DNA of 64,000 nt from Streptomyces spinosisporus (GTDB taxonomy: Bacteria > Actinomycetota > Actinomycetes > Streptomycetales > Streptomycetaceae): positions 62,001-126,000 of the forward strand of contig NZ_JALDAX010000021.1 of assembly GCF_022698145.1 (NCBI RefSeq), in the 5' to 3' direction. The notes beneath the pieces are model-generated. The model ran no database searches. It was not told the origin of the DNA and worked only from the letters and a program-made list of their open reading frames with translations. Position numbers and translations under genes: made by a program. Below, in pieces: positions 1 to 64,000 of this stretch (position 1 is the stretch's first letter; each line of letters begins with the position of its first letter).

Positions 1-59
1 CCGTACAGGCCGGTGCAGAAAAGGAGGGCCGAGAGCACGGCGGGATAGGCGAGATGCAT
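1..59 (-). CDS. nuoK2: NuoK2, NADH-quinone oxidoreductase subunit K (partial, 5' end only)
   Basis: Only the first 19 codons lie in the window; the gene runs off the left edge. The ATG (57-59) shares its A with the TGA of nuoJ2, a coupling junction typical of this operon. The visible start reads [20 protein letters not shown], the N-terminal hydrophobic helix of NuoK. NuoK is a small three-helix membrane-arm subunit of complex I. The call rests on this short match plus its position after nuoJ2; further nuo2 genes probably follow outside the window. Confidence 0.85.
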   Translation of the reverse strand, partial: MHLAYPAVLSALLFCTGLY

Positions 60-793
60 CAGCGGGCGCCTTCCTGCTCGGCCGGATCGGTCCCCGCGAC
101 CGGATCGGTTCCCGCGACCGGCTCTTTTCGCCCTGACGGGTGATTCCGGGAATTCGGGACGGATGGGGAACTGCCGGAACCGGCTCGGGAGTTCACAGGG
201 GGAGAGCTCGACTCCGCCTTCGCCTTGCGGGACAGGACGATCGCGCCGACCAGTGCCGCGAGGAGGAGGACGGAGAGGGCCTCGAAGGGGAGGACCCAGT
301 TCTGGAAGAGGCTCGCCCCGGTGACGGCGGTGGAGCCGGCGGCCGGGCCGTCCAGGTCGATCCAGGTCGCGCGGAAGGCGTCGACGACGACCCAGACCAG
401 GGCGGCGGCCGAGGCGACGGCCACGGTGAGTGCCGCCCAGCGGTTCCCGGAGTCGGCATCCGGCGAGCGGCCGATGGGGGCCCTGGTGAGCATCAGACCG
501 AACAGAAGGAGGACAACGACGGAACCGACATAGATGAGGACCTGCACCCAGGCGATGAACTCGGCAGTGAGCAGCAGGTATTCGACGGCGAGACCGCCGA
601 GGGTGACCACCAGCCACAGGGCGGCGTGCACCAGCTGGCGGGTGGTGACGGTGACGAGGGCGGCGCCGAAGGTGACGAGGCCGACGAGGAGGAAGGTGAT
701 CTCGACGCCGGTCGGAGAGAGGAAGCCATGGGTGTCCGCGGCCAGGTTCGTGGCGGGGGCCGCGGTCACGGTGGCGGCTGCGGCGAGGCTCAC
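59..793 (-). CDS. nuoJ2: NuoJ2, NADH-quinone oxidoreductase subunit J
   Basis: Membrane-arm subunit of the second complex I cluster, 244 aa. The GTG start (793) overlaps the nuoI2 stop by four bases (GTGA). About five hydrophobic helices are visible, including a run around residues 75-105 with the family-typical [20 protein letters not shown]. After the last helix there is a hydrophilic tail of about 50 residues ending in a short repeat ([12 protein letters not shown]), which is not a usual NuoJ feature. It is downstream of nuoI2 and coupled to nuoK2. It should support proton translocation in the membrane, if the cluster forms a working complex. Confidence 0.9.
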
Positions 794-1365
794 GACTCTC
801 CTTCCTGGGGCTCGGCCTGGGCTGCCGCCAGCTTCTCGGCGGCCTTGCGGGCGGCGGTGATCTCCTTCGGTTCCTCGGCGGCCGGGTCGAGGGCCGGCGG
901 GGCGGGGACCGTCCACATCCAGTCGCGGAGCTTGTCGCGTTCGTGGGTGAGTTCGTGGATGTCGGTCTCGGCGTACTCGAACTCCGGGGACCAGAACAGG
1001 GCGTCGAAAGGACAGACCTCGATGCAGATACCGCAGTACATGCACAGGGAGAAGTCGATGGCGAAGCGGTCGAGGACGTTGCGGCTGCGTTCGCGGCCGC
1101 CGGGGGTCGCCGCCGGGACCGTCTCCTTGTGGGAGTCGATGTAGATGCACCAGTCCGGGCACTCCCGGGCGCAGAGCATGCAGACCGTGCAGTTCTCCTC
1201 GAACAGGCCGATGACGCCACGGCTGCGGGGCGGCAGGTCGGGCAGGGCGTCCGGGTACTGAGCGGTGACGGTCTTCTTCGTCATCGTGCGCAGGGTGACG
1301 GCCAGGCCCTTGGCCAGGCCTGCGCCGGGGATGCGGGACCGGGTGGAGGGGAGCGGCTCCGCCAT
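790..1365 (-). CDS. nuoI2: NuoI2, NADH-quinone oxidoreductase 2x[4Fe-4S] subunit I
   Basis: Peripheral-arm electron-transfer subunit, 191 aa. Two classical 4Fe-4S motifs are present: C59-x2-C62-x2-C65-x3-C69 followed by D, and C108-x2-C111-x2-C114-x3-C118-P. In the family these hold clusters N6a and N6b. The ATG at 1365 shares one base with the nuoH2 stop. An Ala/Glu-rich tail follows residue 150. The paralogue in the main operon (46185-46826) has the same two motifs but differs elsewhere, so this is an old duplicate rather than a recent copy. Confidence 0.93.
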
Positions 1366-2329
1366 CAGGAGATCACCACCTTGACGATGCCGGTGAGGGC
1401 GATCTGAGCGAGGGAGAGGGGGACGAGGAGGGTCCAGGAGAGCTTCTGGAGCTGGTCCTCGCGCAGGCGGGGATAGGTGACGCGGAGCCAGATCACGAGG
1501 AAGGCGAGGACGGCCGTCTTCAGCAGGGTCCACACCCAGCCGAGGCCGTCGGCGCCCCAGGGGCCGTGCCAGCCGCCCAGGAACAGGACGGTGGTCAGGC
1601 CGCACAGGACGATGATTCCGGCGTACTCGGCGAGGAGGAACAGTGCGAAGCGCAGGCCCGTGTATTCGGTGTACGCGCCGAAGATGATCTCCGAGTCGGC
1701 GACGGGCATGTCGAAGGGCGGGCGCTGGAGTTCAGCGAGGCCGGCGACGAAGAAGACGATCGCGCCGACGATCTGCCAGGGAAGCCACCACCACTCGAAG
1801 GCGTCGAGGATGCCGGGGAGGGAGACGGTTCCGGCCGCCATGGCCACCGAGGCGGCGGTGAGGAGCATCGGGAGTTCGTAGGCGAGGAGCTGGGCGGCGG
1901 TGCGCAGGCCGCCGAGGAGGGAGAACTTGTTGGCGGAGGCCCAGCCGGCCATGAGGGAGCCGAGGACGCCCACGCCCATGACGGCGAGGACGAAGAAGAC
2001 GCCCGCGTCGAGGACCTGACCGACTGCGCCCTCTTCCGGGCCGATGGGGATGGCGAGGAGGACCACGAGGTACGGGAGGAGGGCGACTGCGGGGGCGAGT
2101 TGGAAGACGCGGCGGTCCGCGCCCGCGGGGACGACGTCTTCCTTCTGCGCGAACTTGACTCCGTCGGCGACGAGTTGGGCCCAGCCGTGGAAGCCGCCGG
2201 CGTACATCGGGCCGAGGCGGCCCTGCATATGGGCCATGACCTTGTGCTCGGTCTGGCCCACGATCAGGGGGAAGGTGAGGAAGACGACGAACACGATCAG
2301 GAGTCGCAGGATGACGTCCAGGGCGTCGG

Positions 2330-2333
<4 letters not shown>
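1365..2333 (-). CDS. nuoH2: NuoH2, NADH-quinone oxidoreductase subunit H
   Basis: Membrane subunit at the junction between peripheral and membrane arms, 322 aa, helping to form the quinone chamber. Family landmarks visible are a [20 protein letters not shown] loop near residue 45, the [10 protein letters not shown] segment around 205 and several long hydrophobic helices. The GTG start (2331-2333) overlaps the nuoC2 TGA by four bases. It is shorter than the main-operon NuoH (454 aa), lacking the long C-terminal extension. It lies directly after nuoC2, where D, E, F and G would normally intervene. Confidence 0.93.
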
Positions 2334-4143
<1,810 letters not shown>

Positions 4144-4147
<4 letters not shown>

Positions 4148-4743
4148 CGGCCCTCCCCGGACGGGGACTTGGCGGCCGGCGGCTCGACCAGAGGGCTCTG
4201 CAGGGCCGCGGCCGAGGGGCGGGAGGTGTCGTAGCGCTCGCCCAGGGACTCCCGTGCGATCTTCTCCTGGAGCTTGAGGATGCCCTGGAGGAGGGCCTCG
4301 GGGCGGGGCGGGCAGCCGGGGACGTAGACGTCGACGGGGATGATCTGGTCGACGCCCTTGGTGACGGAGTAGGAGTCCCAGTAGGGGCCGCCGCAGTTGC
4401 TGCAGGCGCCGAAGGAGATGACGTACTTCGGTTCCGGCATCTGTTCGTACAGGCGCTTCACGGCCGGGGCCATCTTGTCGGTGACCGTGCCGGAGACGAC
4501 CATCAGGTCGGCCTGGCGCGGGCCCGGCGCGAAGGGGATGACGCCGAGGCGGATGAAGTCGTGGCGGGCCATCGACGCGGCGATGAACTCGATCGCGCAG
4601 CAGGCGAGGCCGAAGTTGAAGACCCAGAGCGAGTAGCGGCGGCCCCAGTTGAGGACCACCTTCATCGGCTCGGGCGCAAGGCGCGCGAGGGCGCCGAGCC
4701 GCTTCGGCTCGGGCAGCAGCACAGGCTCGGGGGTCACGTCCAT
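4144..4743 (-). CDS. nuoB2: NuoB2, NADH-quinone oxidoreductase N2-cluster subunit
   Basis: 199 aa; the ATG (4741-4743) overlaps the end of nuoA2 by ten bases. Cluster-N2 ligand regions are present: the tandem Cys in [10 protein letters not shown], the Cys in [10 protein letters not shown] and the Cys in [10 protein letters not shown]2 is the last Fe-S cluster before quinone in complex I and is held by NuoB against NuoD. It differs from the main-operon NuoB mainly in the N- and C-termini and in the segment after the tandem Cys. Because nuoD2 is missing here, the partner of this subunit is uncertain. Confidence 0.93.
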
Positions 4744-5126
4744 GTCAGGACGCCCTTCTTGTATGCGTACAGCAGGCCCACGGCCAGGAAGCCGAGGAAG
4801 ATGAACATCTCGACGAGGGTCGTGGCGCCGTAGCCGGGGGCGGCGTAGACCGTCGCCCAGGGGAACAGGAAGATCGAGTCGACGGCGAAGATGACGTAGA
4901 GGAAGGCGTAGACGTAGTAGCGGACCTGGGTGTGGGCCCAGCCCTCGCCGACGGGGTCGACTCCGCACTCGTACGTCAGCAGTTTCTCCGGGGTGGGGAC
5001 CACCGGGCGCAGCAGCCGGCCCGCTCCGAAGGCGACGGCGACGAACAGCACGCCGACGACGGCCAGCAGTCCGACGACCGAGTACGACTGGAAGTAGTCC
5101 GCCGCGACGACGGTCGGTTCCCGCAC
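4734..5126 (-). CDS. nuoA2: NuoA2, NADH-quinone oxidoreductase subunit A
   Basis: First gene of the second nuo cluster, 130 aa. I chose the GTG at 5126 (reading [15 protein letters not shown]), with a purine-rich AGGGAGCGAGGG upstream; longer in-frame starts only add non-family residues. NuoA landmarks are present: the ECGVDP loop near residue 70, the [20 protein letters not shown] helix and a C-terminal helix, giving the family's three transmembrane segments. A 196-bp region separates it from the divergent sensor kinase at 5323, and both promoters should lie there. Confidence 0.92.
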
Positions 5127-5322
5127 GTCCGTGCCCTCGCTCCCTGGTGAACGGTGTCGTTCGACGATCTGTACGCACGGGAGTCTAGGCCCTGATAAAG
5201 AGACGGTAAGCAGCCCGTCGCGCCTTGAGATGTCCTCGATATGCCGGGGTGGGGTTTTCCCCAGGAGAGCTGGGCGGCCGACCTCATGGCGCGAGCGCTC
5301 GCCACGCGGCACGCTGACCCGT
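5127..5322. promoter_or_regulatory. Divergent promoter region nuoA2 / sensor kinase
   Basis: This 196-bp non-coding stretch must drive nuoA2 leftwards and the kinase gene rightwards. Two dyads are visible: GAACG-GTGT-CGTTC at 5149-5162 and GGGG-TTTT-CCCC at 5251-5262. The second has a counterpart upstream of the second kinase (7215-7224). I could not fix a convincing -35/-10 pair. Confidence 0.5.
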
Positions 5323-6561
5323 ATGACCGAACGACTCTCGCACCCGGCAGGGGCTCCCGGAGGCCCGGCGGGGGCTCCGGAAGGTGACGACCGCCTGCCC
5401 CCTGCCCGTTTCGCCTACGACCGGCAGACCTGGAAGGAGATCGCGCATCTCCTGGCGAACTTCCCGGTGTCGTTGATCGGGTTCATCTACGTCGTCACGG
5501 TGCTGTTCACGGGTTTCTGGCTGACGGTGACGGTGATCGGGTTCCCGCTGCTGGCGGCCGGTCTCGCGGGCGCGCGGCTGCTGGGCCGGATGGAGCGGGC
5601 GCGGGCCAGGAAGCTGCTCGGGGTGCGGGTGGACGAGCCGAGTCCGATGCCCGGGCGGGGCACCGGCTTTCTGCCGCGGCTGTGGATGCGGCTGAAGGAC
5701 CCGGTGGCCTGGCGCACGGTGCTGTACGACTTCATGCGGTTGCCCTGGGGCGTGCTCACCTTCGCCATCACGCTCACCTCGCTGTTCGTGCTGTGGCCGG
5801 TGCTGCCGTTCATCGCGCGGGGGCTGACCAACGCCGACCGGGCGATGGTGCGCGGGCTGCTGTCGCCCTCCGACGAACTGGAGCGGCGCATCGCGGAGCT
5901 GGAGTCGGACCGGGGGGTCGTCGTGGACACCGCCAACGCCGATCTGCGGAGGATCGAGCGCGATCTGCACGACGGGGCACAGGCCCGCCTGGTCAATCTG
6001 GCGATGGGGCTCGGTCTGGCCAAGGAGAAGCTCTTGGAGGACCCGGACGCGGCCGCGGACATGGTCGCGGAGGCGCACGGCGAGGTGAAGCTCGCGCTGC
6101 AGGAGCTGCGGGATCTGGCCCGGGGCATCCATCCGGCGGTGCTGACCGACCGCGGTCTGGATGCCGCGTTGTCCGCGGTCGCCTCGCGCTGCACCGTTCC
6201 CGTGAAGGTGACGGTCGACCTCGTTACGCGGCCGGCCGCGGCCATCGAGGGCATCGCCTACTTCACCGTCTCCGAGCTGCTGCAGAACATCAGCAAGCAC
6301 AGCGGGGCGAAGAACGCGTCCGTCGAGGTGTGGCGGTCGAAGGAGCGGTTGCTGATCCAGGTCGAGGACAACGGCCACGGGGGTGCGCGGCTCGACGGCG
6401 GGACGGGGATGCAGGGGCTCGCGGACCGGCTGGACGCCGTGGACGGGCTGTTCGTCATCGACTCGCCGCAAGGCGGGCCGACCGTCGTCACGGCAGAACT
6501 GCCGTGGCGCGACCGCGCGTCCGGCGACGCCGCCGCCGCGGGCGCGGAGCAGCCCCGGTGA
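5323..6561 (+). CDS. Membrane sensor histidine kinase (HisKA_3 type), first of a paralogous pair
   Basis: 412 aa, ATG start 5323. Residues 40-165 hold a membrane sensor region with hydrophobic helices around 47-85 and 140-165 (a 'putative sensor' domain type common in Streptomyces). Residue 216 is the likely phosphorylated His in RRIERDLHDGAQARLV. The HATPase part follows: N-box in FTVSELLQNISKHSG and G-box in QVEDNGHGG/GTGMQGLADRLDA. It autophosphorylates and should pass phosphate to a NarL/LuxR regulator, most simply the one at 8866. From residue 190 to the end it is almost the same as the kinase at 7336. Signal unknown. Confidence 0.9.
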   Translation: MTERLSHPAGAPGGPAGAPEGDDRLPPARFAYDRQTWKEIAHLLANFPVSLIGFIYVVTVLFTGFWLTVTVIGFPLLAAGLAGARLLGRMERARARKLLGVRVDEPSPMPGRGTGFLPRLWMRLKDPVAWRTVLYDFMRLPWGVLTFAITLTSLFVLWPVLPFIARGLTNADRAMVRGLLSPSDELERRIAELESDRGVVVDTANADLRRIERDLHDGAQARLVNLAMGLGLAKEKLLEDPDAAADMVAEAHGEVKLALQELRDLARGIHPAVLTDRGLDAALSAVASRCTVPVKVTVDLVTRPAAAIEGIAYFTVSELLQNISKHSGAKNASVEVWRSKERLLIQVEDNGHGGARLDGGTGMQGLADRLDAVDGLFVIDSPQGGPTVVTAELPWRDRASGDAAAAGAEQPR

Positions 6562-6732
6562 GGTCCGGTGAATCCGCGGGCCGGACCGGAGGATCTCCGG
6601 TGCGACTCGAAGGGGTCCCTGGAGGACCCGAAGGGGTCCCCGGCGGGGCTCGAAGGGGACTCGGTGCGGCCCAATGGACCTCCGACGAGGCCCGAAGAGG
6701 ACTCAGTGCGACCCGATGGACCCCCGACGAGG

Positions 6733-6988
6733 CCCGAAGAGAGCTCGGTACCACCCGATGCATCCCCCGGCGGGACCCGAAGGGGGATCCGGCGGGACCC
6801 GAAGAGGCCCCCGGCGAGACCCGAAGAGGACTCGGTATCACCAGATAAATCCCCGGCGAGCCCGAAGAGAACTCGGTACCACCCGATGCATCCCCCAGCG
6901 GGACCCGAAGGGGGATCCGGCGGGACCCGAAGAGGCCCCCGGCGAGACCCGAAGAGGACTCGGTATCACCAGATAAATCCCCGGCGAG
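6733..6988. repeat. 128-bp tandem duplication (2 copies, 2 mismatches)
   Basis: Copy 1 is 6733-6860 and copy 2 is 6861-6988. I found two differences by eye (6743/6871 and 6769/6897). Each copy is built of sub-units of 43, 22, 22 and 41 bp starting CCCGAAG. The near-identity points to a recent duplication or active homogenisation. Confidence 0.92.
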
Positions 6989-7026
6989 GCCCGAAAGGGA
7001 CTCCGGCGAGGCCCGAAGAGGGCTCG

Positions 7027-7199
7027 GCGAGCCCGAAGGGGGCCGCAGTGAGGCCCGGTAAGTCTCCAGTGCGACCCGACGGCGGCCGCAGCGAGGCCCC
7101 GTGAGTCCCCACCGCGACCCGACGGCGGCCGCAATGAGACCCAGTCAGTCTCCACTGCGACCCGAAGGCCGCCGCAATGAGGCCCCGTGACTCTCCAGT
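7027..7199. repeat. 43-44-bp imperfect tandem repeat, four units
   Basis: Units are 7027-7070, 7071-7113, 7114-7156 and 7157-7199, followed by a decayed fifth. The common core is GCGACCCGACGGCGGCCGCA followed by a variable TGAG...AGTCTCCAGT-like half. They are related to, but distinct from, the 128-bp block just upstream. Confidence 0.85.
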
Positions 7200-7335
7200 G
7201 CGGCCCGCAGGGTAGGGAAAACCCCCCTCCCAAGACGCCTACGGACTCCATGGTCCGGGGAGCTGCGGGGCGGGACCGTGGAGGTGGGCAGGAGAGCCGC
7301 GTAGGCCGGCAGGACGAGTAGAACGGACGACGCCG

Positions 7336-8700
7336 ATGGCCACGGAGTACGGACAGGGCTACGGGCACGGTTACGGGTACGACGACGGGCTGGACCTCGG
7401 CCCCCGGCGCCGGCTGCCCGCGGGTCTGCGGGCGCCGTTCGAGGCGCGCAGCTGGCGCGAGTTCGCGTATGTGCTGCTGAGCCTGCCGATCGGCGTCACG
7501 CTCTTCGTGTACGCCGTCACGATGGTCGCCCTCGGCGCGGGCCTCCTGGTGACGTTCCTCGGCATTCCGGTGCTGGCCGCGGGGCTGGCCGGCTGCCGGG
7601 GCTTCGGGGCGTTGGAGCGGGCGCGGGCGCGCGGGCTGCTGGGCCTGGAGGTCGCCGACCCCGAGCCGCTGCGGATGCGGAAGTCCGGCGTGATGGCCTG
7701 GATGGGGGCCGTGCTGAAGAGCGGCACCTCGTGGCGGACGCTGCTGTACTCGCTGCTGCAGTTCCCCTGGTCGGTCTTCTCGTTCGTGGTCGCGGTGAAC
7801 TTCTGGGCGTACGGCTGGGCCCTGCTGACGTATCCGCTGTGGTTCTGGCTCTTCCCGGTCTACGGCGGCCAGGACGGGCTTCAGCTCTACGGCGACACGA
7901 CGCACAGCATCTACCTGGACAACCCCTTCGAGATCACCGTGACGGCGCTGGTGGGACTGATGTTCACGCTGGCCACGCCGTGGATCGTGCGGGCGCTGAC
8001 GATGGTGGACCGGCTGATGGTGCACGGGCTGCTCGGCCCGTCGCGGCTGTCGGCGCGGGTGGTGGAGCTGGAGTCGGACCGGGGGGTCGTCGTCGACACC
8101 GCCAACGCCGATCTGCGGCGGATCGAGCGCGACCTGCACGACGGGGCGCAGGCCCGCCTGGTGGCGCTGGCCATGGACCTGGGGCTGGCGAGGGAGAAGC
8201 TGACGGAGGACCCGCAGGCGGCGGCGCGGATGGTCGACGAGGCGCACGGTGAGGTGAAGACGGCGCTGCAGGAGCTGCGGGACCTCGCGCGCGGCATCCA
8301 TCCGGCGGTGCTGACGGACCGCGGTCTGGACGCCGCGCTGTCGGCGGTCGCGTCGCGCTGCACCGTGCCGGTGCAGGTCGAGGTGGATCTCGCCGAGCGG
8401 CCGGCGCCGGCGATCGAGGGGATCGCGTACTTCACGGTGTCGGAGCTGCTGCAGAACATCAGCAAGCACGCGCGGGCCACCTGGGCGGCGGTGGATGTGT
8501 GGCGGGTGGAGAACCGGCTGATGGTGCAGGTCGTGGACAACGGCGTGGGCGGAGCGGATGCTTCCGGCGGCTCGGGTCTGGGCGGGCTCGCCGAACGCCT
8601 GGACGCCGTGGACGGGATCCTGGTGGTGGACTCACCGGCCGGCGGCCCCACCCGGGTCACCGCGGAACTCCCCTGGCGCGGGGAGCGGACGCTCGGCTGA
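7336..8700 (+). CDS. Membrane sensor histidine kinase (HisKA_3 type), second of the pair
   Basis: 454 aa, ATG start 7336. The start is Gly/Tyr-rich (GQGYGHGYGYDDG), followed by a membrane sensor region with helices around 46-88, 140-175 and 198-222. His268 in RRIERDLHDGAQARLV is the likely phosphorylation site. The ATP-binding part shows the N-box ELLQNISKHA and G-boxes VVDNGVGG and GSGLGGLAERLDA. The catalytic half matches the upstream kinase almost residue for residue, while the sensor halves differ, as expected for a duplicated kinase that now reads a different signal. The response regulator at 8866 follows 165 bp later. Confidence 0.9.
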   Translation: MATEYGQGYGHGYGYDDGLDLGPRRRLPAGLRAPFEARSWREFAYVLLSLPIGVTLFVYAVTMVALGAGLLVTFLGIPVLAAGLAGCRGFGALERARARGLLGLEVADPEPLRMRKSGVMAWMGAVLKSGTSWRTLLYSLLQFPWSVFSFVVAVNFWAYGWALLTYPLWFWLFPVYGGQDGLQLYGDTTHSIYLDNPFEITVTALVGLMFTLATPWIVRALTMVDRLMVHGLLGPSRLSARVVELESDRGVVVDTANADLRRIERDLHDGAQARLVALAMDLGLAREKLTEDPQAAARMVDEAHGEVKTALQELRDLARGIHPAVLTDRGLDAALSAVASRCTVPVQVEVDLAERPAPAIEGIAYFTVSELLQNISKHARATWAAVDVWRVENRLMVQVVDNGVGGADASGGSGLGGLAERLDAVDGILVVDSPAGGPTRVTAELPWRGERTLG

Positions 8701-8865
8701 GCCCGCCCGGGTCCGCCAACCGGGGACGACGGCCCCCTGTATCCGGCCAACCCCACCCCTGCCCTGCACGGATTCCCGCTGATTCACGTCCCGGCGGCGC
8801 AGTCCGGTCCGAATGCTGGAATGCTGGACTACCGGCAGACGGATCGGGCTGGGGGGCCAACAATC

Positions 8866-9537
8866 GTGGAGGACAGGGTGCGGGTGGTCATCGCCGAGGA
8901 TTCAGTGCTGCTCAGGGAGGGGCTGACCCGGCTGCTGACCGACCGTGGGCACGATGTCGTCGCCGGGGTGGGCGACGGCGACGCGCTGATCAAGACCATC
9001 ACCGAGCTGGACGGCCAGGGCGAGCTGCCCGATGTCGTCGTCGCGGACGTACGGATGCCGCCGACCCACACCGACGAGGGGGTGCGCGCCGCGGTGCAGC
9101 TGCGCAAGGCGCACCCGGGCCTGGGCGTGCTCGTGCTGTCGCAGTACGTGGAGGAGCGCTACGCCACCGAGCTGCTGGCCGGCTCCAGTCATGGCGTCGG
9201 CTATCTGCTGAAGGACCGCGTGGCCGAGGTCCGTGAGTTCGTCGACGCGGTGGTGCGGGTGGCCCAGGGGGGTACCGCGCTGGACCCGGAGGTGGTCGCG
9301 CAGCTGCTCGGGCGCAGTCGTAAGCAGGATGTGCTGGCGGGGCTGACGCCCCGGGAGCGCGAGGTGCTCGGGCTGATGGCGGAGGGCCGGACCAACTCGG
9401 CGATCGCGCGCCAGCTCGTGGTCAGTGACGGTGCCGTCGAGAAGCACGTCAGCAATATCTTCCTGAAGCTCGGGCTGTCCCAGAGCGACGGGGATCACCG
9501 GCGGGTGCTCGCGGTTCTCACCTACTTGAACTCATGA
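8866..9537 (+). CDS. NarL/LuxR-family response regulator
   Basis: 223 aa. I chose the GTG at 8866 because a GGGGGG ribosome site sits 9 bp upstream and the protein then starts directly at the receiver domain; an ATG at 8821 in frame lacks such a site. Receiver: acidic pair E11-D12, phospho-acceptor D61 in VVADVRMPP, K116 in YLLKD. The LuxR DNA-binding helix-turn-helix is around 162-206 (LTPREREVLGLMAEG, VEKHVSNIFLKLGL). It is the only regulator beside two kinases and is probably their shared output. Targets unknown; its own and the kinases' promoters are candidates. Confidence 0.9.
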   Translation: MEDRVRVVIAEDSVLLREGLTRLLTDRGHDVVAGVGDGDALIKTITELDGQGELPDVVVADVRMPPTHTDEGVRAAVQLRKAHPGLGVLVLSQYVEERYATELLAGSSHGVGYLLKDRVAEVREFVDAVVRVAQGGTALDPEVVAQLLGRSRKQDVLAGLTPREREVLGLMAEGRTNSAIARQLVVSDGAVEKHVSNIFLKLGLSQSDGDHRRVLAVLTYLNS

Positions 9538-9826
9538 CACGCCCACACTGAGCCCCGGTCACCCGTTCACCCGGCAGGTCCGGCCGCCGACCCAGCGTCA
9601 GTCAAGTGTCCGTCAGTCCCAGAACCGCACCATCACGGGGAAGCGTCTTCAAGGGAAGCGCCGGGGGGCGGGAAATCATGACAAGTCAGGGCGTCACAGC
9701 GTCTCAAAACTGTGTCCATCATGCGAATGGCCACGGGAAGGCGACCCTAACCGACGTAGGGTTGATCCTGGGAGGGCCTGCGGGAAGGTCGGTCCCAGAC
9801 AGTCGCCTCGAGGGAGGTCCAGTTCA
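9538..9826. other. Non-coding leader/promoter region of korAB
   Basis: This 289-bp gap holds a perfect inverted repeat ACCCTA-N7-TAGGGT at 9744-9762, about 65 bp before korA, and a strong ribosome site AGGGAGG at 9811-9817. The right arm of the repeat, TAGGGT, could be a -10 box, but no matching -35 was seen. A short in-frame ORF upstream shows no family features. Confidence 0.5.
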
Positions 9827-11755
9827 GTGACCAGCCAGGTCAGCAGGACGACGGAGCAGGCAGACGGAACCGTAGTGGGAGTGCAGCGCGAACCGGGCGC
9901 GGCCAAGGACGTACGCAGGCTGGACCGGGTGATCATCCGGTTCGCGGGAGACTCCGGTGACGGTATGCAGCTCACCGGCGACCGCTTCACCTCCGAGACG
10001 GCGTCCTTCGGCAACGACCTGTCGACCCTGCCGAACTTCCCCGCCGAGATCCGGGCACCTGCCGGAACCCTGCCGGGCGTCTCCTCCTTCCAGCTTCACT
10101 TCGCCGACCACGACATCCTCACGCCGGGCGACGCGCCGAACGTCCTGGTCGCGATGAACCCGGCCGCGCTGAAGGCGAACATCGCCGATCTGCCGCGCGG
10201 CGCGGAGATCATCGTCAACACGGACGAGTTCACCAAACGGGCGATGCAGAAGGTCGGCTACGCCGCCTCCCCGCTGGAGGACGGCTCGCTCGACGGCTAC
10301 CACCTGCACGAGGTGCCGCTGACGACGCTCACGGTCGAGGCGCTCAAGGAGTTCGACCTCACCCGCAAGGAGGCCGAGCGCAGCAAGAACATGTTCGCGC
10401 TGGGCCTGCTGTCGTGGATGTACCACCGGCCGACCGAGGGCACCGAGAAGTTCCTGCGCACCAAGTTCGCCAAGAAGCCCGAGATCGCCGAGGCGAACCT
10501 CGCCGCCTTCCGGGCCGGCTGGAACTTCGGCGAGACGACCGAGGACTTCGCGGTCTCCTACGAGATCGCCCCGGCCACGACGGCCTTCCCGCCGGGCACC
10601 TACCGCAACATCTCCGGCAACCTCGCCCTCGCGTACGGCCTGATCGCCGCCTCGCGCCAGGCGGACCTGCCGCTGTTCCTCGGCTCGTACCCGATCACAC
10701 CGGCCTCGGACATCCTGCACGAGCTGAGCAGGCACAAGAACTTCGGCGTACGGACCTTCCAGGCGGAGGACGAGATCGCCGGCATCGGTGCGGCGCTGGG
10801 CGCGGCCTTCGGCGGCTCGCTGGGCGTGACCACCACCTCCGGCCCCGGTGTGGCGCTCAAGAGCGAGACCATCGGGCTCGCCGTCTCGCTGGAGCTGCCG
10901 CTGCTCGTCATCGACATCCAGCGCGGCGGCCCCTCCACCGGCCTGCCCACCAAGACCGAGCAGGCGGACCTGCTGCAGGCCATGTACGGCCGCAACGGCG
11001 AGGCGCCGGTGCCGGTGGTGGCGCCCAGGACGCCCGCGGACTGCTTCCACGCGGCCATCGAGGCGGCGCGGATCGCGCTGACGTACCGCACCCCGGTGGT
11101 GCTGCTCTCCGACGGCTACCTGGCCAACGGCTCCGAGCCCTGGCGCATCCCCGAGCTCGACGAACTCCCGGATCTGACCGTGCAGTTCGCGCAGGGCCCG
11201 AACCACACGCTGGCCGACGGCACCGAGGTCTTCTGGCCGTACAAGCGCGACCCGCAGACCCTCGCCCGGCCCTGGGCGATCCCGGGCACGCCCGGCCTGG
11301 AGCACCGCATCGGCGGCATCGAGAAGCAGGACGGCACGGGCAACATCTCCTACGACCCCGCCAACCACGACTTCATGGTCCGCACCCGCCAGGCCAAGGT
11401 CGACGGCATCGACGTGCCGGACCTGGAGGTCGACGACCCGCAGGAGGCCCGGACGCTGGTGCTCGGCTGGGGCTCGACCTACGGTCCGATCACCGCGGCG
11501 GTACGGCGGCTGCGCACTGCCGGCGAGTCCATCGCGCAGGCCCATCTGCGCCACCTCAACCCCTTCCCGCGGAATCTCGGCGCGGTGCTCAGGCGCTACG
11601 ACAAGGTGGTGATCCCCGAGATGAACCTCGGTCAGCTCGCCACGCTGATCCGAGCGAAGTACCTGGTCGACGCCCACTCGTACAACCAGGTCAACGGCAT
11701 GCCGTTCAAGGCCGAACAGCTCGCCACGGCTCTCAAGGAGGCCATCGATGGCTGA
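9827..11755 (+). CDS. korA: 2-oxoacid:ferredoxin oxidoreductase, alpha (fused gamma-alpha) subunit
   Basis: 642 aa, GTG start with AGGGAGG about 10 bp upstream. Residues 35-200 are the gamma-type domain (RFAGDSGDGMQLTG near 38-52). From about 245 on is the alpha pyrimidine-binding domain with GSYPITPASDILHELS near 288-303 and TTSGPGVALKSETIG near 339-353. Such enzymes oxidise 2-oxoglutarate (or another 2-oxoacid) with CoA to the acyl-CoA, passing electrons to ferredoxin. It overlaps korB by eight bases, so the two are coupled and form the alpha-beta enzyme. 2-Oxoglutarate specificity is inferred from the family, not proven. Confidence 0.93.
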   Translation: MTSQVSRTTEQADGTVVGVQREPGAAKDVRRLDRVIIRFAGDSGDGMQLTGDRFTSETASFGNDLSTLPNFPAEIRAPAGTLPGVSSFQLHFADHDILTPGDAPNVLVAMNPAALKANIADLPRGAEIIVNTDEFTKRAMQKVGYAASPLEDGSLDGYHLHEVPLTTLTVEALKEFDLTRKEAERSKNMFALGLLSWMYHRPTEGTEKFLRTKFAKKPEIAEANLAAFRAGWNFGETTEDFAVSYEIAPATTAFPPGTYRNISGNLALAYGLIAASRQADLPLFLGSYPITPASDILHELSRHKNFGVRTFQAEDEIAGIGAALGAAFGGSLGVTTTSGPGVALKSETIGLAVSLELPLLVIDIQRGGPSTGLPTKTEQADLLQAMYGRNGEAPVPVVAPRTPADCFHAAIEAARIALTYRTPVVLLSDGYLANGSEPWRIPELDELPDLTVQFAQGPNHTLADGTEVFWPYKRDPQTLARPWAIPGTPGLEHRIGGIEKQDGTGNISYDPANHDFMVRTRQAKVDGIDVPDLEVDDPQEARTLVLGWGSTYGPITAAVRRLRTAGESIAQAHLRHLNPFPRNLGAVLRRYDKVVIPEMNLGQLATLIRAKYLVDAHSYNQVNGMPFKAEQLATALKEAIDG

Positions 11756-12827
11756 GACGTCCACGGAAGGCACGGGCACGATCGAGGCGCTTTCTCTCGT
11801 TCCCAAGGCCGAGGCCCGCCAGTCCATGAAGGACTTCAAGTCCGACCAGGAAGTGCGCTGGTGCCCCGGCTGCGGTGACTACGCGATCCTGGCGGCCGTC
11901 CAGGGCTTCATGCCGCAGCTGGGCCTGGCCAAGGAGAACATCGTCTTCGTCTCGGGCATCGGCTGCTCGTCCCGCTTCCCGTACTACATGAACACGTACG
12001 GCATGCACTCCATCCACGGACGCGCCCCGGCCATCGCGACGGGCCTCGCCGCCAGTCGGCGGGATCTGTCGGTGTGGGTGGTCACGGGTGACGGCGACGC
12101 CCTGTCCATCGGCGGCAACCACCTCATCCACGCCCTGCGCCGGAACGTCAACCTGAAGATCCTGCTGTTCAACAACCGGATCTACGGTCTGACGAAGGGG
12201 CAGTACTCCCCCACGTCCGAGGTCGGCAAGATCACGAAGTCGACGCCGATGGGTTCGCTGGACGCGCCCTTCAACCCGGTGTCGCTGGCGATCGGCGCGG
12301 AGGCGTCCTTCGTGGCCCGCACCATCGACTCCGACCGCAAGCACCTCACCGAGGTGCTGCGCCAGGCGGCCGAGCACCCGGGCACGGCGCTGATCGAGAT
12401 CTACCAGAACTGCAACATCTTCAACGACGGCGCCTTCGAGGCCCTCAAGGACAACCAGCAGGCCGAGGAGGCCGTGATCCGGCTGGAGCACGGGCAGCCG
12501 ATCCGCTTCGGGCCGGACGGCTCGCGCGGTGTCGTACGGGACGCGGCGACCGGCGATCTGAAGGTGGTCACCGTGACGCCGGAGAACGAGGCCGAGGTGC
12601 TGGTGCACGACGCGCACGCCGCCTCCCCGACCACGGCGTTCGCGCTGTCCCGGCTGGCCGACCCGGACACCCTGCACCACACCCCGATCGGGGTGCTGCG
12701 CTCGGTCGACCGGCCCGTCTACGACACGCAGATGGCCGACCAGCTCGACACCGCGATCGAGCAGCACGGCAAGGGCGACCTGGGGTCGCTGCTGGCGGGC
12801 GGCGACACCTGGACGGTCGTCGGCTGA
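11748..12827 (+). CDS. korB: 2-oxoacid:ferredoxin oxidoreductase, beta subunit
   Basis: 359 aa, ATG 11748 inside the 3' end of korA. Carries the thiamine-diphosphate site (VVTGDGDALSIGGNHLIHA near 120-138, plus FNNRIYGLTKGQ) and the cysteines that hold its single 4Fe-4S cluster (WCPGCGD near 43-49, GIGCSS near 76-81, CN in YQNCNIFNDGA near 222). It completes the KorAB enzyme. In this window it is one of two potential reductants of ferredoxin or quinone pools. A small GC hairpin follows at 12838-12858. Confidence 0.93.
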   Translation: MAETSTEGTGTIEALSLVPKAEARQSMKDFKSDQEVRWCPGCGDYAILAAVQGFMPQLGLAKENIVFVSGIGCSSRFPYYMNTYGMHSIHGRAPAIATGLAASRRDLSVWVVTGDGDALSIGGNHLIHALRRNVNLKILLFNNRIYGLTKGQYSPTSEVGKITKSTPMGSLDAPFNPVSLAIGAEASFVARTIDSDRKHLTEVLRQAAEHPGTALIEIYQNCNIFNDGAFEALKDNQQAEEAVIRLEHGQPIRFGPDGSRGVVRDAATGDLKVVTVTPENEAEVLVHDAHAASPTTAFALSRLADPDTLHHTPIGVLRSVDRPVYDTQMADQLDTAIEQHGKGDLGSLLAGGDTWTVVG

Positions 12828-12837
12828 CCCGGCCGGA

Positions 12838-12858
12838 CGCAGCGGGCCGCACGCTGCG
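12838..12858. terminator. Weak hairpin between convergent korB and hxlR-type gene
   Basis: CGCAGC-N9-GCTGCG lies between two convergent stop codons only 39 bp apart. No U-tract is present, as is usual in Streptomyces. Stem of only six pairs, so the call is tentative. Confidence 0.4.
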
Positions 12859-12866
12859 GAGCGGGC

Positions 12867-13283
12867 TCAGGAGGCGTCGGCACCCCGGCGGGTGTCGTAC
12901 GCCTCCCGCGCCTCCTCCACCGCGTCCATCCGCTTCTCGGTCCACAGGGCCAGCGCCCGCACCTGCTCCGCGGCCTCCCGGCCCAGTTCGGTCAGGGAGT
13001 AGTCGACCCTGGGCGGGATCACGGGCCGGGCGTCGCGGTGGACCATGCCGTCGCGCTCCAGGGTCTGCAGGGTCTGGGTCAGCATCTTCTCGCTGACGCC
13101 GCGGCCGTAGCCGCTGACGGCCCGGCGCAGTTCGCTGAAGCGGTGGGGGCGGTCGAGGAGCTGGATCAGCACCAGGACACCCCAGCGGCTGGTGACGTGC
13201 TCGATCACGAGGCGGTACGGGCACATCGCCTCGACGGCGGCATCCGTTCCCCTTGCTCCCTTGACTGCTCCGCTTACTGCCAT
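12867..13283 (-). CDS. HxlR-family winged-helix regulator
   Basis: 138 aa. HxlR core residues 20-115: MCPYRLVIEHVTSRWGVLVL, the RFSELRRAVSG helix and MLTQTLQTLERDGMVHR, followed by the wing VDYSLTELG. Cys21 is at the position of the redox-sensing Cys in several HxlR proteins (CPYR instead of CPV). It is transcribed divergently from a QorB-like quinone reductase gene. This is the arrangement of E. coli ytfH/ytfG and of corynebacterial qorR/qor2. It is probably a repressor of that gene and of itself, released by quinone or electrophile oxidation of the Cys; the last point is inference. Confidence 0.88.
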   Translation of the reverse strand: MAVSGAVKGARGTDAAVEAMCPYRLVIEHVTSRWGVLVLIQLLDRPHRFSELRRAVSGYGRGVSEKMLTQTLQTLERDGMVHRDARPVIPPRVDYSLTELGREAAEQVRALALWTEKRMDAVEEAREAYDTRRGADAS

Positions 13284-13286
13284 GCC

Positions 13287-13311
13287 AGTACCTTACTTCA
13301 AAGTGGGTACT
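13287..13311. promoter_or_regulatory. Candidate HxlR operator between hxlR-type gene and qorB-like gene
   Basis: An interrupted dyad AGTACC-N13-GGTACT with an inner ACTT-CA-AAGT, centred at 13299. It lies just upstream of the regulator's ATG and about 65 bp before the oxidoreductase start. GTAC half-sites of this kind are typical of HxlR operators. Confidence 0.6.
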
Positions 13312-13374
13312 TTCCAATAGTTAGCGCAGCTCCTAGGGTCGGTGTCATCCGCACCCCACAAGGAGTTCCGCATC

Positions 13375-14229
<855 letters not shown>

Positions 14230-14254
14230 CACCCCGGCCGCTCGGGCCGCCCCT

Positions 14255-14296
14255 CCGCCTGTCATGACCGTATGGCGATACGCGCATGACAGGCGG
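14255..14296. terminator. 42-nt near-perfect hairpin downstream of qorB-like gene
   Basis: The outer stem is CCGCCTGTCATG/CATGACAGGCGG, the inner stem CGTAT/ATACG, with one two-base mismatch between them and a GGCG loop. It begins 25 bp after the qorB-like stop and ends about 60 bp before rarD. No U-tract follows. It is most likely an intrinsic terminator for the upstream gene, but the near-perfect symmetry could also serve a regulator of rarD. Confidence 0.65.
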
Positions 14297-14355
14297 GGGC
14301 GTTCGGCGTTACCTTCTGCCTGGCACATACATGCGACCGGGCGAGGAGGGGGCAC

Positions 14356-15306
14356 GTGACCGGGAAGTCGAGCGGCGAGAGGCGCACAGGACTGCTGAAC
14401 GGCTTCGCGGCATACGGGATGTGGGGTCTGGTCCCCCTCTTCTGGCCGCTGCTGAAGCCCGCCGGAGCGGTCGAGATCCTGGCCCACCGGATGGCCTGGT
14501 CCCTGGTCTTCGTGGCCGCCGCGCTGCTCGTGACCCGGCGCTGGGCCTGGGCCGGCGCACTGCTGAGGCAGCCGCGCAGACTGGCGCTCGTCGCGGTCGC
14601 CGCGGCCTTCATCACCATCAACTGGGGCGTCTACATCTGGGCCGTGAACAGCGGGCACGTGGTCGAGGCCTCGCTCGGGTACTTCATCAACCCGCTGGTC
14701 ACCATCGCCATGGGCGTGCTGCTGCTGAAGGAACGGCTGCGTCCCGTGCAGTGGGTGGCGGTCGGGACCGGCTTCGCCGCGGTGGTGGTGCTCGCCGTGG
14801 GCTACGGGCAGTTGCCGTGGATCTCGCTCACGCTCGCCTTCTCCTTCGCCACCTACGGGCTGGTGAAGAAGAAGGTCGATCTCGGCGGGGTGGAGTCGCT
14901 GGCGGCAGAGACCGCGATCCAGTTCGTGCCCGCGGTGGGCTATCTGGTGTGGCTGTCCGCGCAGGGCAGGTCGACGTTCGCCGTGCACGGGCCGGGGCAC
15001 GCGGCGCTGCTCGCCGCGTCCGGGGTGGTCACCGCGCTGCCGCTGGTCTGCTTCGGCGCGGCGGCCATACGGGTGCCGCTGTCGACGCTGGGGCTGCTCC
15101 AGTATCTGACGCCGGTGTTCCAGTTCCTGCTCGGGATCCTGTACTTCCACGAGGAGATGCCGCCGGAGCGGTGGGCCGGGTTCGGGCTGGTGTGGCTGGC
15201 GCTGGCGCTGCTGACCTGGGATGCGTGGCGGGCCGCCCGCAGGGTCGCCCGGGCTCGTCAGGCGCTGCGGGTCGATGCGCCGGCGCCCGCCGCAGTGGAC
15301 GTGTGA
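14356..15306 (+). CDS. rarD: RarD-type EamA-family permease
   Basis: 316 aa, GTG start with GAGGAGGGGG upstream. About ten hydrophobic helices in two EamA halves. RarD landmarks are GFAAYGMWGLVPLFWPLLK at the start, NWGVYIWAVNSGHVVEASLGYFINPL near 95-120 and QYLTPVFQFLLGI near 250. It is a cytoplasmic-membrane drug/metabolite transporter superfamily member; named after E. coli RarD (chloramphenicol sensitivity), the physiological substrate is unknown. A GC hairpin (15308-15330) follows the stop. Confidence 0.9.
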   Translation: MTGKSSGERRTGLLNGFAAYGMWGLVPLFWPLLKPAGAVEILAHRMAWSLVFVAAALLVTRRWAWAGALLRQPRRLALVAVAAAFITINWGVYIWAVNSGHVVEASLGYFINPLVTIAMGVLLLKERLRPVQWVAVGTGFAAVVVLAVGYGQLPWISLTLAFSFATYGLVKKKVDLGGVESLAAETAIQFVPAVGYLVWLSAQGRSTFAVHGPGHAALLAASGVVTALPLVCFGAAAIRVPLSTLGLLQYLTPVFQFLLGILYFHEEMPPERWAGFGLVWLALALLTWDAWRAARRVARARQALRVDAPAPAAVDV

Positions 15307-15307
15307 C

Positions 15308-15330
15308 GGGGCGTCCGCCGGCTCCGCCCC
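15308..15330 (+). terminator. Hairpin downstream of rarD
   Basis: GGGGCG-N11-CGCCCC begins directly after the rarD stop codon. GC-rich stem without U-tract, the usual Streptomyces form. Confidence 0.5.
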
Positions 15331-15354
15331 TCTGGCTCGGCGTCCGATATGTGA

Positions 15355-16443
<1,089 letters not shown>

Positions 16444-16447
<4 letters not shown>

Positions 16448-17793
16448 TGGGCCGACTTGCGGGCGCGTTCCGTGAGTCGGCCCATGCGGGCGCGGGCGGA
16501 CTCCAGTTGCTCGATGTCGTCGGCGGCGGGGCCGTCCTCGGCGGTGAGCTCGGTCCACAGGCCGATCAGATCGCGGCCGAGGTCCAAGCCCTGCTGCGGA
16601 TCGCGTACGGCGCGCCAGGCGGAGGCCGCGCTCTGGACGTTGCCGTAGGCCGCCTCCGCGTCCCCGGTGCGCCGGCGGATCCGCGCAAGATCGAGCGACT
16701 GCCGGAAGGAACGGATCGGGTCGCCCGCCAAGTAGGCGATGTAGGCGGCGAGTTCACGCAGCCGCAGCACCTCGTCATGCTCCGGCCCGAGCGCCGCCGA
16801 CGCCTCCCCGACCGTACCCTCGGCCAGCCGCGCGGCTTCCTCCGTCCGCCCCGTCTTCACAGCCTCGTTGATCAGCCCCATCGGCTCAACAAGAAAGCTG
16901 ACAGTAACCGGCGGTTCCTCCCCGAGCACAGCCTCGGCCACAGCATCAAACCCACGAGCGGGCGTGGGCTTGGGATCGGGATCCAGAGCGGGGTCGGGTG
17001 GGACGACCGAGAGCGAGCTGGGCCGGCTGGGGTCGGGTGTGGGCTGGGGCTTGGGGGTGGACTGGGGTCCGGGTGCGGGCGGTCCGGGTGCGGGCTGAGG
17101 CCCGGAGGTGGGTCGTTGCCCCGGCGGCGGTGTGTCCTGCGGTGCTGTGGGGTGGTGTGGGATCGCGTCCATCGGTGGGGGTGGGCCGAACTCGCCCGTT
17201 GGGGGGGTTACCGTGCCGGGGGTGTGGTCCTCGGGGGGTTCCGGTAGGGCGCGTAGGGCGAAGGTCGGGGCGGTCCCGCCCGTATCTGCGGCCGATTCGG
17301 GTACGGCGCGTAGGGGGAACGTCGGTGCGTTCTCGCCCAGGGGCTGCGGTTCAGGGGTCGCGCGCAGCGGAAAGGTCGGCGCGGTCTCCCGCTGGGGTTC
17401 CGGGGTGGCCCGCAGTACATGAGTCGGCTTGTCCCGACGGGGGGTGTCCTCGGGCTGGGGCGGCGCGGGCGCCATCTGCTCCGGTTCCCCGGTGAAGTTG
17501 CTGGCTCCGTCCGGTTCGACCCGGAGGTGGACGACGTAGCCGATCCGCTCGTCGTGGACCGTGGCGTGGACGGGGTGGCCGGTGGCCAGGGCGATGCGCT
17601 GGAGGTGGTTCAGCACGGCCTGCTGGATCTCCTCGCCGGTGCCCGCCGTGACGGGTACGCCGCCGACCCAGGCGCCGACCGCACCATCTGCACCGACCGC
17701 GGGCACGCGGACGTCGATCGGTGCCGCCACGAGGGCCGCCGAGTCCGCGGCACCCTTCTGTTCCCGCTTCTTCTCGCGGCTGAGTCGAGACAT
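16444..17793 (-). CDS. Pro-rich linker protein with C-terminal TPR-like helical domain
   Basis: 449 aa; ATG 17793 with GAGGAAAG upstream. Three parts are seen. Residues 1-105 form a small folded region (IDVRVPAV, then VLNHLQRIALATGHPVHATV). Residues 122-187 hold four repeats on the pattern APTFxLRAxPEP. Residues 190-295 are a Pro-rich linker. Residues 300-449 are predicted helical with TPR-like spacing (AVKTGRTEEAARLAEGTVGEASAALG). No enzyme motif or signal peptide was seen. It is divergent from the P-loop-like protein at 18048, a pairing I recall from other Streptomyces. Function unknown; a scaffold or adaptor is plausible. Confidence 0.8.
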
Positions 17794-18047
17794 CGCTTTC
17801 CTCACTCGGATGCGTCGGGGAGTCCGCGGACAGCGCTCACGGCTTCCATGGTGCTCCCTCCCGCCGTCGGCCATCCGCTCCCCCGGCGACAAGATCCGGG
17901 TCCTGCACGTACTGTCGAGTCTCTCCGGTCGCTCCCGGTGCACACGTCACCGTGGCGTCACAGACTCGTAGCAGGTGCCGCGCACCCCGTCGCGTGACCG
18001 CAGCGGCCCGGTGAGGATCGAGGGGCGTGACGAGGAGGAGAGCGGGC

Positions 18048-18560
18048 ATGCGCGCGGATGTGCAGAAGGGACCGGAGATCTGGCTCCGCGGCCCGGTCAC
18101 CGTACCGGAGCCGGGGCCGCAGGAACCCCACACCCATGCCGGCCCCCGGCGCTACTCCTGGGTCGGCACCCACGGCGGCGCCGGCGTCTCCACCCTCGCC
18201 GCGGTCTACGGCGGTCACGACTGCGGCCGCGACTGGCCGGGCCCCGAGGATCCGGTGTCCGTCCTGCTCGTCGCGCGTACGCATGCCGCGGGTCTTGCGG
18301 CCGTGCTGCGCGCCGTGGAGGTCTTCCGGCTCGGTGAGGCCCCGCCCGGGCTCGACCTGGACGCCGTCGTACTGGTCGCGGACGCGCCGGGGCGGCTGCC
18401 GCGTCCGCTGGAGAAGCAGGTCCGGCTGATCGAGCCGCTCATCGACGTGTACCGCGTGCCCTGGGTGAACGACTGGCGCCTCGGCGACCTCGGCGGGACA
18501 CCGCCGCGCGAGACGGAGGCCCTGGCCCGGCTCACGGGGGCGTCCGCACGGCGCAGGTGA
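18048..18560 (+). CDS. Small protein with P-loop-like GGAGVST motif (DUF6668-like)
   Basis: 170 aa; ATG 18048 with GAGGAGGAG eight bases upstream. Residues 39-52 read VGTHGGAGVSTLAA, resembling the deviant Walker A of MinD/ParA and Streptomyces secretion-linked proteins but lacking the usual lysine before S/T. Residues 75-105 (SVLLVARTHAAGLAAVLRAVE) and DAVVLVADAPGRLP continue a Rossmann-like alternation of strands and helices. Such proteins occur beside secretion or conjugation modules in actinomycetes; none is visible here except the divergent helical-repeat gene. The family assignment is from memory and should be treated as tentative. Confidence 0.65.
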   Translation: MRADVQKGPEIWLRGPVTVPEPGPQEPHTHAGPRRYSWVGTHGGAGVSTLAAVYGGHDCGRDWPGPEDPVSVLLVARTHAAGLAAVLRAVEVFRLGEAPPGLDLDAVVLVADAPGRLPRPLEKQVRLIEPLIDVYRVPWVNDWRLGDLGGTPPRETEALARLTGASARRR

Positions 18561-18561
18561 T

Positions 18562-18588
18562 CGTCGAGCGCCGGGCCTTTGCTCGACG
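18562..18588. terminator. Hairpin between convergent genes
   Basis: CGTCGAGC-N11-GCTCGACG lies just after the stop of the P-loop-like gene and 28 bp from the stop of the convergent ABC permease gene. Probably ends transcription in both directions. Confidence 0.6.
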
Positions 18589-18615
18589 GCCCGCCCGGCA
18601 CCCCGCCGCGTGCCG

Positions 18616-19533
18616 CTACGCCGTGATGTCCTTCGCCGTGAACCGCGCCCAGGCCGCCGAGCCGAACACCACGGCGTACAGGCCCTGCAGTCCGAGGTTC
18701 TTCACCAGGTCGTCCCAGTAGACGGGCTCCCGCATCAGGTCGGCGAAGGACAGCCAGTAGTGGGAGAAGAAGTACGGCTGGATCGCGTGCAGTTGGGGGA
18801 TCTGGTCGAGGATCTGGACGGTGATCAGCAGCCCGACCGTGGTCGCCATCGCCGCGATCCCGCTGCCGGTGAGCGTCGACACGAACAGGCCGAGGGCCGC
18901 GATGCCCACCAGGGACGCGGCGACGACCAGGGCGATCAGCAGGGCCCGGCCGAGCCCGTCGGCGAAGCTGATCTGGGTGCCGGAGATCGTCGTGAGGTCG
19001 CCGAGCGGGAAGAGGACGGCGCCGACCGTCAGCGCCGAGACCGCGACCGTGAGCGTGGCGACGAGACAGAAGGCCAGCACGATCGCGTACTTGGTGAGCA
19101 GCAGGCGGGTGCGTCCGGCGGGGGCGACCAGGAGATAGCGCAGGGTGCCGGCGTTCGCCTCGCCCGCGACCGCGTCGCCCGCGACGACGCCGATCGCCAT
19201 CGGCAGGAAGAACGGCAGGGTCGCGGCCAGTGCGGTGAAGACCAGGAACAGGCCGTTGTTGGTGATCTGCGAGATGAACGCGGGGCCACCGCCGCCGTCG
19301 GGCCCGCCCCCGCCGACCGAGGAACCGTCGCTCGTCTCGATCTTGACCGCGATGCCGACCAGGATCGGCACGGCCGCCAGCACGCCGAGCAGCGCGAGCG
19401 TGCGCCAGCGCCGGAAGGTGGTGAGCAGTTCGCTGCGCAGGAGCCCGAAGGTCCACAGCAGTCTCGGTGCGCGGACCGCACCGGCGGCCGGTCCCGTGGT
19501 CACCGCGTCCGTCGCCGCTTCAGCCTGCGACAT
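18616..19533 (-). CDS. ABC-2-type transporter permease
   Basis: 305 aa; ATG 19533 overlaps the ATPase gene by 14 bp and has GGGAGGGATTCG upstream. About six hydrophobic helices (for example near 50-70, 105-125, 155-180 and 190-215). An extracytoplasmic Gly-rich loop lies around residues 70-90 (SSVGGGGPDGGGG). The GEANAGTLRYLLVAPAGRTRLLL segment after the second helix is typical of ABC-2 permeases. It forms an exporter with the ATPase encoded just upstream. The LolA-like gene precedes the pair in the same direction. Substrate unknown. Confidence 0.88.
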   Translation of the reverse strand: MSQAEAATDAVTTGPAAGAVRAPRLLWTFGLLRSELLTTFRRWRTLALLGVLAAVPILVGIAVKIETSDGSSVGGGGPDGGGGPAFISQITNNGLFLVFTALAATLPFFLPMAIGVVAGDAVAGEANAGTLRYLLVAPAGRTRLLLTKYAIVLAFCLVATLTVAVSALTVGAVLFPLGDLTTISGTQISFADGLGRALLIALVVAASLVGIAALGLFVSTLTGSGIAAMATTVGLLITVQILDQIPQLHAIQPYFFSHYWLSFADLMREPVYWDDLVKNLGLQGLYAVVFGSAAWARFTAKDITA

Positions 19534-20494
19534 CGAATCCCTCCCCCGTGAGCGCCACGAACGCGTCCTCCAGGGAGGCCCGCTCGACACCGAAGCCGCG
19601 CACCCGGACACCGGCCGTCACCAGCGCCGCGTTCACCTCGGCGAGATCCCGCTCGGGCGGCTCGGCGGTCACCCGGTCCTCGGCCACGACGACGTCGGCG
19701 GCGCCCTGCTCCTTCAGCACACGGGCCGCGTCCCCGGTGTCGGGCGTGGTGACGACGAGGCGCCCGCGCACTCCCGCGGACAGGTCGGCGACGGCGCCCT
19801 GGGTGATCAGACGGCCCTGCGCCATCACCGCGGCATGGGTGCAGACCTGCTCGATCTCGTCGAGCAGATGCGAGGAGAGGAAGACGGTCGTGCCGTCGGA
19901 GGCCAGCTCCCTGACCAGGGAGCGGATCTCGCGCATGCCCTGCGGGTCGAGGCCGTTGGTCGGTTCGTCCAGCACGAGCAGCCGGCGCGGCTGCAGCAGC
20001 GCACCCGCGAGCCCGAGCCGCTGCTTCATGCCGAGCGAGTACGCCTTGGCCTTCTTGCCGCCGGCGGCCGTCAGGCCCACCCGCTCCAGCGCCGAGGCGA
20101 CGCGGGTGCGCCGGGTGCGCGGATCGGCGGTCGGGTCGGCGGCGTCGTAGCGCAGGAGGTTGTCGCGGCCGGAGAGGAAGCCGTAGAGAGCCGGGCCCTC
20201 GATCAGGGCGCCGACGTGCGGGAGCACGGCGCGCGAGGCGCGTGGCATGGGTCTGCCGAGGACGCGCGCCGTGCCCGACGTGGGCTCGATGAGGCCCATC
20301 AGCATGCGGATGGTGGTGGTCTTGCCCGAGCCGTTCGGACCGAGGAAGCCGAAGACGCTGCCCGCCGGGACGGTCAGATCCAGACCGTCGACGGCGAGCT
20401 GCCCGCCGCGGTAGCGCTTGGTGAGCCCGCGGGTGGCGATGACGCTGTCACCCGGCTCGCCCTGCTCCGGCTCCGTGGCGGACGCATCGCCCAT
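19520..20494 (-). CDS. ABC transporter ATP-binding protein (exporter type)
   Basis: 324 aa, ATG 20494 with CGAGGGAG upstream. Walker A GFLGPNGSGKTTT near 49-61, signature YSLGMKQRLGLAGALL near 152-167, Walker B LLVLDEPTNGLD near 172-183, H-loop SSHLL near 206. The accessory C-terminal region after 230 is that of CcmA/DrrA-like ATPases of ABC-2 exporters. It overlaps its permease gene and lies 47 bp after the LolA-like gene in the direction of transcription, so the three probably share a transcript. Confidence 0.92.
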   Translation of the reverse strand: MGDASATEPEQGEPGDSVIATRGLTKRYRGGQLAVDGLDLTVPAGSVFGFLGPNGSGKTTTIRMLMGLIEPTSGTARVLGRPMPRASRAVLPHVGALIEGPALYGFLSGRDNLLRYDAADPTADPRTRRTRVASALERVGLTAAGGKKAKAYSLGMKQRLGLAGALLQPRRLLVLDEPTNGLDPQGMREIRSLVRELASDGTTVFLSSHLLDEIEQVCTHAAVMAQGRLITQGAVADLSAGVRGRLVVTTPDTGDAARVLKEQGAADVVVAEDRVTAEPPERDLAEVNAALVTAGVRVRGFGVERASLEDAFVALTGEGFDVAG

Positions 20495-20541
20495 CGGCTC
20501 CCTCGATTCGTCGTACGTGTACGGCGGTTGCCCGCGGTGTC

Positions 20542-21771
20542 CTACTTGGCCGCGTCGGCGGCCTTCACCAGCGCGTCCTTGCTCACCGCGCCGACGTAGA
20601 CCTTGCCGTCGTCGGTGATCAGGGCGTTGATCAGGCGGGTCTTGAAGACCGTGCCCGAGCCGAACTTGCCCGAGACCTTGTCGCCGAGCGAGTCCAGGAA
20701 GCCGCCGAACTGGCCGGCCTCGGAGCCGGACGGCATGCCCTGGCCGCCGGTGTCGAAGGTGGCGATGGAGTTCCAGCCGCTGCCGAGGACCTTCATCCCG
20801 TCGGACCCCTTGGCGCCCTTCGCGAAGTCCTCGCCGGACCTCGGCGCCTTGTCGTCGCCCTTGAGGTCGTCGCCCTTGAGCCCGTGCCCGTCCTTGCCGT
20901 CCTCGGTGACCTTCGCGCCCTTGGGCGGGGTGAAGTCGAAGGTCGAGGCGCTCGGCTTGGCGAAGCTGACCTTGGTGAAGCCGGCGTCGACCACGGCCGC
21001 GCCGCCGCTCGACGGCGTCAGCGTGAACTTCAGCGGCATCCCGGTCTTGGCGTCCACGGCCACGGTGATCTGGCCGACGGTCGACCCGGACTGCTTCGGT
21101 TTCACGACCAGCCGGTACGCGTCACGGCCCGCGACCTGGGCGGTGCCCTGCACGCTCACGGAGGTCGTGTCGTCGACCGACTTCAGGGCCTCCTCGGCGA
21201 AGTCCTTGGGCGTGGCCGGGACGTCCTGCTTCTTGTGCGCGTCCGCGCTGTCGGCGGCGGTGGAGTGGTAGACCTCGTTCGACCGGCTGTCGTAGCCCCA
21301 GATGTCCTTGCCGTTGTGGATGAGGCTGTACTCCGCCGCATCCTGAAGCAGCGACACCTTCTGCCGGTCCGGGCCGTCGGAGGCGACGCGCAGGGTGTGC
21401 GTGCCGGTGGCGAGTTCGGTGAGCTTGGAGCTCGGGTCGGCGGACGAGTCGTCGCCCGACCTGGTGGCTCCGGACATCAGGCTGCTCTCCAGACCGCCGA
21501 GGTCCGGCAGGCCCAGGTCCGTGCTGATCTTGACCGTGCCGGACAGCTGCTGGACGTCCGACTTGGCGATCTTGTCGATGAGCTGCTGCGCGCTGATCTT
21601 CGGCAGATCGGGGTCACCGGAGTCGGCGAGGGCCGGGACGAGCCCGATGGTCGCCGCCGCCACCCCCACCACCGCGACCGGGACCACATACCGCGCGGCC
21701 TTGCGCCGGCCCGCGCGGAGGTCGTCGGCCTCCTCGGCGGTCGTGCTCTCGTCGGATTCGTACGGTGCCAT
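20542..21771 (-). CDS. Membrane-anchored LolA/LppX-fold protein
   Basis: 409 aa, ATG 21771 with GGAGGT about nine bases upstream; longer in-frame starts add unrelated residues. An N-terminal membrane anchor or uncleaved signal lies at 28-50 (YVVPVAVVGVAAATIGLVPALAD). The exported part shows features of the LolA-like fold: ISAQQLIDKIAKSDVQQLSGTV near 58-79, and GRDAYRLVVKPK and VAVDAKTGMPLKFTL in the middle. A Gly/Lys/Asp-rich insert is near 290-330. Actinobacterial relatives are thought to handle lipids or act as anti-sigma partners. Being next to an ABC exporter suggests it works with that transporter; this is inference. Confidence 0.8.
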   Translation of the reverse strand: MAPYESDESTTAEEADDLRAGRRKAARYVVPVAVVGVAAATIGLVPALADSGDPDLPKISAQQLIDKIAKSDVQQLSGTVKISTDLGLPDLGGLESSLMSGATRSGDDSSADPSSKLTELATGTHTLRVASDGPDRQKVSLLQDAAEYSLIHNGKDIWGYDSRSNEVYHSTAADSADAHKKQDVPATPKDFAEEALKSVDDTTSVSVQGTAQVAGRDAYRLVVKPKQSGSTVGQITVAVDAKTGMPLKFTLTPSSGGAAVVDAGFTKVSFAKPSASTFDFTPPKGAKVTEDGKDGHGLKGDDLKGDDKAPRSGEDFAKGAKGSDGMKVLGSGWNSIATFDTGGQGMPSGSEAGQFGGFLDSLGDKVSGKFGSGTVFKTRLINALITDDGKVYVGAVSKDALVKAADAAK

Positions 21772-22019
21772 GTGTGCGCTACCTCCGTCGTCGGCGGCGG
21801 CTGTCCAACTCATGTGCGTGGGTTGTCCACCCCGAGCCGCCATTCTCACCCGAATCGGTGAGGAGTGGTGATTTCCGTGGTTTCCATCTCACCAAATCGG
21901 CCAGGAAGAAGCGTCAGACCGGGGATCCAACTCCATGTACACCTGGGGTATGACGCGGGAGGGTGGCGTCTCCCCCGACCCGTAGGGGTCACAGGGGAGG
22001 AACGCCGCCCGTCATGGGC
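21772..22019. promoter_or_regulatory. Upstream region of the LolA-like gene with GGTGAG/CTCACC dyads
   Basis: 248 bp without a gene. CTCACC-N6-GGTGAG occupies 21845-21862, and a further CTCACC arm at 21888-21893 pairs with the same GGTGAG, giving a longer imperfect 13-bp inverted repeat 21850-21900. These sit 74-130 bp before the start codon and could be an operator or a leader hairpin. Confidence 0.45.
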
Positions 22020-23030
22020 TCATCCGGCCCGGTGCACCACCGCGTCGCACATCTCCATCAGCGCTGCCTTGGCGTCGCACTCCCGCAGCGGCGCGAGGGC
22101 CGCACGGGCGTCCTCGGCGTAGCGCACGGTGTCGCGCCGGGCCTGCTCCAGGGCGGGGTGGGCGCGCAGGCCGGCCAGCGCCTGGGCGTGCCGGGCGTCG
22201 TCGCTCAGGTCGGAGTCCAGCAGGTCGCGCAGGGCGATGTCCTCGGCAAGGCCCAGCCGCGCCGCCCGCTCCCGCAGGCGCAGCACGGGAAGGGTGGGGA
22301 TGCCCTCGCGCAGGTCGGTGCCCGGTGTCTTGCCGGACTCGTGCGAGTCGGAGGCGATGTCCAGCACGTCGTCGGCCAGCTGGAAGGCGACCCCCAGCCG
22401 CTCGCCGTACTGCGTCAGCACGTCCACGACCGTCTCGTCGGCGCCCGACATCATCGCGCCGAAGCGGCAGGACACCGCCACCAGCGAACCCGTCTTGCCG
22501 CCGAGCACGTCCAGGTAGTGATCGACCGGGTCGCGGCCGTCCTGCGGGCCGGCCGTCTCCAGGATCTGCCCGGTGACCAGGCGCTCGAACGCCTCGGCCT
22601 GCACCCGGACCGCCTCGGGCCCGAGGTCGGCCAGAATGTGCGAGGCGCGCGCGAACAGGAAGTCGCCGGTGAGGACCGCGACCGAGTTGCCCCAGCGCGT
22701 GTTGGCACTGTCCACACCGCGCCGCACCGCGGCCTCGTCCATCACGTCGTCGTGGTACAGCGTCGCCAGATGGGTCAGCTCCACCACCACGGCCGACGGC
22801 ACCACACCGGGGGCGTAGGGATCGCCGAACTGCGCGGCGAGCATCACGAGCAGCGGGCGGAACCGCTTGCCGCCGGCGCGCACCAGGTGCTGGGCGGCCT
22901 CCGTGATGAAGGGGACCTCGCTCTTGGTGGCTTCGAGCAAACCTTCCTCGACGGCCGCCAATCCGGCCTGGACATCGGCTTCCAGAGCCTGGTCCCGCAC
23001 GCTCAGCCCGAACGGCCCGACGACGGTCAC
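22020..23030 (-). CDS. Long-chain polyprenyl diphosphate synthase
   Basis: 336 aa, GTG start with AGGAG upstream. Trans-prenyltransferase fold with both aspartate-rich motifs, DDVMD at 94-98 and DDVLD at 220-224. Also GGKRFRP near 53-59 and GGKTGSLVAVSCRFGA near 177-192. These enzymes add isopentenyl diphosphate units stepwise in the cytoplasm. Chain length cannot be fixed from sequence, but the relation to HepT/GrcC-like proteins and the MenG and MenJ-like genes in the same window suggest the menaquinone side chain. Not part of an obvious operon: its neighbours are 248 bp and 770 bp away. Confidence 0.9.
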   Translation of the reverse strand: MTVVGPFGLSVRDQALEADVQAGLAAVEEGLLEATKSEVPFITEAAQHLVRAGGKRFRPLLVMLAAQFGDPYAPGVVPSAVVVELTHLATLYHDDVMDEAAVRRGVDSANTRWGNSVAVLTGDFLFARASHILADLGPEAVRVQAEAFERLVTGQILETAGPQDGRDPVDHYLDVLGGKTGSLVAVSCRFGAMMSGADETVVDVLTQYGERLGVAFQLADDVLDIASDSHESGKTPGTDLREGIPTLPVLRLRERAARLGLAEDIALRDLLDSDLSDDARHAQALAGLRAHPALEQARRDTVRYAEDARAALAPLRECDAKAALMEMCDAVVHRAG

Positions 23031-23592
23031 GAGGGGTCTCCTGTCTGCTGGTGTCTACTGGCGGTTACGCGTTTTGTCGATAGGTCGCTGCCATCACTCA
23101 AGTCAGCGTATCCGGTCACCTTTCGATCACCCATGCCGCCCACCGGTCCAGCACGGGCGGTATCGGATCACGACCGTTATGTATGTGATCACCTGATAAG
23201 AGCGGATATCCATGGACGTGTCCACCCGGGAGGGCGCTCATGGCGCTCGCCACCTTCCGGCGCAGGCGTCCACCGGGACAACGACGGGCACCACGGAGGA
23301 GGTTCCGCCCCAGTGGTGGGCATATCCGCGAAGTCCCGCCTGGTTGAACATGAGTTGAGCTCATTGCCCGATTTGCCGCGCTTGCGGAAGCCCGTGAGTT
23401 GGGTCACTTCCGACCGCCGGCCGACGACCCTCCCACAAATGTCGACTTTCCAGTGCCCGTACGCCAGTTGAGGATTGGCAGCCGCAAAGGATCAAGCGCC
23501 CCATAAGCACCAGACCAAGGTCAATAGGCGCGATCTGTGAATCCGACACTTGTTCCGGACATGTGCTCTCGCATACGTTCCCGGCCTGTCGG
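23031..23592. other. Long non-coding stretch upstream of the riboswitch
   Basis: No convincing gene. It should hold the polyprenyl synthase promoter (leftward) and the SLT promoter (rightward). An inverted repeat GATCAC-N13-GTGATC lies at 23166-23190, with a third GATCAC copy around 23125-23131. Short open frames here lack ribosome sites and family features. Confidence 0.5.
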
Positions 23593-23787
23593 GCGGACGC
23601 CGAATCCTGCCGCCGCCCGGAGACCACCCATCGACGAACTCACTCGCACGGCAGGAGCGGGGGAACCAGGTAAGCCGCCGGACCCGGCACCGCACCGGGA
23701 CGGCCAGGGGTGAAGCCGCGTCGCCGCAGGGCGGCACGGCCGGGCAGCTCCAGCCCGAACCCGACAGCTCACCTCGCAGGCGCCGGA
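23593..23787 (+). ncRNA. c-di-AMP riboswitch (ydaO/yuaA class) upstream of SLT hydrolase gene
   Basis: The leader ends 13 bp before the start codon and carries the conserved ydaO blocks in order. These are CGCCGAATCC (23599-23608), GCGGGGGAACC (from about 23657), GGGGTGAAGCCGC (23707-23719) and the hallmark CCCGAACCCGACAGCTCACC near 23754-23773 followed by CGCAGGCGCC closing the outer stem. In Streptomyces this class precedes cell-wall hydrolase genes such as rpfA and turns expression down when c-di-AMP is high. Boundaries are approximate. Confidence 0.88.
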
Positions 23788-23799
23788 GAGGAATCCCCC

Positions 23800-24282
23800 A
23801 TGTCCGCTGCCGCTCAGCACCGACGCCCCAAGCGCTCCCGTCTCGCCCGCAAGCTCGCCGTCGCGGGCACCGGTGCCGCCGTGCTCGCGCTTCCGCTCAT
23901 CGGCGCCACCAGCGCCTCCGCGGCCACGCCGACCACGCTCACCGCGACCTCCATGGGCTACGCCGACAACCTCGACGGCTGGATCCGGGCCTCGCTGCAG
24001 GTCATGGCGCAGAACGGGATACCCGGGTCGTACGACGGCATCTACCGCAACATCATCCGTGAGTCCTCCGGCAACCCCGCCGCCATCAACAACTGGGACT
24101 CCAACGCCGTCGCCGGCACGCCCTCCAAGGGCCTGCTGCAGGTCATCGACCCGACCTTCCTCGCCTACCACGTGCCCGGCACGGCGATGAACCCCTACGA
24201 CCCGGTAGCGAACATCACGGCCGCCTGCAAGTACGCGGCCGCGCGCTACGGCTCGATCGACAACGTCTTCGGCGCCTACTGA
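23800..24282 (+). CDS. Secreted SLT-domain (lytic transglycosylase-like) cell wall enzyme
   Basis: 160 aa; ATG 23800 with GGAGAGG upstream; earlier in-frame starts fall inside the riboswitch. Signal peptide about residues 1-42 (cut after SASAA). The rest is a compact SLT domain: the predicted catalytic Glu88 lies in RNIIRESSGNPAAINN, then GTPSKGLLQVIDPTF and NITAACKYAAARYGS. Such enzymes cleave the glycan strand of peptidoglycan. No LysM or other wall-binding module is present. Expression is probably controlled by the c-di-AMP riboswitch directly upstream. The 3' end overlaps the convergent HAD gene by seven bases. Confidence 0.92.
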   Translation: MSAAAQHRRPKRSRLARKLAVAGTGAAVLALPLIGATSASAATPTTLTATSMGYADNLDGWIRASLQVMAQNGIPGSYDGIYRNIIRESSGNPAAINNWDSNAVAGTPSKGLLQVIDPTFLAYHVPGTAMNPYDPVANITAACKYAAARYGSIDNVFGAY

Positions 24283-25124
24283 GGCTCCCTCAGCAGCTCC
24301 CTGCGGCGGTCCGGCTCGCCGCTGAACAGTCGCTCGAGGACGACGGCGATGCCGTCGTCCTCGTTCGACAGGGTGATCTCGTCGGCCACCGCCTTGAGTT
24401 CGGGATGGGCGTTGGCCATGGCGACGCCGTGGGCGGCCCAGTCGAACATCGGGATGTCGTTGGGCATGTCGCCGAACGCGATCGTCCGCTCCGGCCCCAG
24501 TCCCAGATGCGCGGCGGCCAGGGCGAGGCCCGTCGCCTTGGTGATGCCGCATGGCTGGAGTTCGACGGTCCCGGGCCCCGACATGGTGACGGTGGCCAGC
24601 GAACCGACCACCGAACGCGCCGTCGCCGCCAACTCGTCGTCCGACAGCGAGGAATGGCGCAGCAGCACCTTGCTGATGGGCGCGCACCACAGGTCGTCGC
24701 GCCGGTCGACCCGCACGGCCGGCAGCGTGGGATGCGGCATCAGATAGCCCGGCTCGATGAGGGTGAGCCCCTCCACACCGTCCTGGTCCACGGCCGCGTA
24801 CACCTGGCCGACCTCCGCCTCGATCTTGCCGAGGGCGGTCTCGGCCAGCTCCCGGTCCAGCGTGACGGACCACAGCAGACGGTCCGCGCCGGCGTCGTAG
24901 ACCTGCGCGCCCTGTCCGCACACCGCGAGCCCCGTGCTCCCCAGGTCGTCGAGAAGCGGCCGCACCCGCGGGGCCGGCCGGCCCGTCACCACCAGGTGCC
25001 GGGCGCCGGCCTCCGCCACCCGCGCGAGCGCGGCGAGGGACCGGTCGGACAACGTGTCGTCGCCTCGGAGCAGCGTGCCGTCCAGGTCGGTGGCGACGAG
25101 TGCATATGCGGTGGGTGCGGCCAT
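24276..25124 (-). CDS. HAD-superfamily phosphatase (Cof type)
   Basis: 282 aa. HAD motif I is DLDGTLL near residue 13, motif II VVTGRP near 44-49, and the late motif FGDMPNDIPMF near 216-226 is that of Cof/YbiV-like sugar- or cofactor-phosphate hydrolases with a type-IIB cap. It acts in the cytoplasm; the substrate cannot be told. No ribosome site precedes the ATG. A TATTCT element (25131-25136) lies six bases before the ATG, so a leaderless message starting at the A of ATG is possible. It ends inside the convergent SLT gene. Confidence 0.9.
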   Translation of the reverse strand: MAAPTAYALVATDLDGTLLRGDDTLSDRSLAALARVAEAGARHLVVTGRPAPRVRPLLDDLGSTGLAVCGQGAQVYDAGADRLLWSVTLDRELAETALGKIEAEVGQVYAAVDQDGVEGLTLIEPGYLMPHPTLPAVRVDRRDDLWCAPISKVLLRHSSLSDDELAATARSVVGSLATVTMSGPGTVELQPCGITKATGLALAAAHLGLGPERTIAFGDMPNDIPMFDWAAHGVAMANAHPELKAVADEITLSNEDDGIAVVLERLFSGEPDRRRELLREPQ

Positions 25125-25130
25125 GATCAG

Positions 25131-25136
25131 AGAATA
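25131..25136 (-). promoter_or_regulatory. Possible -10 box for a leaderless HAD transcript
   Basis: TATTCT on the minus strand, six bases upstream of the ATG at 25124. The start codon lacks a Shine-Dalgarno sequence. No good -35 box was seen. Confidence 0.35.
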
Positions 25137-25245
25137 CGGACCCGACGGGCCACCGACTCATCGTGAACCGGACGACCGACGAGCCCACTCGGGCACCTGT
25201 GCAACTCCCCTGCCCCTGTGGGCTCTTGGCCACCTGCCGCCCTCT

Positions 25246-26448
25246 CTATCCGTGCGCCGCCGCCAAGTGCCGGGCCAGCCGCGGCGAGGCGAACTCCGAA
25301 CCGCACACGAAGCGCATCAGCGGGCCGTAGGAGGACGCCGCCGGCAGGCCCGTGAAGTACAGGCCCGGGACCGAGGAGACATACCCCGCGCCCAGCTTGG
25401 GGGCGCCGCGGCTCACCGCCAGACGCGTCCGCAGTTCATGGCCGAGGAAGTCCATCGCCGCGAGGTCCACGCGGTATCCGGTCGCCGCGATCACATGGTC
25501 GGCGGACAGGCTCTGGGTGCGGCCCGCGAGGGTGCGCACGGTCAGCGTGGGGCTGCCGTCGGCCGCGTCCACCCGCACGATCCGGTCGACCTCGCTGACC
25601 TGCACCTTCCCCTCGAAGCGCTCACGCAGCCACCAGGCGCCGAGCGGGCCGAGGACCCGGCGCACCAGATAGTGGCGGATCTCGGCCGGGAGATGGCGGT
25701 AGGGGTGGGGGTAGTAGCTGAGGGCCCACAGGGACCAGGCGCGGCCGAAGGGCGACTCGGGGCGCAGCTTCGGCTGCTTCCACGGCGGTGAGCCGAAGGC
25801 GACCTTGCCGCGGCCGCGGGCCACCACCCTGACCCGCGCGCCGGCCTCCGCCGCCAGCGCCGCCGTCTCCAGGGCGGACTGGCCCGCGCCGACGACGATC
25901 AGTTCCTTGCCGGCGTGGCGGGTGAGGTCGTGCTCCTGGGAGCTGTGGGAGACCGGGCTGGTCGGGTCCGGTCCGTCCGGTACGGCCGCGGCCAGTTCGG
26001 CGGGCACATGCGCGAAGCCCGACAGGCCGGTCGCCACGACGACCGCGCGGGCGGTGAACAACTCACCCGAGTCCAGCTTCAGTTCGAAGCCGCCACCCTG
26101 GTGCCGGTCCACCGACACCACCCGCACCTGCTCCAGTTCGGGCACGAGTTTGGTGCGGAACCACTCGCCGTAGGCGATGAAGGTCTCGATCGGGACGAGG
26201 TCTTCGTCGGTCACCAGCCGCCTGATGCCGGCGTCGTCGCAGTAGTCGACGAGGTTGTGGCCCTGCTGCGGGGCGTCGATGTTGGAGGCGACCGGGGTCG
26301 ACTTCAGGAGCATGCCCGCGGGCATGTGGTCGCGCCAGCTGACCATGGGGTCGCCGAAGACGCGCACCGGGATGCCGCGTGCCTTCAGATGAGCGGCGGT
26401 CGACAGGCCGAACGGCCCGGCGCCGATGACTGCAACCGGTTGAATCAC
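25246..26448 (-). CDS. Flavin-dependent NAD(P)H monooxygenase-like oxidoreductase
   Basis: 400 aa, GTG start with GGGAGGG upstream. FAD-binding GAGPFGLSTAAHL at 9-21, NAD(P)H-binding VGAGQSALETAALAA near 187-201, and the family motifs ATGLSGF near 139 and ATGYRVDLAAMDFL near 322. This is the flavin-containing monooxygenase / L-ornithine hydroxylase-like fold. Substrate unknown. It is 68 bp downstream of the ATP-grasp ligase gene in the same direction, so both probably work on one metabolite: one hydroxylates or oxidises, the other forms an amide or peptide bond. Confidence 0.85.
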   Translation of the reverse strand: MIQPVAVIGAGPFGLSTAAHLKARGIPVRVFGDPMVSWRDHMPAGMLLKSTPVASNIDAPQQGHNLVDYCDDAGIRRLVTDEDLVPIETFIAYGEWFRTKLVPELEQVRVVSVDRHQGGGFELKLDSGELFTARAVVVATGLSGFAHVPAELAAAVPDGPDPTSPVSHSSQEHDLTRHAGKELIVVGAGQSALETAALAAEAGARVRVVARGRGKVAFGSPPWKQPKLRPESPFGRAWSLWALSYYPHPYRHLPAEIRHYLVRRVLGPLGAWWLRERFEGKVQVSEVDRIVRVDAADGSPTLTVRTLAGRTQSLSADHVIAATGYRVDLAAMDFLGHELRTRLAVSRGAPKLGAGYVSSVPGLYFTGLPAASSYGPLMRFVCGSEFASPRLARHLAAAHG

Positions 26449-26516
26449 GAAGTCCCTCCCCAGGACGTCACTTCGTCACTTCGCGTCCGGCTCGCACAGC
26501 TGGTCCGGTCTGCCGG

Positions 26517-27797
26517 TCAGTTGCTCGAACTGGTGGCGCTGCCGCGGCGGTTGGTCCGCCACAGCTGATACAGGTGCTTCGCGCCCGGCCGCACGAAGCG
26601 CGCGAGCATCGTGAGGAACGGCAGCGGGTCGTCACCCGCGAGCCAGGCCAGCTCCGTCCCGCTCGGGCGCGCCGGGGCGTGCGGCGTCGTATAGCCGCTG
26701 CGGCGGTAGGCGAGCAGGGCGGGCAGGTCGATGTTCTCCACGATGTACCGATGACCGGCCCGCTGTTCCCCCTCCGGAACGGGGCGTCCGGTCAGATCCA
26801 GATGCATGGCGCGGACGACGTCCACCCCCGACTCGTTCTCGAAGAGCCGGAACTGGGCGCCCATGCGCGGATTGAAGTCGAGGAGCTTGTACTGTCCGTC
26901 GCGCCGGTCGAAGCGCAGGTCTAGGTCGATGATGCCGGTGAAGCCGATCTGCTTGATGAAACGTGCGGCGAGGTCGGCGAGTTCCGGGTTGTCGACGACG
27001 TACGCGTTCGCCGTCATGCCGGCGTGCGGCGGCCAGGAGCGCACCTTCACGCCGGTGAACATGGCGAGCGGTGTGGAGTCCTGGTCGAAGTAGGCGTGCA
27101 CGATCCAGTCCTCGGCCTCCTCCCTGGGCAGATATTCCTGGAGGATCACTCCGGGGTGCTCGCCCCAGTCGCGGGCCAGCCGCAGCAGGCCCTCGCGGGT
27201 GGCGATCCTCGTCGTACCGTTCACCGCCGGCTGCTTGCGCCGCAAGAACGCCTCGCGGTTCTTGGCCACCACCGGGAAGCGGGCCTTCTCGGCGAAGACC
27301 GCGATGTCGTCGTAGGACTGCGGGAAGGCGGCCGTCGGGCTCGGGATGCCGTGCTCCGCACACAGTTCGTGCAGGCCCTGCTTGCTGGCGAGGCGCCGCG
27401 GCAGGGCGCGCTCGACGCGCGGGAAGAGGAAACGGCCGGACAGTTCGTCCTGGTGCTCGGCGATCAGGACGGCCGCCTCCTCGTCGGTGGGGACGAGGAC
27501 GGTGGGACGGCCGATGCGCCGCCCGATCCGCAGCAGCCCCTCCACCAGGTGGTCCGGGTGCTCCATGCCGGTGGTCGGCCAGACGAAGGCCTTCTTGAGA
27601 TAGCGGGAGGAGGCGGCGGGGGTGTAGGGGTCCTCGGTGATCGCGTACATCGGCACGCCGAGCCGTCCGAGGCTGCGGATGGCGCCGACGCCGCCGTGGT
27701 GCAGCGGATAGTCACCGAACTTGACGATCAGGCCCGGAACGTCACGGTCGGCCTCGCACGGCACACTGCTGGTGCTCCTGGCCACGGGTCCCCCCAC
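26517..27797 (-). CDS. ATP-grasp ligase (carboxylate-amine/D-aspartate ligase-like)
   Basis: 426 aa from the GTG at 27797; a second GTG at 27785 is equally possible, and both follow G-runs. N-terminal domain: VPGLIVKFGDYPLHHGGVGA. The ATP-grasp core has residues ASKQGLHELCAEHGIPSPTA (about 137-156), FPVVAKNRE (about 173), ILQEYLPREEAEDWIVHAYF (about 218-237) and LLDFNPRMGAQFRLFE (about 306), which carries the Mg2+-binding Asp/Asn-Pro-Arg. Such enzymes join a carboxylate to an amine through an acyl phosphate. Its partner gene encodes a flavin monooxygenase. Product unknown. Confidence 0.85.
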   Translation of the reverse strand: MGGPVARSTSSVPCEADRDVPGLIVKFGDYPLHHGGVGAIRSLGRLGVPMYAITEDPYTPAASSRYLKKAFVWPTTGMEHPDHLVEGLLRIGRRIGRPTVLVPTDEEAAVLIAEHQDELSGRFLFPRVERALPRRLASKQGLHELCAEHGIPSPTAAFPQSYDDIAVFAEKARFPVVAKNREAFLRRKQPAVNGTTRIATREGLLRLARDWGEHPGVILQEYLPREEAEDWIVHAYFDQDSTPLAMFTGVKVRSWPPHAGMTANAYVVDNPELADLAARFIKQIGFTGIIDLDLRFDRRDGQYKLLDFNPRMGAQFRLFENESGVDVVRAMHLDLTGRPVPEGEQRAGHRYIVENIDLPALLAYRRSGYTTPHAPARPSGTELAWLAGDDPLPFLTMLARFVRPGAKHLYQLWRTNRRGSATSSSN

Positions 27798-27844
27798 GTG
27801 TCCCCCCTACGGACCGGACCCACCCCGTCCGTGTCCCCCAAAGG

Positions 27845-27874
27845 ACGCTAAGCCGGAATTGGGGGCTCCGACAA
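27845..27874 (-). promoter_or_regulatory. Candidate promoter of the ATP-grasp/monooxygenase operon
   Basis: Minus-strand TTGTCG (27869-27874), an 18-base spacer and TAGCGT (27845-27850), close to the vegetative sigma consensus. The expected transcript start is about 40 bases before the GTG. Confidence 0.5.
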
Positions 27875-28003
27875 GGAAAATCCGGACATTGCAAACTCTT
27901 TAGGCACTGCCCAAGACCGGTGACTCAGCCGTAACGTGTGGCGCGGCCACATGACGGCCCGTGACAGAACGCTCGCGACCTGGTGAGAGTGAGGCAGCAC
28001 CCC

Positions 28004-29224
28004 ATGCCCCCCTTCGACGTCCCCGAGGGCGACCCCTTCGGACCGCACAACCTTCCCTACGGCGTGTTCTCGCCCCCCGGTTCGACCCGTCCGGCCGAGC
28101 GGAGGGTCGGCGTCCGGCTCGGTGACCATGTCCTCGACGCGGGCGGCGCGGCGATGGCGCTCGGCTCGCCGTACGCCTCCCTGCTCGCGCACCCCTCGCT
28201 CAACCCGCTGCTCGCCGCGGGCCGCACCGCCTGGTCGGACGTGCGGCGCGCGCTGACGGCGTGGGTCACGGTGCCGGCGCACCAGGAGGCGATCGCGCCC
28301 TTCCTGCACCCGCTGTCCTCGGTCACGCTCCACCTCCCCTTCGAGGTCGCGGACTACGTCGACTTCTACGCGTCCGAGCACCACGCCCGCAACGTCGGAC
28401 AGATCTTCCGCCCGGACGCGGCCGACTCGCTCACACCGAACTGGAAGCACCTGCCGATCGGCTACCACGGGCGCGCCGGCACGGTCGTGGTGTCGGACAC
28501 GGACGTCGTACGGCCCTCCGGGCAGCGCAAGGCCCCGGCCGACGCGGCACCCGTCTTCGGGCCGTCCGTCCGCCTGGACATCGAGGCCGAGGTCGGCTTC
28601 GTGGTCGGCCTGCCCTCGCGGCAGGGGACACCGGTGGCGCTCGGCGACTTCCGCGACCACGTCTTCGGGCTGTGCCTGCTCAACGACTGGTCCGCACGCG
28701 ACATCCAGGCCTGGGAGTACGTCCCCCTCGGCCCGTTCCTCGGCAAGTCCTTCGCGACCTCCGTCTCGGCGTGGATCACCCCGCTGGACGCACTGGAGGA
28801 CGCGCGCGTGGCGCCCCCGGAGCGCACCCATGAGCTGCTGCCCTACCTGGACGACAGCCAGGACGAGCCCGGCGGCTACGACCTGCGCATCTCCGTCGCC
28901 CTCAACGGCCAAGTCATCTCCGAGCCGCCCTTCTCCGGCATGTACTGGACGGCCGCGCAGCAGCTCGCCCACATGACGGTGAACGGCGCCTCTCTGCGCA
29001 CCGGCGACCTCTACGCCTCGGGCACGGTCAGCGGCCCGGAGCTCTCCCAGCGCGGCTCACTCCTGGAACTGACCTGGAACGGCCGCGACCCCCTGGAACT
29101 CCCCGACGGCAAGCGGGCGTTCCTGGAGGACGGCGACGTGGTGACCCTCTCGGGCTGGGCGCCGGGGCCGGACGGGGTGCGGGTGGGGCTGGGTGAGGTG
29201 AGGGGGCGGATCGTGGGGGGTTGA
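28004..29224 (+). CDS. fahA: Fumarylacetoacetase
   Basis: 406 aa, ATG 28004 with GAGTGAGG upstream. Catalyses the last step of tyrosine/homogentisate breakdown: fumarylacetoacetate to fumarate and acetoacetate. Signature regions: FGPHNLPYGVFS near 12-23, DFYASEHHARNVGQIFRP near 118-135 with the catalytic His, EAEVGFVVG near 193-201 and LLNDWSARDIQAWEYVPLGP near 223-242 with metal-binding acidic residues. Usual length is about 400-420 aa. The other tyrosine-degradation genes are not adjacent; the gene stands alone and divergent from the ATP-grasp operon. Confidence 0.95.
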   Translation: MPPFDVPEGDPFGPHNLPYGVFSPPGSTRPAERRVGVRLGDHVLDAGGAAMALGSPYASLLAHPSLNPLLAAGRTAWSDVRRALTAWVTVPAHQEAIAPFLHPLSSVTLHLPFEVADYVDFYASEHHARNVGQIFRPDAADSLTPNWKHLPIGYHGRAGTVVVSDTDVVRPSGQRKAPADAAPVFGPSVRLDIEAEVGFVVGLPSRQGTPVALGDFRDHVFGLCLLNDWSARDIQAWEYVPLGPFLGKSFATSVSAWITPLDALEDARVAPPERTHELLPYLDDSQDEPGGYDLRISVALNGQVISEPPFSGMYWTAAQQLAHMTVNGASLRTGDLYASGTVSGPELSQRGSLLELTWNGRDPLELPDGKRAFLEDGDVVTLSGWAPGPDGVRVGLGEVRGRIVGG

Positions 29225-29468
29225 GGGGAGGGTGCAGTGAGGGGGGCGGGGGTGCGCTGCGCGCGGGCGTGAGCGGGGCGAGGGTGCGCCGGGCGTGACA
29301 AGCGCGTTGGGGTGGGCGGGAGTTGCAGGGCGTGACGGGGGTCGCACGGGACGTACGGGGTGGTCGTCGTCCCCTGACTCCCGCGCCGTTCGCCGTCATA
29401 CTGGCGTCCGGCGCCCTGTGCGCCGAGCCGCACCGCCCTTCCTCCGACCGAGATCCGGAGACCGTGGC

Positions 29469-30410
29469 ATGACCGTCGTCCTGCTCCTGCTGAGCTTCGT
29501 CGCCCTGATGGCCGCCGTGCCCGTTCCGCGTGCGCTGGTGCGGGCGGCGTGGCCGGAACGCGAGCCCGTGGTCGCGTTGTGGGTGTGGCAGTGCCTGGTC
29601 GCCACCGTTCTGCTCTGCTGTCTGACGGCGCTCGTGCTCGGTGCGGCCGCCGTCTTCCACACCTTCCGCGACCATGTCTTCGCCCCGGCACCCCCGGCCG
29701 TGACCGCCGCCTACGACCTCACCGCCGCCCCGGCCTGGGCCGCCGCCCTCACCCTGCTGCTGGCCTGCGGCGCCGCCTGGACGACGGCGATGCTCGCCCG
29801 CGAACTCGTCGAGGCGCGCCGGCGCCGCGGCCGGACCCGGGCGCACCTGCGCGAACGCGCCCCGGAACTGCCCGCCGGACTGGAGCAGGCGGCGCGCGGC
29901 CCGCTGCTGGTCCTGGAGGACGAGTACCCGGACGCCTGGTGGATGCCCGGCCATCCGCCCCAGCTGGTCGTCACCACGGGTGCGCTGCACCGCCTCACCG
30001 ACCACCAGCTCGACGCCGTCCTCACCCATGAGCGCGACCACGCCCGCGCCCACCACGACTGGCTGCTGCATCTGTCGAGCGCCCTGGCCACGGGCTTTCC
30101 CCGGGTGCCGCTGTTCGCCCACTTCTGCGAGCAGACGCACCGGCTGGTGGAGCTGGCCGCGGACGACACGGCCTCGCGCCGCTGCGGCCACCTGACCACC
30201 GCGCTCGCGCTGATCGAGCTGAACCAGCACCGGGGCGTGCTGTCCTGCGCCTCCAGCCACCGGCTCCTGGGCGAGCGGGTGGACCGTCTGCTCCAGCCCC
30301 CGCCGCGGCTCGGCCGCCGGCACCGGGCCCTGACGTCGACGGTCGCCGCGCTGGTGCCCCTGCTGCCGCTGCTGATCACTTTCGCGCCGGGCCTGAACGC
30401 TTTGAGCTGA
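29469..30410 (+). CDS. M56-family membrane metallopeptidase
   Basis: 313 aa, ATG 29469 with GGAG nine bases upstream. Two N-terminal helices (1-20, 38-62), a third around 93-113, the protease domain with zinc motif THERDHARAHHDW near residues 191-203, and a C-terminal helix (about 290-308). This is the BlaR1/MecR1-like peptidase family without an extracellular sensor domain. In Streptomyces such genes usually sit beside a BlaI/CopY-like repressor gene, which the peptidase cleaves; none is present here. Its substrate is therefore unknown. Confidence 0.85.
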   Translation: MTVVLLLLSFVALMAAVPVPRALVRAAWPEREPVVALWVWQCLVATVLLCCLTALVLGAAAVFHTFRDHVFAPAPPAVTAAYDLTAAPAWAAALTLLLACGAAWTTAMLARELVEARRRRGRTRAHLRERAPELPAGLEQAARGPLLVLEDEYPDAWWMPGHPPQLVVTTGALHRLTDHQLDAVLTHERDHARAHHDWLLHLSSALATGFPRVPLFAHFCEQTHRLVELAADDTASRRCGHLTTALALIELNQHRGVLSCASSHRLLGERVDRLLQPPPRLGRRHRALTSTVAALVPLLPLLITFAPGLNALS

Positions 30411-30586
30411 GCGATCCTGCGGCCGTAGAACCGAGGGTGTGGCGCCCGGGGCGTGGTGCCGAAGTTGTGGCAGATCTTACATCCGCATCACTGTTTCCCC
30501 AGGTCAGAGCCTTGTCTGACACCACGGCAAGTGGCGCAACACCGCTGCAACACTCCGTTCCCTACCAACTCGGTATGGTTCAAAAC

Positions 30587-31375
30587 ATGCCACCCAGCGA
30601 CCGCATCCGAGACCACGCCGGCCAGGGCGCGACCACCGTCGCCGCCCACCGCGCGCGGCGCCGGCTGCGTGCCGACCAGGCCCGGCAGCTCGCCGATCTG
30701 CTCCGCCACCAGCTCCTGGCCGGCGGCTTCCCGGACGGCACGCTCCCCCACGAGACGACCCTCGCCACGGACTACCGCGCGACCCGCAACACCGTCCGTC
30801 AGGCCCTGGACCTGCTCCGGGCCGAAGGCCTCGTGGACCGCCTGCCCGGCGTCGGCACGGTGGTCGTCGCCCGGAAGTACCCGCACGGCCTCGACTGTCT
30901 GATGGGCCTCGCCGAGACCCTGCGCGAACACGGCCGGGTCACCAACGAGGTCCGCACCATGGGCCCCGCCCCCGCACCCGCCCCGGTCGCCGAGCGGCTG
31001 CAGGTCAAGCCCGGCACGGACGTCCTCTACATCGAACGCCTGCGCCGCCTGGGCGGCCTCCCCCTCTCCCTCGACCTCACCTACATCCCGCTCGACCTCG
31101 GCACCGCCCTGCTCGGCGCCGACCTGGAGAACACCGACGTCTTCCGCCTTTTGGAGACGATCACCGGGCAGCGCCTGGGCCACGCCGCGATCACCCTGGA
31201 GGCGGTCAACGCGGACACCCACTCCGCCGCCGTGCTCGAAGCCCCGCACGGCGCGGCCGTCCTCATGCTGGAACGCCTCACCCATCTCGCCGACGGCCGC
31301 CCCGTCGACCTGGAGTTCATCCGCTTCCGCGGCGACCGCATCACGATGAGCGGCCTCCTGCACCGCTCCGCCTGA
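30587..31375 (+). CDS. GntR/UTRA-family transcriptional regulator
   Basis: 262 aa from the ATG at 30587; an ATG at 30575 would add four residues. Neither has a ribosome site. A TATGGT element (30574-30579) lies seven bases before 30587, so the message may be leaderless. The winged helix is residues about 30-95 (LADLLRHQLLAGGFPDGTLP, ATRNTVRQALDLLRAEGLVD, PGVGTVV). The UTRA effector-binding domain is about 100-260 (LYIERLRRLGGLPLSLDLTY). It is the first gene of a same-strand run with the ferredoxin, ABC importer and flavoprotein, so it probably controls them in response to the imported compound. Confidence 0.88.
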   Translation: MPPSDRIRDHAGQGATTVAAHRARRRLRADQARQLADLLRHQLLAGGFPDGTLPHETTLATDYRATRNTVRQALDLLRAEGLVDRLPGVGTVVVARKYPHGLDCLMGLAETLREHGRVTNEVRTMGPAPAPAPVAERLQVKPGTDVLYIERLRRLGGLPLSLDLTYIPLDLGTALLGADLENTDVFRLLETITGQRLGHAAITLEAVNADTHSAAVLEAPHGAAVLMLERLTHLADGRPVDLEFIRFRGDRITMSGLLHRSA

Positions 31376-31429
31376 CACCACCTCTTTTCACCGAGCGACC
31401 CCTCGAGTTCGACCTCCCTGGAGACAGCC

Positions 31430-31657
31430 ATGCCTTTGGCGCCCCAGCGGGCCGACGTGCCCGTGACCATCGACGAGTCGAAGTGCATCGACGGCTGCAC
31501 GCTCTGCGTGGACATGTGCCCGCTGGACTCCCTCGCCATCGACGACAGCAGCGGCAAGGCCTATATGCACGTCGACGAGTGCTGGTACTGCGGCCCGTGC
31601 GCGGCCCGCTGTCCCACCGGAGCCGTGACGGTCAACATGCCCTACCTGCTCCGGTGA
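31430..31657 (+). CDS. AprB-like 2x[4Fe-4S] ferredoxin
   Basis: 75 aa. Two cluster motifs are present: C19, C23, C26, C30 (note the three-residue first gap, CIDGCTLCVDMCP) and C51, C54, C57, C61 (ECWYCGPCAARCPTGAV). The second motif closely resembles the beta subunit of adenylylsulfate reductase (AprB). It lacks the AprB C-terminal extension. It most likely exchanges electrons with the flavoprotein at the end of this operon, encoded about 3 kb downstream. It sits 54 bp after the GntR gene and 16 bp before the lipoprotein gene. Confidence 0.9.
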   Translation: MPLAPQRADVPVTIDESKCIDGCTLCVDMCPLDSLAIDDSSGKAYMHVDECWYCGPCAARCPTGAVTVNMPYLLR

Positions 31658-31673
31658 GAGGTCCCGAACTCCC

Positions 31674-33017
31674 ATGAAACGCAAAGCGATCGCCGCATCC
31701 GCCGCCGTCCTCCTGCTGCCCCTGTCCGCCTGCGGCGGCAGTGCCGAGGCGGGCGACGGCAAGACGGTCACCATCACCGTCGGCTACCAGTCCAAGACCA
31801 TCAACACGGTCACCGCAGGCACCCTGCTGCGCTCCCTCGGCTACTTCGAGAAGAACCTCAACGCCCTCCACGACGGCCACATCTACAAGGTCGACTGGCA
31901 GGACTACGCCACCGGCGCCCCCATCACCGCCCAGATGACCGCCGGGAAGATCGACATCGGTTCGATGGGCGACTTCCCGCTGCTCATCAACGCGGCCCGG
32001 GGCAAGCAGCTGAACAAGCCCACCCGCCTCGTCTCCGTCACCGGCTACAACCTCCGCGGCGGCCTCAACACCGTCGTCACCTCCCCCGGCTCCAAGCTGT
32101 CCACCCTCACCGACCTCAAGGGCAAGAAGATCTCCACGAGCGTCGGCTCCGCCGCCGACGGCACGCTCGTACGGGCCCTGCAGCGGGCCGGCATCGACCC
32201 CGAGAAGGGCATCGAGAAGCTCAACCAGCAGCCCGCCGTGGGCGCTTCGGCCCTCTCCGCGGGCAGCGCGGACGCACTGTCGCAGTTCGTCGCCTGGCCC
32301 GGCCTGCTCGCCTACCAGGGCCGGGCGAAGGCCCTGTACGACGGTGCCCAGCTGAACCTCCCCACCTTCCACGGCGTCACCGCCCGCGAGGACTTCGCGC
32401 AGCGACGACCGGCCGTACTGGAGGCCTTCCTCAAGGCCCAGGCCGAGGCCACCGACTATCTCGACACCCATCCCGTCGCCGCCGCCGAGAAGGTCGCGAA
32501 GGCCACCGAACTCCCCGCCGAGGTCGTCTACCTCTACAACGGCGCCCACGGCATCTCCACCTTCGACCCGGCGATCAAGCCGCAGCTCGTCTCCGCGCTG
32601 AAGAAGGACGTCTCGGTCCTGAAGGCCGAGAAGCTGACCGGCGACATCGACGTGGACTCCTTCGTCGACGACCAGTACGTCAAGAAGGCACTCGGCGCCG
32701 ACTACGCCACGCATCTCGCCTCCGCCCCACCGACGGCCGCCGGCGAGGTGTGGCCCAAGGGCGCCGAGAAGACGACTGAGTTCAAGTCCGCCACCGATCT
32801 GCTGCGTTACGTCGCCGGACACAAGGACGGCATCCGCGCGGCCTATGTCCCCGACGCCACCACCGGCACCCTCTGGTTCGCCGACAAGGCGGTCTGGGTG
32901 GCCGACGGCGACCGGCTCCTGCCCTTCGTCGCACCGGCGACCGCGAAGGCGTACGCCGCCGCGCACGGCGGTGCCCGCGTCATCACGTACGCCGACGCTC
33001 TGCGGCGGGCGTCATGA
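31674..33017 (+). CDS. ABC importer substrate-binding lipoprotein with NosL-like C-terminal extension
   Basis: 447 aa. Lipoprotein signal with lipobox LSAC (Cys20). Residues 30-345 are a SsuA/TauA/NrtA-type binding protein (VTITVGYQSKTINTV, KIDIGSMGDFPLL, LKGKKISTSVGSAADGTLV). About 100 further residues follow. The stretch reading TDLLRYVAGH ... LWFADKAVWV ... AYAAAHGGARVITYADAL resembles the second half of NosL, the copper lipoprotein of nitrous oxide reductase. The NosL Cys/Met metal motif is not seen. It binds a small anionic or organosulfur-like ligand outside the membrane; the ligand is unknown. The stop overlaps the permease start (ATGA). Confidence 0.88.
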   Translation: MKRKAIAASAAVLLLPLSACGGSAEAGDGKTVTITVGYQSKTINTVTAGTLLRSLGYFEKNLNALHDGHIYKVDWQDYATGAPITAQMTAGKIDIGSMGDFPLLINAARGKQLNKPTRLVSVTGYNLRGGLNTVVTSPGSKLSTLTDLKGKKISTSVGSAADGTLVRALQRAGIDPEKGIEKLNQQPAVGASALSAGSADALSQFVAWPGLLAYQGRAKALYDGAQLNLPTFHGVTAREDFAQRRPAVLEAFLKAQAEATDYLDTHPVAAAEKVAKATELPAEVVYLYNGAHGISTFDPAIKPQLVSALKKDVSVLKAEKLTGDIDVDSFVDDQYVKKALGADYATHLASAPPTAAGEVWPKGAEKTTEFKSATDLLRYVAGHKDGIRAAYVPDATTGTLWFADKAVWVADGDRLLPFVAPATAKAYAAAHGGARVITYADALRRAS

Positions 33018-33892
33018 CCCGGCGGCCGCTTGCACGCCATGCGCTCCGGGCCCTCTCCCTGGCCGCCGCCCTCGGCCTGTGGCAGCTGCTGACCAGCCTG
33101 AACGTCGACCTGTGGCTGCGCTTCTCGCAGTTCCCCACCGTCACCGACGTGGCCCGCACCTTCGCCGACCGGCTGTCCGGCCCCGACTACTGGACGGACC
33201 TCACCGACAGCCTGACCCGCATCCTCACCGGCTTCGTGCTCGCCGCCGTACTGGGAGTGGCGGCGGGCGTGCTCGTGGCGAGCTCCCGTCTCGCCGAGGA
33301 CCTGCTCGGCCCGGTCCTCGAAGTCGTCCGCCCGATCCCCGCGATCGCCCTGGTCCCGGTCGCCATCCTGCTGTTCCCCTCCAACGAACAGGGCATCGTC
33401 TTCATCACCTTCACCGCCGCCTTCTTCCCGGTCCTGGTCTCCACCCGGCACGCGGTCCGCGCCCTGACCCCGGTGTGGGAGGAGGCGGTCCGCACGATGG
33501 GCGGCGGACGGTGGCGCGTCCTCGGCTCGGTCGTCCTGCCGGGCGCGCTGCCCGGCATCTTCGGCGGCCTGTCGGTCGGCATCGGCGTCTCGTGGATCTG
33601 TGTCATCTCCGCCGAGATGATCTCCGGCCAGTACGGCGTCGGCTACCGCACCTGGCAGGACTACACCGTCGTCAACTACGCCGGTGTCCTCGTCGGCATG
33701 GTCACCATCGGCGTGCTCGGCTGGGTCACCTCCACGGCGGTGGAACTCCTCGGCCGCCGTCTGACCCGCTGGCTGCCGCGCACCTCCTACGTCCCCGCCG
33801 CCCGGCCCGTACGGCGCGTGCGTGACACCGGGGCCGCAGCGCCGGCGACGTCCACGACCAAGGAGGAGGCACCCCATGACCAGCTCGTCTGA
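33014..33892 (+). CDS. ABC importer permease (SsuC/TauC type)
   Basis: 292 aa; the ATG overlaps the binding-protein stop by four bases. Six predicted helices. The conserved permease loop EEAVRTMGGGRWRVLGSVVLPGALPGIFGGL near 156-186 docks to the ATPase. The family carries nitrate, sulfonate, taurine or thiamine precursor. The long C-terminal tail after residue 260 is Arg/Ala-rich and overlaps the ATPase gene by 17 bp. Confidence 0.9.
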   Translation: MTRRPLARHALRALSLAAALGLWQLLTSLNVDLWLRFSQFPTVTDVARTFADRLSGPDYWTDLTDSLTRILTGFVLAAVLGVAAGVLVASSRLAEDLLGPVLEVVRPIPAIALVPVAILLFPSNEQGIVFITFTAAFFPVLVSTRHAVRALTPVWEEAVRTMGGGRWRVLGSVVLPGALPGIFGGLSVGIGVSWICVISAEMISGQYGVGYRTWQDYTVVNYAGVLVGMVTIGVLGWVTSTAVELLGRRLTRWLPRTSYVPAARPVRRVRDTGAAAPATSTTKEEAPHDQLV

Positions 33893-34643
33893 CGTCCGCC
33901 CGGCCTCCCGCACCGGGGCGGGGCTCTCGCTGCACGGCGCCGTCCTCGGGCGGCCCGGCGCGCCGGTGCTCGACGCGGTGGACCTGGACGTGGCCCCCGG
34001 CGAGATCCTCACCGTCGTCGGCCCCTCCGGATGCGGCAAGTCGACCCTGCTGCGCACACTCGCCGGACTGCTGTCCCCCCTCGCAGGCACAGCCGGCCAG
34101 GACGGAAACCCGCTGACGGGTCCCTCCGCCGACCGCGCACTGATCTTCCAGGAGGACGCGCTCCTGCCCTGGCGCACCCTGCGCACCAACGTCGAACTTC
34201 CCCTCGCCATCCGTGGGTTGCCCCGCTCCGAACGCCGCGCCCAGGCCGAGTCCTGGCTCGACCGGGTCGGACTCACCGACCACGCACGGCAGTTGCCGCA
34301 CCGCGTCTCCGGCGGACAGCGCCAGCGCGCCCAGCTGGCCAGGGCGCTCGCCGGAGCTCCCCGCGCCGTCCTCATGGACGAACCCTTCGGCGCCCTCGAC
34401 GCCCAGACCCGCGCAGGCATGCAGGACCTGCTCGTGGAGGTCCTGCACGGCACCGGCGCGACCGTCGTCTTCGTCACCCACGACGTGGACGAGGCCCTCT
34501 TCCTCGGCGACCGCGTGGCGCTCCTCGGCAACGGCCGGCTCACCGCCGTACGCGACGTGCCGCGCCCGCGCGACCGTACGGCGCACGACGATCCCGCGCG
34601 CGTGGCGCTGCGGCGCGACGTCCTCTCCTCGCTCGGTACCTGA
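33876..34643 (+). CDS. ABC importer ATPase (SsuB/TauB type)
   Basis: 255 aa; I chose ATG 33876, which has AGGAGGAGG upstream. Walker A VVGPSGCGKST near 47-57, Q-loop IFQEDALLPWRT near 89-100, signature RVSGGQRQRAQLARAL near 143-158, Walker B AVLMDEPFGALD near 165-176, H-loop FVTHDVDEAL near 198-207. A standard importer ATPase energising the permease encoded just upstream. It ends 29 bp before the flavoprotein gene. Confidence 0.92.
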   Translation: MTSSSDVRPASRTGAGLSLHGAVLGRPGAPVLDAVDLDVAPGEILTVVGPSGCGKSTLLRTLAGLLSPLAGTAGQDGNPLTGPSADRALIFQEDALLPWRTLRTNVELPLAIRGLPRSERRAQAESWLDRVGLTDHARQLPHRVSGGQRQRAQLARALAGAPRAVLMDEPFGALDAQTRAGMQDLLVEVLHGTGATVVFVTHDVDEALFLGDRVALLGNGRLTAVRDVPRPRDRTAHDDPARVALRRDVLSSLGT

Positions 34644-34672
34644 AAGGCACCCCGGAACCGAAGGGCACCCCG

Positions 34673-37459
34673 GTGACCACCCCCGTGAACACCCCCCTGC
34701 AGATCCCCGCGCTCACCGACGCCGAGGAGATCCGCTGCGACGTCCTCGTCGTCGGCGGTGGCACCGCCGGCACCATGGCCGCGCTGACCGCCGCCGAGCA
34801 CGGCGCGAACGTGCTCCTCCTGGAGAAGGCTCACGTCCGCCACTCCGGCGCGCTCGCCATGGGCATGGACGGCGTCAACAACGCGGTGATCCCCGGCCGC
34901 GCCGAGCCCGACGACTACGTCGCCGAGATCACCCGCGCCAACGACGGCATCGTCGACCAGTCCACCGTCCGCCAGACCGCCACCCGCGGCTTCGCCATGG
35001 TGCAGCGCCTGGAGTCGTACGGCGTGAAGTTCGAGAAGGACGAGCACGGCGACTACGCGGTCCGCCAGGTGCACCGCTCCGGCTCCTATGTGCTGCCGAT
35101 GCCGGAGGGCAAGGACGTCAAGAAGGTGCTGTACCGGCAGCTGCGGCGGCGCGAGATGCGCGAGCGGATCCGCATCGAGAACCGCGTGATGCCGGTACGG
35201 GTGCTGACCGCCGGGGGGCGGGCGGTGGGAGCGGCCGGCTTCAACACCCGCACGGGGGCGTTCGTGACGGTACGCGCGGGCGCCGTGATCCTCGCGACCG
35301 GCGCCTGCGGCCGCCTCGGCCTGCCTGCCTCCGGCTACCTGTACGGCACGTACGAGAACCCGACCAACGCGGGCGACGGCTACGCGATGGCGTACCACGC
35401 GGGCGCCGAGCTCACCGGCATCGAGTGCTTCCAGATCAACCCGCTGATCAAGGACTACAACGGCCCCGCCTGCGCCTACGTCGCCAATCCCTTCGGCGGC
35501 TACCAGGTCAACCGGCACGGCGAACGCTTCGTCGACTCCGACTACTGGTCGGGCCAGATGATGGCCGAGTTCGCGGCGGAGGTCGCGAGCGACCGCGGCC
35601 CGGTGTATCTGAAGCTGAGCCATCTGCCGGAGGAGTCGGTCTCCGCGCTGGAGTCGATCCTCCACTCGACCGAGCGCCCCACCCGCGGCACCTTCCACGC
35701 GGGCCGCGGCCACGACTACCGCACGCACGACGTCGAGATGCACATCTCCGAGATCGGCCTGTGCGGCGGCCACTCCGCCTCCGGCGTCCGGGTCGACGAC
35801 CACGCCCGGACGACCGTCCCCGGTCTCTACGCCGCCGGCGACCTCGCGTGCGTGCCGCACAACTACATGATCGGCGCCTTCGTCTTCGGCGACCTGGCGG
35901 GGGCGGACGCCTCCCAGTACCAGCCCTACGAGGGCGAGTTGCCGAAGGAGCAGCTGCGCGCGGCGCACGAGCTGATCTACCGCCCGCTGCGCAACCCGGA
36001 CGGGCCGCCGCAGCCCCAAGTCGAGTACAAACTGCGCCGCTTCGTGAACGACTACGTGGCCCCGCCGAAGTCGGGCGCCCGGCTGTCCCTGGCCCTGGAG
36101 GCCTTCGAACGGATGCACGACGACATCGCGCGGATGGGCGCGCGCACCCCGCACGAGCTGATGCGCTGCGCCGAGGTCTCCTTCATCCGGGACTGCGCCG
36201 AGATGGCCGCGCGTGCCTCCCTGGCCCGCACCGAGTCCCGCTGGGGCCTCTACCACGACCGCCTCGACCATCCCCGTCGCGACGACGCCTCCTGGTTCCA
36301 CCACCTCGATCTGCACAAGTCCCCCTCCGGATCGATGGAGTTCACGGCTCGTCCCGTGGCTCCGTACCTCGTTCCCGTCGACGAGTTCACTCCCGTCGGC
36401 GGCCCTTCCCGTCACCTCGGCGAGGTCCACGCCGAGGACGTCGCCACCGCCGGCCCGCGCGACGCGGCCCCGGTGGCGTCCGGGACACAGAGCACGACGC
36501 CGGTCGCGGCCGGTGCCGCGCGCACCGAACCCTCCCTCCCGGACCCCGGCCAGGCCTCGACCCGTCTCCTGGAGCTCGTCGCCCTCGCCGAGGAGGAACC
36601 CGAACTCACCGCCCTGCAGCCCTACTTGACCGACCCGGCGCCCGCCGTCCGCCGCGAGGCCGTCGCCGTCCTCACCGAGACGGTGCCGCCGGGCACGGGT
36701 CCCGCCCTCGCCGAGGTCCTGCGCGACAGCGCCGCCGAGGTGCGGGCCGCGGCCGCCGCGTCTCTGCGCGAACTGGTCGAGACCCTGCCCGCGGAACCCG
36801 CCCTGCGCGACGGCCTCGCCACCGCCCTCACCGAGCAGGACCCCGTCGTCCGCGCCGCCTCGCTCGACGCTCTGCGTGCGCTGCGCCTGGGTGACGCAGC
36901 GCTGTTCACCGGAGCGCTGACGGACTCGGACATCCCCGTCCGCATCGAGGCCGTCCGCGCCCTCGTCTCCGTGGACGCCGCCGCGGAACTGGCCCGGGCC
37001 GCCACCACCGATCCGTCCCGCGAGGTCCGCGTCACCGTCGCCAAGGCCCTGGCGACGGTGTGGGCGGACCGGGCCGGCGACCCGGACGACCTCGATGTCG
37101 TACTCACCGCCCTGGCCGACCTCACGGGCGACCCCGACGCCCTGGTCCGGGGCGCCGCCTACGGAGCGCTGGGCACCACCGGCTGCCCACCACCCCTCGC
37201 CGCACGCGCCGTGGCCGCCCTGTCCGACGCCGCCTGGCAGGTGAGGTCGGGCGCCGCGACCGCTCTCTCCACCGCCGCCCCGGACATCGCCGTCCCGGCC
37301 CTGGCCAAGTCCCTCGCCGACCCGAACGCCGACGTACGCAAGGCAGCAGTCCTCGCCCTCACCCACCACACCGACACCCACGCCGCCCGAGCCGCCCTCG
37401 CCACAGCCACATCAGACCCGGACGCAGATGTCCGGGCGTACGCAACACGGGCCCTGTGA
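34673..37459 (+). CDS. AprA/FrdA-like flavoprotein fused to C-terminal HEAT repeats
   Basis: 928 aa, GTG start at 34673 (a second in-frame GTG lies four codons on). Residues 20-560 form the fumarate-reductase/adenylylsulfate-reductase flavoprotein fold: FAD site VLVVGGGTAGTMAALTAAE (24-42), a GALAMGMDGVNNAV segment, ILATGACGRLG, and the late FAD contact TTVPGLYAAGDLACVPHNYM near 383. Residues 560-610 are a linker. Residues about 625-928 are HEAT/PBS-lyase-like helical repeats (DPAPAVRREAVAVL, DPNADVRKAAVLALTHH). Known AprA and FrdA lack this extension. The operon supplies an AprB-like ferredoxin. Reaction unknown; it could reduce or oxidise the compound brought in by the ABC importer. Confidence 0.85.
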   Translation: MTTPVNTPLQIPALTDAEEIRCDVLVVGGGTAGTMAALTAAEHGANVLLLEKAHVRHSGALAMGMDGVNNAVIPGRAEPDDYVAEITRANDGIVDQSTVRQTATRGFAMVQRLESYGVKFEKDEHGDYAVRQVHRSGSYVLPMPEGKDVKKVLYRQLRRREMRERIRIENRVMPVRVLTAGGRAVGAAGFNTRTGAFVTVRAGAVILATGACGRLGLPASGYLYGTYENPTNAGDGYAMAYHAGAELTGIECFQINPLIKDYNGPACAYVANPFGGYQVNRHGERFVDSDYWSGQMMAEFAAEVASDRGPVYLKLSHLPEESVSALESILHSTERPTRGTFHAGRGHDYRTHDVEMHISEIGLCGGHSASGVRVDDHARTTVPGLYAAGDLACVPHNYMIGAFVFGDLAGADASQYQPYEGELPKEQLRAAHELIYRPLRNPDGPPQPQVEYKLRRFVNDYVAPPKSGARLSLALEAFERMHDDIARMGARTPHELMRCAEVSFIRDCAEMAARASLARTESRWGLYHDRLDHPRRDDASWFHHLDLHKSPSGSMEFTARPVAPYLVPVDEFTPVGGPSRHLGEVHAEDVATAGPRDAAPVASGTQSTTPVAAGAARTEPSLPDPGQASTRLLELVALAEEEPELTALQPYLTDPAPAVRREAVAVLTETVPPGTGPALAEVLRDSAAEVRAAAAASLRELVETLPAEPALRDGLATALTEQDPVVRAASLDALRALRLGDAALFTGALTDSDIPVRIEAVRALVSVDAAAELARAATTDPSREVRVTVAKALATVWADRAGDPDDLDVVLTALADLTGDPDALVRGAAYGALGTTGCPPPLAARAVAALSDAAWQVRSGAATALSTAAPDIAVPALAKSLADPNADVRKAAVLALTHHTDTHAARAALATATSDPDADVRAYATRAL

Positions 37460-37657
37460 GGACGCTTTTCGGGGCGGGCGGGGGACGGTGACGATGTCGG
37501 CCACTACAGGCAGGTGACCGTGACGCCGCCCTCTACGACGGGTCGGGCCCTGTCACGCCCTAGGTGCGGGCAAGCCGTGTGACGCTCTCGGCTGCGGGCT
37601 GGCCCCGGGACGCGCCCTCCCCCGCGGACCGGCGTCCCCACGGCACCGGCCCGCCCC
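37460..37657. other. Convergent gap between flavoprotein gene and recQ
   Basis: 198 bp between convergent stops. I see no gene and no convincing terminator hairpin. Confidence 0.4.
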
Positions 37658-39667
37658 CTATATCCAGTCCTCCGGCTCCGGCTCCGCGTCCATCTCGGGC
37701 CAGTGGTCGTCGGAGCTCGCGGTGGCATCCGCTGCCGGCCTCGCCGCAGGGATATCCGCAGGAGCTGCCCCGCCCCCCGCACCAGGTGGCCCGCCCAACT
37801 CAGCCAGCACCGCCAGCACCCCCTCCCCGTACGTAGCCAGCTTCTTCTCCCCCACTCCGCCGATCCCCCCGAGCTCGCGCACCGACGTCGGCCAGGTGGT
37901 GGCGATCTCGCGGAGGGTGGCGTCGTGGAAGATGACGTAGGCCGGGACCCCCTGTTCCCGGGCCTGTTCCGCGCGCCAGGCGCGCAGCGCTTCGAACGCG
38001 GGCTGCAGTTCCTCGGGCAGCTCGGCCGCGGCGGCCTTGGCCTTGCGCTCGCCCCTGCCGGAAGACGCCGACCGCGAGGTCACCGGCTTCTTCGGCTCCT
38101 TGCGCAGCGGCACCTCCCGCTCGCGCCGCAGCACCGATCCGCTGGCCTCGGTCAGCACAAGCGTGCCGTACTCCCCCTCGACCGCGAGCAGCCCCTGTGC
38201 CAGCAACTGCCGTACGGTGCCCCGCCATTCGCCCTCGGTGAGCTCCTCGCCGATACCGAACACGGACAGCTGGTCGTGGTCGAACTGGATCACCTTGGCC
38301 GTGCGCCGCCCGAGCAGGATGTCGACGATCTGCACCGCACCGAACTTCTGCCCCCGCTCACGCTGCAGCCGCACCACCGTCGACAGCACCTTCTGCGCGG
38401 CGACCGTGCCGTCCCAGGTCTCCGGTGTGGTCAGGCAGGTGTCGCAGTTGCCGCAGCCCGCGGGATCGGGGTCCTGGCCGAAGTAGGCGAGAAGCTGACC
38501 GCGGCGGCACTGGACCGTCTCGCACAGCGCCAGCATCGAGTCCAGGTGGGCGGCGGCCCGGCGCCGGAACGCCTCGTCCCCCTCGCCGGTCTGGATCAGC
38601 TTGCGCTGCTGTATGACGTCGTTGAGGCCGTATGCCATCCAGGCCGTGGAGGGCAGTCCGTCCCGCCCCGCGCGACCCGTCTCCTGGTAGTACCCCTCGA
38701 CGGACTTCGGCAGGTCGAGGTGGGCGACGAAGCGCACGTCCGGTTTGTCGATGCCCATGCCGAAGGCGATGGTCGCGACCACGACCAGCCCCTCCTCGCG
38801 CAGGAACCGGGACTGGTGCGCCGCGCGCGTGCCCGCGTCCAGGCCCGCGTGGTACGGCACCGCCTCGATGCCGTTGCGGCTGAGGAACTCGGCCGTCGCC
38901 TCGACGGACTTGCGCGAGAGGCAGTACACGATGCCCGCGTCGCCCTTGTGCTCCTCGCGCAGGAAGGTCAGCAGCTGCTTCTTGGGGTCGGCCTTGGGCA
39001 CGATGCGGTACTGGATGTTGGGACGGTCGAAGCTCGCCACGAAGTGCCGGGCCGTCGGCATGTTCAGACGCTGGGTGATCTCCTGGTGCGTCGCACGCGT
39101 GGCGGTCGCCGTGAGCGCGACCCGGGGGACGTCCGGCCAGCGCTCACCGAGCAGGGACAGGGCGAGATAGTCGGGACGGAAGTCGTGGCCCCACTGGGAG
39201 ACACAGTGCGCCTCGTCGATCGCGAAGAGCGAGATCTTGCCGCGGGAGAGCAGTTCGAGCGTCGAGTCGAGCCGCAGCCGCTCCGGCGCCAGATACAGCA
39301 GGTCCAGCTCCCCGGCGAGGAACTCGGCCTCGACCACGCGTCGCTCGTCGAAGTCCTGCGTGGAGTTCATGAACCCGGCCCGCACGCCGAGCGCTCGCAG
39401 CGCGTCCACCTGGTCCTGCATCAGCGCGATGAGCGGGGACACCACAATGCCCGTACCGGGTCTGACCAGGGCCGGGATCTGGTAGCACAGCGACTTTCCG
39501 CCGCCGGTCGGCATGAGCACCACGGCGTCGCCGCCGGCCACCACATGCTCGATGACCGCTTCCTGCTCGCCGCGGAAGGTCTCGTAGCCGAAGACCCGGT
39601 GCAGCGTGGCCAACGCCTCGCTCTCGGTCACCCCTGGCATCTCGCTGATACCGCCCGTCCCACCCAT
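37658..39667 (-). CDS. recQ: RecQ-family ATP-dependent DNA helicase
   Basis: 669 aa; ATG 39667 chosen after a GGGGGG run; an upstream in-frame extension has no family content. Helicase motif [18 protein letters not shown] near 52-68, motif [22 protein letters not shown] near 149-168, motif [17 protein letters not shown] near 328-342. The zinc region has Cys in [11 protein letters not shown] and CGNCDTC near 397-425, then a winged-helix RQC domain (about 440-530) and one HRDC domain (about 570-640). It unwinds branched DNA during recombination repair. It is separated from the nuo operon by a hairpin. Confidence 0.95.
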
Positions 39668-39766
39668 CGTCGTGCCCCCCGTACGTCGTCCCTCGACCAC
39701 TGCCTCCACGATAGGGGCCCGCACCGACAGCCCCGGAGTTATCCACAGGCCCCGGCACAGCAGTGA

Positions 39767-39793
39767 GCCCCGGTTCCCGTCGAGAACCGGGGC
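39767..39793 (-). terminator. Terminator of the nuoA-N operon
   Basis: GCCCCGGTTC-N7-GAACCGGGGC, a perfect 10-bp stem, lies 65 bp after the nuoN stop on the minus strand and 100 bp before recQ. No U-tract. Confidence 0.75.
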
Positions 39794-39857
39794 CCCTCCA
39801 CAGGCACCGCAGGCCGACGGCGCAGGCACCGCAGGTCAGCGGTACACGCACCGCAGG

Positions 39858-41516
39858 TCAGCGCACGAACACTCCCGCCTGGTTCGCCAGGTCGAGGAAG
39901 TACTGCGGCGCCACACCGAGCACCAGCGTGACCACCACACCGAGGCCGATCGCCGTCATCGTCAGCGGCGACGGCACGGCGACCGTCGGGCCCTCGGGCC
40001 GCGGCTCGCTGAAGAACATCAGCACGATCACGCGGATGTAGAAGAAGGCCGCGACCGCGGACGAGATCACACCGATCACGACCAGCGGGGCCGCCCCGCC
40101 CTCCGCCGCCGCCTTGAACACGGCGAACTTCCCCGCGAACCCGGAGGTCAGCGGGATACCGGCGAAGGCCAGCAGGAACACCGCGAACACGGCCGCCACC
40201 AGCGGTGAACGGCGCCCGAGCCCGGCCCACTTGGACAGATGCGTCGCCTCGCCGCCCGCGTCGCGCACCAGCGTGACCACGGCGAAGGCGCCGAGGGTCA
40301 CGAAGGAGTACGCGGCCAGGTAGAAGAGGACGGAGGAGACGCCGTCCTTCGAGGTCGCGATGACACCCGCGAGGATGAATCCCGCGTGCGCGATCGACGA
40401 GTACGCCAGCAGCCGCTTGATGTCGGTCTGGGTGATCGCGACGATCGCACCGCCCAGCATGGTGACGATCGCGACGGCCCACATGACCGGCCGCCAGTCC
40501 CAGCGCAGTCCGGGCAGGACGACGTACAGCAGGCGCAGCAGCGCTCCGAACGCCGCCACCTTCGTCGCCGCCGCCATGAACCCGGTCACCGGGGTCGGCG
40601 CGCCCTGGTAGACGTCCGGCGTCCACATGTGGAACGGAACCGCGCTCACCTTGAACAGCAGCCCCATGACGATCATGGCGCCGCCGACGAGCAGCAGCGC
40701 GTCGTTGCCCATGGTGTCGGCGAGCGCCGGGTCGACGTTCGTGACGGTCCCGTCGACGACCTGCGCGATGCGCGCGTACGACACCGAGCCCGCGTAGCCG
40801 TACAGGAGCGCGATGCCGAACAGCGTGAACGCCGAGGCGAACGCGCCGAGCAGGAAGTACTTGACCGCCGCTTCCTGCGACATGAGCCGCTTGCGGCGGG
40901 CCAGTGCGCAGAGCAGGTAGAGCGGGAGGGAGAAGACCTCCAGGGCCACGAACAGCGTCAGCAGGTCGTTCGCCGAGGGGAACACCAGCATGCCCGCGAC
41001 CGCGAAGAGCAGCAGCGGGAAGACCTCGGTGGTGGTGAATCCGGCCTTGACGGCGGCCTTCTCGCTGTCGCTGCCGGGCACGGACGCGGCCTGTGCGGCG
41101 AACGAGTCGACGCGGTTGCCGTGCGCCTCCGGGTCGAGGCGCCGCTCGGCGAAGGTGAACAGGCCGACCAGGCCGGCGAGCAGGATCGTGCCCTGCAGGA
41201 ACAGGGACGGCCCGTCGACCGCGATCGCGCCCATCGCCGCGATGTGCGCCTTGGTGGTGCCGTATCCGTCGGCCGCGAGCGCGACGACCGCCGCGAAGGC
41301 GGCGCAGAGCGCGACGGCGGACAGGAACACCTGGGCGAGATAACGGGACTTGCGCGGTACGAACGCCTCGATCAGCACCCCGATGATCGCCGCGCACACG
41401 ACGATCAAGGTGGGCGACAGTTGCCCGTATTCGATCTTCGGCGCGTCGATCTTCGCGATCGGATCGGCCGCGGTTGCCGCCGTTGTCCACAGGCTGTGGA
41501 CGGCTGATGCGCTCAC
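39858..41516 (-). CDS. nuoN: NuoN, NADH-quinone oxidoreductase subunit N
   Basis: 552 aa, last gene of the complete nuo operon. The GTG start overlaps the nuoM stop (GTGA). Antiporter-like membrane subunit; many helices are visible, with the signatures LALEVFSLPLYLLCALARRK, KYFLLGAFASAFTLFGIALL and DIKRLLAYSSIAHAGF holding the proton-path Lys residues. A 17-bp perfect palindrome (41485-41501) that resembles two DnaA boxes lies inside its first codons. The last 60 bases contain short GCACCGCAGG repeats continuing past the stop. Confidence 0.95.
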   Translation of the reverse strand: MSASAVHSLWTTAATAADPIAKIDAPKIEYGQLSPTLIVVCAAIIGVLIEAFVPRKSRYLAQVFLSAVALCAAFAAVVALAADGYGTTKAHIAAMGAIAVDGPSLFLQGTILLAGLVGLFTFAERRLDPEAHGNRVDSFAAQAASVPGSDSEKAAVKAGFTTTEVFPLLLFAVAGMLVFPSANDLLTLFVALEVFSLPLYLLCALARRKRLMSQEAAVKYFLLGAFASAFTLFGIALLYGYAGSVSYARIAQVVDGTVTNVDPALADTMGNDALLLVGGAMIVMGLLFKVSAVPFHMWTPDVYQGAPTPVTGFMAAATKVAAFGALLRLLYVVLPGLRWDWRPVMWAVAIVTMLGGAIVAITQTDIKRLLAYSSIAHAGFILAGVIATSKDGVSSVLFYLAAYSFVTLGAFAVVTLVRDAGGEATHLSKWAGLGRRSPLVAAVFAVFLLAFAGIPLTSGFAGKFAVFKAAAEGGAAPLVVIGVISSAVAAFFYIRVIVLMFFSEPRPEGPTVAVPSPLTMTAIGLGVVVTLVLGVAPQYFLDLANQAGVFVR

Positions 41517-43084
41517 TTGGCCGCCTCCACCGAGGGCTTGGGGTCCTTCTTGTGTACGTCGGACAGGGTCGACTTCACCGCCGGGTTGACGATGTCCGTC
41601 ACCGGCTTCGGATAGACGCCCAGGAAGATCAGCAGCACGATCAGCGGCGCGACGACCACCAGTTCACGCACCCTGAGGTCCGGCATCGCCGAGACCTCCT
41701 GCTTCACCGGGCCCGTCATCGTCCGCTGGTACAGGACGAGGGTGTAGAGCGCGGCGAGCACGATGCCGAAGGTGGCGATGATGCCGACCGCCGGGTAGCG
41801 CGTGAACGTGCCGACCAGGACCAGGAACTCACTCACGAACGGGGCGAGTCCCGGCAGCGACAGGGTCGCCAGACCGCCGATCAGGAACGTGCCGGCGAGC
41901 ACCGGCGCGACCTTCTGGACACCGCCGTAGTCGGCGATGAGCCGCGAGCCGCGCCGGGAGATCAGGAAGCCCGCCACCAGCATCAACGCAGCTGTCGAAA
42001 TGCCGTGGTTGACCATGTACAGCGTCGCACCGGACTGGCCCTGGCTGGTCATCGCGAAGATGCCCAGGATGATGAAGCCGAAGTGCGAGATCGAGGCGTA
42101 CGCCACCAGCCGCTTGATGTCCCGCTGGCCGACCGCGAGCAGCGCGCCGTAGACGATGCTGATCAGGGCGAGGACGAGGATGACGGGCGTGGCCCACTTC
42201 GACGCCTCCGGGAAGAGCTGGAGGCAGAAGCGGAGCATCGCGAAGGTGCCCACCTTGTCGACGACCGCCGTGATGAGGACGGCGACGGGGGCGGTGGACT
42301 CCTGCATGGCGTTGGGCAGCCAGGTGTGCAGCGGCCACAGCGGCGCCTTCACCGCGAAGGCGAAGAAGAAGCCGAGGAACAGCCAGCGTTCGGTGCTGGT
42401 CGCCATGTGCAGCGAGCCGTTGGCACGGGCCTGTGCGATCTCCTGGAGGCTGAAGTTCCCGGCGACCACATAGAGACCGATCACGGCGGCCAGCATGATC
42501 AGGCCGCCGATGAGGTTGTAGAGGAGGAACTTCACCGCGGCGTACGACCGCTGCGTCGACGCCGCCTCCTCACCGTGCTCGTGGGCACGGTCCCCGAAGC
42601 CGCCGATGAGGAAGTACATCGGGATGAGCATGGCTTCGAAGAAGATGTAGAAGAGGAAGACGTCGGTGGCCTCGAAGGAGATGATCACCATCGCCTCGAC
42701 GGCCAGGATCAGGGCGAAGAAGCCCTGCGTCGGCCGCCACCGCCTGCTTCCGGTCTCCAGCGGGTCGGCGTCGTGCCAGCCCGCGAGGATGATGAACGGC
42801 ATCAGCAGCGCGGTCAGCGCGATCAGCGCCACCGCGATGCCGTCCACGCCCAGTTCGTAGCGGACTCCGAAGTCCGCGATCCAGGAGTGGGACTCGGTGA
42901 GCTGGTAGCGACCGCCGTCCGGGTCGAAGCGGACCAGGATCGTGATCGCGAGGGCGAGCGTGGCGAGCGAGACGAGCAGCGCCAGCCACTTGGCGGCGGT
43001 GCGCTGCGCGGCCGGCACGGCGGCCGTGGCGATCGCCCCGATCGCGGGGAGCACCGCCGTCGCTGTCAGCAGAGGAAAGGACAT
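41513..43084 (-). CDS. nuoM: NuoM, NADH-quinone oxidoreductase subunit M
   Basis: 523 aa; ATG 43084, five bases after the nuoL stop. Antiporter-like membrane subunit with the Glu of FFEAMLIPMYFLIGG near 145-160, KFLLYNLIGGLIMLAAVIGL near 180-200, KAPLWPLHTWLPNAMQESTAP near 245-265 and RDIKRLVAYASISHFGFI near 310-327. All four match the conserved proton channel of NuoM. Length is normal apart from a short Lys/Asp-rich tail. Confidence 0.96.
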   Translation of the reverse strand: MSFPLLTATAVLPAIGAIATAAVPAAQRTAAKWLALLVSLATLALAITILVRFDPDGGRYQLTESHSWIADFGVRYELGVDGIAVALIALTALLMPFIILAGWHDADPLETGSRRWRPTQGFFALILAVEAMVIISFEATDVFLFYIFFEAMLIPMYFLIGGFGDRAHEHGEEAASTQRSYAAVKFLLYNLIGGLIMLAAVIGLYVVAGNFSLQEIAQARANGSLHMATSTERWLFLGFFFAFAVKAPLWPLHTWLPNAMQESTAPVAVLITAVVDKVGTFAMLRFCLQLFPEASKWATPVILVLALISIVYGALLAVGQRDIKRLVAYASISHFGFIILGIFAMTSQGQSGATLYMVNHGISTAALMLVAGFLISRRGSRLIADYGGVQKVAPVLAGTFLIGGLATLSLPGLAPFVSEFLVLVGTFTRYPAVGIIATFGIVLAALYTLVLYQRTMTGPVKQEVSAMPDLRVRELVVVAPLIVLLIFLGVYPKPVTDIVNPAVKSTLSDVHKKDPKPSVEAAK

Positions 43085-43089
43085 CGGTA

Positions 43090-45036
43090 TCAGACCGCCC
43101 TCATCAGCAGGGTCGCGGCGACGAGGACCGCCGCACCGCCGAACATCGAGACCGCGTACGACCGCGCGAAGCCGTTCTGCAGCCTGCGCATCCGCCCGGA
43201 CAGGCCGCCGACCGAGGCCGCCGTGCCGTTGACGACTCCGTCGACCAGGGTGTGGTCGACGTACACCAGGGAGCGCGTGAGGTGCTCGCCGCCGCGGACC
43301 AGGACGACGTGGTTGAAGTCGTCCTGCAGCAGGTCGCGTCGGGCGGCCCGGGTGAGCAGCGACCCGCGCGGGGCCACGGCCGGGACCGGACGGCGGCCGT
43401 ACATGGCGTAGGCGATGCCGACGCCGATGATCAGGCAGACCATGGTCGCTCCGGTGACCGTCGCGGCGCTGACCGGCGAGTCGCCCTCGCTGTGCCCGGT
43501 GACGGGCTCCAGCCAGTGCAGGAAGCGGTCGCCGATGCTGAAGAACGCGCCGCCGAAGACCGATCCGACGGCCAGCAGGATCATCGGGATCGTCATGACC
43601 TTGGGCGACTCGTGCGGGTGCGGCTCCGCGTGCTCGCCGTGGTGCTCGGCGACCGGCTCCGCGCTCGGCGCTTCGGGCGAACGCGTGGGCTGGTTGCGCC
43701 AGCGCTCCTCGCCGAAGAACGTCATCAGCATCACGCGCGTCATGTAGAAGGCCGTGATGGCGGCGCCCAGCAGGGCCGCGCCACCGAGGATCCAGCCCTC
43801 CGTGCCGCCCTTCGCGAAGGCCGCCTCGATGATCTTGTCCTTGGAGAAGAAGCCGGACAGACCCGGGAAGCCGATGATGGCGAGGTAGCCGAGGCCGAAC
43901 GTGATGAACGTGACCGGCATGTACTTCCTCAGGCCGCCGTACTTCCTCATGTCCACCTCGTCGTTCATGCCGTGCATGACCGATCCGGCGCCGAGGAACA
44001 GCCCGGCCTTGAAGAAGCCGTGCGTCACCAGGTGCATGATCGCGAAGACATAGCCGATGGGGCCGAGGCCCGCGGCGAGGATCATGTAGCCGATCTGCGA
44101 CATGGTTGAACCGGCCAGTGCCTTCTTGATGTCGTCCTTCGCGCAACCGACGATCGCACCGAACAGGAGCGTGACGGCACCGACCACGGTGACCGCCAGC
44201 TGTGCGTCGGGCGCGGCGTTGAAGATCGCTCCGGAGCGGACGATCAGGTAGACGCCCGCGGTCACCATCGTCGCGGCGTGGATGAGGGCCGAGACCGGGG
44301 TCGGGCCCTCCATCGCGTCCCCGAGCCAGGACTGCAGCGGCACCTGGGCGGACTTGCCGCAGGCGGCGAGCAGAAGCATCAGGCCGATCGCGGTGAGCTT
44401 GCCCTCGGAGGTGTCGCCGACGCCGTCGAGGACCGGTCCGAAGGCGAACGTCCCGAACGTCGTGAACATCAGCATGATGGCGATGGACAGGCCCATGTCG
44501 CCGACGCGGTTGACCAGGAAGGCCTTCTTCGCCGCCGTCGCCGCGCTGGGCTTGTGCTGCCAGAAGCCGATCAGCAGATAGGACGCGAGACCCACGCCCT
44601 CCCAGCCGACGTACAGCAGCAGGTAGTTGTCGGCGACGACGAGCAGGAGCATCGCCGCGAGGAACAGGTTCAGATAGCCGAAGAAGCGGCGGCGGCGCTC
44701 GTCGTGCTCCATGTACCCGACCGAGTACAGATGGATCAGCGAGCCGACACCGGTGATCAGCAGCACGAACGTCATCGACAGCTGGTCCAGTCGGAACGTC
44801 ACGTCCGCCTGGAAGCCCTCGACCGGGACCCAGCTGAACAGATGCTGCATCAGCGTCCGGTGTTCGGCGTCCTTGCCCAGCAGATCGGCGAAGAGGATCA
44901 CGCCGAAGGCGAAGGAGACGAACGCGAGGACCGTGCCGATCCAGTGGCCGACGGCGTCGAGCCGCCGGCCGCCGCACAGCAGTACGGCCGCTCCGAGCAG
45001 TGGCGCCGCCACCAGCAGCGCAATCAGGTTCTCCAC
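43090..45036 (-). CDS. nuoL: NuoL, NADH-quinone oxidoreductase subunit L
   Basis: 648 aa, GTG start with GGAAGAAA upstream; 16 bp separate it from nuoK. Distal antiporter-like subunit with the long lateral helix expected at the C-terminus. Signatures: [19 protein letters not shown] near 124-142, [20 protein letters not shown] near 228-247 and [18 protein letters not shown] near 301-318. A His/Glu-rich loop ([15 protein letters not shown] near 457-471) interrupts the later helices. Confidence 0.96.
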
Positions 45037-45052
45037 GATTTCTTCCGACCCC

Positions 45053-45352
45053 TCAGAGCTTCATCAGGCTGGCGTCGTCGACCGAGGCCGAGTGGCGGGA
45101 ACGGAACAGGGACACGATGATCGCGAGCCCGACCACGACCTCCGCGGCGGCGACGACCATCGTGAAGAACGCGATGACCTGGCCGTCGAGATTGCCGTGC
45201 ATCCGGGAGAAGGTGACGAACGCGAGGTTGCAGGCGTTCAGCATCAGCTCGATGCACATGAACACCACGATGGCGTTGCGCCGGATCAGCACACCGGTGG
45301 CGCCGATCGTGAACAACAGGGCCGACAGATACAGGTAGTTGACCGGGTTCAC
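45053..45352 (-). CDS. nuoK: NuoK, NADH-quinone oxidoreductase subunit K
   Basis: 99 aa, GTG start overlapping the nuoJ stop (GTGA). Three helices, with the conserved buried Glu in [15 protein letters not shown] and a second Glu in [11 protein letters not shown]; both are proton-path residues in the family. Normal length. Confidence 0.96.
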
Positions 45353-46188
45353 TGCGACGCCTCCTCCCGCTTGAAGGTGGCCGGTTCGATCTCGGTGCGC
45401 TCCAGGCGCTCCTCGGAGCGCTGTTCCAGTGCACGCAGGTCGTTCAGTGCCTCGCTCGACACGTCACGGATCTGGCCGCGGTCACGCAGCGTCTTGCTGA
45501 CCGTGAGGTCGGACGGGGTGCCGTCGGGCAGCAGGCCCGCGATGTCCACCGCGTTGTGCCGCGCGTACACACCAGGCGCCGGCAGCGGCGGGACGTACTT
45601 GCCCTCGCGCACGCGCTGTTCGGACAGCTCGCGCTGCGTCTTGGCCCGCTCGGTGCGCTCGCGGTGGGTGAGCACCATGGCACCGACGGCGGCCGTGATC
45701 AGCAGGGCGCCGGTGATTTCGAAGGCGAACACGTACTTGGTGAAGATGAGGGCCGCGAGGCCCTCCACATTGCCGTTGCCGTTCGCCTGGCCGAGGCCGT
45801 TGAAGTCGTTGAGCGAGGCGTTGCCGATCCCGCCGAGCAGCAGGATGCCGAAGCCGAGCCCGCACAGAAGGGCCAGCCAGCGCTGGCCCTTGATGGTCTC
45901 CTTCAGGGAGTCCGCCGCGGTCACGCCGACGAGCATCACCACGAACAGGAACAGCATCATGATCGCGCCGGTGTAGACGACGACCTGCACGATCCCGAGG
46001 AAGTACGCGCCGTTGGCGAGGTAGAACACCGCCAGGATGATCATGGTGCCGGCGAGCGACAGTGCGCTGTGGACGGCCTTCTTCATGAAGACCGTGGCCA
46101 GCGCGCCGATCACGGCGACGGTGCCGAGGACCCAGAACTGGAAGGCCTCTCCGGTGGAGGTGGAGTAGGCGGCGAGCTGCGCGGTCAT
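45349..46188 (-). CDS. nuoJ: NuoJ, NADH-quinone oxidoreductase subunit J
   Basis: 279 aa, ATG overlapping the nuoI stop. Five hydrophobic helices in residues 15-175, including [20 protein letters not shown] near 65-84. A charged cytoplasmic tail of about 100 residues follows, which is longer than in E. coli. Sequence similarity to NuoJ2 (59-793) is confined to the helices. Confidence 0.95.
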
Positions 46189-46826
46189 CGGCCGATCACC
46201 TTCTCCGACGCCGGCTCGGCCTCACCGAAGGTGGAGTCGGCCTCCTGGACGACCTCGCCCTTGGAGCGGGCAACTTGGGGCTCCGTGCCGGGCGCCGCCT
46301 CGGTGACCACTCCCCGGTAGTAGTCCTGCTCGTCCATCCCCGGGTAGATGGCGTGCGGACTGTCGACCATGCCCTCCTCGAGGCCGGCGAGCAGCTGCTC
46401 CTTGGTGTAGATGAGGTTGGCGCGGCTGGAGTCCGCGAGCTCGAACTCGTTGGTCATTGTCAGCGCGCGCGTGGGGCACGCCTCGATGCACAGGCCGCAC
46501 AGGATGCAGCGGGCGTAGTTGATCTGGTAGACGCGGCCGTAGCGCTCGCCCGGTGAGTAGCGCTCCTCCTCCGTGTTGTCCGCGCCCTCCACGTAGATCG
46601 CGTCGGCGGGGCAGGCCCAGGCGCACAGCTCGCAGCCGACGCACTTCTCCAGGCCGTCCGGATGGCGGTTGAGCTGGTGCCGTCCGTGGAACCGGGGGGC
46701 GGTGGTCTTGTGCTGTTCCGGGTACTGCTCCGTCAGCCGCTTCTTGAACATGGCCTTGAAGGTCACGCCGAAGCCGGCCACGGGGTTCATGAAACCGGGT
46801 TTGGTCTCCTTGGGCTCCTCAGCCAT
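46185..46826 (-). CDS. nuoI: NuoI, NADH-quinone oxidoreductase 2x[4Fe-4S] subunit I
   Basis: 213 aa; ATG 46826 with AAAGGAGG upstream, overlapping nuoH by eight bases. Cluster ligands: C62, C65, C68, C72 in [13 protein letters not shown], and C107, C110, C113, C117 in [13 protein letters not shown]. It carries electrons along the peripheral arm towards cluster N2. The N-terminal amphipathic segment and the C-terminal Glu-rich tail are actinobacterial features. Confidence 0.96.
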
Positions 46827-48183
46827 CGGACGCCTCCTTTCCATCCGAAGATCCGTCACTGGCAGTATCCGACCCACCACTGACAATCAACTCCCGCTCG
46901 CGGCGCGGGCTGCGCCTCGGCACCGGCGGGAGCTCCTGTCCGGGGAGCGGGGGCACGGGGAATCCGCCGGCCATCGGGTCGAAGCCGGCCGGTTCGGCGG
47001 CCTGCGCCTCGGCCGTCCTGCCCTTCTCGCGGAACATGTCGGCGACGAAGGACACCAGCAGCAGGGCGAGGACGCCGCCGCCGATGTAGAGGGCGATGTC
47101 GGCGAAGTCGTAGTTCTCGTTCCTGAGGGCCCGCACGGTCGCGACCAGCATCAGCCAGACCACGGAGACCGGGATGAGGACCTTCCAGCCGAGCTTCATC
47201 AGCTGGTCGTAGCGGACCCGCGGGAGCGTGCCGCGCAGCCAGATGAAGAAGAACAGCAGCAGCTGGACCTTGATCACGAACCAGAGCAGCGGCCACCAGC
47301 CGTGGTTGGCGCCCTCCCAGAAGGTGCTGATCGGCCAGGGGGCCCGCCACCCGCCGAGGAAGAGCGTGGTGGAGACGGCCGAGACCGTCACCATGTTCAC
47401 GTACTCGGCGAGCATGAACATCGCGAACTTGATCGACGAGTACTCGGTGTTGAAGCCGCCCACCAGGTCGCCCTCGGACTCCGGCATGTCGAAGGGGGCG
47501 CGGTTGGTCTCGCCGACCATCGTGACGATGTAGAGGATGAAGGAGACCGGCAGCAGGATGATGTACCAGCGGTCGTGCTGCTGCTCGACGATCGTCGACG
47601 TCGACATCGACCCCGAGTAGAGGAACACGGAGGCGAAGGCGGCGCCCATGGCGATCTCGTACGAGATCATCTGCGCGCAGGAGCGCAGGCCGCCGAGCAG
47701 CGGGTAGGTGGATCCGGAGCTCCAGCCCGCGAGCACGATGCCGTAGATGCCGACCGAGGCGACCGCGAGGATGAAGAGCATCGCGATCGGCAGGTCCGTC
47801 AGCTGCATCGTGGTGCGGTGGCCGAAGATCGAGATCTGGTTGTCCGCCGGTCCGAAGGGGATCACCGCGATCGCCATGAAGGCCGGGATGGCGGCGACGA
47901 TCGGTGCGAGGACGTAGACCACCTTGTCCGCGCGTTTGACGATGACGTCTTCCTTGAGCATCAGCTTGATGCCGTCGGCGAGCGACTGGAGCATGCCCCA
48001 GGGGCCGTGCCGGTTGGGGCCGATGCGCAGCTGCATCCAGGCGACGACCTTGCGCTCCCACACGATGGAGAACAGCACGGTCACCATCAGGAAGGCGAAG
48101 CAGAAGACGGCCTTGACGACGATCAGCCACCAGGGGTCGCGGCCGAACATCGAGAGGTCTTCAGCGGCGAGGTACGGGCTCAT
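46819..48183 (-). CDS. nuoH: NuoH, NADH-quinone oxidoreductase subunit H
   Basis: 454 aa, ATG overlapping the nuoG stop. Quinone-chamber subunit: [22 protein letters not shown] near 51-72, [21 protein letters not shown] near 238-258 and [18 protein letters not shown] near 320-337 are family signatures. The usual family length is about 320-350. About 95 extra residues at the C-terminus are hydrophilic and Pro/Glu/Ser-rich. Confidence 0.96.
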
Positions 48184-50684
48184 GCCTCCACCTCCTCGGG
48201 GGCCTCGCCGACGAGCGTCGCCGGGCCGATGCGGACGAGTGCGCCGGGCAGCGCCCCGGTGTCGGAGGCGACGCCCCTGCCTGCTGAGTTCAGCGGCAGC
48301 CAGACCACGCGGTCGGGCATCTCCGTGATCTGCAGCGGGAGTTCGACGGTCCCGGTGGGACCGGTCACGGCGAGCAGGTCGCCGTCCTTGACGCCCGCCT
48401 CGGCGGCCGTCGCGGCCGACACGCGCGCGTGGGCGGCGTGCCGGGTCCCGGCGAGCGCCTCGTCGCCCTCCTGGAGGACGCCCTGGTCCAGCAGGAGGCG
48501 ATGGCCCGACAGGACGGCCTCGCCGGCGGCGGGCCGCGGCAGCACGCCCGCGCTCTCCAGGGGCTCGGTGGCACGCGGACCGTCCCAGGGCCCGAGCCGG
48601 TCGATCTCCGCACGCACGGTGCGCAGATCCGGCAGACCCAGGTGTACGTCCATGGCGTCGGCCAGCATCTGCAGCACGCGCGCGTCGGTGGGCGCGAGGC
48701 GGCGGGTCATCTGGTCGGGCTTGAGCGCGGCGTCGAAGAAGCGCACCCGGCCCTCCCAGTTGAGGAAGGTGCCGGCCTTCTCGGCGACCGCGGCGACGGG
48801 CAGCACCACGTCCGCCAGCTCGCTGACCTCACTGGGCCGCAGCTCCAGCGACACCACGAAACCGGCCTCGTGAAGTGCTTCACGCGCGCGTGCCGGGTCG
48901 GGTAGATCGGCGACCTCGACACCCGCGACCAGCAGCGCCTGGAGTTCACCGCTCACGGCGGCCTCCAGGATCTGGCTGGTGTCGCGGCCGTAGCGGTGCG
49001 GGAGTTCGGCCAGTCCCCAGACGGCGGCGACCTCCTCACGCGCGCGCGGGTCGGTCGCCGGGCGTCCGCCGGGAAGCAGCGACGGCAGGGCGCCGACCTC
49101 GAGCGCGCCGCGCTCTCCGGCCCGCCGCGGGATCCACACCAGCCGGGCGCCGGTCGCGGCGGCGGCCCGTACGGCGGCGGTGAGCCCGCCGGCGACGGCC
49201 GCCAGCCGTTCGCCGACCACGATCACCGCGCCCTCGGTGCGCAGCCCCTCGGCCGCCTTCGAGCCGTCCCCGTCGAGCCCGACCCCGCCGGCGAGCGCGT
49301 CCAGCCACTCGGTCTCGGTGCCGGGAGCCGCGGGAAGCAGGGTGCCGCCGGCCTTCTCCAGACCGCGCGTGGCGTGCGTGGCCAGCGAGAACACCTTCTG
49401 GCCGTGCCCCCGCCAGGCCTTGCGCAGCCTCAGGAAGACGCCGGGCGCCTCCTCCTCGGCCTCGAAGCCGACCAGCAGGACGGCGGGTGCCTTCTCCAGG
49501 AGGGTGTACGTGACTCCCGTACCGTCGAGATCACGGCCGCGTCCGGCGACCCGCGCCGCCAGGAAGTCGGCCTCCTCGCTGGTGTGCACCCGCGCGCGGA
49601 AGTCGATGTCGTTCGTGTCGAGCGCCACGCGCGCGAACTTGCTGTAGGCGTAGGCGTCCTCGACGGTCAGCCGGCCGCCGGTCAGCACACCGGTCCGGCC
49701 GCGCGAGGCGAGCAGGCCCTGGGCCGCGATCTGCAGCGCCTCCGGCCAGGAGGCCGGCTCCAGCTCGCCCTCGGCGTTGCGCACCAGGGGCTGTTCGAGC
49801 CGGTCGCGCTGCTGCGCGTACCGGAAGGCGAACCGCCCCTTGTCGCAGATCCACTCCTCGTTGACCTCGGGGTCGTTGGCGGCGAGCCGCCGCATGACCT
49901 TGCCGCGGCGGTGGTCGGTGCGGGTCGCGCAGCCCCCGGAGCAGTGCTCGCACACGCTCGGCGAGGACACCAGGTCGAAGGGGCGGGAGCGGAAGCGGTA
50001 CGCCGCCGAGGTCAGCGCGCCGACCGGGCAGATCTGGATGGTGTTGCCGGAGAAGTACGACTCGAAGGGGTCGCCCTCACCGGTGCCGACCTGCTGCAGC
50101 GCGCCCCGCTCGACCAGCTCGATCATCGGGTCGCCCGCGATCTGGTTGGAGAAGCGGGTGCAACGGGCGCACAGCACGCACCGTTCGCGGTCCAGCAGCA
50201 CCTGCGTGGAGATCGGGACGGGCTTCTCGTACGTCCGCTTCTTGCCCTCGAAGCGGGACTCGGCCTGGCCGTGCGACATGGCCTGGTTCTGCAGCGGGCA
50301 CTCGCCGCCCTTGTCGCAGACGGGGCAGTCCAGGGGGTGGTTGATGAGCAGCAGCTCCATCACACCGTGCTGGGCCTTCTCGGCGACCGGCGAGGTGAGG
50401 TGCGTCTTGACGACCATGCCGTCCGTGCACGTGATGGTGCAGGACGCCATCGGCTTGCGCTGGCCCTCGACCTCGACGATGCACTGGCGGCAGGCGCCGG
50501 CCGGGTCCAGGAGGGGGTGGTCGCAGAAGCGGGGGATCTCGATGCCGAGCTGCTCGGCGGCGCGGATGACCAGGGTGCCCTTGGGCACGCTGATCTCGGC
50601 GCCGTCGATCGTCAGCGAGACGAGATCTTCCGGCGGGACCGCCGCCTCTCCCCCTCCCGAGGGAGCGTTGGTGGTCACGGTCAT
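48180..50684 (-). CDS. nuoG: NuoG, NADH-quinone oxidoreductase 75-kDa Fe-S subunit
   Basis: 834 aa, ATG overlapping the nuoF stop. The N-terminal 2Fe-2S ferredoxin-like domain has Cys in [20 protein letters not shown] His/Cys cluster follows ([19 protein letters not shown]) and a 4Fe-4S cluster ([17 protein letters not shown] with a distal Cys in IQICPVGAL). The extra CEHCSGGC ... WICDKGR motif near 250-287 is that of cluster N7, present in some bacteria. The rest is a molybdopterin-enzyme-like fold without cofactor. It overlaps nuoH by four bases. Confidence 0.96.
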
Positions 50685-52030
50685 GCGTTCACCTCCGTGC
50701 GGGAGTCGGCCCAGGCCGTCGACTTGGCCGGGTCGAAGGGGCAGCCGCGGCCCGTGATGTGCTGCTCGTACTCCTCGCGGAAGTACTTCAGCGAGGAGAA
50801 GATCGGCGAGGCGGCGCCGTCGCCGAGGGCGCAGAACGACTTGCCGTTGATGTTGTCGGCGATGTCGTTCAGCTTGTCGAGGTCGCTCATGACGCCCTTG
50901 CCCGCCTCGATGTCGCGGAGCAACTGCACGAGCCAGTACGTCCCTTCGCGGCACGGTGTGCACTTGCCGCAGGACTCGTGGGCGTAGAACTCGGTCCAGC
51001 GGGTGACGGCGCGCACGACGCAGGTCGTCTCGTCGAAGCACTGAAGGGCCTTGGTGCCGAGCATGGAGCCGGCAGCGCCGACGCCCTCGTAGTCAAGGGG
51101 TACGTCGAGGTGCTCGTCGGTGAACATCGGTGTCGAGGAGCCGCCCGGCGTCCAGAACTTGAGGCGGTGGCCCGGCCGCATGCCGCCGCTCATGTCGAGG
51201 AGCTGGCGCAGCGTGATGCCGAGCGGGGCCTCGTACTGGCCGGGGCTCGCGACATGGCCGCTAAGCGAGTAGAGCGTGAAGCCCGGGGACTTCTCGCTGC
51301 CCATCGACCGGAACCATTCTTTGCCCCGATTCAGAATTGCGGGAACCGATGCGATCGACTCGACGTTGTTCACAACAGTCGGGCACGCATAGAGGCCCGC
51401 GACCGCAGGGAAAGGGGGACGGAGCCGCGGTTGACCCCGGCGGCCTTCGAGCGAGTCGAGCAGTGCGGTCTCCTCACCGCAGATGTACGCGCCTGCGCCC
51501 GCGTGCACGGTGACCTGGAGGTTCAGTCCGCTGCCCAGGATGTTCTCGCCGAGGTAGCCGGCCTCGTAGGCCTCGCGCACGGCCTCGTGCAACCGCCGCA
51601 GAACGGGGACGACTTCACCACGCAGATAGATGAAGGCATGCGAAGACCGGATGGCATAACACGCGATGACAATGCCCTCGATGAGGCTATGCGGGTTCGC
51701 GAAGAGGAGCGGGATGTCCTTGCACGTCCCCGGCTCCGACTCGTCGGCGTTGACAACTAGATAGTGCGGTTTTCCATCTCCCTGGGGAATGAACTGCCAT
51801 TTCATTCCCGTCGGGAATCCCGCGCCGCCGCGGCCGCGCAGCCCGGAGTCCTTGACGTACGCGATCAGGTCGTCCGGGGACATCGCGAGCGCCTTGCGGA
51901 GCCCCTCGTACCCCTCGTGCCTTTTGTAGACGTCCAGCGTCCAGGACCTGTCCTCGTCCCAGAAGGCGGACAGCACGGGTGCGAGCAGCTTCTCGGGGCT
52001 GGTGTCTTTGAGTTCGGGTGCCAAGGTCAT
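50681..52030 (-). CDS. nuoF: NuoF, NADH-quinone oxidoreductase NADH/FMN-binding subunit
   Basis: 449 aa, ATG sharing one base with the nuoE stop. NADH site [16 protein letters not shown] near 63-78, FMN site [16 protein letters not shown] near 89-104, and the N3 4Fe-4S ligands in [12 protein letters not shown] with a later Cys near 400. It takes electrons from NADH at the tip of the peripheral arm. The segment from about 51300 to 51800 has visibly less G/C at third positions than the flanks, without loss of any motif. Confidence 0.96.
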
Positions 52031-52899
52031 CACTCCCCCTCCTCGGCGGTGGGCCCGGCCGGGTGGGCCGGGTCGGAGGCCGACGTCTCCTGCGGCGCGT
52101 CGTGTGCGCTCAGTCGCTCGGTCGGCGACGGGTCGTGCACGGCCCTGTCCTGCTCGTCGTGCGGCCCGCCGTCCCGCGGATGGACCACGCGCGCGGGTGC
52201 GGTCTCTCCCTTGGCCAGGCGGAGGCCCACCAGCGACGCCGGTCCCGCACTGCCGCTCTCCTCGACGGCCCCGGGCCGCTCGTCGGGGAAGCCGGCCAGA
52301 ATCCGCGCGGTCTCCTTGAAGGTGCACAGACGCGCCCCGCGCGTGGGCTCGACCTCGCGTCCCGCGCGCAGGTCGTCGACGAGACGCTTGGCGCTGGCCG
52401 GGGTCTGGTCGTCGAAGAACTCCCAGTTGACCATCACCACCGGCGCGTAGTCGCAGGCCGCGTTGCACTCGATGTGCTCCAGGGTGACCTTGCCGTCGGC
52501 GGTGGTCTCGCCGTTGCCGACGCCGAGGTGCTCCTGGAGCTCCTCGAAGATCGCGTCGCCGCCCATCACCGCGCACAGCGTGTTGGTGCACACGCCGACC
52601 TGGTAGTCACCGGACGGCTTGCGCCGGTACATGGAGTAGAAGGTCGCGACGGCCGTGACCTCCGCGGTGGTCAGCTTGAGCATGTCCGCGCAGAACTGCA
52701 TCCCGGTGCGCGTGACATGGCCCTCCTCCGACTGCACGAGGTGCAGCAGCGGCAGGAGCGCGGACCGGGAGTCGGGGTAGCGGTCGATCACCTGGCGCGC
52801 GTCGGCCTCGAGCCGGGCTCGGACGTCGTCCGGGTAGGCGGGCGCGGGCAGTTGGGGCATGCCCAGGCTGACGCCCTGCTCCGAGGAACTGGTGGTCAC
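52030..52899 (-). CDS. nuoE: NuoE, NADH-quinone oxidoreductase 2Fe-2S subunit
   Basis: 289 aa, GTG start overlapping the nuoD stop. The thioredoxin-like 2Fe-2S domain (cluster N1a) has Cys in GVCTNTLC and [11 protein letters not shown]. The domain ends near residue 185. The usual bacterial NuoE is about 160-180 aa, so roughly 100 extra, Pro/Asp/His-rich residues form a probably disordered tail. Confidence 0.95.
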
Positions 52900-54227
52900 C
52901 GGTCGACGCCTCCCATCACGGGGTCGATGGACGCGACGGCGACGATGACGTCGGCGACCTGGCCGCCCTCGCACATCGCCGCCATGGCCTGCAGGTTGGT
53001 GAAGGACGGGTCACGGAAGTGGACCCGGAAGGGGCGGGTGCCGCCGTCGGAGACGGCGTGCACACCGAGTTCGCCCTTGGGCGACTCGACGGCCGCGTAC
53101 GCCTGTCCCGGCGGGACGCGGAAGCCCTCGGTGACCAGCTTGAAGTGGTGGATCAGGGCCTCCATGGACGTGCCCATGATCTTCTTGATGTGGTCGAGGG
53201 AGTTGCCGAGCCCGTCCGGTCCCAGGGCGAGCTGGGCGGGCCAGGCGATCTTCTTGTCGGCGACCATGACCGGGCCGGGCTGCAGCCGGTCAAGGCACTG
53301 CTCGATGATCCCCAGCGACTGGCGCATCTCCTCCAGGCGGATCAGGAAGCGCCCGTAGGAGTCGCAGGAGTCCGCGGTCGGGATCTCGAAGTCGTACGTC
53401 TCGTATCCGCAGTACGGCTGTGCCTTGCGCAGGTCGTGCGGCAGGCCGGTGGAGCGCAGGATCGGGCCGGTGGCGCCGAGGGCCATGCAGCCGGCCAGGT
53501 CGAGATAGCCGACGTCCTGCATACGGGCCTTGAAGATGGGGTTCCCGGTGGCGAGCTTGTCGTACTCCGGGAGGTTCTTCTTCATCTTCTTCACGAACTC
53601 GCGGATGTGGTCCACCGCGCCGGGCGGCAGGTCCTGGGCGAGTCCGCCGGGCCGGATGTACGCGTGGTTCATGCGCAGGCCCGTGATGAGCTCGTAGATG
53701 TCGAGAATCATTTCACGATCACGGAATCCGTAGATCATGATCGTGGTGGCGCCGAGCTCCATGCCGCCGGTGGCGATGCACACCAGGTGGGAGGAGAGGC
53801 GGTTCAGCTCCATCAGGAGCACCCGGATGATCTCGGCGCGCTCGGTGATCTGGTCCTCGATGCCGAGGAGCTTCTCGACGGCGAGACAGTAGGCGGTCTC
53901 GTTGAAGAAGGACGTCAGGTAGTCCATGCGCGTCACGAACGTGGTGCCCTGCGTCCACGTGCGGAACTCGAGGTTCTTCTCGATCCCCGTGTGGAGGTAG
54001 CCGATGCCGCAGCGGGCCTCGGTGACCGTCTCGCCCTCGATCTCCAGGATCAGGCGGAGCACCCCGTGGGTGGAGGGGTGCTGGGGACCCATGTTGACGA
54101 CGATGCGCTCGTCGTCGGCGCGGGCCGCGGACTGGACGACCTCGTCCCAGTCGCCACCGGTGACCGTGTAGACGGTGCCCTCGGTGGTCTCGCGCGCCGA
54201 GGCGGCGGATGCTGACTGCGTGCTCAC
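52896..54227 (-). CDS. nuoD: NuoD, NADH-quinone oxidoreductase 49-kDa subunit
   Basis: 443 aa, GTG start overlapping the nuoC stop. The quinone-site loop [15 protein letters not shown] near 45-59 has the conserved His and the [14 protein letters not shown] segment. [16 protein letters not shown] near 197-212 and the C-terminal DPVMGGVDR are family signatures. NuoD and NuoB form the quinone-binding pocket. This is the only nuoD in the window, although there are two nuoB genes. Confidence 0.96.
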
Positions 54228-54975
54228 GAGTACGACCTCCGCTGGTCCGGAGCCGGGATCTGGGCGCCCTTGTACTCGACGGGGATGCCGCCGAGGGGGT
54301 AGTCCTTGCGCTGCGGGTGGCCCTGCCAGTCGTCCGGCATCATGATCCGGGTCAGGGCCGGGTGACCGTCGAAGACGATGCCGAAGAAGTCGTAGGTCTC
54401 GCGCTCGTGCCAGTCGTTGGTGGGATACACGGAGACCAGCGACGGGATCTTCGGGTCGCTGTCGGGCGCGCTGACCTCGAGGCGGATCAGCCGGTTGTGG
54501 GTGATCGAGCGCAGGTGGTAGACGGCGTGCAGCTCGCGGCCCTTGTCGTGCAGGTAGTGGACGCCGCTGACGCCGGTGCACAGTTCGAAGCGCAGGGCCG
54601 GGTCGTCGCGGAGGGTCTGCGCGACGCGGAGCAGGTGCTCGCGCTCGATGTGGAAGGTGAGTTCGCCGCGGTCGACGACCGTCTTCTCGATCGCGTTGTC
54701 GGGCAGGAGTCCCTGTTCCTCCAGCGCGCCCTCCAGTTCGTCGGCGACCTCGTCGAACCAGCCGCCGTAGGGGCGGGCCGCCGGTCCCGGGAGGCGGACC
54801 GAGCGGACCAGGCCGCCGTAGCCGGAGGTGTCGCCGCCGTTGTTGGCGCCGAACATGCCGCGCTGGACGCGGATCTCCTCGCCGCCCTCGCCGCGCTGGC
54901 CGGGGAGGTTGGAGGCGCCGAGGTCCTTCTCGGGGTTGACCCCGTTCGACGCCCCGCTGGTGCCGTTCGCGTCGC

Positions 54976-54979
<4 letters not shown>
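54224..54979 (-). CDS. nuoC: NuoC, NADH-quinone oxidoreductase 30-kDa subunit
   Basis: 251 aa, GTG start overlapping the nuoB stop. Signature [20 protein letters not shown] near 185-204 and [11 protein letters not shown] near 218-228. A Gly/Asn-rich leader of about 60 residues precedes the domain. It lacks the long repetitive tail of the paralogue at 2330-4147. Confidence 0.95.
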
Positions 54980-55530
<551 letters not shown>

Positions 55531-55544
55531 GTTCTAAAGGCCCC

Positions 55545-55904
55545 TCAGTCCCATTCCAGGCCGCCGCGCCGCCATACGTACGCGTACGCGACGAAGACGG
55601 TGAGCACGAAGAGCAGCATCTCCACGAGCCCGAAAATCCCCAGGGCGTCGAAGGTGACGGCCCAGGGGTAGAGGAAGACGATCTCGATGTCGAAGACGAT
55701 GAAGAGCATCGCCGTCAGGTAGTACTTGATGGGGAAACGCCCGCCGCCGGCCGGCGTGGGGGTCGGCTCGATCCCGCACTCGTAAGCCTCGAGCTTGGCC
55801 CGGTTGTACCGCTTCGGACCGATCAGCGTGGCCATGACCACGGAGAAGATCGCAAAGCCTGCCCCGAGGGCTCCCAGTACGAGGATGGGCGCATACGCGT
55901 TCAC
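55545..55904 (-). CDS. nuoA: NuoA, NADH-quinone oxidoreductase subunit A
   Basis: 119 aa, first gene of the 14-gene nuo operon. GTG start with GAGGAGCG upstream. Three helices and the conserved EAYECGIEP loop with the acidic [12 protein letters not shown] segment. It is preceded by a leader carrying a perfect Rex operator (56012-56027). Confidence 0.96.
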
Positions 55905-56011
55905 CGCTCCTCGCTCCTCTCAGTCGGCACTGACTGCTGGCGATGGCGCCGGACTCACACCCTCCTCCAACGCCCCTCTCACCCCGCCCGTCCCGGCGAA
56001 GATCGAGAACA

Positions 56012-56027
56012 TGTGAAGCAGGTCACA
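56012..56027 (-). promoter_or_regulatory. Rex operator (ROP) of the nuo operon
   Basis: TGTGAAGCAGGTCACA is a perfect TGTGA-N6-TCACA match to the Streptomyces Rex operator consensus. It lies 108 bp before the nuoA start. Rex represses respiratory genes when NADH is low relative to NAD+ and leaves the DNA when NADH rises. The nuo operon is a known Rex target in S. coelicolor. Confidence 0.9.
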
Positions 56028-56043
56028 AGCCCAACTGCCTCGC

Positions 56044-56049
56044 ATCTTA
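56044..56049 (-). promoter_or_regulatory. Possible -10 box of the nuo operon promoter
   Basis: Minus-strand TAAGAT lies about 17 bases upstream of the Rex site, which would then cover roughly +10 to +25 of the transcript and block it. No clear -35 box was seen. Confidence 0.35.
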
Positions 56050-56324
56050 TGCCCGCCGCTCTGTGATCTGCGACACGGGGTATTGCACAAGCTTTGTGAT
56101 CTCCACCACCTGACGAAGGATCATGAAGACGGATCAGAAGTGATCTTCGTACGTGAAGCGTCCGAGTGGTCACCAGAGGTGACATTTCCGCTTGTCGACG
56201 CAGTTCGGAGGGGGCGTCTCCATATCAAGAGACTTCCCTTGCATGCAAATTGGCGCTGGACGGGACGTCTTGATAGAGGACCCCGTTCACACATCAGAGG
56301 GAGATGCGCGGCGCGATGTGGACG

Positions 56325-56340
56325 CGTGCACGCGTTCACG
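56325..56340. promoter_or_regulatory. Second, weaker Rex-like site
   Basis: CGTGCACGCGTTCACG matches 13 of 16 positions of the consensus TGTGAACGCGTTCACA. It lies 332 bp before the NlpC/P60 start and about 420 bp from nuoA. It could be a second Rex site or chance in GC-rich DNA. Confidence 0.3.
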
Positions 56341-56671
56341 AGCGGAGCCCGGTCGTGATCCGGACGCAATCGGCCCGTGATCTTCGCGCGGGACGCGCAC
56401 GCTGCCGTGACCGTTGCGTGACCTCCGCCACACTCATGAGAGGCGCATGAGAACGGGGCTTGGCCAACGGTCCCAACCAGTGGTAGGCGCGGGGCAATTC
56501 GGGCGTAACGATGAAAGACCGTGATCACGGGGGCAATGGGTCCTGCCCGCAATGTCCGTTAGGGCGTCAATAAGGGCCGCTGGAACCAGGTTTCGGGGCG
56601 TCAGTTGAACAACTGTGGCGCAGCACACGTTTCTTGAAGGTATGGAGGAGCCCCTGATACCGGTTGTTCTC

Positions 56672-57481
56672 ATGTCCCACACCGCTCACATACGCAGCCA
56701 CCGGAAGCCCCGCCGCACCGCGACGTCGTCGCTCGCGATGCGCGTCGGTGTGACCGGTGGCGTCCTCAGCATGGCAGCGGCGGGTGCGTCGGCTTCGGCG
56801 AATGCCGCCGAGCCGGTCACGCAGACCCTCGAACTGCCCACCCTGACGGCCGATCTGGCCACTCAGGTCGCCCAGTCCGCGGACGCCACGCAGCAGGCGG
56901 CCGCGAACTACCAGCTGCAGGCCGAGCGTGACGCCGCCGCCACAAAGGCCGCGAAGCAGGCCAAGGCGGACCTCGCAGAGGCGAAGAAGAAGGCGGAGGC
57001 CAAGAAGAAGGCCCAGGAGGCCGCCCGCAAGGCCGCCGCCGAGCGCGCCTCGCGCAGCACGGAGCGGGCCACCCTCTCCGCCACCGCCGGCACGTCCACG
57101 ACCTCCACGAGCTCCTCCACGGCCACCGGTTCGGCCGCGGCGGTCATCGCCTTCGTCAAGGCCCAGATCGGCGACGCCTACGTCTCCGGCGGCACCGGCC
57201 CCAACTCGTGGGACTGCTCCGGTCTCGTGCAGGCCGCCTTCAAGCAGGTCGGCGTCGACCTGCCGCGCGTCTCGCAGAGCCAGTCGACGGCCGGCACCCA
57301 GGTCTCGCTGAGCAACCTGCAGCCCGGCGACATCCTGTACTGGGGTGGCGCGGGCAGCGCGTACCACGTGGGCGTGTACGTCGGCGACGGCATGTTCGTC
57401 GGCGCGCAGAACCCCTCGACCGGTGTGGTCGAGAAGCCGCTCTCCTACGACCCGCCGAGCGGCGCGGTGCGGGTTCTCTGA
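56672..57481 (+). CDS. Secreted NlpC/P60 cell wall peptidase
   Basis: 269 aa from the ATG at 56672 (MSHTAHIRSH). An ATG at 56642 or GTG at 56615 would lengthen the leader. Signal peptide up to about residue 46 (ASANAA). Residues 65-130 are an Ala/Lys-rich coiled coil, followed by a Ser/Thr linker. The NlpC/P60 domain is 155-269 with catalytic Cys182 in SWDCSGLVQ, His in AYHVGVYVG near 232 and GDILYW before it. Such enzymes cut stem peptides of peptidoglycan. Coiled coil plus NlpC/P60 is the RipA/CwlO-type layout, in which the coil often binds an activator. Confidence 0.9.
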   Translation: MSHTAHIRSHRKPRRTATSSLAMRVGVTGGVLSMAAAGASASANAAEPVTQTLELPTLTADLATQVAQSADATQQAAANYQLQAERDAAATKAAKQAKADLAEAKKKAEAKKKAQEAARKAAAERASRSTERATLSATAGTSTTSTSSSTATGSAAAVIAFVKAQIGDAYVSGGTGPNSWDCSGLVQAAFKQVGVDLPRVSQSQSTAGTQVSLSNLQPGDILYWGGAGSAYHVGVYVGDGMFVGAQNPSTGVVEKPLSYDPPSGAVRVL

Positions 57482-57530
57482 CCCACTCCGCGACACAACG
57501 CACAAGCACAACTCACGCAATACGGACGTA

Positions 57531-57569
57531 CGGAAGGACCGCAGCCGCTCGGGGGCAGCGGTCCTTCCG
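57531..57569. terminator. Strong bidirectional terminator hairpin
   Basis: CGGAAGGACCGC-N15-GCGGTCCTTCCG, a perfect 12-bp stem, 50 bp after the NlpC/P60 stop and 31 bp before the stop of the convergent flavoprotein gene. Confidence 0.8.
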
Positions 57570-57599
57570 CCCGTCGCGCCGGACCCGGCCCGGTCGGGC

Positions 57600-59414
57600 T
57601 CAGCCCAGATCGAAGGTGTTGGGCAGGCCCAGCCGGTAGCGGACCTCGTCGACGCGCTTGAGGGGTTCCATCTCCGGCGGGCGGTACAGCTCCCAGATGC
57701 CGCACCGCTCGGCGTCCGAATTGTCCGCGTCCAGGAGGGCGTTGACCGCCCGTCGCGCCGACTCGTTGGCTCCCTCCATCGTCGCCAGGTCGACGTCCGT
57801 GCGGACGTAGTCGCCGGCGAGGAAGAAGTTCGGGACCTCTGTGCGGGCCGAGGGGCGGTTGTAGAGCGTTCCGGTGGGATGGATGAGGAGCTGCTCGCGG
57901 TTGCGCGGCTCGGGGCCGCCCAGGCCCGTCACGGCCGGGTCCATGAACCAGCCGAGCCGGTCCTCGTCGGTGAGCGTCGTCCTGCCGGAGTCGTTGAGGG
58001 CGTCCTTCAACTGTGCCCAGAGCTCGGCGACGATCTCGTCCTTGGTGCACTCCTTGGCCGTCTTGCCGTACAGGATGCCGGGCTTGTCCCACTCGGAGAT
58101 GATTGCGGAGAGGCAGTCGTGGGCCCGGCCGTCGCCGTAGTCGCGCGAGAAGTCCCGCTCGTCCCAGAACTGGGCCTGGCCGATGCCGGTCACCGACCAG
58201 GGTGAGTCCAGGCAGTTGATGTGGCCGTGCACGACGGGCGTGGGCGTGCGCAGGTAGAACATCACGCCGGTCATCCAGTCCGTCTGCAGCGCGTCGCACC
58301 TGGCGAGCTGCGGGTCGGCGGCCCGCAGCGCCCTGCCCCAGGTCGTGCGGGCGTGTTCGACGGGCATCGCGGAGACGTAGTGGTCGGCGGTGACCGTGCG
58401 CTCCTGGCCGCCGTCGCGCGCCGAGACGCGTACGCCGGTGACCCGGCCGCCGTCGCAGAGGACCTCGCGGACCTGGGTGCCCAGGACGAATTCGACGCCC
58501 ATGGAACGCAGATGGGTCTCCCAGGGGTCGATCCAGGCCTCGCTCGTGGGGGCGTTGAGGACCCGGTCGATGTCGGCGTCACCGTCCAGGCCGCGGCCGA
58601 GCAGGCCCCACAGGATCAGGGCCTCGATGATGACGCGGCCGACGGTGCGCGTGGACGCCACCTCCGCGCGCGTGGCGACGAGGTTGCGGGTCTGGCCGAT
58701 GCCGAGAAGGGTCCGGTACTCCTCGCTCATGTCGTCGGCGCGGATGAAGTCCCACCACGCGACCTTCTCCCACTGGCCCTCGCGGCGGGCGTCGCAGCTG
58801 GTGAGGTGGACGAGGAGACGGTCGGCGAAGTAGGCGACCTCGTGGGCCGGCAGGCGGGTGCCGAGATCCAGGACGGAGAGGATCTGGTCGCGGATCCAGG
58901 ACGGGGTGATGTCGCCGGGGGCGGGCGGGGTGGTTGCGCGGCGCAGCGGGAAATGCAGATCCGGTCGGCCGGAACTGCGGGCGAACAGCTCCTCGGTGGC
59001 GTTCCGGAGGTTGCCGTGGACGCCGTTCGCGCTGCCGGGGAAGGGGATGCGGCGCATCGTGTCCGGCAGGTTCCGGTAGAAGCCGGGGAAGAAGCGGAAG
59101 CCGTGCTCGCCCGGCAGGGCCTTCCGTCCGCCGCTCGCGGTGCCGGGGACGTCCATCGAGCGGGCCTTGCCGCCGAGGACGTCGTAGTACTCGTAGACGG
59201 TGACGGCGTAGCCGCGTTCGGCGAGTTCGTGGGCGGCGCTGAGGCCGGAGACCCCGCCGCCGAGGACGGCGACGCGCTTGCCGGAGGCGGCCGCGCTCGC
59301 GCGCGTGGCGGGCGATAAGGCGAGCGCACCCGCCGCGGCCCCGGTGCCGGCGAGGAATTTTCTGCGGGTGTGGCCGGAGTTTTCCTCCGGTCGCGGTGAG
59401 GGTTCTGATGTCAT
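57600..59414 (-). CDS. Tat-exported FAD-dependent amine-oxidase/desaturase-like protein
   Basis: 604 aa, ATG 59414. N-terminal Tat signal with R17-R18 in HTRRKFLAGTGAAAG and a hydrophobic stretch ending near residue 43. FAD-binding VAVLGGGVSGLSAAHELAERG near 48-68, the second FAD motif GGKARSMDVPG near 81, and the C-terminal FFLAGDYVRTDVDLATMEGANESARRAV near 533-560. These place it in the amine oxidase/phytoene desaturase/HpnE superfamily. Its export folded outside the membrane is unusual for this group. The substrate may be a membrane or wall lipid; unknown. Confidence 0.85.
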   Translation of the reverse strand: MTSEPSPRPEENSGHTRRKFLAGTGAAAGALALSPATRASAAASGKRVAVLGGGVSGLSAAHELAERGYAVTVYEYYDVLGGKARSMDVPGTASGGRKALPGEHGFRFFPGFYRNLPDTMRRIPFPGSANGVHGNLRNATEELFARSSGRPDLHFPLRRATTPPAPGDITPSWIRDQILSVLDLGTRLPAHEVAYFADRLLVHLTSCDARREGQWEKVAWWDFIRADDMSEEYRTLLGIGQTRNLVATRAEVASTRTVGRVIIEALILWGLLGRGLDGDADIDRVLNAPTSEAWIDPWETHLRSMGVEFVLGTQVREVLCDGGRVTGVRVSARDGGQERTVTADHYVSAMPVEHARTTWGRALRAADPQLARCDALQTDWMTGVMFYLRTPTPVVHGHINCLDSPWSVTGIGQAQFWDERDFSRDYGDGRAHDCLSAIISEWDKPGILYGKTAKECTKDEIVAELWAQLKDALNDSGRTTLTDEDRLGWFMDPAVTGLGGPEPRNREQLLIHPTGTLYNRPSARTEVPNFFLAGDYVRTDVDLATMEGANESARRAVNALLDADNSDAERCGIWELYRPPEMEPLKRVDEVRYRLGLPNTFDLG

Positions 59415-59504
59415 GAGTACCGGAGGGTAGGGAGGGCTTCCGCAGGCCGGAACCCTGTTGTCCCGCCACCCACAGCATCCTCACAATCACAGGGAGACAC
59501 AGAC

Positions 59505-60131
59505 ATGCCCAGTGTGTTCGTGCAAGGCAGGCCCGTCGACTCGTATCCGCCGCTCGCGCCCGAAGCCCGGCGCGGGAAGGTGCGGCGCGTGACCGAGGTC
59601 GGTGAGGAGGTCCTGCACAAGCCGTGCAGGGACGTCACCGAGTTCGGTCCCGACCTGGCCGCGCTCATCGACGACATGTTCCTGACCATGTACATCGCCG
59701 AGGGGGCCGGTCTCGCGGCGAACCAAGTGGGCGTCGGCCTGCGGCTGTTCGTCTACGACTGCCCGGACGACGACGGGGCCCGGCACGTCGGGCACATCGT
59801 CAACCCGGTGCTCGACCCGCTCGCACCCGCCGGGCGCCGACTGCTCGACGAGAACGAGGGGTGCCTGTCCGTGCCGGGCGCCTTGATGGACGTACCGCGG
59901 CCCGACCGGGCCGTGGTGCGGGGGCTGGACAAGGAAGGGCAGCCGCTCGTCATCGAGGGGACGGGGTACTTCGCGCGCTGCCTGGAGCACGAGACCGACC
60001 ACTGCAACGGCCGGGTCTATCTGGACCGCCTCTCCGGCCGGCAGCGCAAGGACGCGCTGCGGCAGGTGGCGGACCGGCGTGACGAGGTGTTCGCCCGCCG
60101 GGCCGCCAACGTGGAAGCCCTGAAGGGCTGA
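59505..60131 (+). CDS. def: Peptide deformylase
   Basis: 208 aa, ATG 59505 with AGGGAGAC upstream. All three deformylase motifs are intact: GAGLAANQVG (68-77), EGCLSVPG with metal-binding Cys120, and HETDHCNG with His162, Glu163 and His166. It removes the formyl group from new proteins. Length is normal with an N-terminal extension of about 25 residues. Its stop lies one base from the stop of the convergent MenJ-like gene. Streptomyces carry several deformylase genes; this may be an accessory copy. Confidence 0.95.
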   Translation: MPSVFVQGRPVDSYPPLAPEARRGKVRRVTEVGEEVLHKPCRDVTEFGPDLAALIDDMFLTMYIAEGAGLAANQVGVGLRLFVYDCPDDDGARHVGHIVNPVLDPLAPAGRRLLDENEGCLSVPGALMDVPRPDRAVVRGLDKEGQPLVIEGTGYFARCLEHETDHCNGRVYLDRLSGRQRKDALRQVADRRDEVFARRAANVEALKG

Positions 60132-60132
60132 T

Positions 60133-61425
60133 TCACGCCTTCGGGGCCACCTTGCTCAGGCCGTTGATGACCCGGTCCATCGCGTCGCCGCCGGTCGGGT
60201 CGGTCAGGTTCGCCAGGAGCTTGAGGGTGAACTTCATGAGCATGGGGTGCGTCAGACCGCGCTGGGCCGCGATCTTCATGATCTTCGGGTTGCCGATGAG
60301 CTTCACGAAGCCGCGGCCCAGCGTGTAGTAGCCGCCGTAGGTGTCCTTCAGGACCCGCGGGTAGCGCTGCAGGGCGAGTTCACGGCTCGCGGCCGTCGGG
60401 CGGGCGTGGGCCTGGACGATGACGTCGGCGGCGATCTGGCCGGACTCCATGGCGTAGGCGATGCCCTCGCCGTTGAAGGGGTTCACCAGGCCGCCGGCGT
60501 CGCCGACCAGAAGCAGGCCCTTGGTGTAGTGGGGCTGGCGGTTGAAGGCCATGGGGAGCGCGGCGCCGCGGATCGGTCCGGTCATGTTGTCCGGGGTGTA
60601 GCCCCAGTCCTCGGGCATGGAGGCGCACCACGCCTTGAGGATCTCGCGCCAGTCCAGCTCCTTGAAGGCCGCCGAGGTGTTCAGCACGCCGAGGCCGACG
60701 TTCGAGGTGCCGTCGCCCATGCCGAAGATCCAGCCGTAGCCGGGCAGCAGCCGGTCCTGGGGGCCGCGGCGGTCCCACAGTTCCAGCCAGGACTCCAGGT
60801 AGTCGTCGTCGTGGCGGGGCGAGGTGAAGTACGTCCGTACGGCCACGCCCATCGGGCGGTCCTCGCGGCGGTGCAGGCCCATGGCCAGCGAAAGCCGCGT
60901 CGAGTTGCCGTCGGCGGCGACGACCAGCGGCGCGTGGAGGGTCACCTCGCGCTTCTCCTCGCCGAGCTTGGCGTGGACGCCGGTGATACGGCCGGTGCGC
61001 TCGTCGACGATCGGGGCGCCGACGTTGCAGCGCTCGTAGAGCCGCGCGCCCGCCTTCTGGGCCTGCCGGGCGAGCTGCTCGTCGAAGTCGTCGCGCTTGC
61101 GGACGAGTCCGTAGTCGGGGAAGGAGGCGAGATCCGGCCAGTCGAGCTGCAGCCGCACTCCCCCGCCGATGATCCGCAGGCCCTTGTTGCGCAGCCAGCC
61201 CGCCTCCTCGGAGATGTCGATGCCCATGGCCACGAGCTGTTTGACCGCACGCGGGGTGAGGCCGTCGCCGCAGACCTTCTCCCGCGGGAACTCGGTCTTC
61301 TCCAGCAGGAGCACGTCCAGGCCGGACTTGGCGAGGTGGTAGGCGGTCGTGGAACCGGCGGGCCCCGCCCCCACGACGATCACATCGGCGGTGTTCTCGG
61401 AGAGCGGCTCGGTCGCGACGGTCAC
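60133..61425 (-). CDS. Geranylgeranyl reductase-family flavoprotein (MenJ-like)
   Basis: 430 aa, GTG start with GGGGAGATC upstream. FAD site VIVVGAGPAGSTTAYHLAKSG near 15-35, family motif KTEFPREKVCGDGLTPRAV near 42-60, and LLVGDAGGLVNPFNGEGIAYAMESG near 304-328. Mycobacterial MenJ of this family saturates one isoprene unit of menaquinone. The menG gene about 1 kb away on the same strand supports that role here; membrane-lipid reduction is the alternative. Divergent from the GNAT gene. Confidence 0.88.
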   Translation of the reverse strand: MTVATEPLSENTADVIVVGAGPAGSTTAYHLAKSGLDVLLLEKTEFPREKVCGDGLTPRAVKQLVAMGIDISEEAGWLRNKGLRIIGGGVRLQLDWPDLASFPDYGLVRKRDDFDEQLARQAQKAGARLYERCNVGAPIVDERTGRITGVHAKLGEEKREVTLHAPLVVAADGNSTRLSLAMGLHRREDRPMGVAVRTYFTSPRHDDDYLESWLELWDRRGPQDRLLPGYGWIFGMGDGTSNVGLGVLNTSAAFKELDWREILKAWCASMPEDWGYTPDNMTGPIRGAALPMAFNRQPHYTKGLLLVGDAGGLVNPFNGEGIAYAMESGQIAADVIVQAHARPTAASRELALQRYPRVLKDTYGGYYTLGRGFVKLIGNPKIMKIAAQRGLTHPMLMKFTLKLLANLTDPTGGDAMDRVINGLSKVAPKA

Positions 61426-61523
61426 GGCGGGATCTCCCCAACTTCGAAATCTCTGTGCCGGACGGCACGGGACAGGGGCAGTCTATTCAGCAGCATTGAT
61501 CACCCGGCTGAAGGGCTGCCCTC

Positions 61524-62030
61524 GTGAACCGAGCTCTCCCCGTAGTACGGCTGCGCGTCCCCACCGACGAGGACGCGGTCGCCTGGCACCGGATCTTCGA
61601 CGACCCGGACGTCATGGAGTTCCACGGCGGTGCGTCCGCGGAGCTGTCCGTCTACGAGGAGCTCACCGCCCGGCAGCGCCGGCACGACGCCGAGCGGGGC
61701 TTCTGCCTGTGGACCATGGCCGACGACCGCGGGCGGGTCATCGGGTTCACCGGCGCCCAGCCGTGGCCGCACGAGTGGGGGCCGAGCGGCGAGATAGAGA
61801 TCGGCTGGCGGCTCGGCCGGGAGTTCTGGGGGAAGGGGTACGCCACGGCGGCCGCGCAGATGACGCTGGAGCGGCTCCGTGCGGCCGGGGTGAAGAGCGT
61901 GGTGGCGATAGTCAGACCCGGCAACGAGCGGTCGGTCTCGGTCACGAAGCGCCTCGGCATGGAGCTGAGGGAGACATATCCGCACCCGCGCTTCGACGAA
62001 GAGGCACTCTGTTTCGGCCTGCACCTCTGA
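61524..62030 (+). CDS. GNAT-family N-acetyltransferase (RimJ/RimL type)
   Basis: 168 aa, GTG start with GAAGGGC upstream. LRVPTDEDAVAWHRIFDDPDVM near 10-31 and the acetyl-CoA loop GREFWGKGYATAAAQMTLERL near 98-118, followed by NERSVSVTKRLGMEL, are RimJ/RimL-type features. It could acetylate a protein N-terminus, antibiotic or small amine; nothing in the context tells which. Confidence 0.88.
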   Translation: MNRALPVVRLRVPTDEDAVAWHRIFDDPDVMEFHGGASAELSVYEELTARQRRHDAERGFCLWTMADDRGRVIGFTGAQPWPHEWGPSGEIEIGWRLGREFWGKGYATAAAQMTLERLRAAGVKSVVAIVRPGNERSVSVTKRLGMELRETYPHPRFDEEALCFGLHL

Positions 62031-62131
62031 ATTGGTCACATTGAGTAACCGACTGCTACAGAAAGACACTTGACGCTTCCGGACGACACCCCCCGGCGGT
62101 TACCCTTCCAGTACCGCTGGGGGTGACATCT

Positions 62132-62467
62132 GTGCGCATAACACCCAAAACACCCGAAGTGCGCGTACCACGGCTTGTCGGGCTGATGGCCATGGACGCG
62201 CGCAAGTCGGCAGAGGCGACCGGGCTCTTTCTCAACGCACCGGACCGGCCCGACTTCCACCAGACCGTCGTCGAATACGTCGTACGGCAGTACCCGCAGC
62301 CGGGCGCCGAGGTGCCGCGGGACTCCGTGATCTACGTGTGGTTCGACTTCGGCGAGGGGGAGGGCGGCGGAGGCATGCGTGAGCCCCGTATCCCCCGGCC
62401 CCCCAGGGGCGGACTGCAGCGCGAACTCGACGAGCCGGGCGACCCGTACGTCGTCAGCTCGGCCTGA
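62132..62467 (+). CDS. Small single-PASTA-domain protein
   Basis: 111 aa from the GTG at 62132, which has GGGGGTGA five to six bases upstream; a GTG at 62123 has no room for such a site. Residues 10-75 form one PASTA domain (VRVPRLVGLMAMDARKSAEA, then VRQYPQPGAEVPRDSVIYVWF). A Gly/Pro-rich tail follows. No signal peptide or membrane helix is visible. PASTA domains normally sense muropeptides or beta-lactams as outer parts of kinases and penicillin-binding proteins; a free cytoplasmic copy is odd. It ends five bases from the convergent menG stop. Confidence 0.8.
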   Translation: MRITPKTPEVRVPRLVGLMAMDARKSAEATGLFLNAPDRPDFHQTVVEYVVRQYPQPGAEVPRDSVIYVWFDFGEGEGGGGMREPRIPRPPRGGLQRELDEPGDPYVVSSA

Positions 62468-62472
62468 CTGCG

Positions 62473-63168
62473 TCAGCTCTGCTTGAACCCGCGGTGCAAA
62501 GCCACCACGCCGCCCGTGAGGTTCTTCCACGCCACCTTCGACCAGCCGGCCTTCTGCAGCCGCTCGGCCAGCGCGGGCTGGTCGGGCCAGGCGCGGATGG
62601 ACTCGGCGAGGTAGACGTAGGCGTCGGGGTTGGAGGAGACCGCGCGGGCGACCGGCGGGAGGGCGCGCATCAGGTACTCGGTGTAGACCGTGCGGAAAGG
62701 CGCCCAGGTCGGGTGCGAGAACTCGCAGATCACCACCCGGCCGCCGGGCCTGGTCACCCGGTGCATCTCGCGCAGGGCGCCGTCGACGTCCTGTACGTTG
62801 CGCAGCCCGAAGGAGATCGTGACGGCGTCGAAGGTGTCGTCGCGGAACGGCAGCTTCGTCGCGTCGCCCGCGGTCAGCGGCAGCCAGGGGTGCCTCTTCT
62901 TGCCGACCTGGAGCATGCCGAGGGAGAAGTCGCAGGGGACGACATAGGCGCCCGTGCGGGCGAACGGCAGCGACGAGGTCGCCGTGCCCGCGGCGAGGTC
63001 CAGGACCTTCCGCGCCGGCCGGGCGTCGACCGCCTTCGCCACCTCCTTGCGCCACACCCGGTCCTGGCCGAGCGACAGCACGTCGTTCGTCAGGTCGTAC
63101 CGTTCCGCCACGTCGTCGAACATCGAGGCGACTTCGTGCGGCTGCTTGTTCAGGGAAGCGCGGGTCAC
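62473..63168 (-). CDS. menG: Demethylmenaquinone methyltransferase
   Basis: 231 aa from the GTG at 63168 ([13 protein letters not shown]). The ribosome site is weak because the only GGCGAG run touches the start codon. UbiE/MenG signatures: [21 protein letters not shown] near 16-36, SAM motif [16 protein letters not shown] near 54-69, the [18 protein letters not shown] segment near 109-126 and a late CEFSHPTW. It methylates demethylmenaquinone to menaquinone with SAM, the last ring step. It supplies the quinone used by the NDH-1 complex encoded in this window. Confidence 0.93.
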
Positions 63169-63191
63169 CTCGCCATTGTTGCAGCCCGCCC

Positions 63192-64000
63192 TCACGGAAG
63201 AAGCCTGGGCTTCTTCTTCGCGGCCACGTCCTCCACCCAGCCGCACACCAGGACGAACACCGCGATCAGGACCCAGCCGATGCCGAACATGAACCACTGG
63301 CTCTCCAGCGGCAGGTACTTCTCGAACGCGGGCACGTTCCAGAACTGGTCGATCAGCGGGACGGCCAGGATCAGCGCGATCTCGTGCCACAGATAGATCG
63401 TCACGGCACGCGCGTTGAAGACCGTGACCGTCCGGTCCAGCCGCCGGAAGCCGGTCAGCCGGGCGAAGTCGATCCGGAAGTACGCCTTCGCCCACATCAG
63501 CACCAGCACGAACCCGGCCGACCAGAAGGCCTGCGCGAGCGGGTTCGAGTCGAGGTCGTACGTGCCGTAGTCGGACTGGTGGCTGAAGGCGTACCAGCCG
63601 CCGTAGCCCAGCGCGGCGAGCGAGAGCGCGGCGACGAGGACAGGGTGCAGCCGCTGCAGCACGCCGTCGCGGTGCGCGAAGCCGAGGAGCCAGCAGAAGA
63701 GGTACGTCGACAGGTCCCACAGGGCGCTGCCGAAGCGGTTGTCCGGGGCGGTCCAGACGAAGTTCAGAGCCAGGACCGGGGTCAGGGACAGCGCCAGGAC
63801 GGGGAGGGGGGCGAGGCGGAAGAGGCGTAGGAGGAGGGGGGAGAGGAGGACGAACCAGAGGTAGGTGCGGAGGTACCAGAGGATTTCCCATGCCTGCTCG
63901 CCCCAGGCGTTGCCCGGGGGGTCGCCGAGCGGGACGACCCAGTAGATGATCTGCCAAGGCGGAAGCCAGCCGTGGATCAGCATCGCGAGCACGACGAAGA
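63192..64000 (-). CDS. Acyltransferase-3-family membrane protein (partial, C-terminal part)
   Basis: At least 269 codons of an open frame that runs off the right edge. About eight hydrophobic helices are visible, with [22 protein letters not shown] and the late [20 protein letters not shown] typical of the acyltransferase-3 fold. Members acylate sugars or cell-surface polymers in the membrane. The active-site His expected near the N-terminus is outside the window. Ends 23 bp upstream of menG on the same strand. Confidence 0.8.

Follow-up and report, generated by a model that had tools for sequence, protein, structure and literature searches.

Why should most of the gap between two sensor kinase genes be filled with tandem repeats, and is such a field a conserved regulatory device or ordinary repeat DNA? 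The question arises from the window, by which we mean the whole stretch of 64,000 bp of Streptomyces DNA analyzed here, where open reading frames and Pfam matches reveal two kinases with Sensor and HisKA_3 domains, followed by a LuxR-type response regulator, all reading in the same direction:

5323 to 6561, plus strand: k1, abrC1-like sensor histidine kinase gene (open reading frame; 412 aa; TGA stop at 6559-6561)
7336 to 8700, plus strand: k2, abrC2-like sensor histidine kinase gene (open reading frame; 454 aa; Pfam Sensor and HisKA_3)
8866 to 9537, plus strand: abrC3-like response regulator gene, receiver plus LuxR/GerE (open reading frame; Pfam Response_reg and GerE over 8869-9534)

The start of k1 was set by us at the ATG at 5323, within a frame open from 5131, and that of the regulator at the GTG at 8866, as in the preliminary description, within a frame open from 8821. 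k1 matches Pfam Sensor (PF13796) and HisKA_3 (PF07730), with HATPase_c under its cut-off. All 19 named loci of the first set of relatives belong to Streptomyces, the closest being S. plumbidurans, with which the regulator shares 99.6% identity over 222 aa. Two Sensor-domain HisKA_3 kinases and a LuxR/NarL-type regulator, in an order shared by the relatives, characterize an AbrC1/AbrC2/AbrC3-type set (SCO4598/97/96), a name given here by gene order and by domains from the literature; the link to SCO4598/97/96 starts from the nuo-adjacent gene order and agrees with published accounts. In the accessible portions of those accounts, the S. coelicolor SCO4598-SCO4597 region has the same order HK-HK-RR, whereas its abrC1-abrC2 gap measures 114 bp against 774 bp in the window and an array goes unmentioned (PMC4428217, PMC9739842). 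Upstream, the nuo-like cluster includes an open reading frame on the minus strand (2330-4147), by our own reading a putative NuoC, with a repetitive Ala/Glu/Arg-rich extension at 3054-3447 (periods 84-189 bp).

The repeat field that the preliminary description had placed between the kinase genes is real. TRF arrays overlap across 6604-7211, which is most of the gap, with periods mainly of 21/22, 42-44, 64, 86/87 and 128 bp and a top score of 530:

6604 to 7026, no strand: array part A, 21-22 bp units within 42-44, 64 and 128-bp higher-order units (TRF)
6732 to 6987, no strand: two 128-bp copies, 98% identical, at 6732-6859 and 6860-6987 (repeat search)
7032 to 7203, no strand: array part B, four 43-bp units, each starting CCCGAMGGSSGCCGCARYG (repeat search)
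6517 to 7210, no strand: the tail, from k1 residue 398 to the element before k2, 694 bp (13 bp in L149, the nearest array-free relative)

The boundary between the two parts was set by us. In part B the units start at 7032, 7075, 7118 and 7161, that is, in 43-bp steps, and TRF reports 43 bp x 4.3 at 7027-7211. The 128-bp pair is the most recent duplication seen, and the repeat search returned no inverted repeat. The self-match score of 6517-7210 is 124.5, while the best of 100 dinucleotide shuffles reaches 16.5 (z 81), so that the array stands well above composition-based chance. The exact heptamer CCCGAAG occurs 13 times in 6562-7206, and the earlier count of about 18 variants is fair once degenerate copies are included. 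According to the part of a survey available to us, bacterial satellites consist of head-to-tail units of 10-200 nt in at least four copies, and S. coelicolor carries 38 of them, or 4.2 per Mb (PMC6749651). The window array resembles these satellites in unit length, head-to-tail arrangement and copy number; it differs in that the same part of the survey adds a criterion of internal regularity, while the 21/43/128 hierarchy of the window is degenerate and known from one strain (PMC6749651).

To judge from its letters, the array looks non-coding, since GC is flat across codon positions (0.71/0.69/0.73 for 6562-7206 versus 0.73/0.49/0.92 in k1 and 0.74/0.48/0.95 in k2). A 178-aa frame is open at 6568-7104, and a small protein could in principle be hidden there; we regard this as extremely improbable given the flat GC, repeat units of 43, 64 and 128 bp that are not divisible by 3 and thus disrupt the frame, the lack of a Pfam match for the 178-aa frame at E 0.001, and the lack of a counterpart of the array in the genomes searched. 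With 40 of the 48 candidates from a first look at its own genome scored, the 631-bp block has no match there but itself. A search for the same unit elsewhere in the genome, which had been proposed as a check, was run with a degenerate pattern allowing up to 2 mismatches and gave 34 matches. The array accounts for 11; the 23 outside do not exceed the 29 obtained with a reversed-pattern control, which gives no sign of a unit scattered through the genome. Across 199 genomes of the genus including its own, with two candidates scored per genome, 18 had a match to the block, which outside the own genome covered pieces of 28-62 bp. When k1 plus the gap was used as the query, in which the gap begins at base 1240, none of the other matches listed for 378 scored genomes extended past query base 1229 of 2013.

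Relatives of the locus were assembled from successive searches that contributed 19 + 30 + 80 + 30 loci (n=159). From one search the 110 best-matching places among those listed were taken, with genome G152 skipped as partial, so that the sample leans to closer relatives. k2 lies beside k1 in 157 of the 159 loci. In L102 (genome G017, contig C836) the 3 kb downstream of k1 contain no k2, unlike other loci with enough flank. Removal of L102, L148 (identical with the window), L089 (contig end) and 12 duplicates left 144 loci including the window. Their tails range from 1 to 694 bp with a median of 63.5, and that of the window is the longest. A tail was counted as an array if z was above 8 and its score exceeded every shuffle; 46 tails below 40 bp were left unscored and counted as array-free, and L105, which contains a run of N, was not counted as an array. 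By this criterion 29 of the 144 loci carry an array and 115 do not, and gain and loss on a FastTree kinase tree require at least 24 changes of state. Nearly each of the 29 arrays has its own, unrelated unit: 8 of 406 array pairs show any match at E 1e-3, three of these only within the first 45-76 bp, and the best self-match shift of the 28 arrays other than that of the window varies from 6 to 79 bp. On the coding strand the arrays tend to be rich in A and poor in T (AT skew above 0 in 23 of the 29), as by eye is the leader after the element.

These counts bear on the first role suggested for the field, that of many binding sites for the neighboring response regulator, here AbrC3, or for a nucleoid protein. 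The many regular copies and a period of 21-22 bp, close to two turns of the helix, agree with such a role, whereas the privacy of the units, which are not conserved even in S. plumbidurans, the scatter of the shifts among the other arrays, the 115 array-free loci and the lack of dispersal in the genome make it highly improbable. Sequence-specific binding and RNA roles alike predict conservation of the unit, and are not supported because such conservation was not seen. What is conserved is instead the element just downstream of the array, which is absent inside the array at up to 2 mismatches:

7211 to 7253, plus strand: conserved element before abrC2, GGTRGGGAAAACCCCC followed by a block ending in CATGG (AGACGCCGACGG.CTCCATGG-like)
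5251 to 5262, minus strand: GGGGAAAACCCC (GGGGTTTTCCCC on the plus strand), upstream of k1, an exact match with the core common to the k2 element

The element before abrC2 is present in 140 of the 144 loci, with its core GGGAAAACCC exact in 134 of these 140, and we infer a promoter role for it. The repeats of the window stop where it begins, at 7211, and leave it intact at the array edge, which fits the array end at 7210 given in the preliminary description. Upstream of k1, 56 of the 144 loci have GGGTTTTCCC or GGGAAAACCC, 34 have a looser form and 54 have none, while a different span and pattern give 68 loci with the core and 75 without; exact GGGGAAAACCCC has three sites in the own genome, the abrC1 site among them. 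In S. coelicolor, as far as the available text of one study goes, abrC1 and abrC2 are co-transcribed by qRT-PCR, AbrC3 leaves expression of both kinases unchanged, an argument against its acting at the abrC2 element, and separate expression of the kinases was not seen, which speaks against a strong promoter of abrC2's own in that species (PMC4428217).

In 35 of the 140 loci that have the element, the abrC1 stop codon lies inside it, and this arrangement follows tail length, with 31 of 46 loci at tails of up to 35 bp, 4 of 40 at 36-100 bp and 0 of 54 above 100 bp. In L149 (genome G193, k1 identity 90.6%), for example, k1 ends at the TAG of GGGTAGGGAAAACCCCC, that is, within the element. The window retains a TAG at 7213-7215, the site of the abrC1 stop in many compact relatives, while its own k1 already stops at 6561; the last k1 codons of the window therefore appear to derive from added DNA. 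An element that contains the abrC1 stop bears on the idea, put forward for S. coelicolor in the accessible part of the same work (PMC4428217), that neither AbrC kinase is expressed without the other, and the element may be regarded as the more useful by-product of the comparison.

The position of the element also bears on whether the array could act as a structured RNA leader of the second kinase gene, as had been suggested, or as another non-coding RNA. The MFE of -314 kcal/mol (z -2.4), which none of 20 shuffles reaches, speaks for structure. Nevertheless, this reading seems very unlikely to us: folding is only mildly above that of the 20 shuffles, a comparison of 6400-7500 with Rfam gave no hit up to E 1, the array is without an alignable relative for covariation, and the array ends before the element begins, so that a transcript starting at the element would leave the array out.

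How old the array might be can be judged from the nearest relatives. S. plumbidurans KC 17012 (L019), whose k1 protein is 95% identical, likewise has a long tail with its own array in the same place, yet the tail measures 319 bp and its best self-match shift is 58 bp (two halves of ~29 bp by eye). The two tails match significantly only over the first ~44 bp (91%), which correspond to the final codons of k1 as far as its stop; beyond the k1 stop the best match has an E of 0.024, whereas the flanking genes are 94% identical. By eye, a GAGGCC(C)GAAG core is common to both arrays. The five relatives that come next on the FastTree tree (L149, L151, L152, L153 and L040) are free of arrays, their tails measuring 13, 35, 13, 13 and 30 bp, and in L149 the gap is 154 bp, so that abrC2 of the window lies ~620 bp further from abrC1. 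Length and unit thus turn over fast between relatives, from 694 bp in the window to 319 bp in S. plumbidurans and 13 bp in L149, compared between species with one genome per species. A minisatellite left behind by the kinase duplication, as the preliminary description had it, does not agree with this distribution: k2 stands beside k1 in nearly all loci while the five nearest relatives outside the pair formed by the window and S. plumbidurans are array-free, which indicates that the array arose long after the duplication.

Arrays by the same criterion are also found in control spacers, for which 60 shuffles were used compared with 100 for the tails: 23 of 90 k2-to-regulator spacers, 22 of 110 stretches of 500 bp upstream of k1 and 12 of 139 leaders from the element to k2, which differ in length and of which the stretches upstream of k1 include coding DNA. 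A hot spot at the abrC1-abrC2 joint was considered but is not supported by this main criterion, as 29/144, or 29/98 when tails of at least 40 bp are taken, is not clearly above 23/90 and 22/110. When a self-match score of 28 or more is required, a stricter cut, the counts become 18/144 at the tail, 14/90 between k2 and the regulator, 8/110 upstream of k1 and 2/139 in the leader, so that the joint comes out above two of the three controls. The strongest of the repeat-bearing leaders is that of L140, with an 85-bp exact self-match at a shift of 8 bp. GNA triloops closed by C-G form mini-hairpins, and these were tried as a seed of slippage. They are in excess in 27 other arrays (62 motifs versus 25.9 expected, z 7.3), but repeats multiply any motif, and the idea was not used; counted per sequence, the motif occurs in 15 of 27 arrays versus 19 of 45 non-array tails, with z values of 2.2 for the window and 0.6 for L019.

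The stricter counts are part of what speaks for a selected, expandable spacer, in which the array would insulate abrC2 from abrC1 transcription by distance or termination and its length would tune the AbrC1:AbrC2 ratio. In the interval from the abrC1 domain to the abrC2 element, arrays come up repeatedly, with at least 24 changes of state, while the element is kept, strong arrays are commoner here than upstream of k1 or in the leader, and the 114-bp gap of S. coelicolor is co-transcribed according to the portion of the study at hand (PMC4428217). On the other hand, the neighboring spacer between k2 and the regulator is about equally array-rich, also for strong arrays, and the 46 tails below 40 bp argue that no spacer is needed. 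A rut site is a C-rich, G-poor stretch of transcript, and a rho-dependent terminator was rejected as a candidate, since GC skew over 6517-7210 is 0.0 and the window array thus lacks the C-over-G excess of a rho site. We consider a selected spacer unlikely, although a weak advantage of distance is conceivable, given that none of the 144 loci exceeds the window in array length.

Taken together, the block is best explained as a young, lineage-specific, non-coding minisatellite arising by near-neutral slippage, a reading to which we assign a probability of roughly 0.8. This was among the ideas raised at the outset, and it is supported by the repeat structure, the single genomic copy, the compact nearest relatives and the different arrays in other lineages. 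Against it count the A-over-T tendency of the arrays, the stricter array counts at the joint and the slight folding advantage over shuffles. The array would have originated at the end of abrC1, directly upstream of the conserved abrC2 element, and would have been copied by slippage or unequal exchange, its growth moving abrC1 away from the intact element. While the array itself is presumably near-neutral, its likely single effect would be that ~620 bp of extra distance weaken abrC1-abrC2 co-transcription, possibly through weaker read-through into abrC2, which would then lean more on its own promoter. Such reduced coupling is plausible given a 774-bp gap with an intact abrC2 element, compared with the 114 bp that are co-transcribed in S. 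coelicolor. A bolder extension would see in the abrC1-abrC2 joint an evolvable tuning knob, where lineage-specific repeats repeatedly break the overlap of stop and element and uncouple transcription of the kinases, and where array length determines the AbrC1:AbrC2 ratio and, through it, antibiotic output; we hold this to be distinctly improbable. What stands before the presumed abrC2 promoter element looks like an ordinary fast-changing tandem repeat and not like a conserved regulatory device.

Repeat fields in Streptomyces spacers should therefore not be taken as regulatory arrays, as several of the spacers compared commonly contain arrays with units of their own. The surroundings had been described as otherwise tightly packed, which needs a caveat: a non-random sample of 364 kb from the own genome, consisting of the window and 15 further 20-kb stretches on three contigs, contains 8 merged arrays that measure 200 bp or more, 2 of them in the window, and the array studied here ranks third of the 8 by score. 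Arrays in several spacers, in the own genome and in the S. coelicolor survey suggest that the phenomenon is general and the window a long example of it. The largest of the 8, a 948-bp tandem array at 7508-8455 of stretch L193 (contig C45), is longer than that of the window and has an unrelated unit with a CTCAGACCTG core by eye. It is probably non-coding as well, since GC is flat by position and its neighbors are an open frame that ends at 7478 and an opposite-strand frame reaching 8640. On the same contig, at the start of stretch L194, a 310-bp array of period 89 (12-321) adjoins a frame that by our own reading encodes a putative histidine ammonia-lyase.
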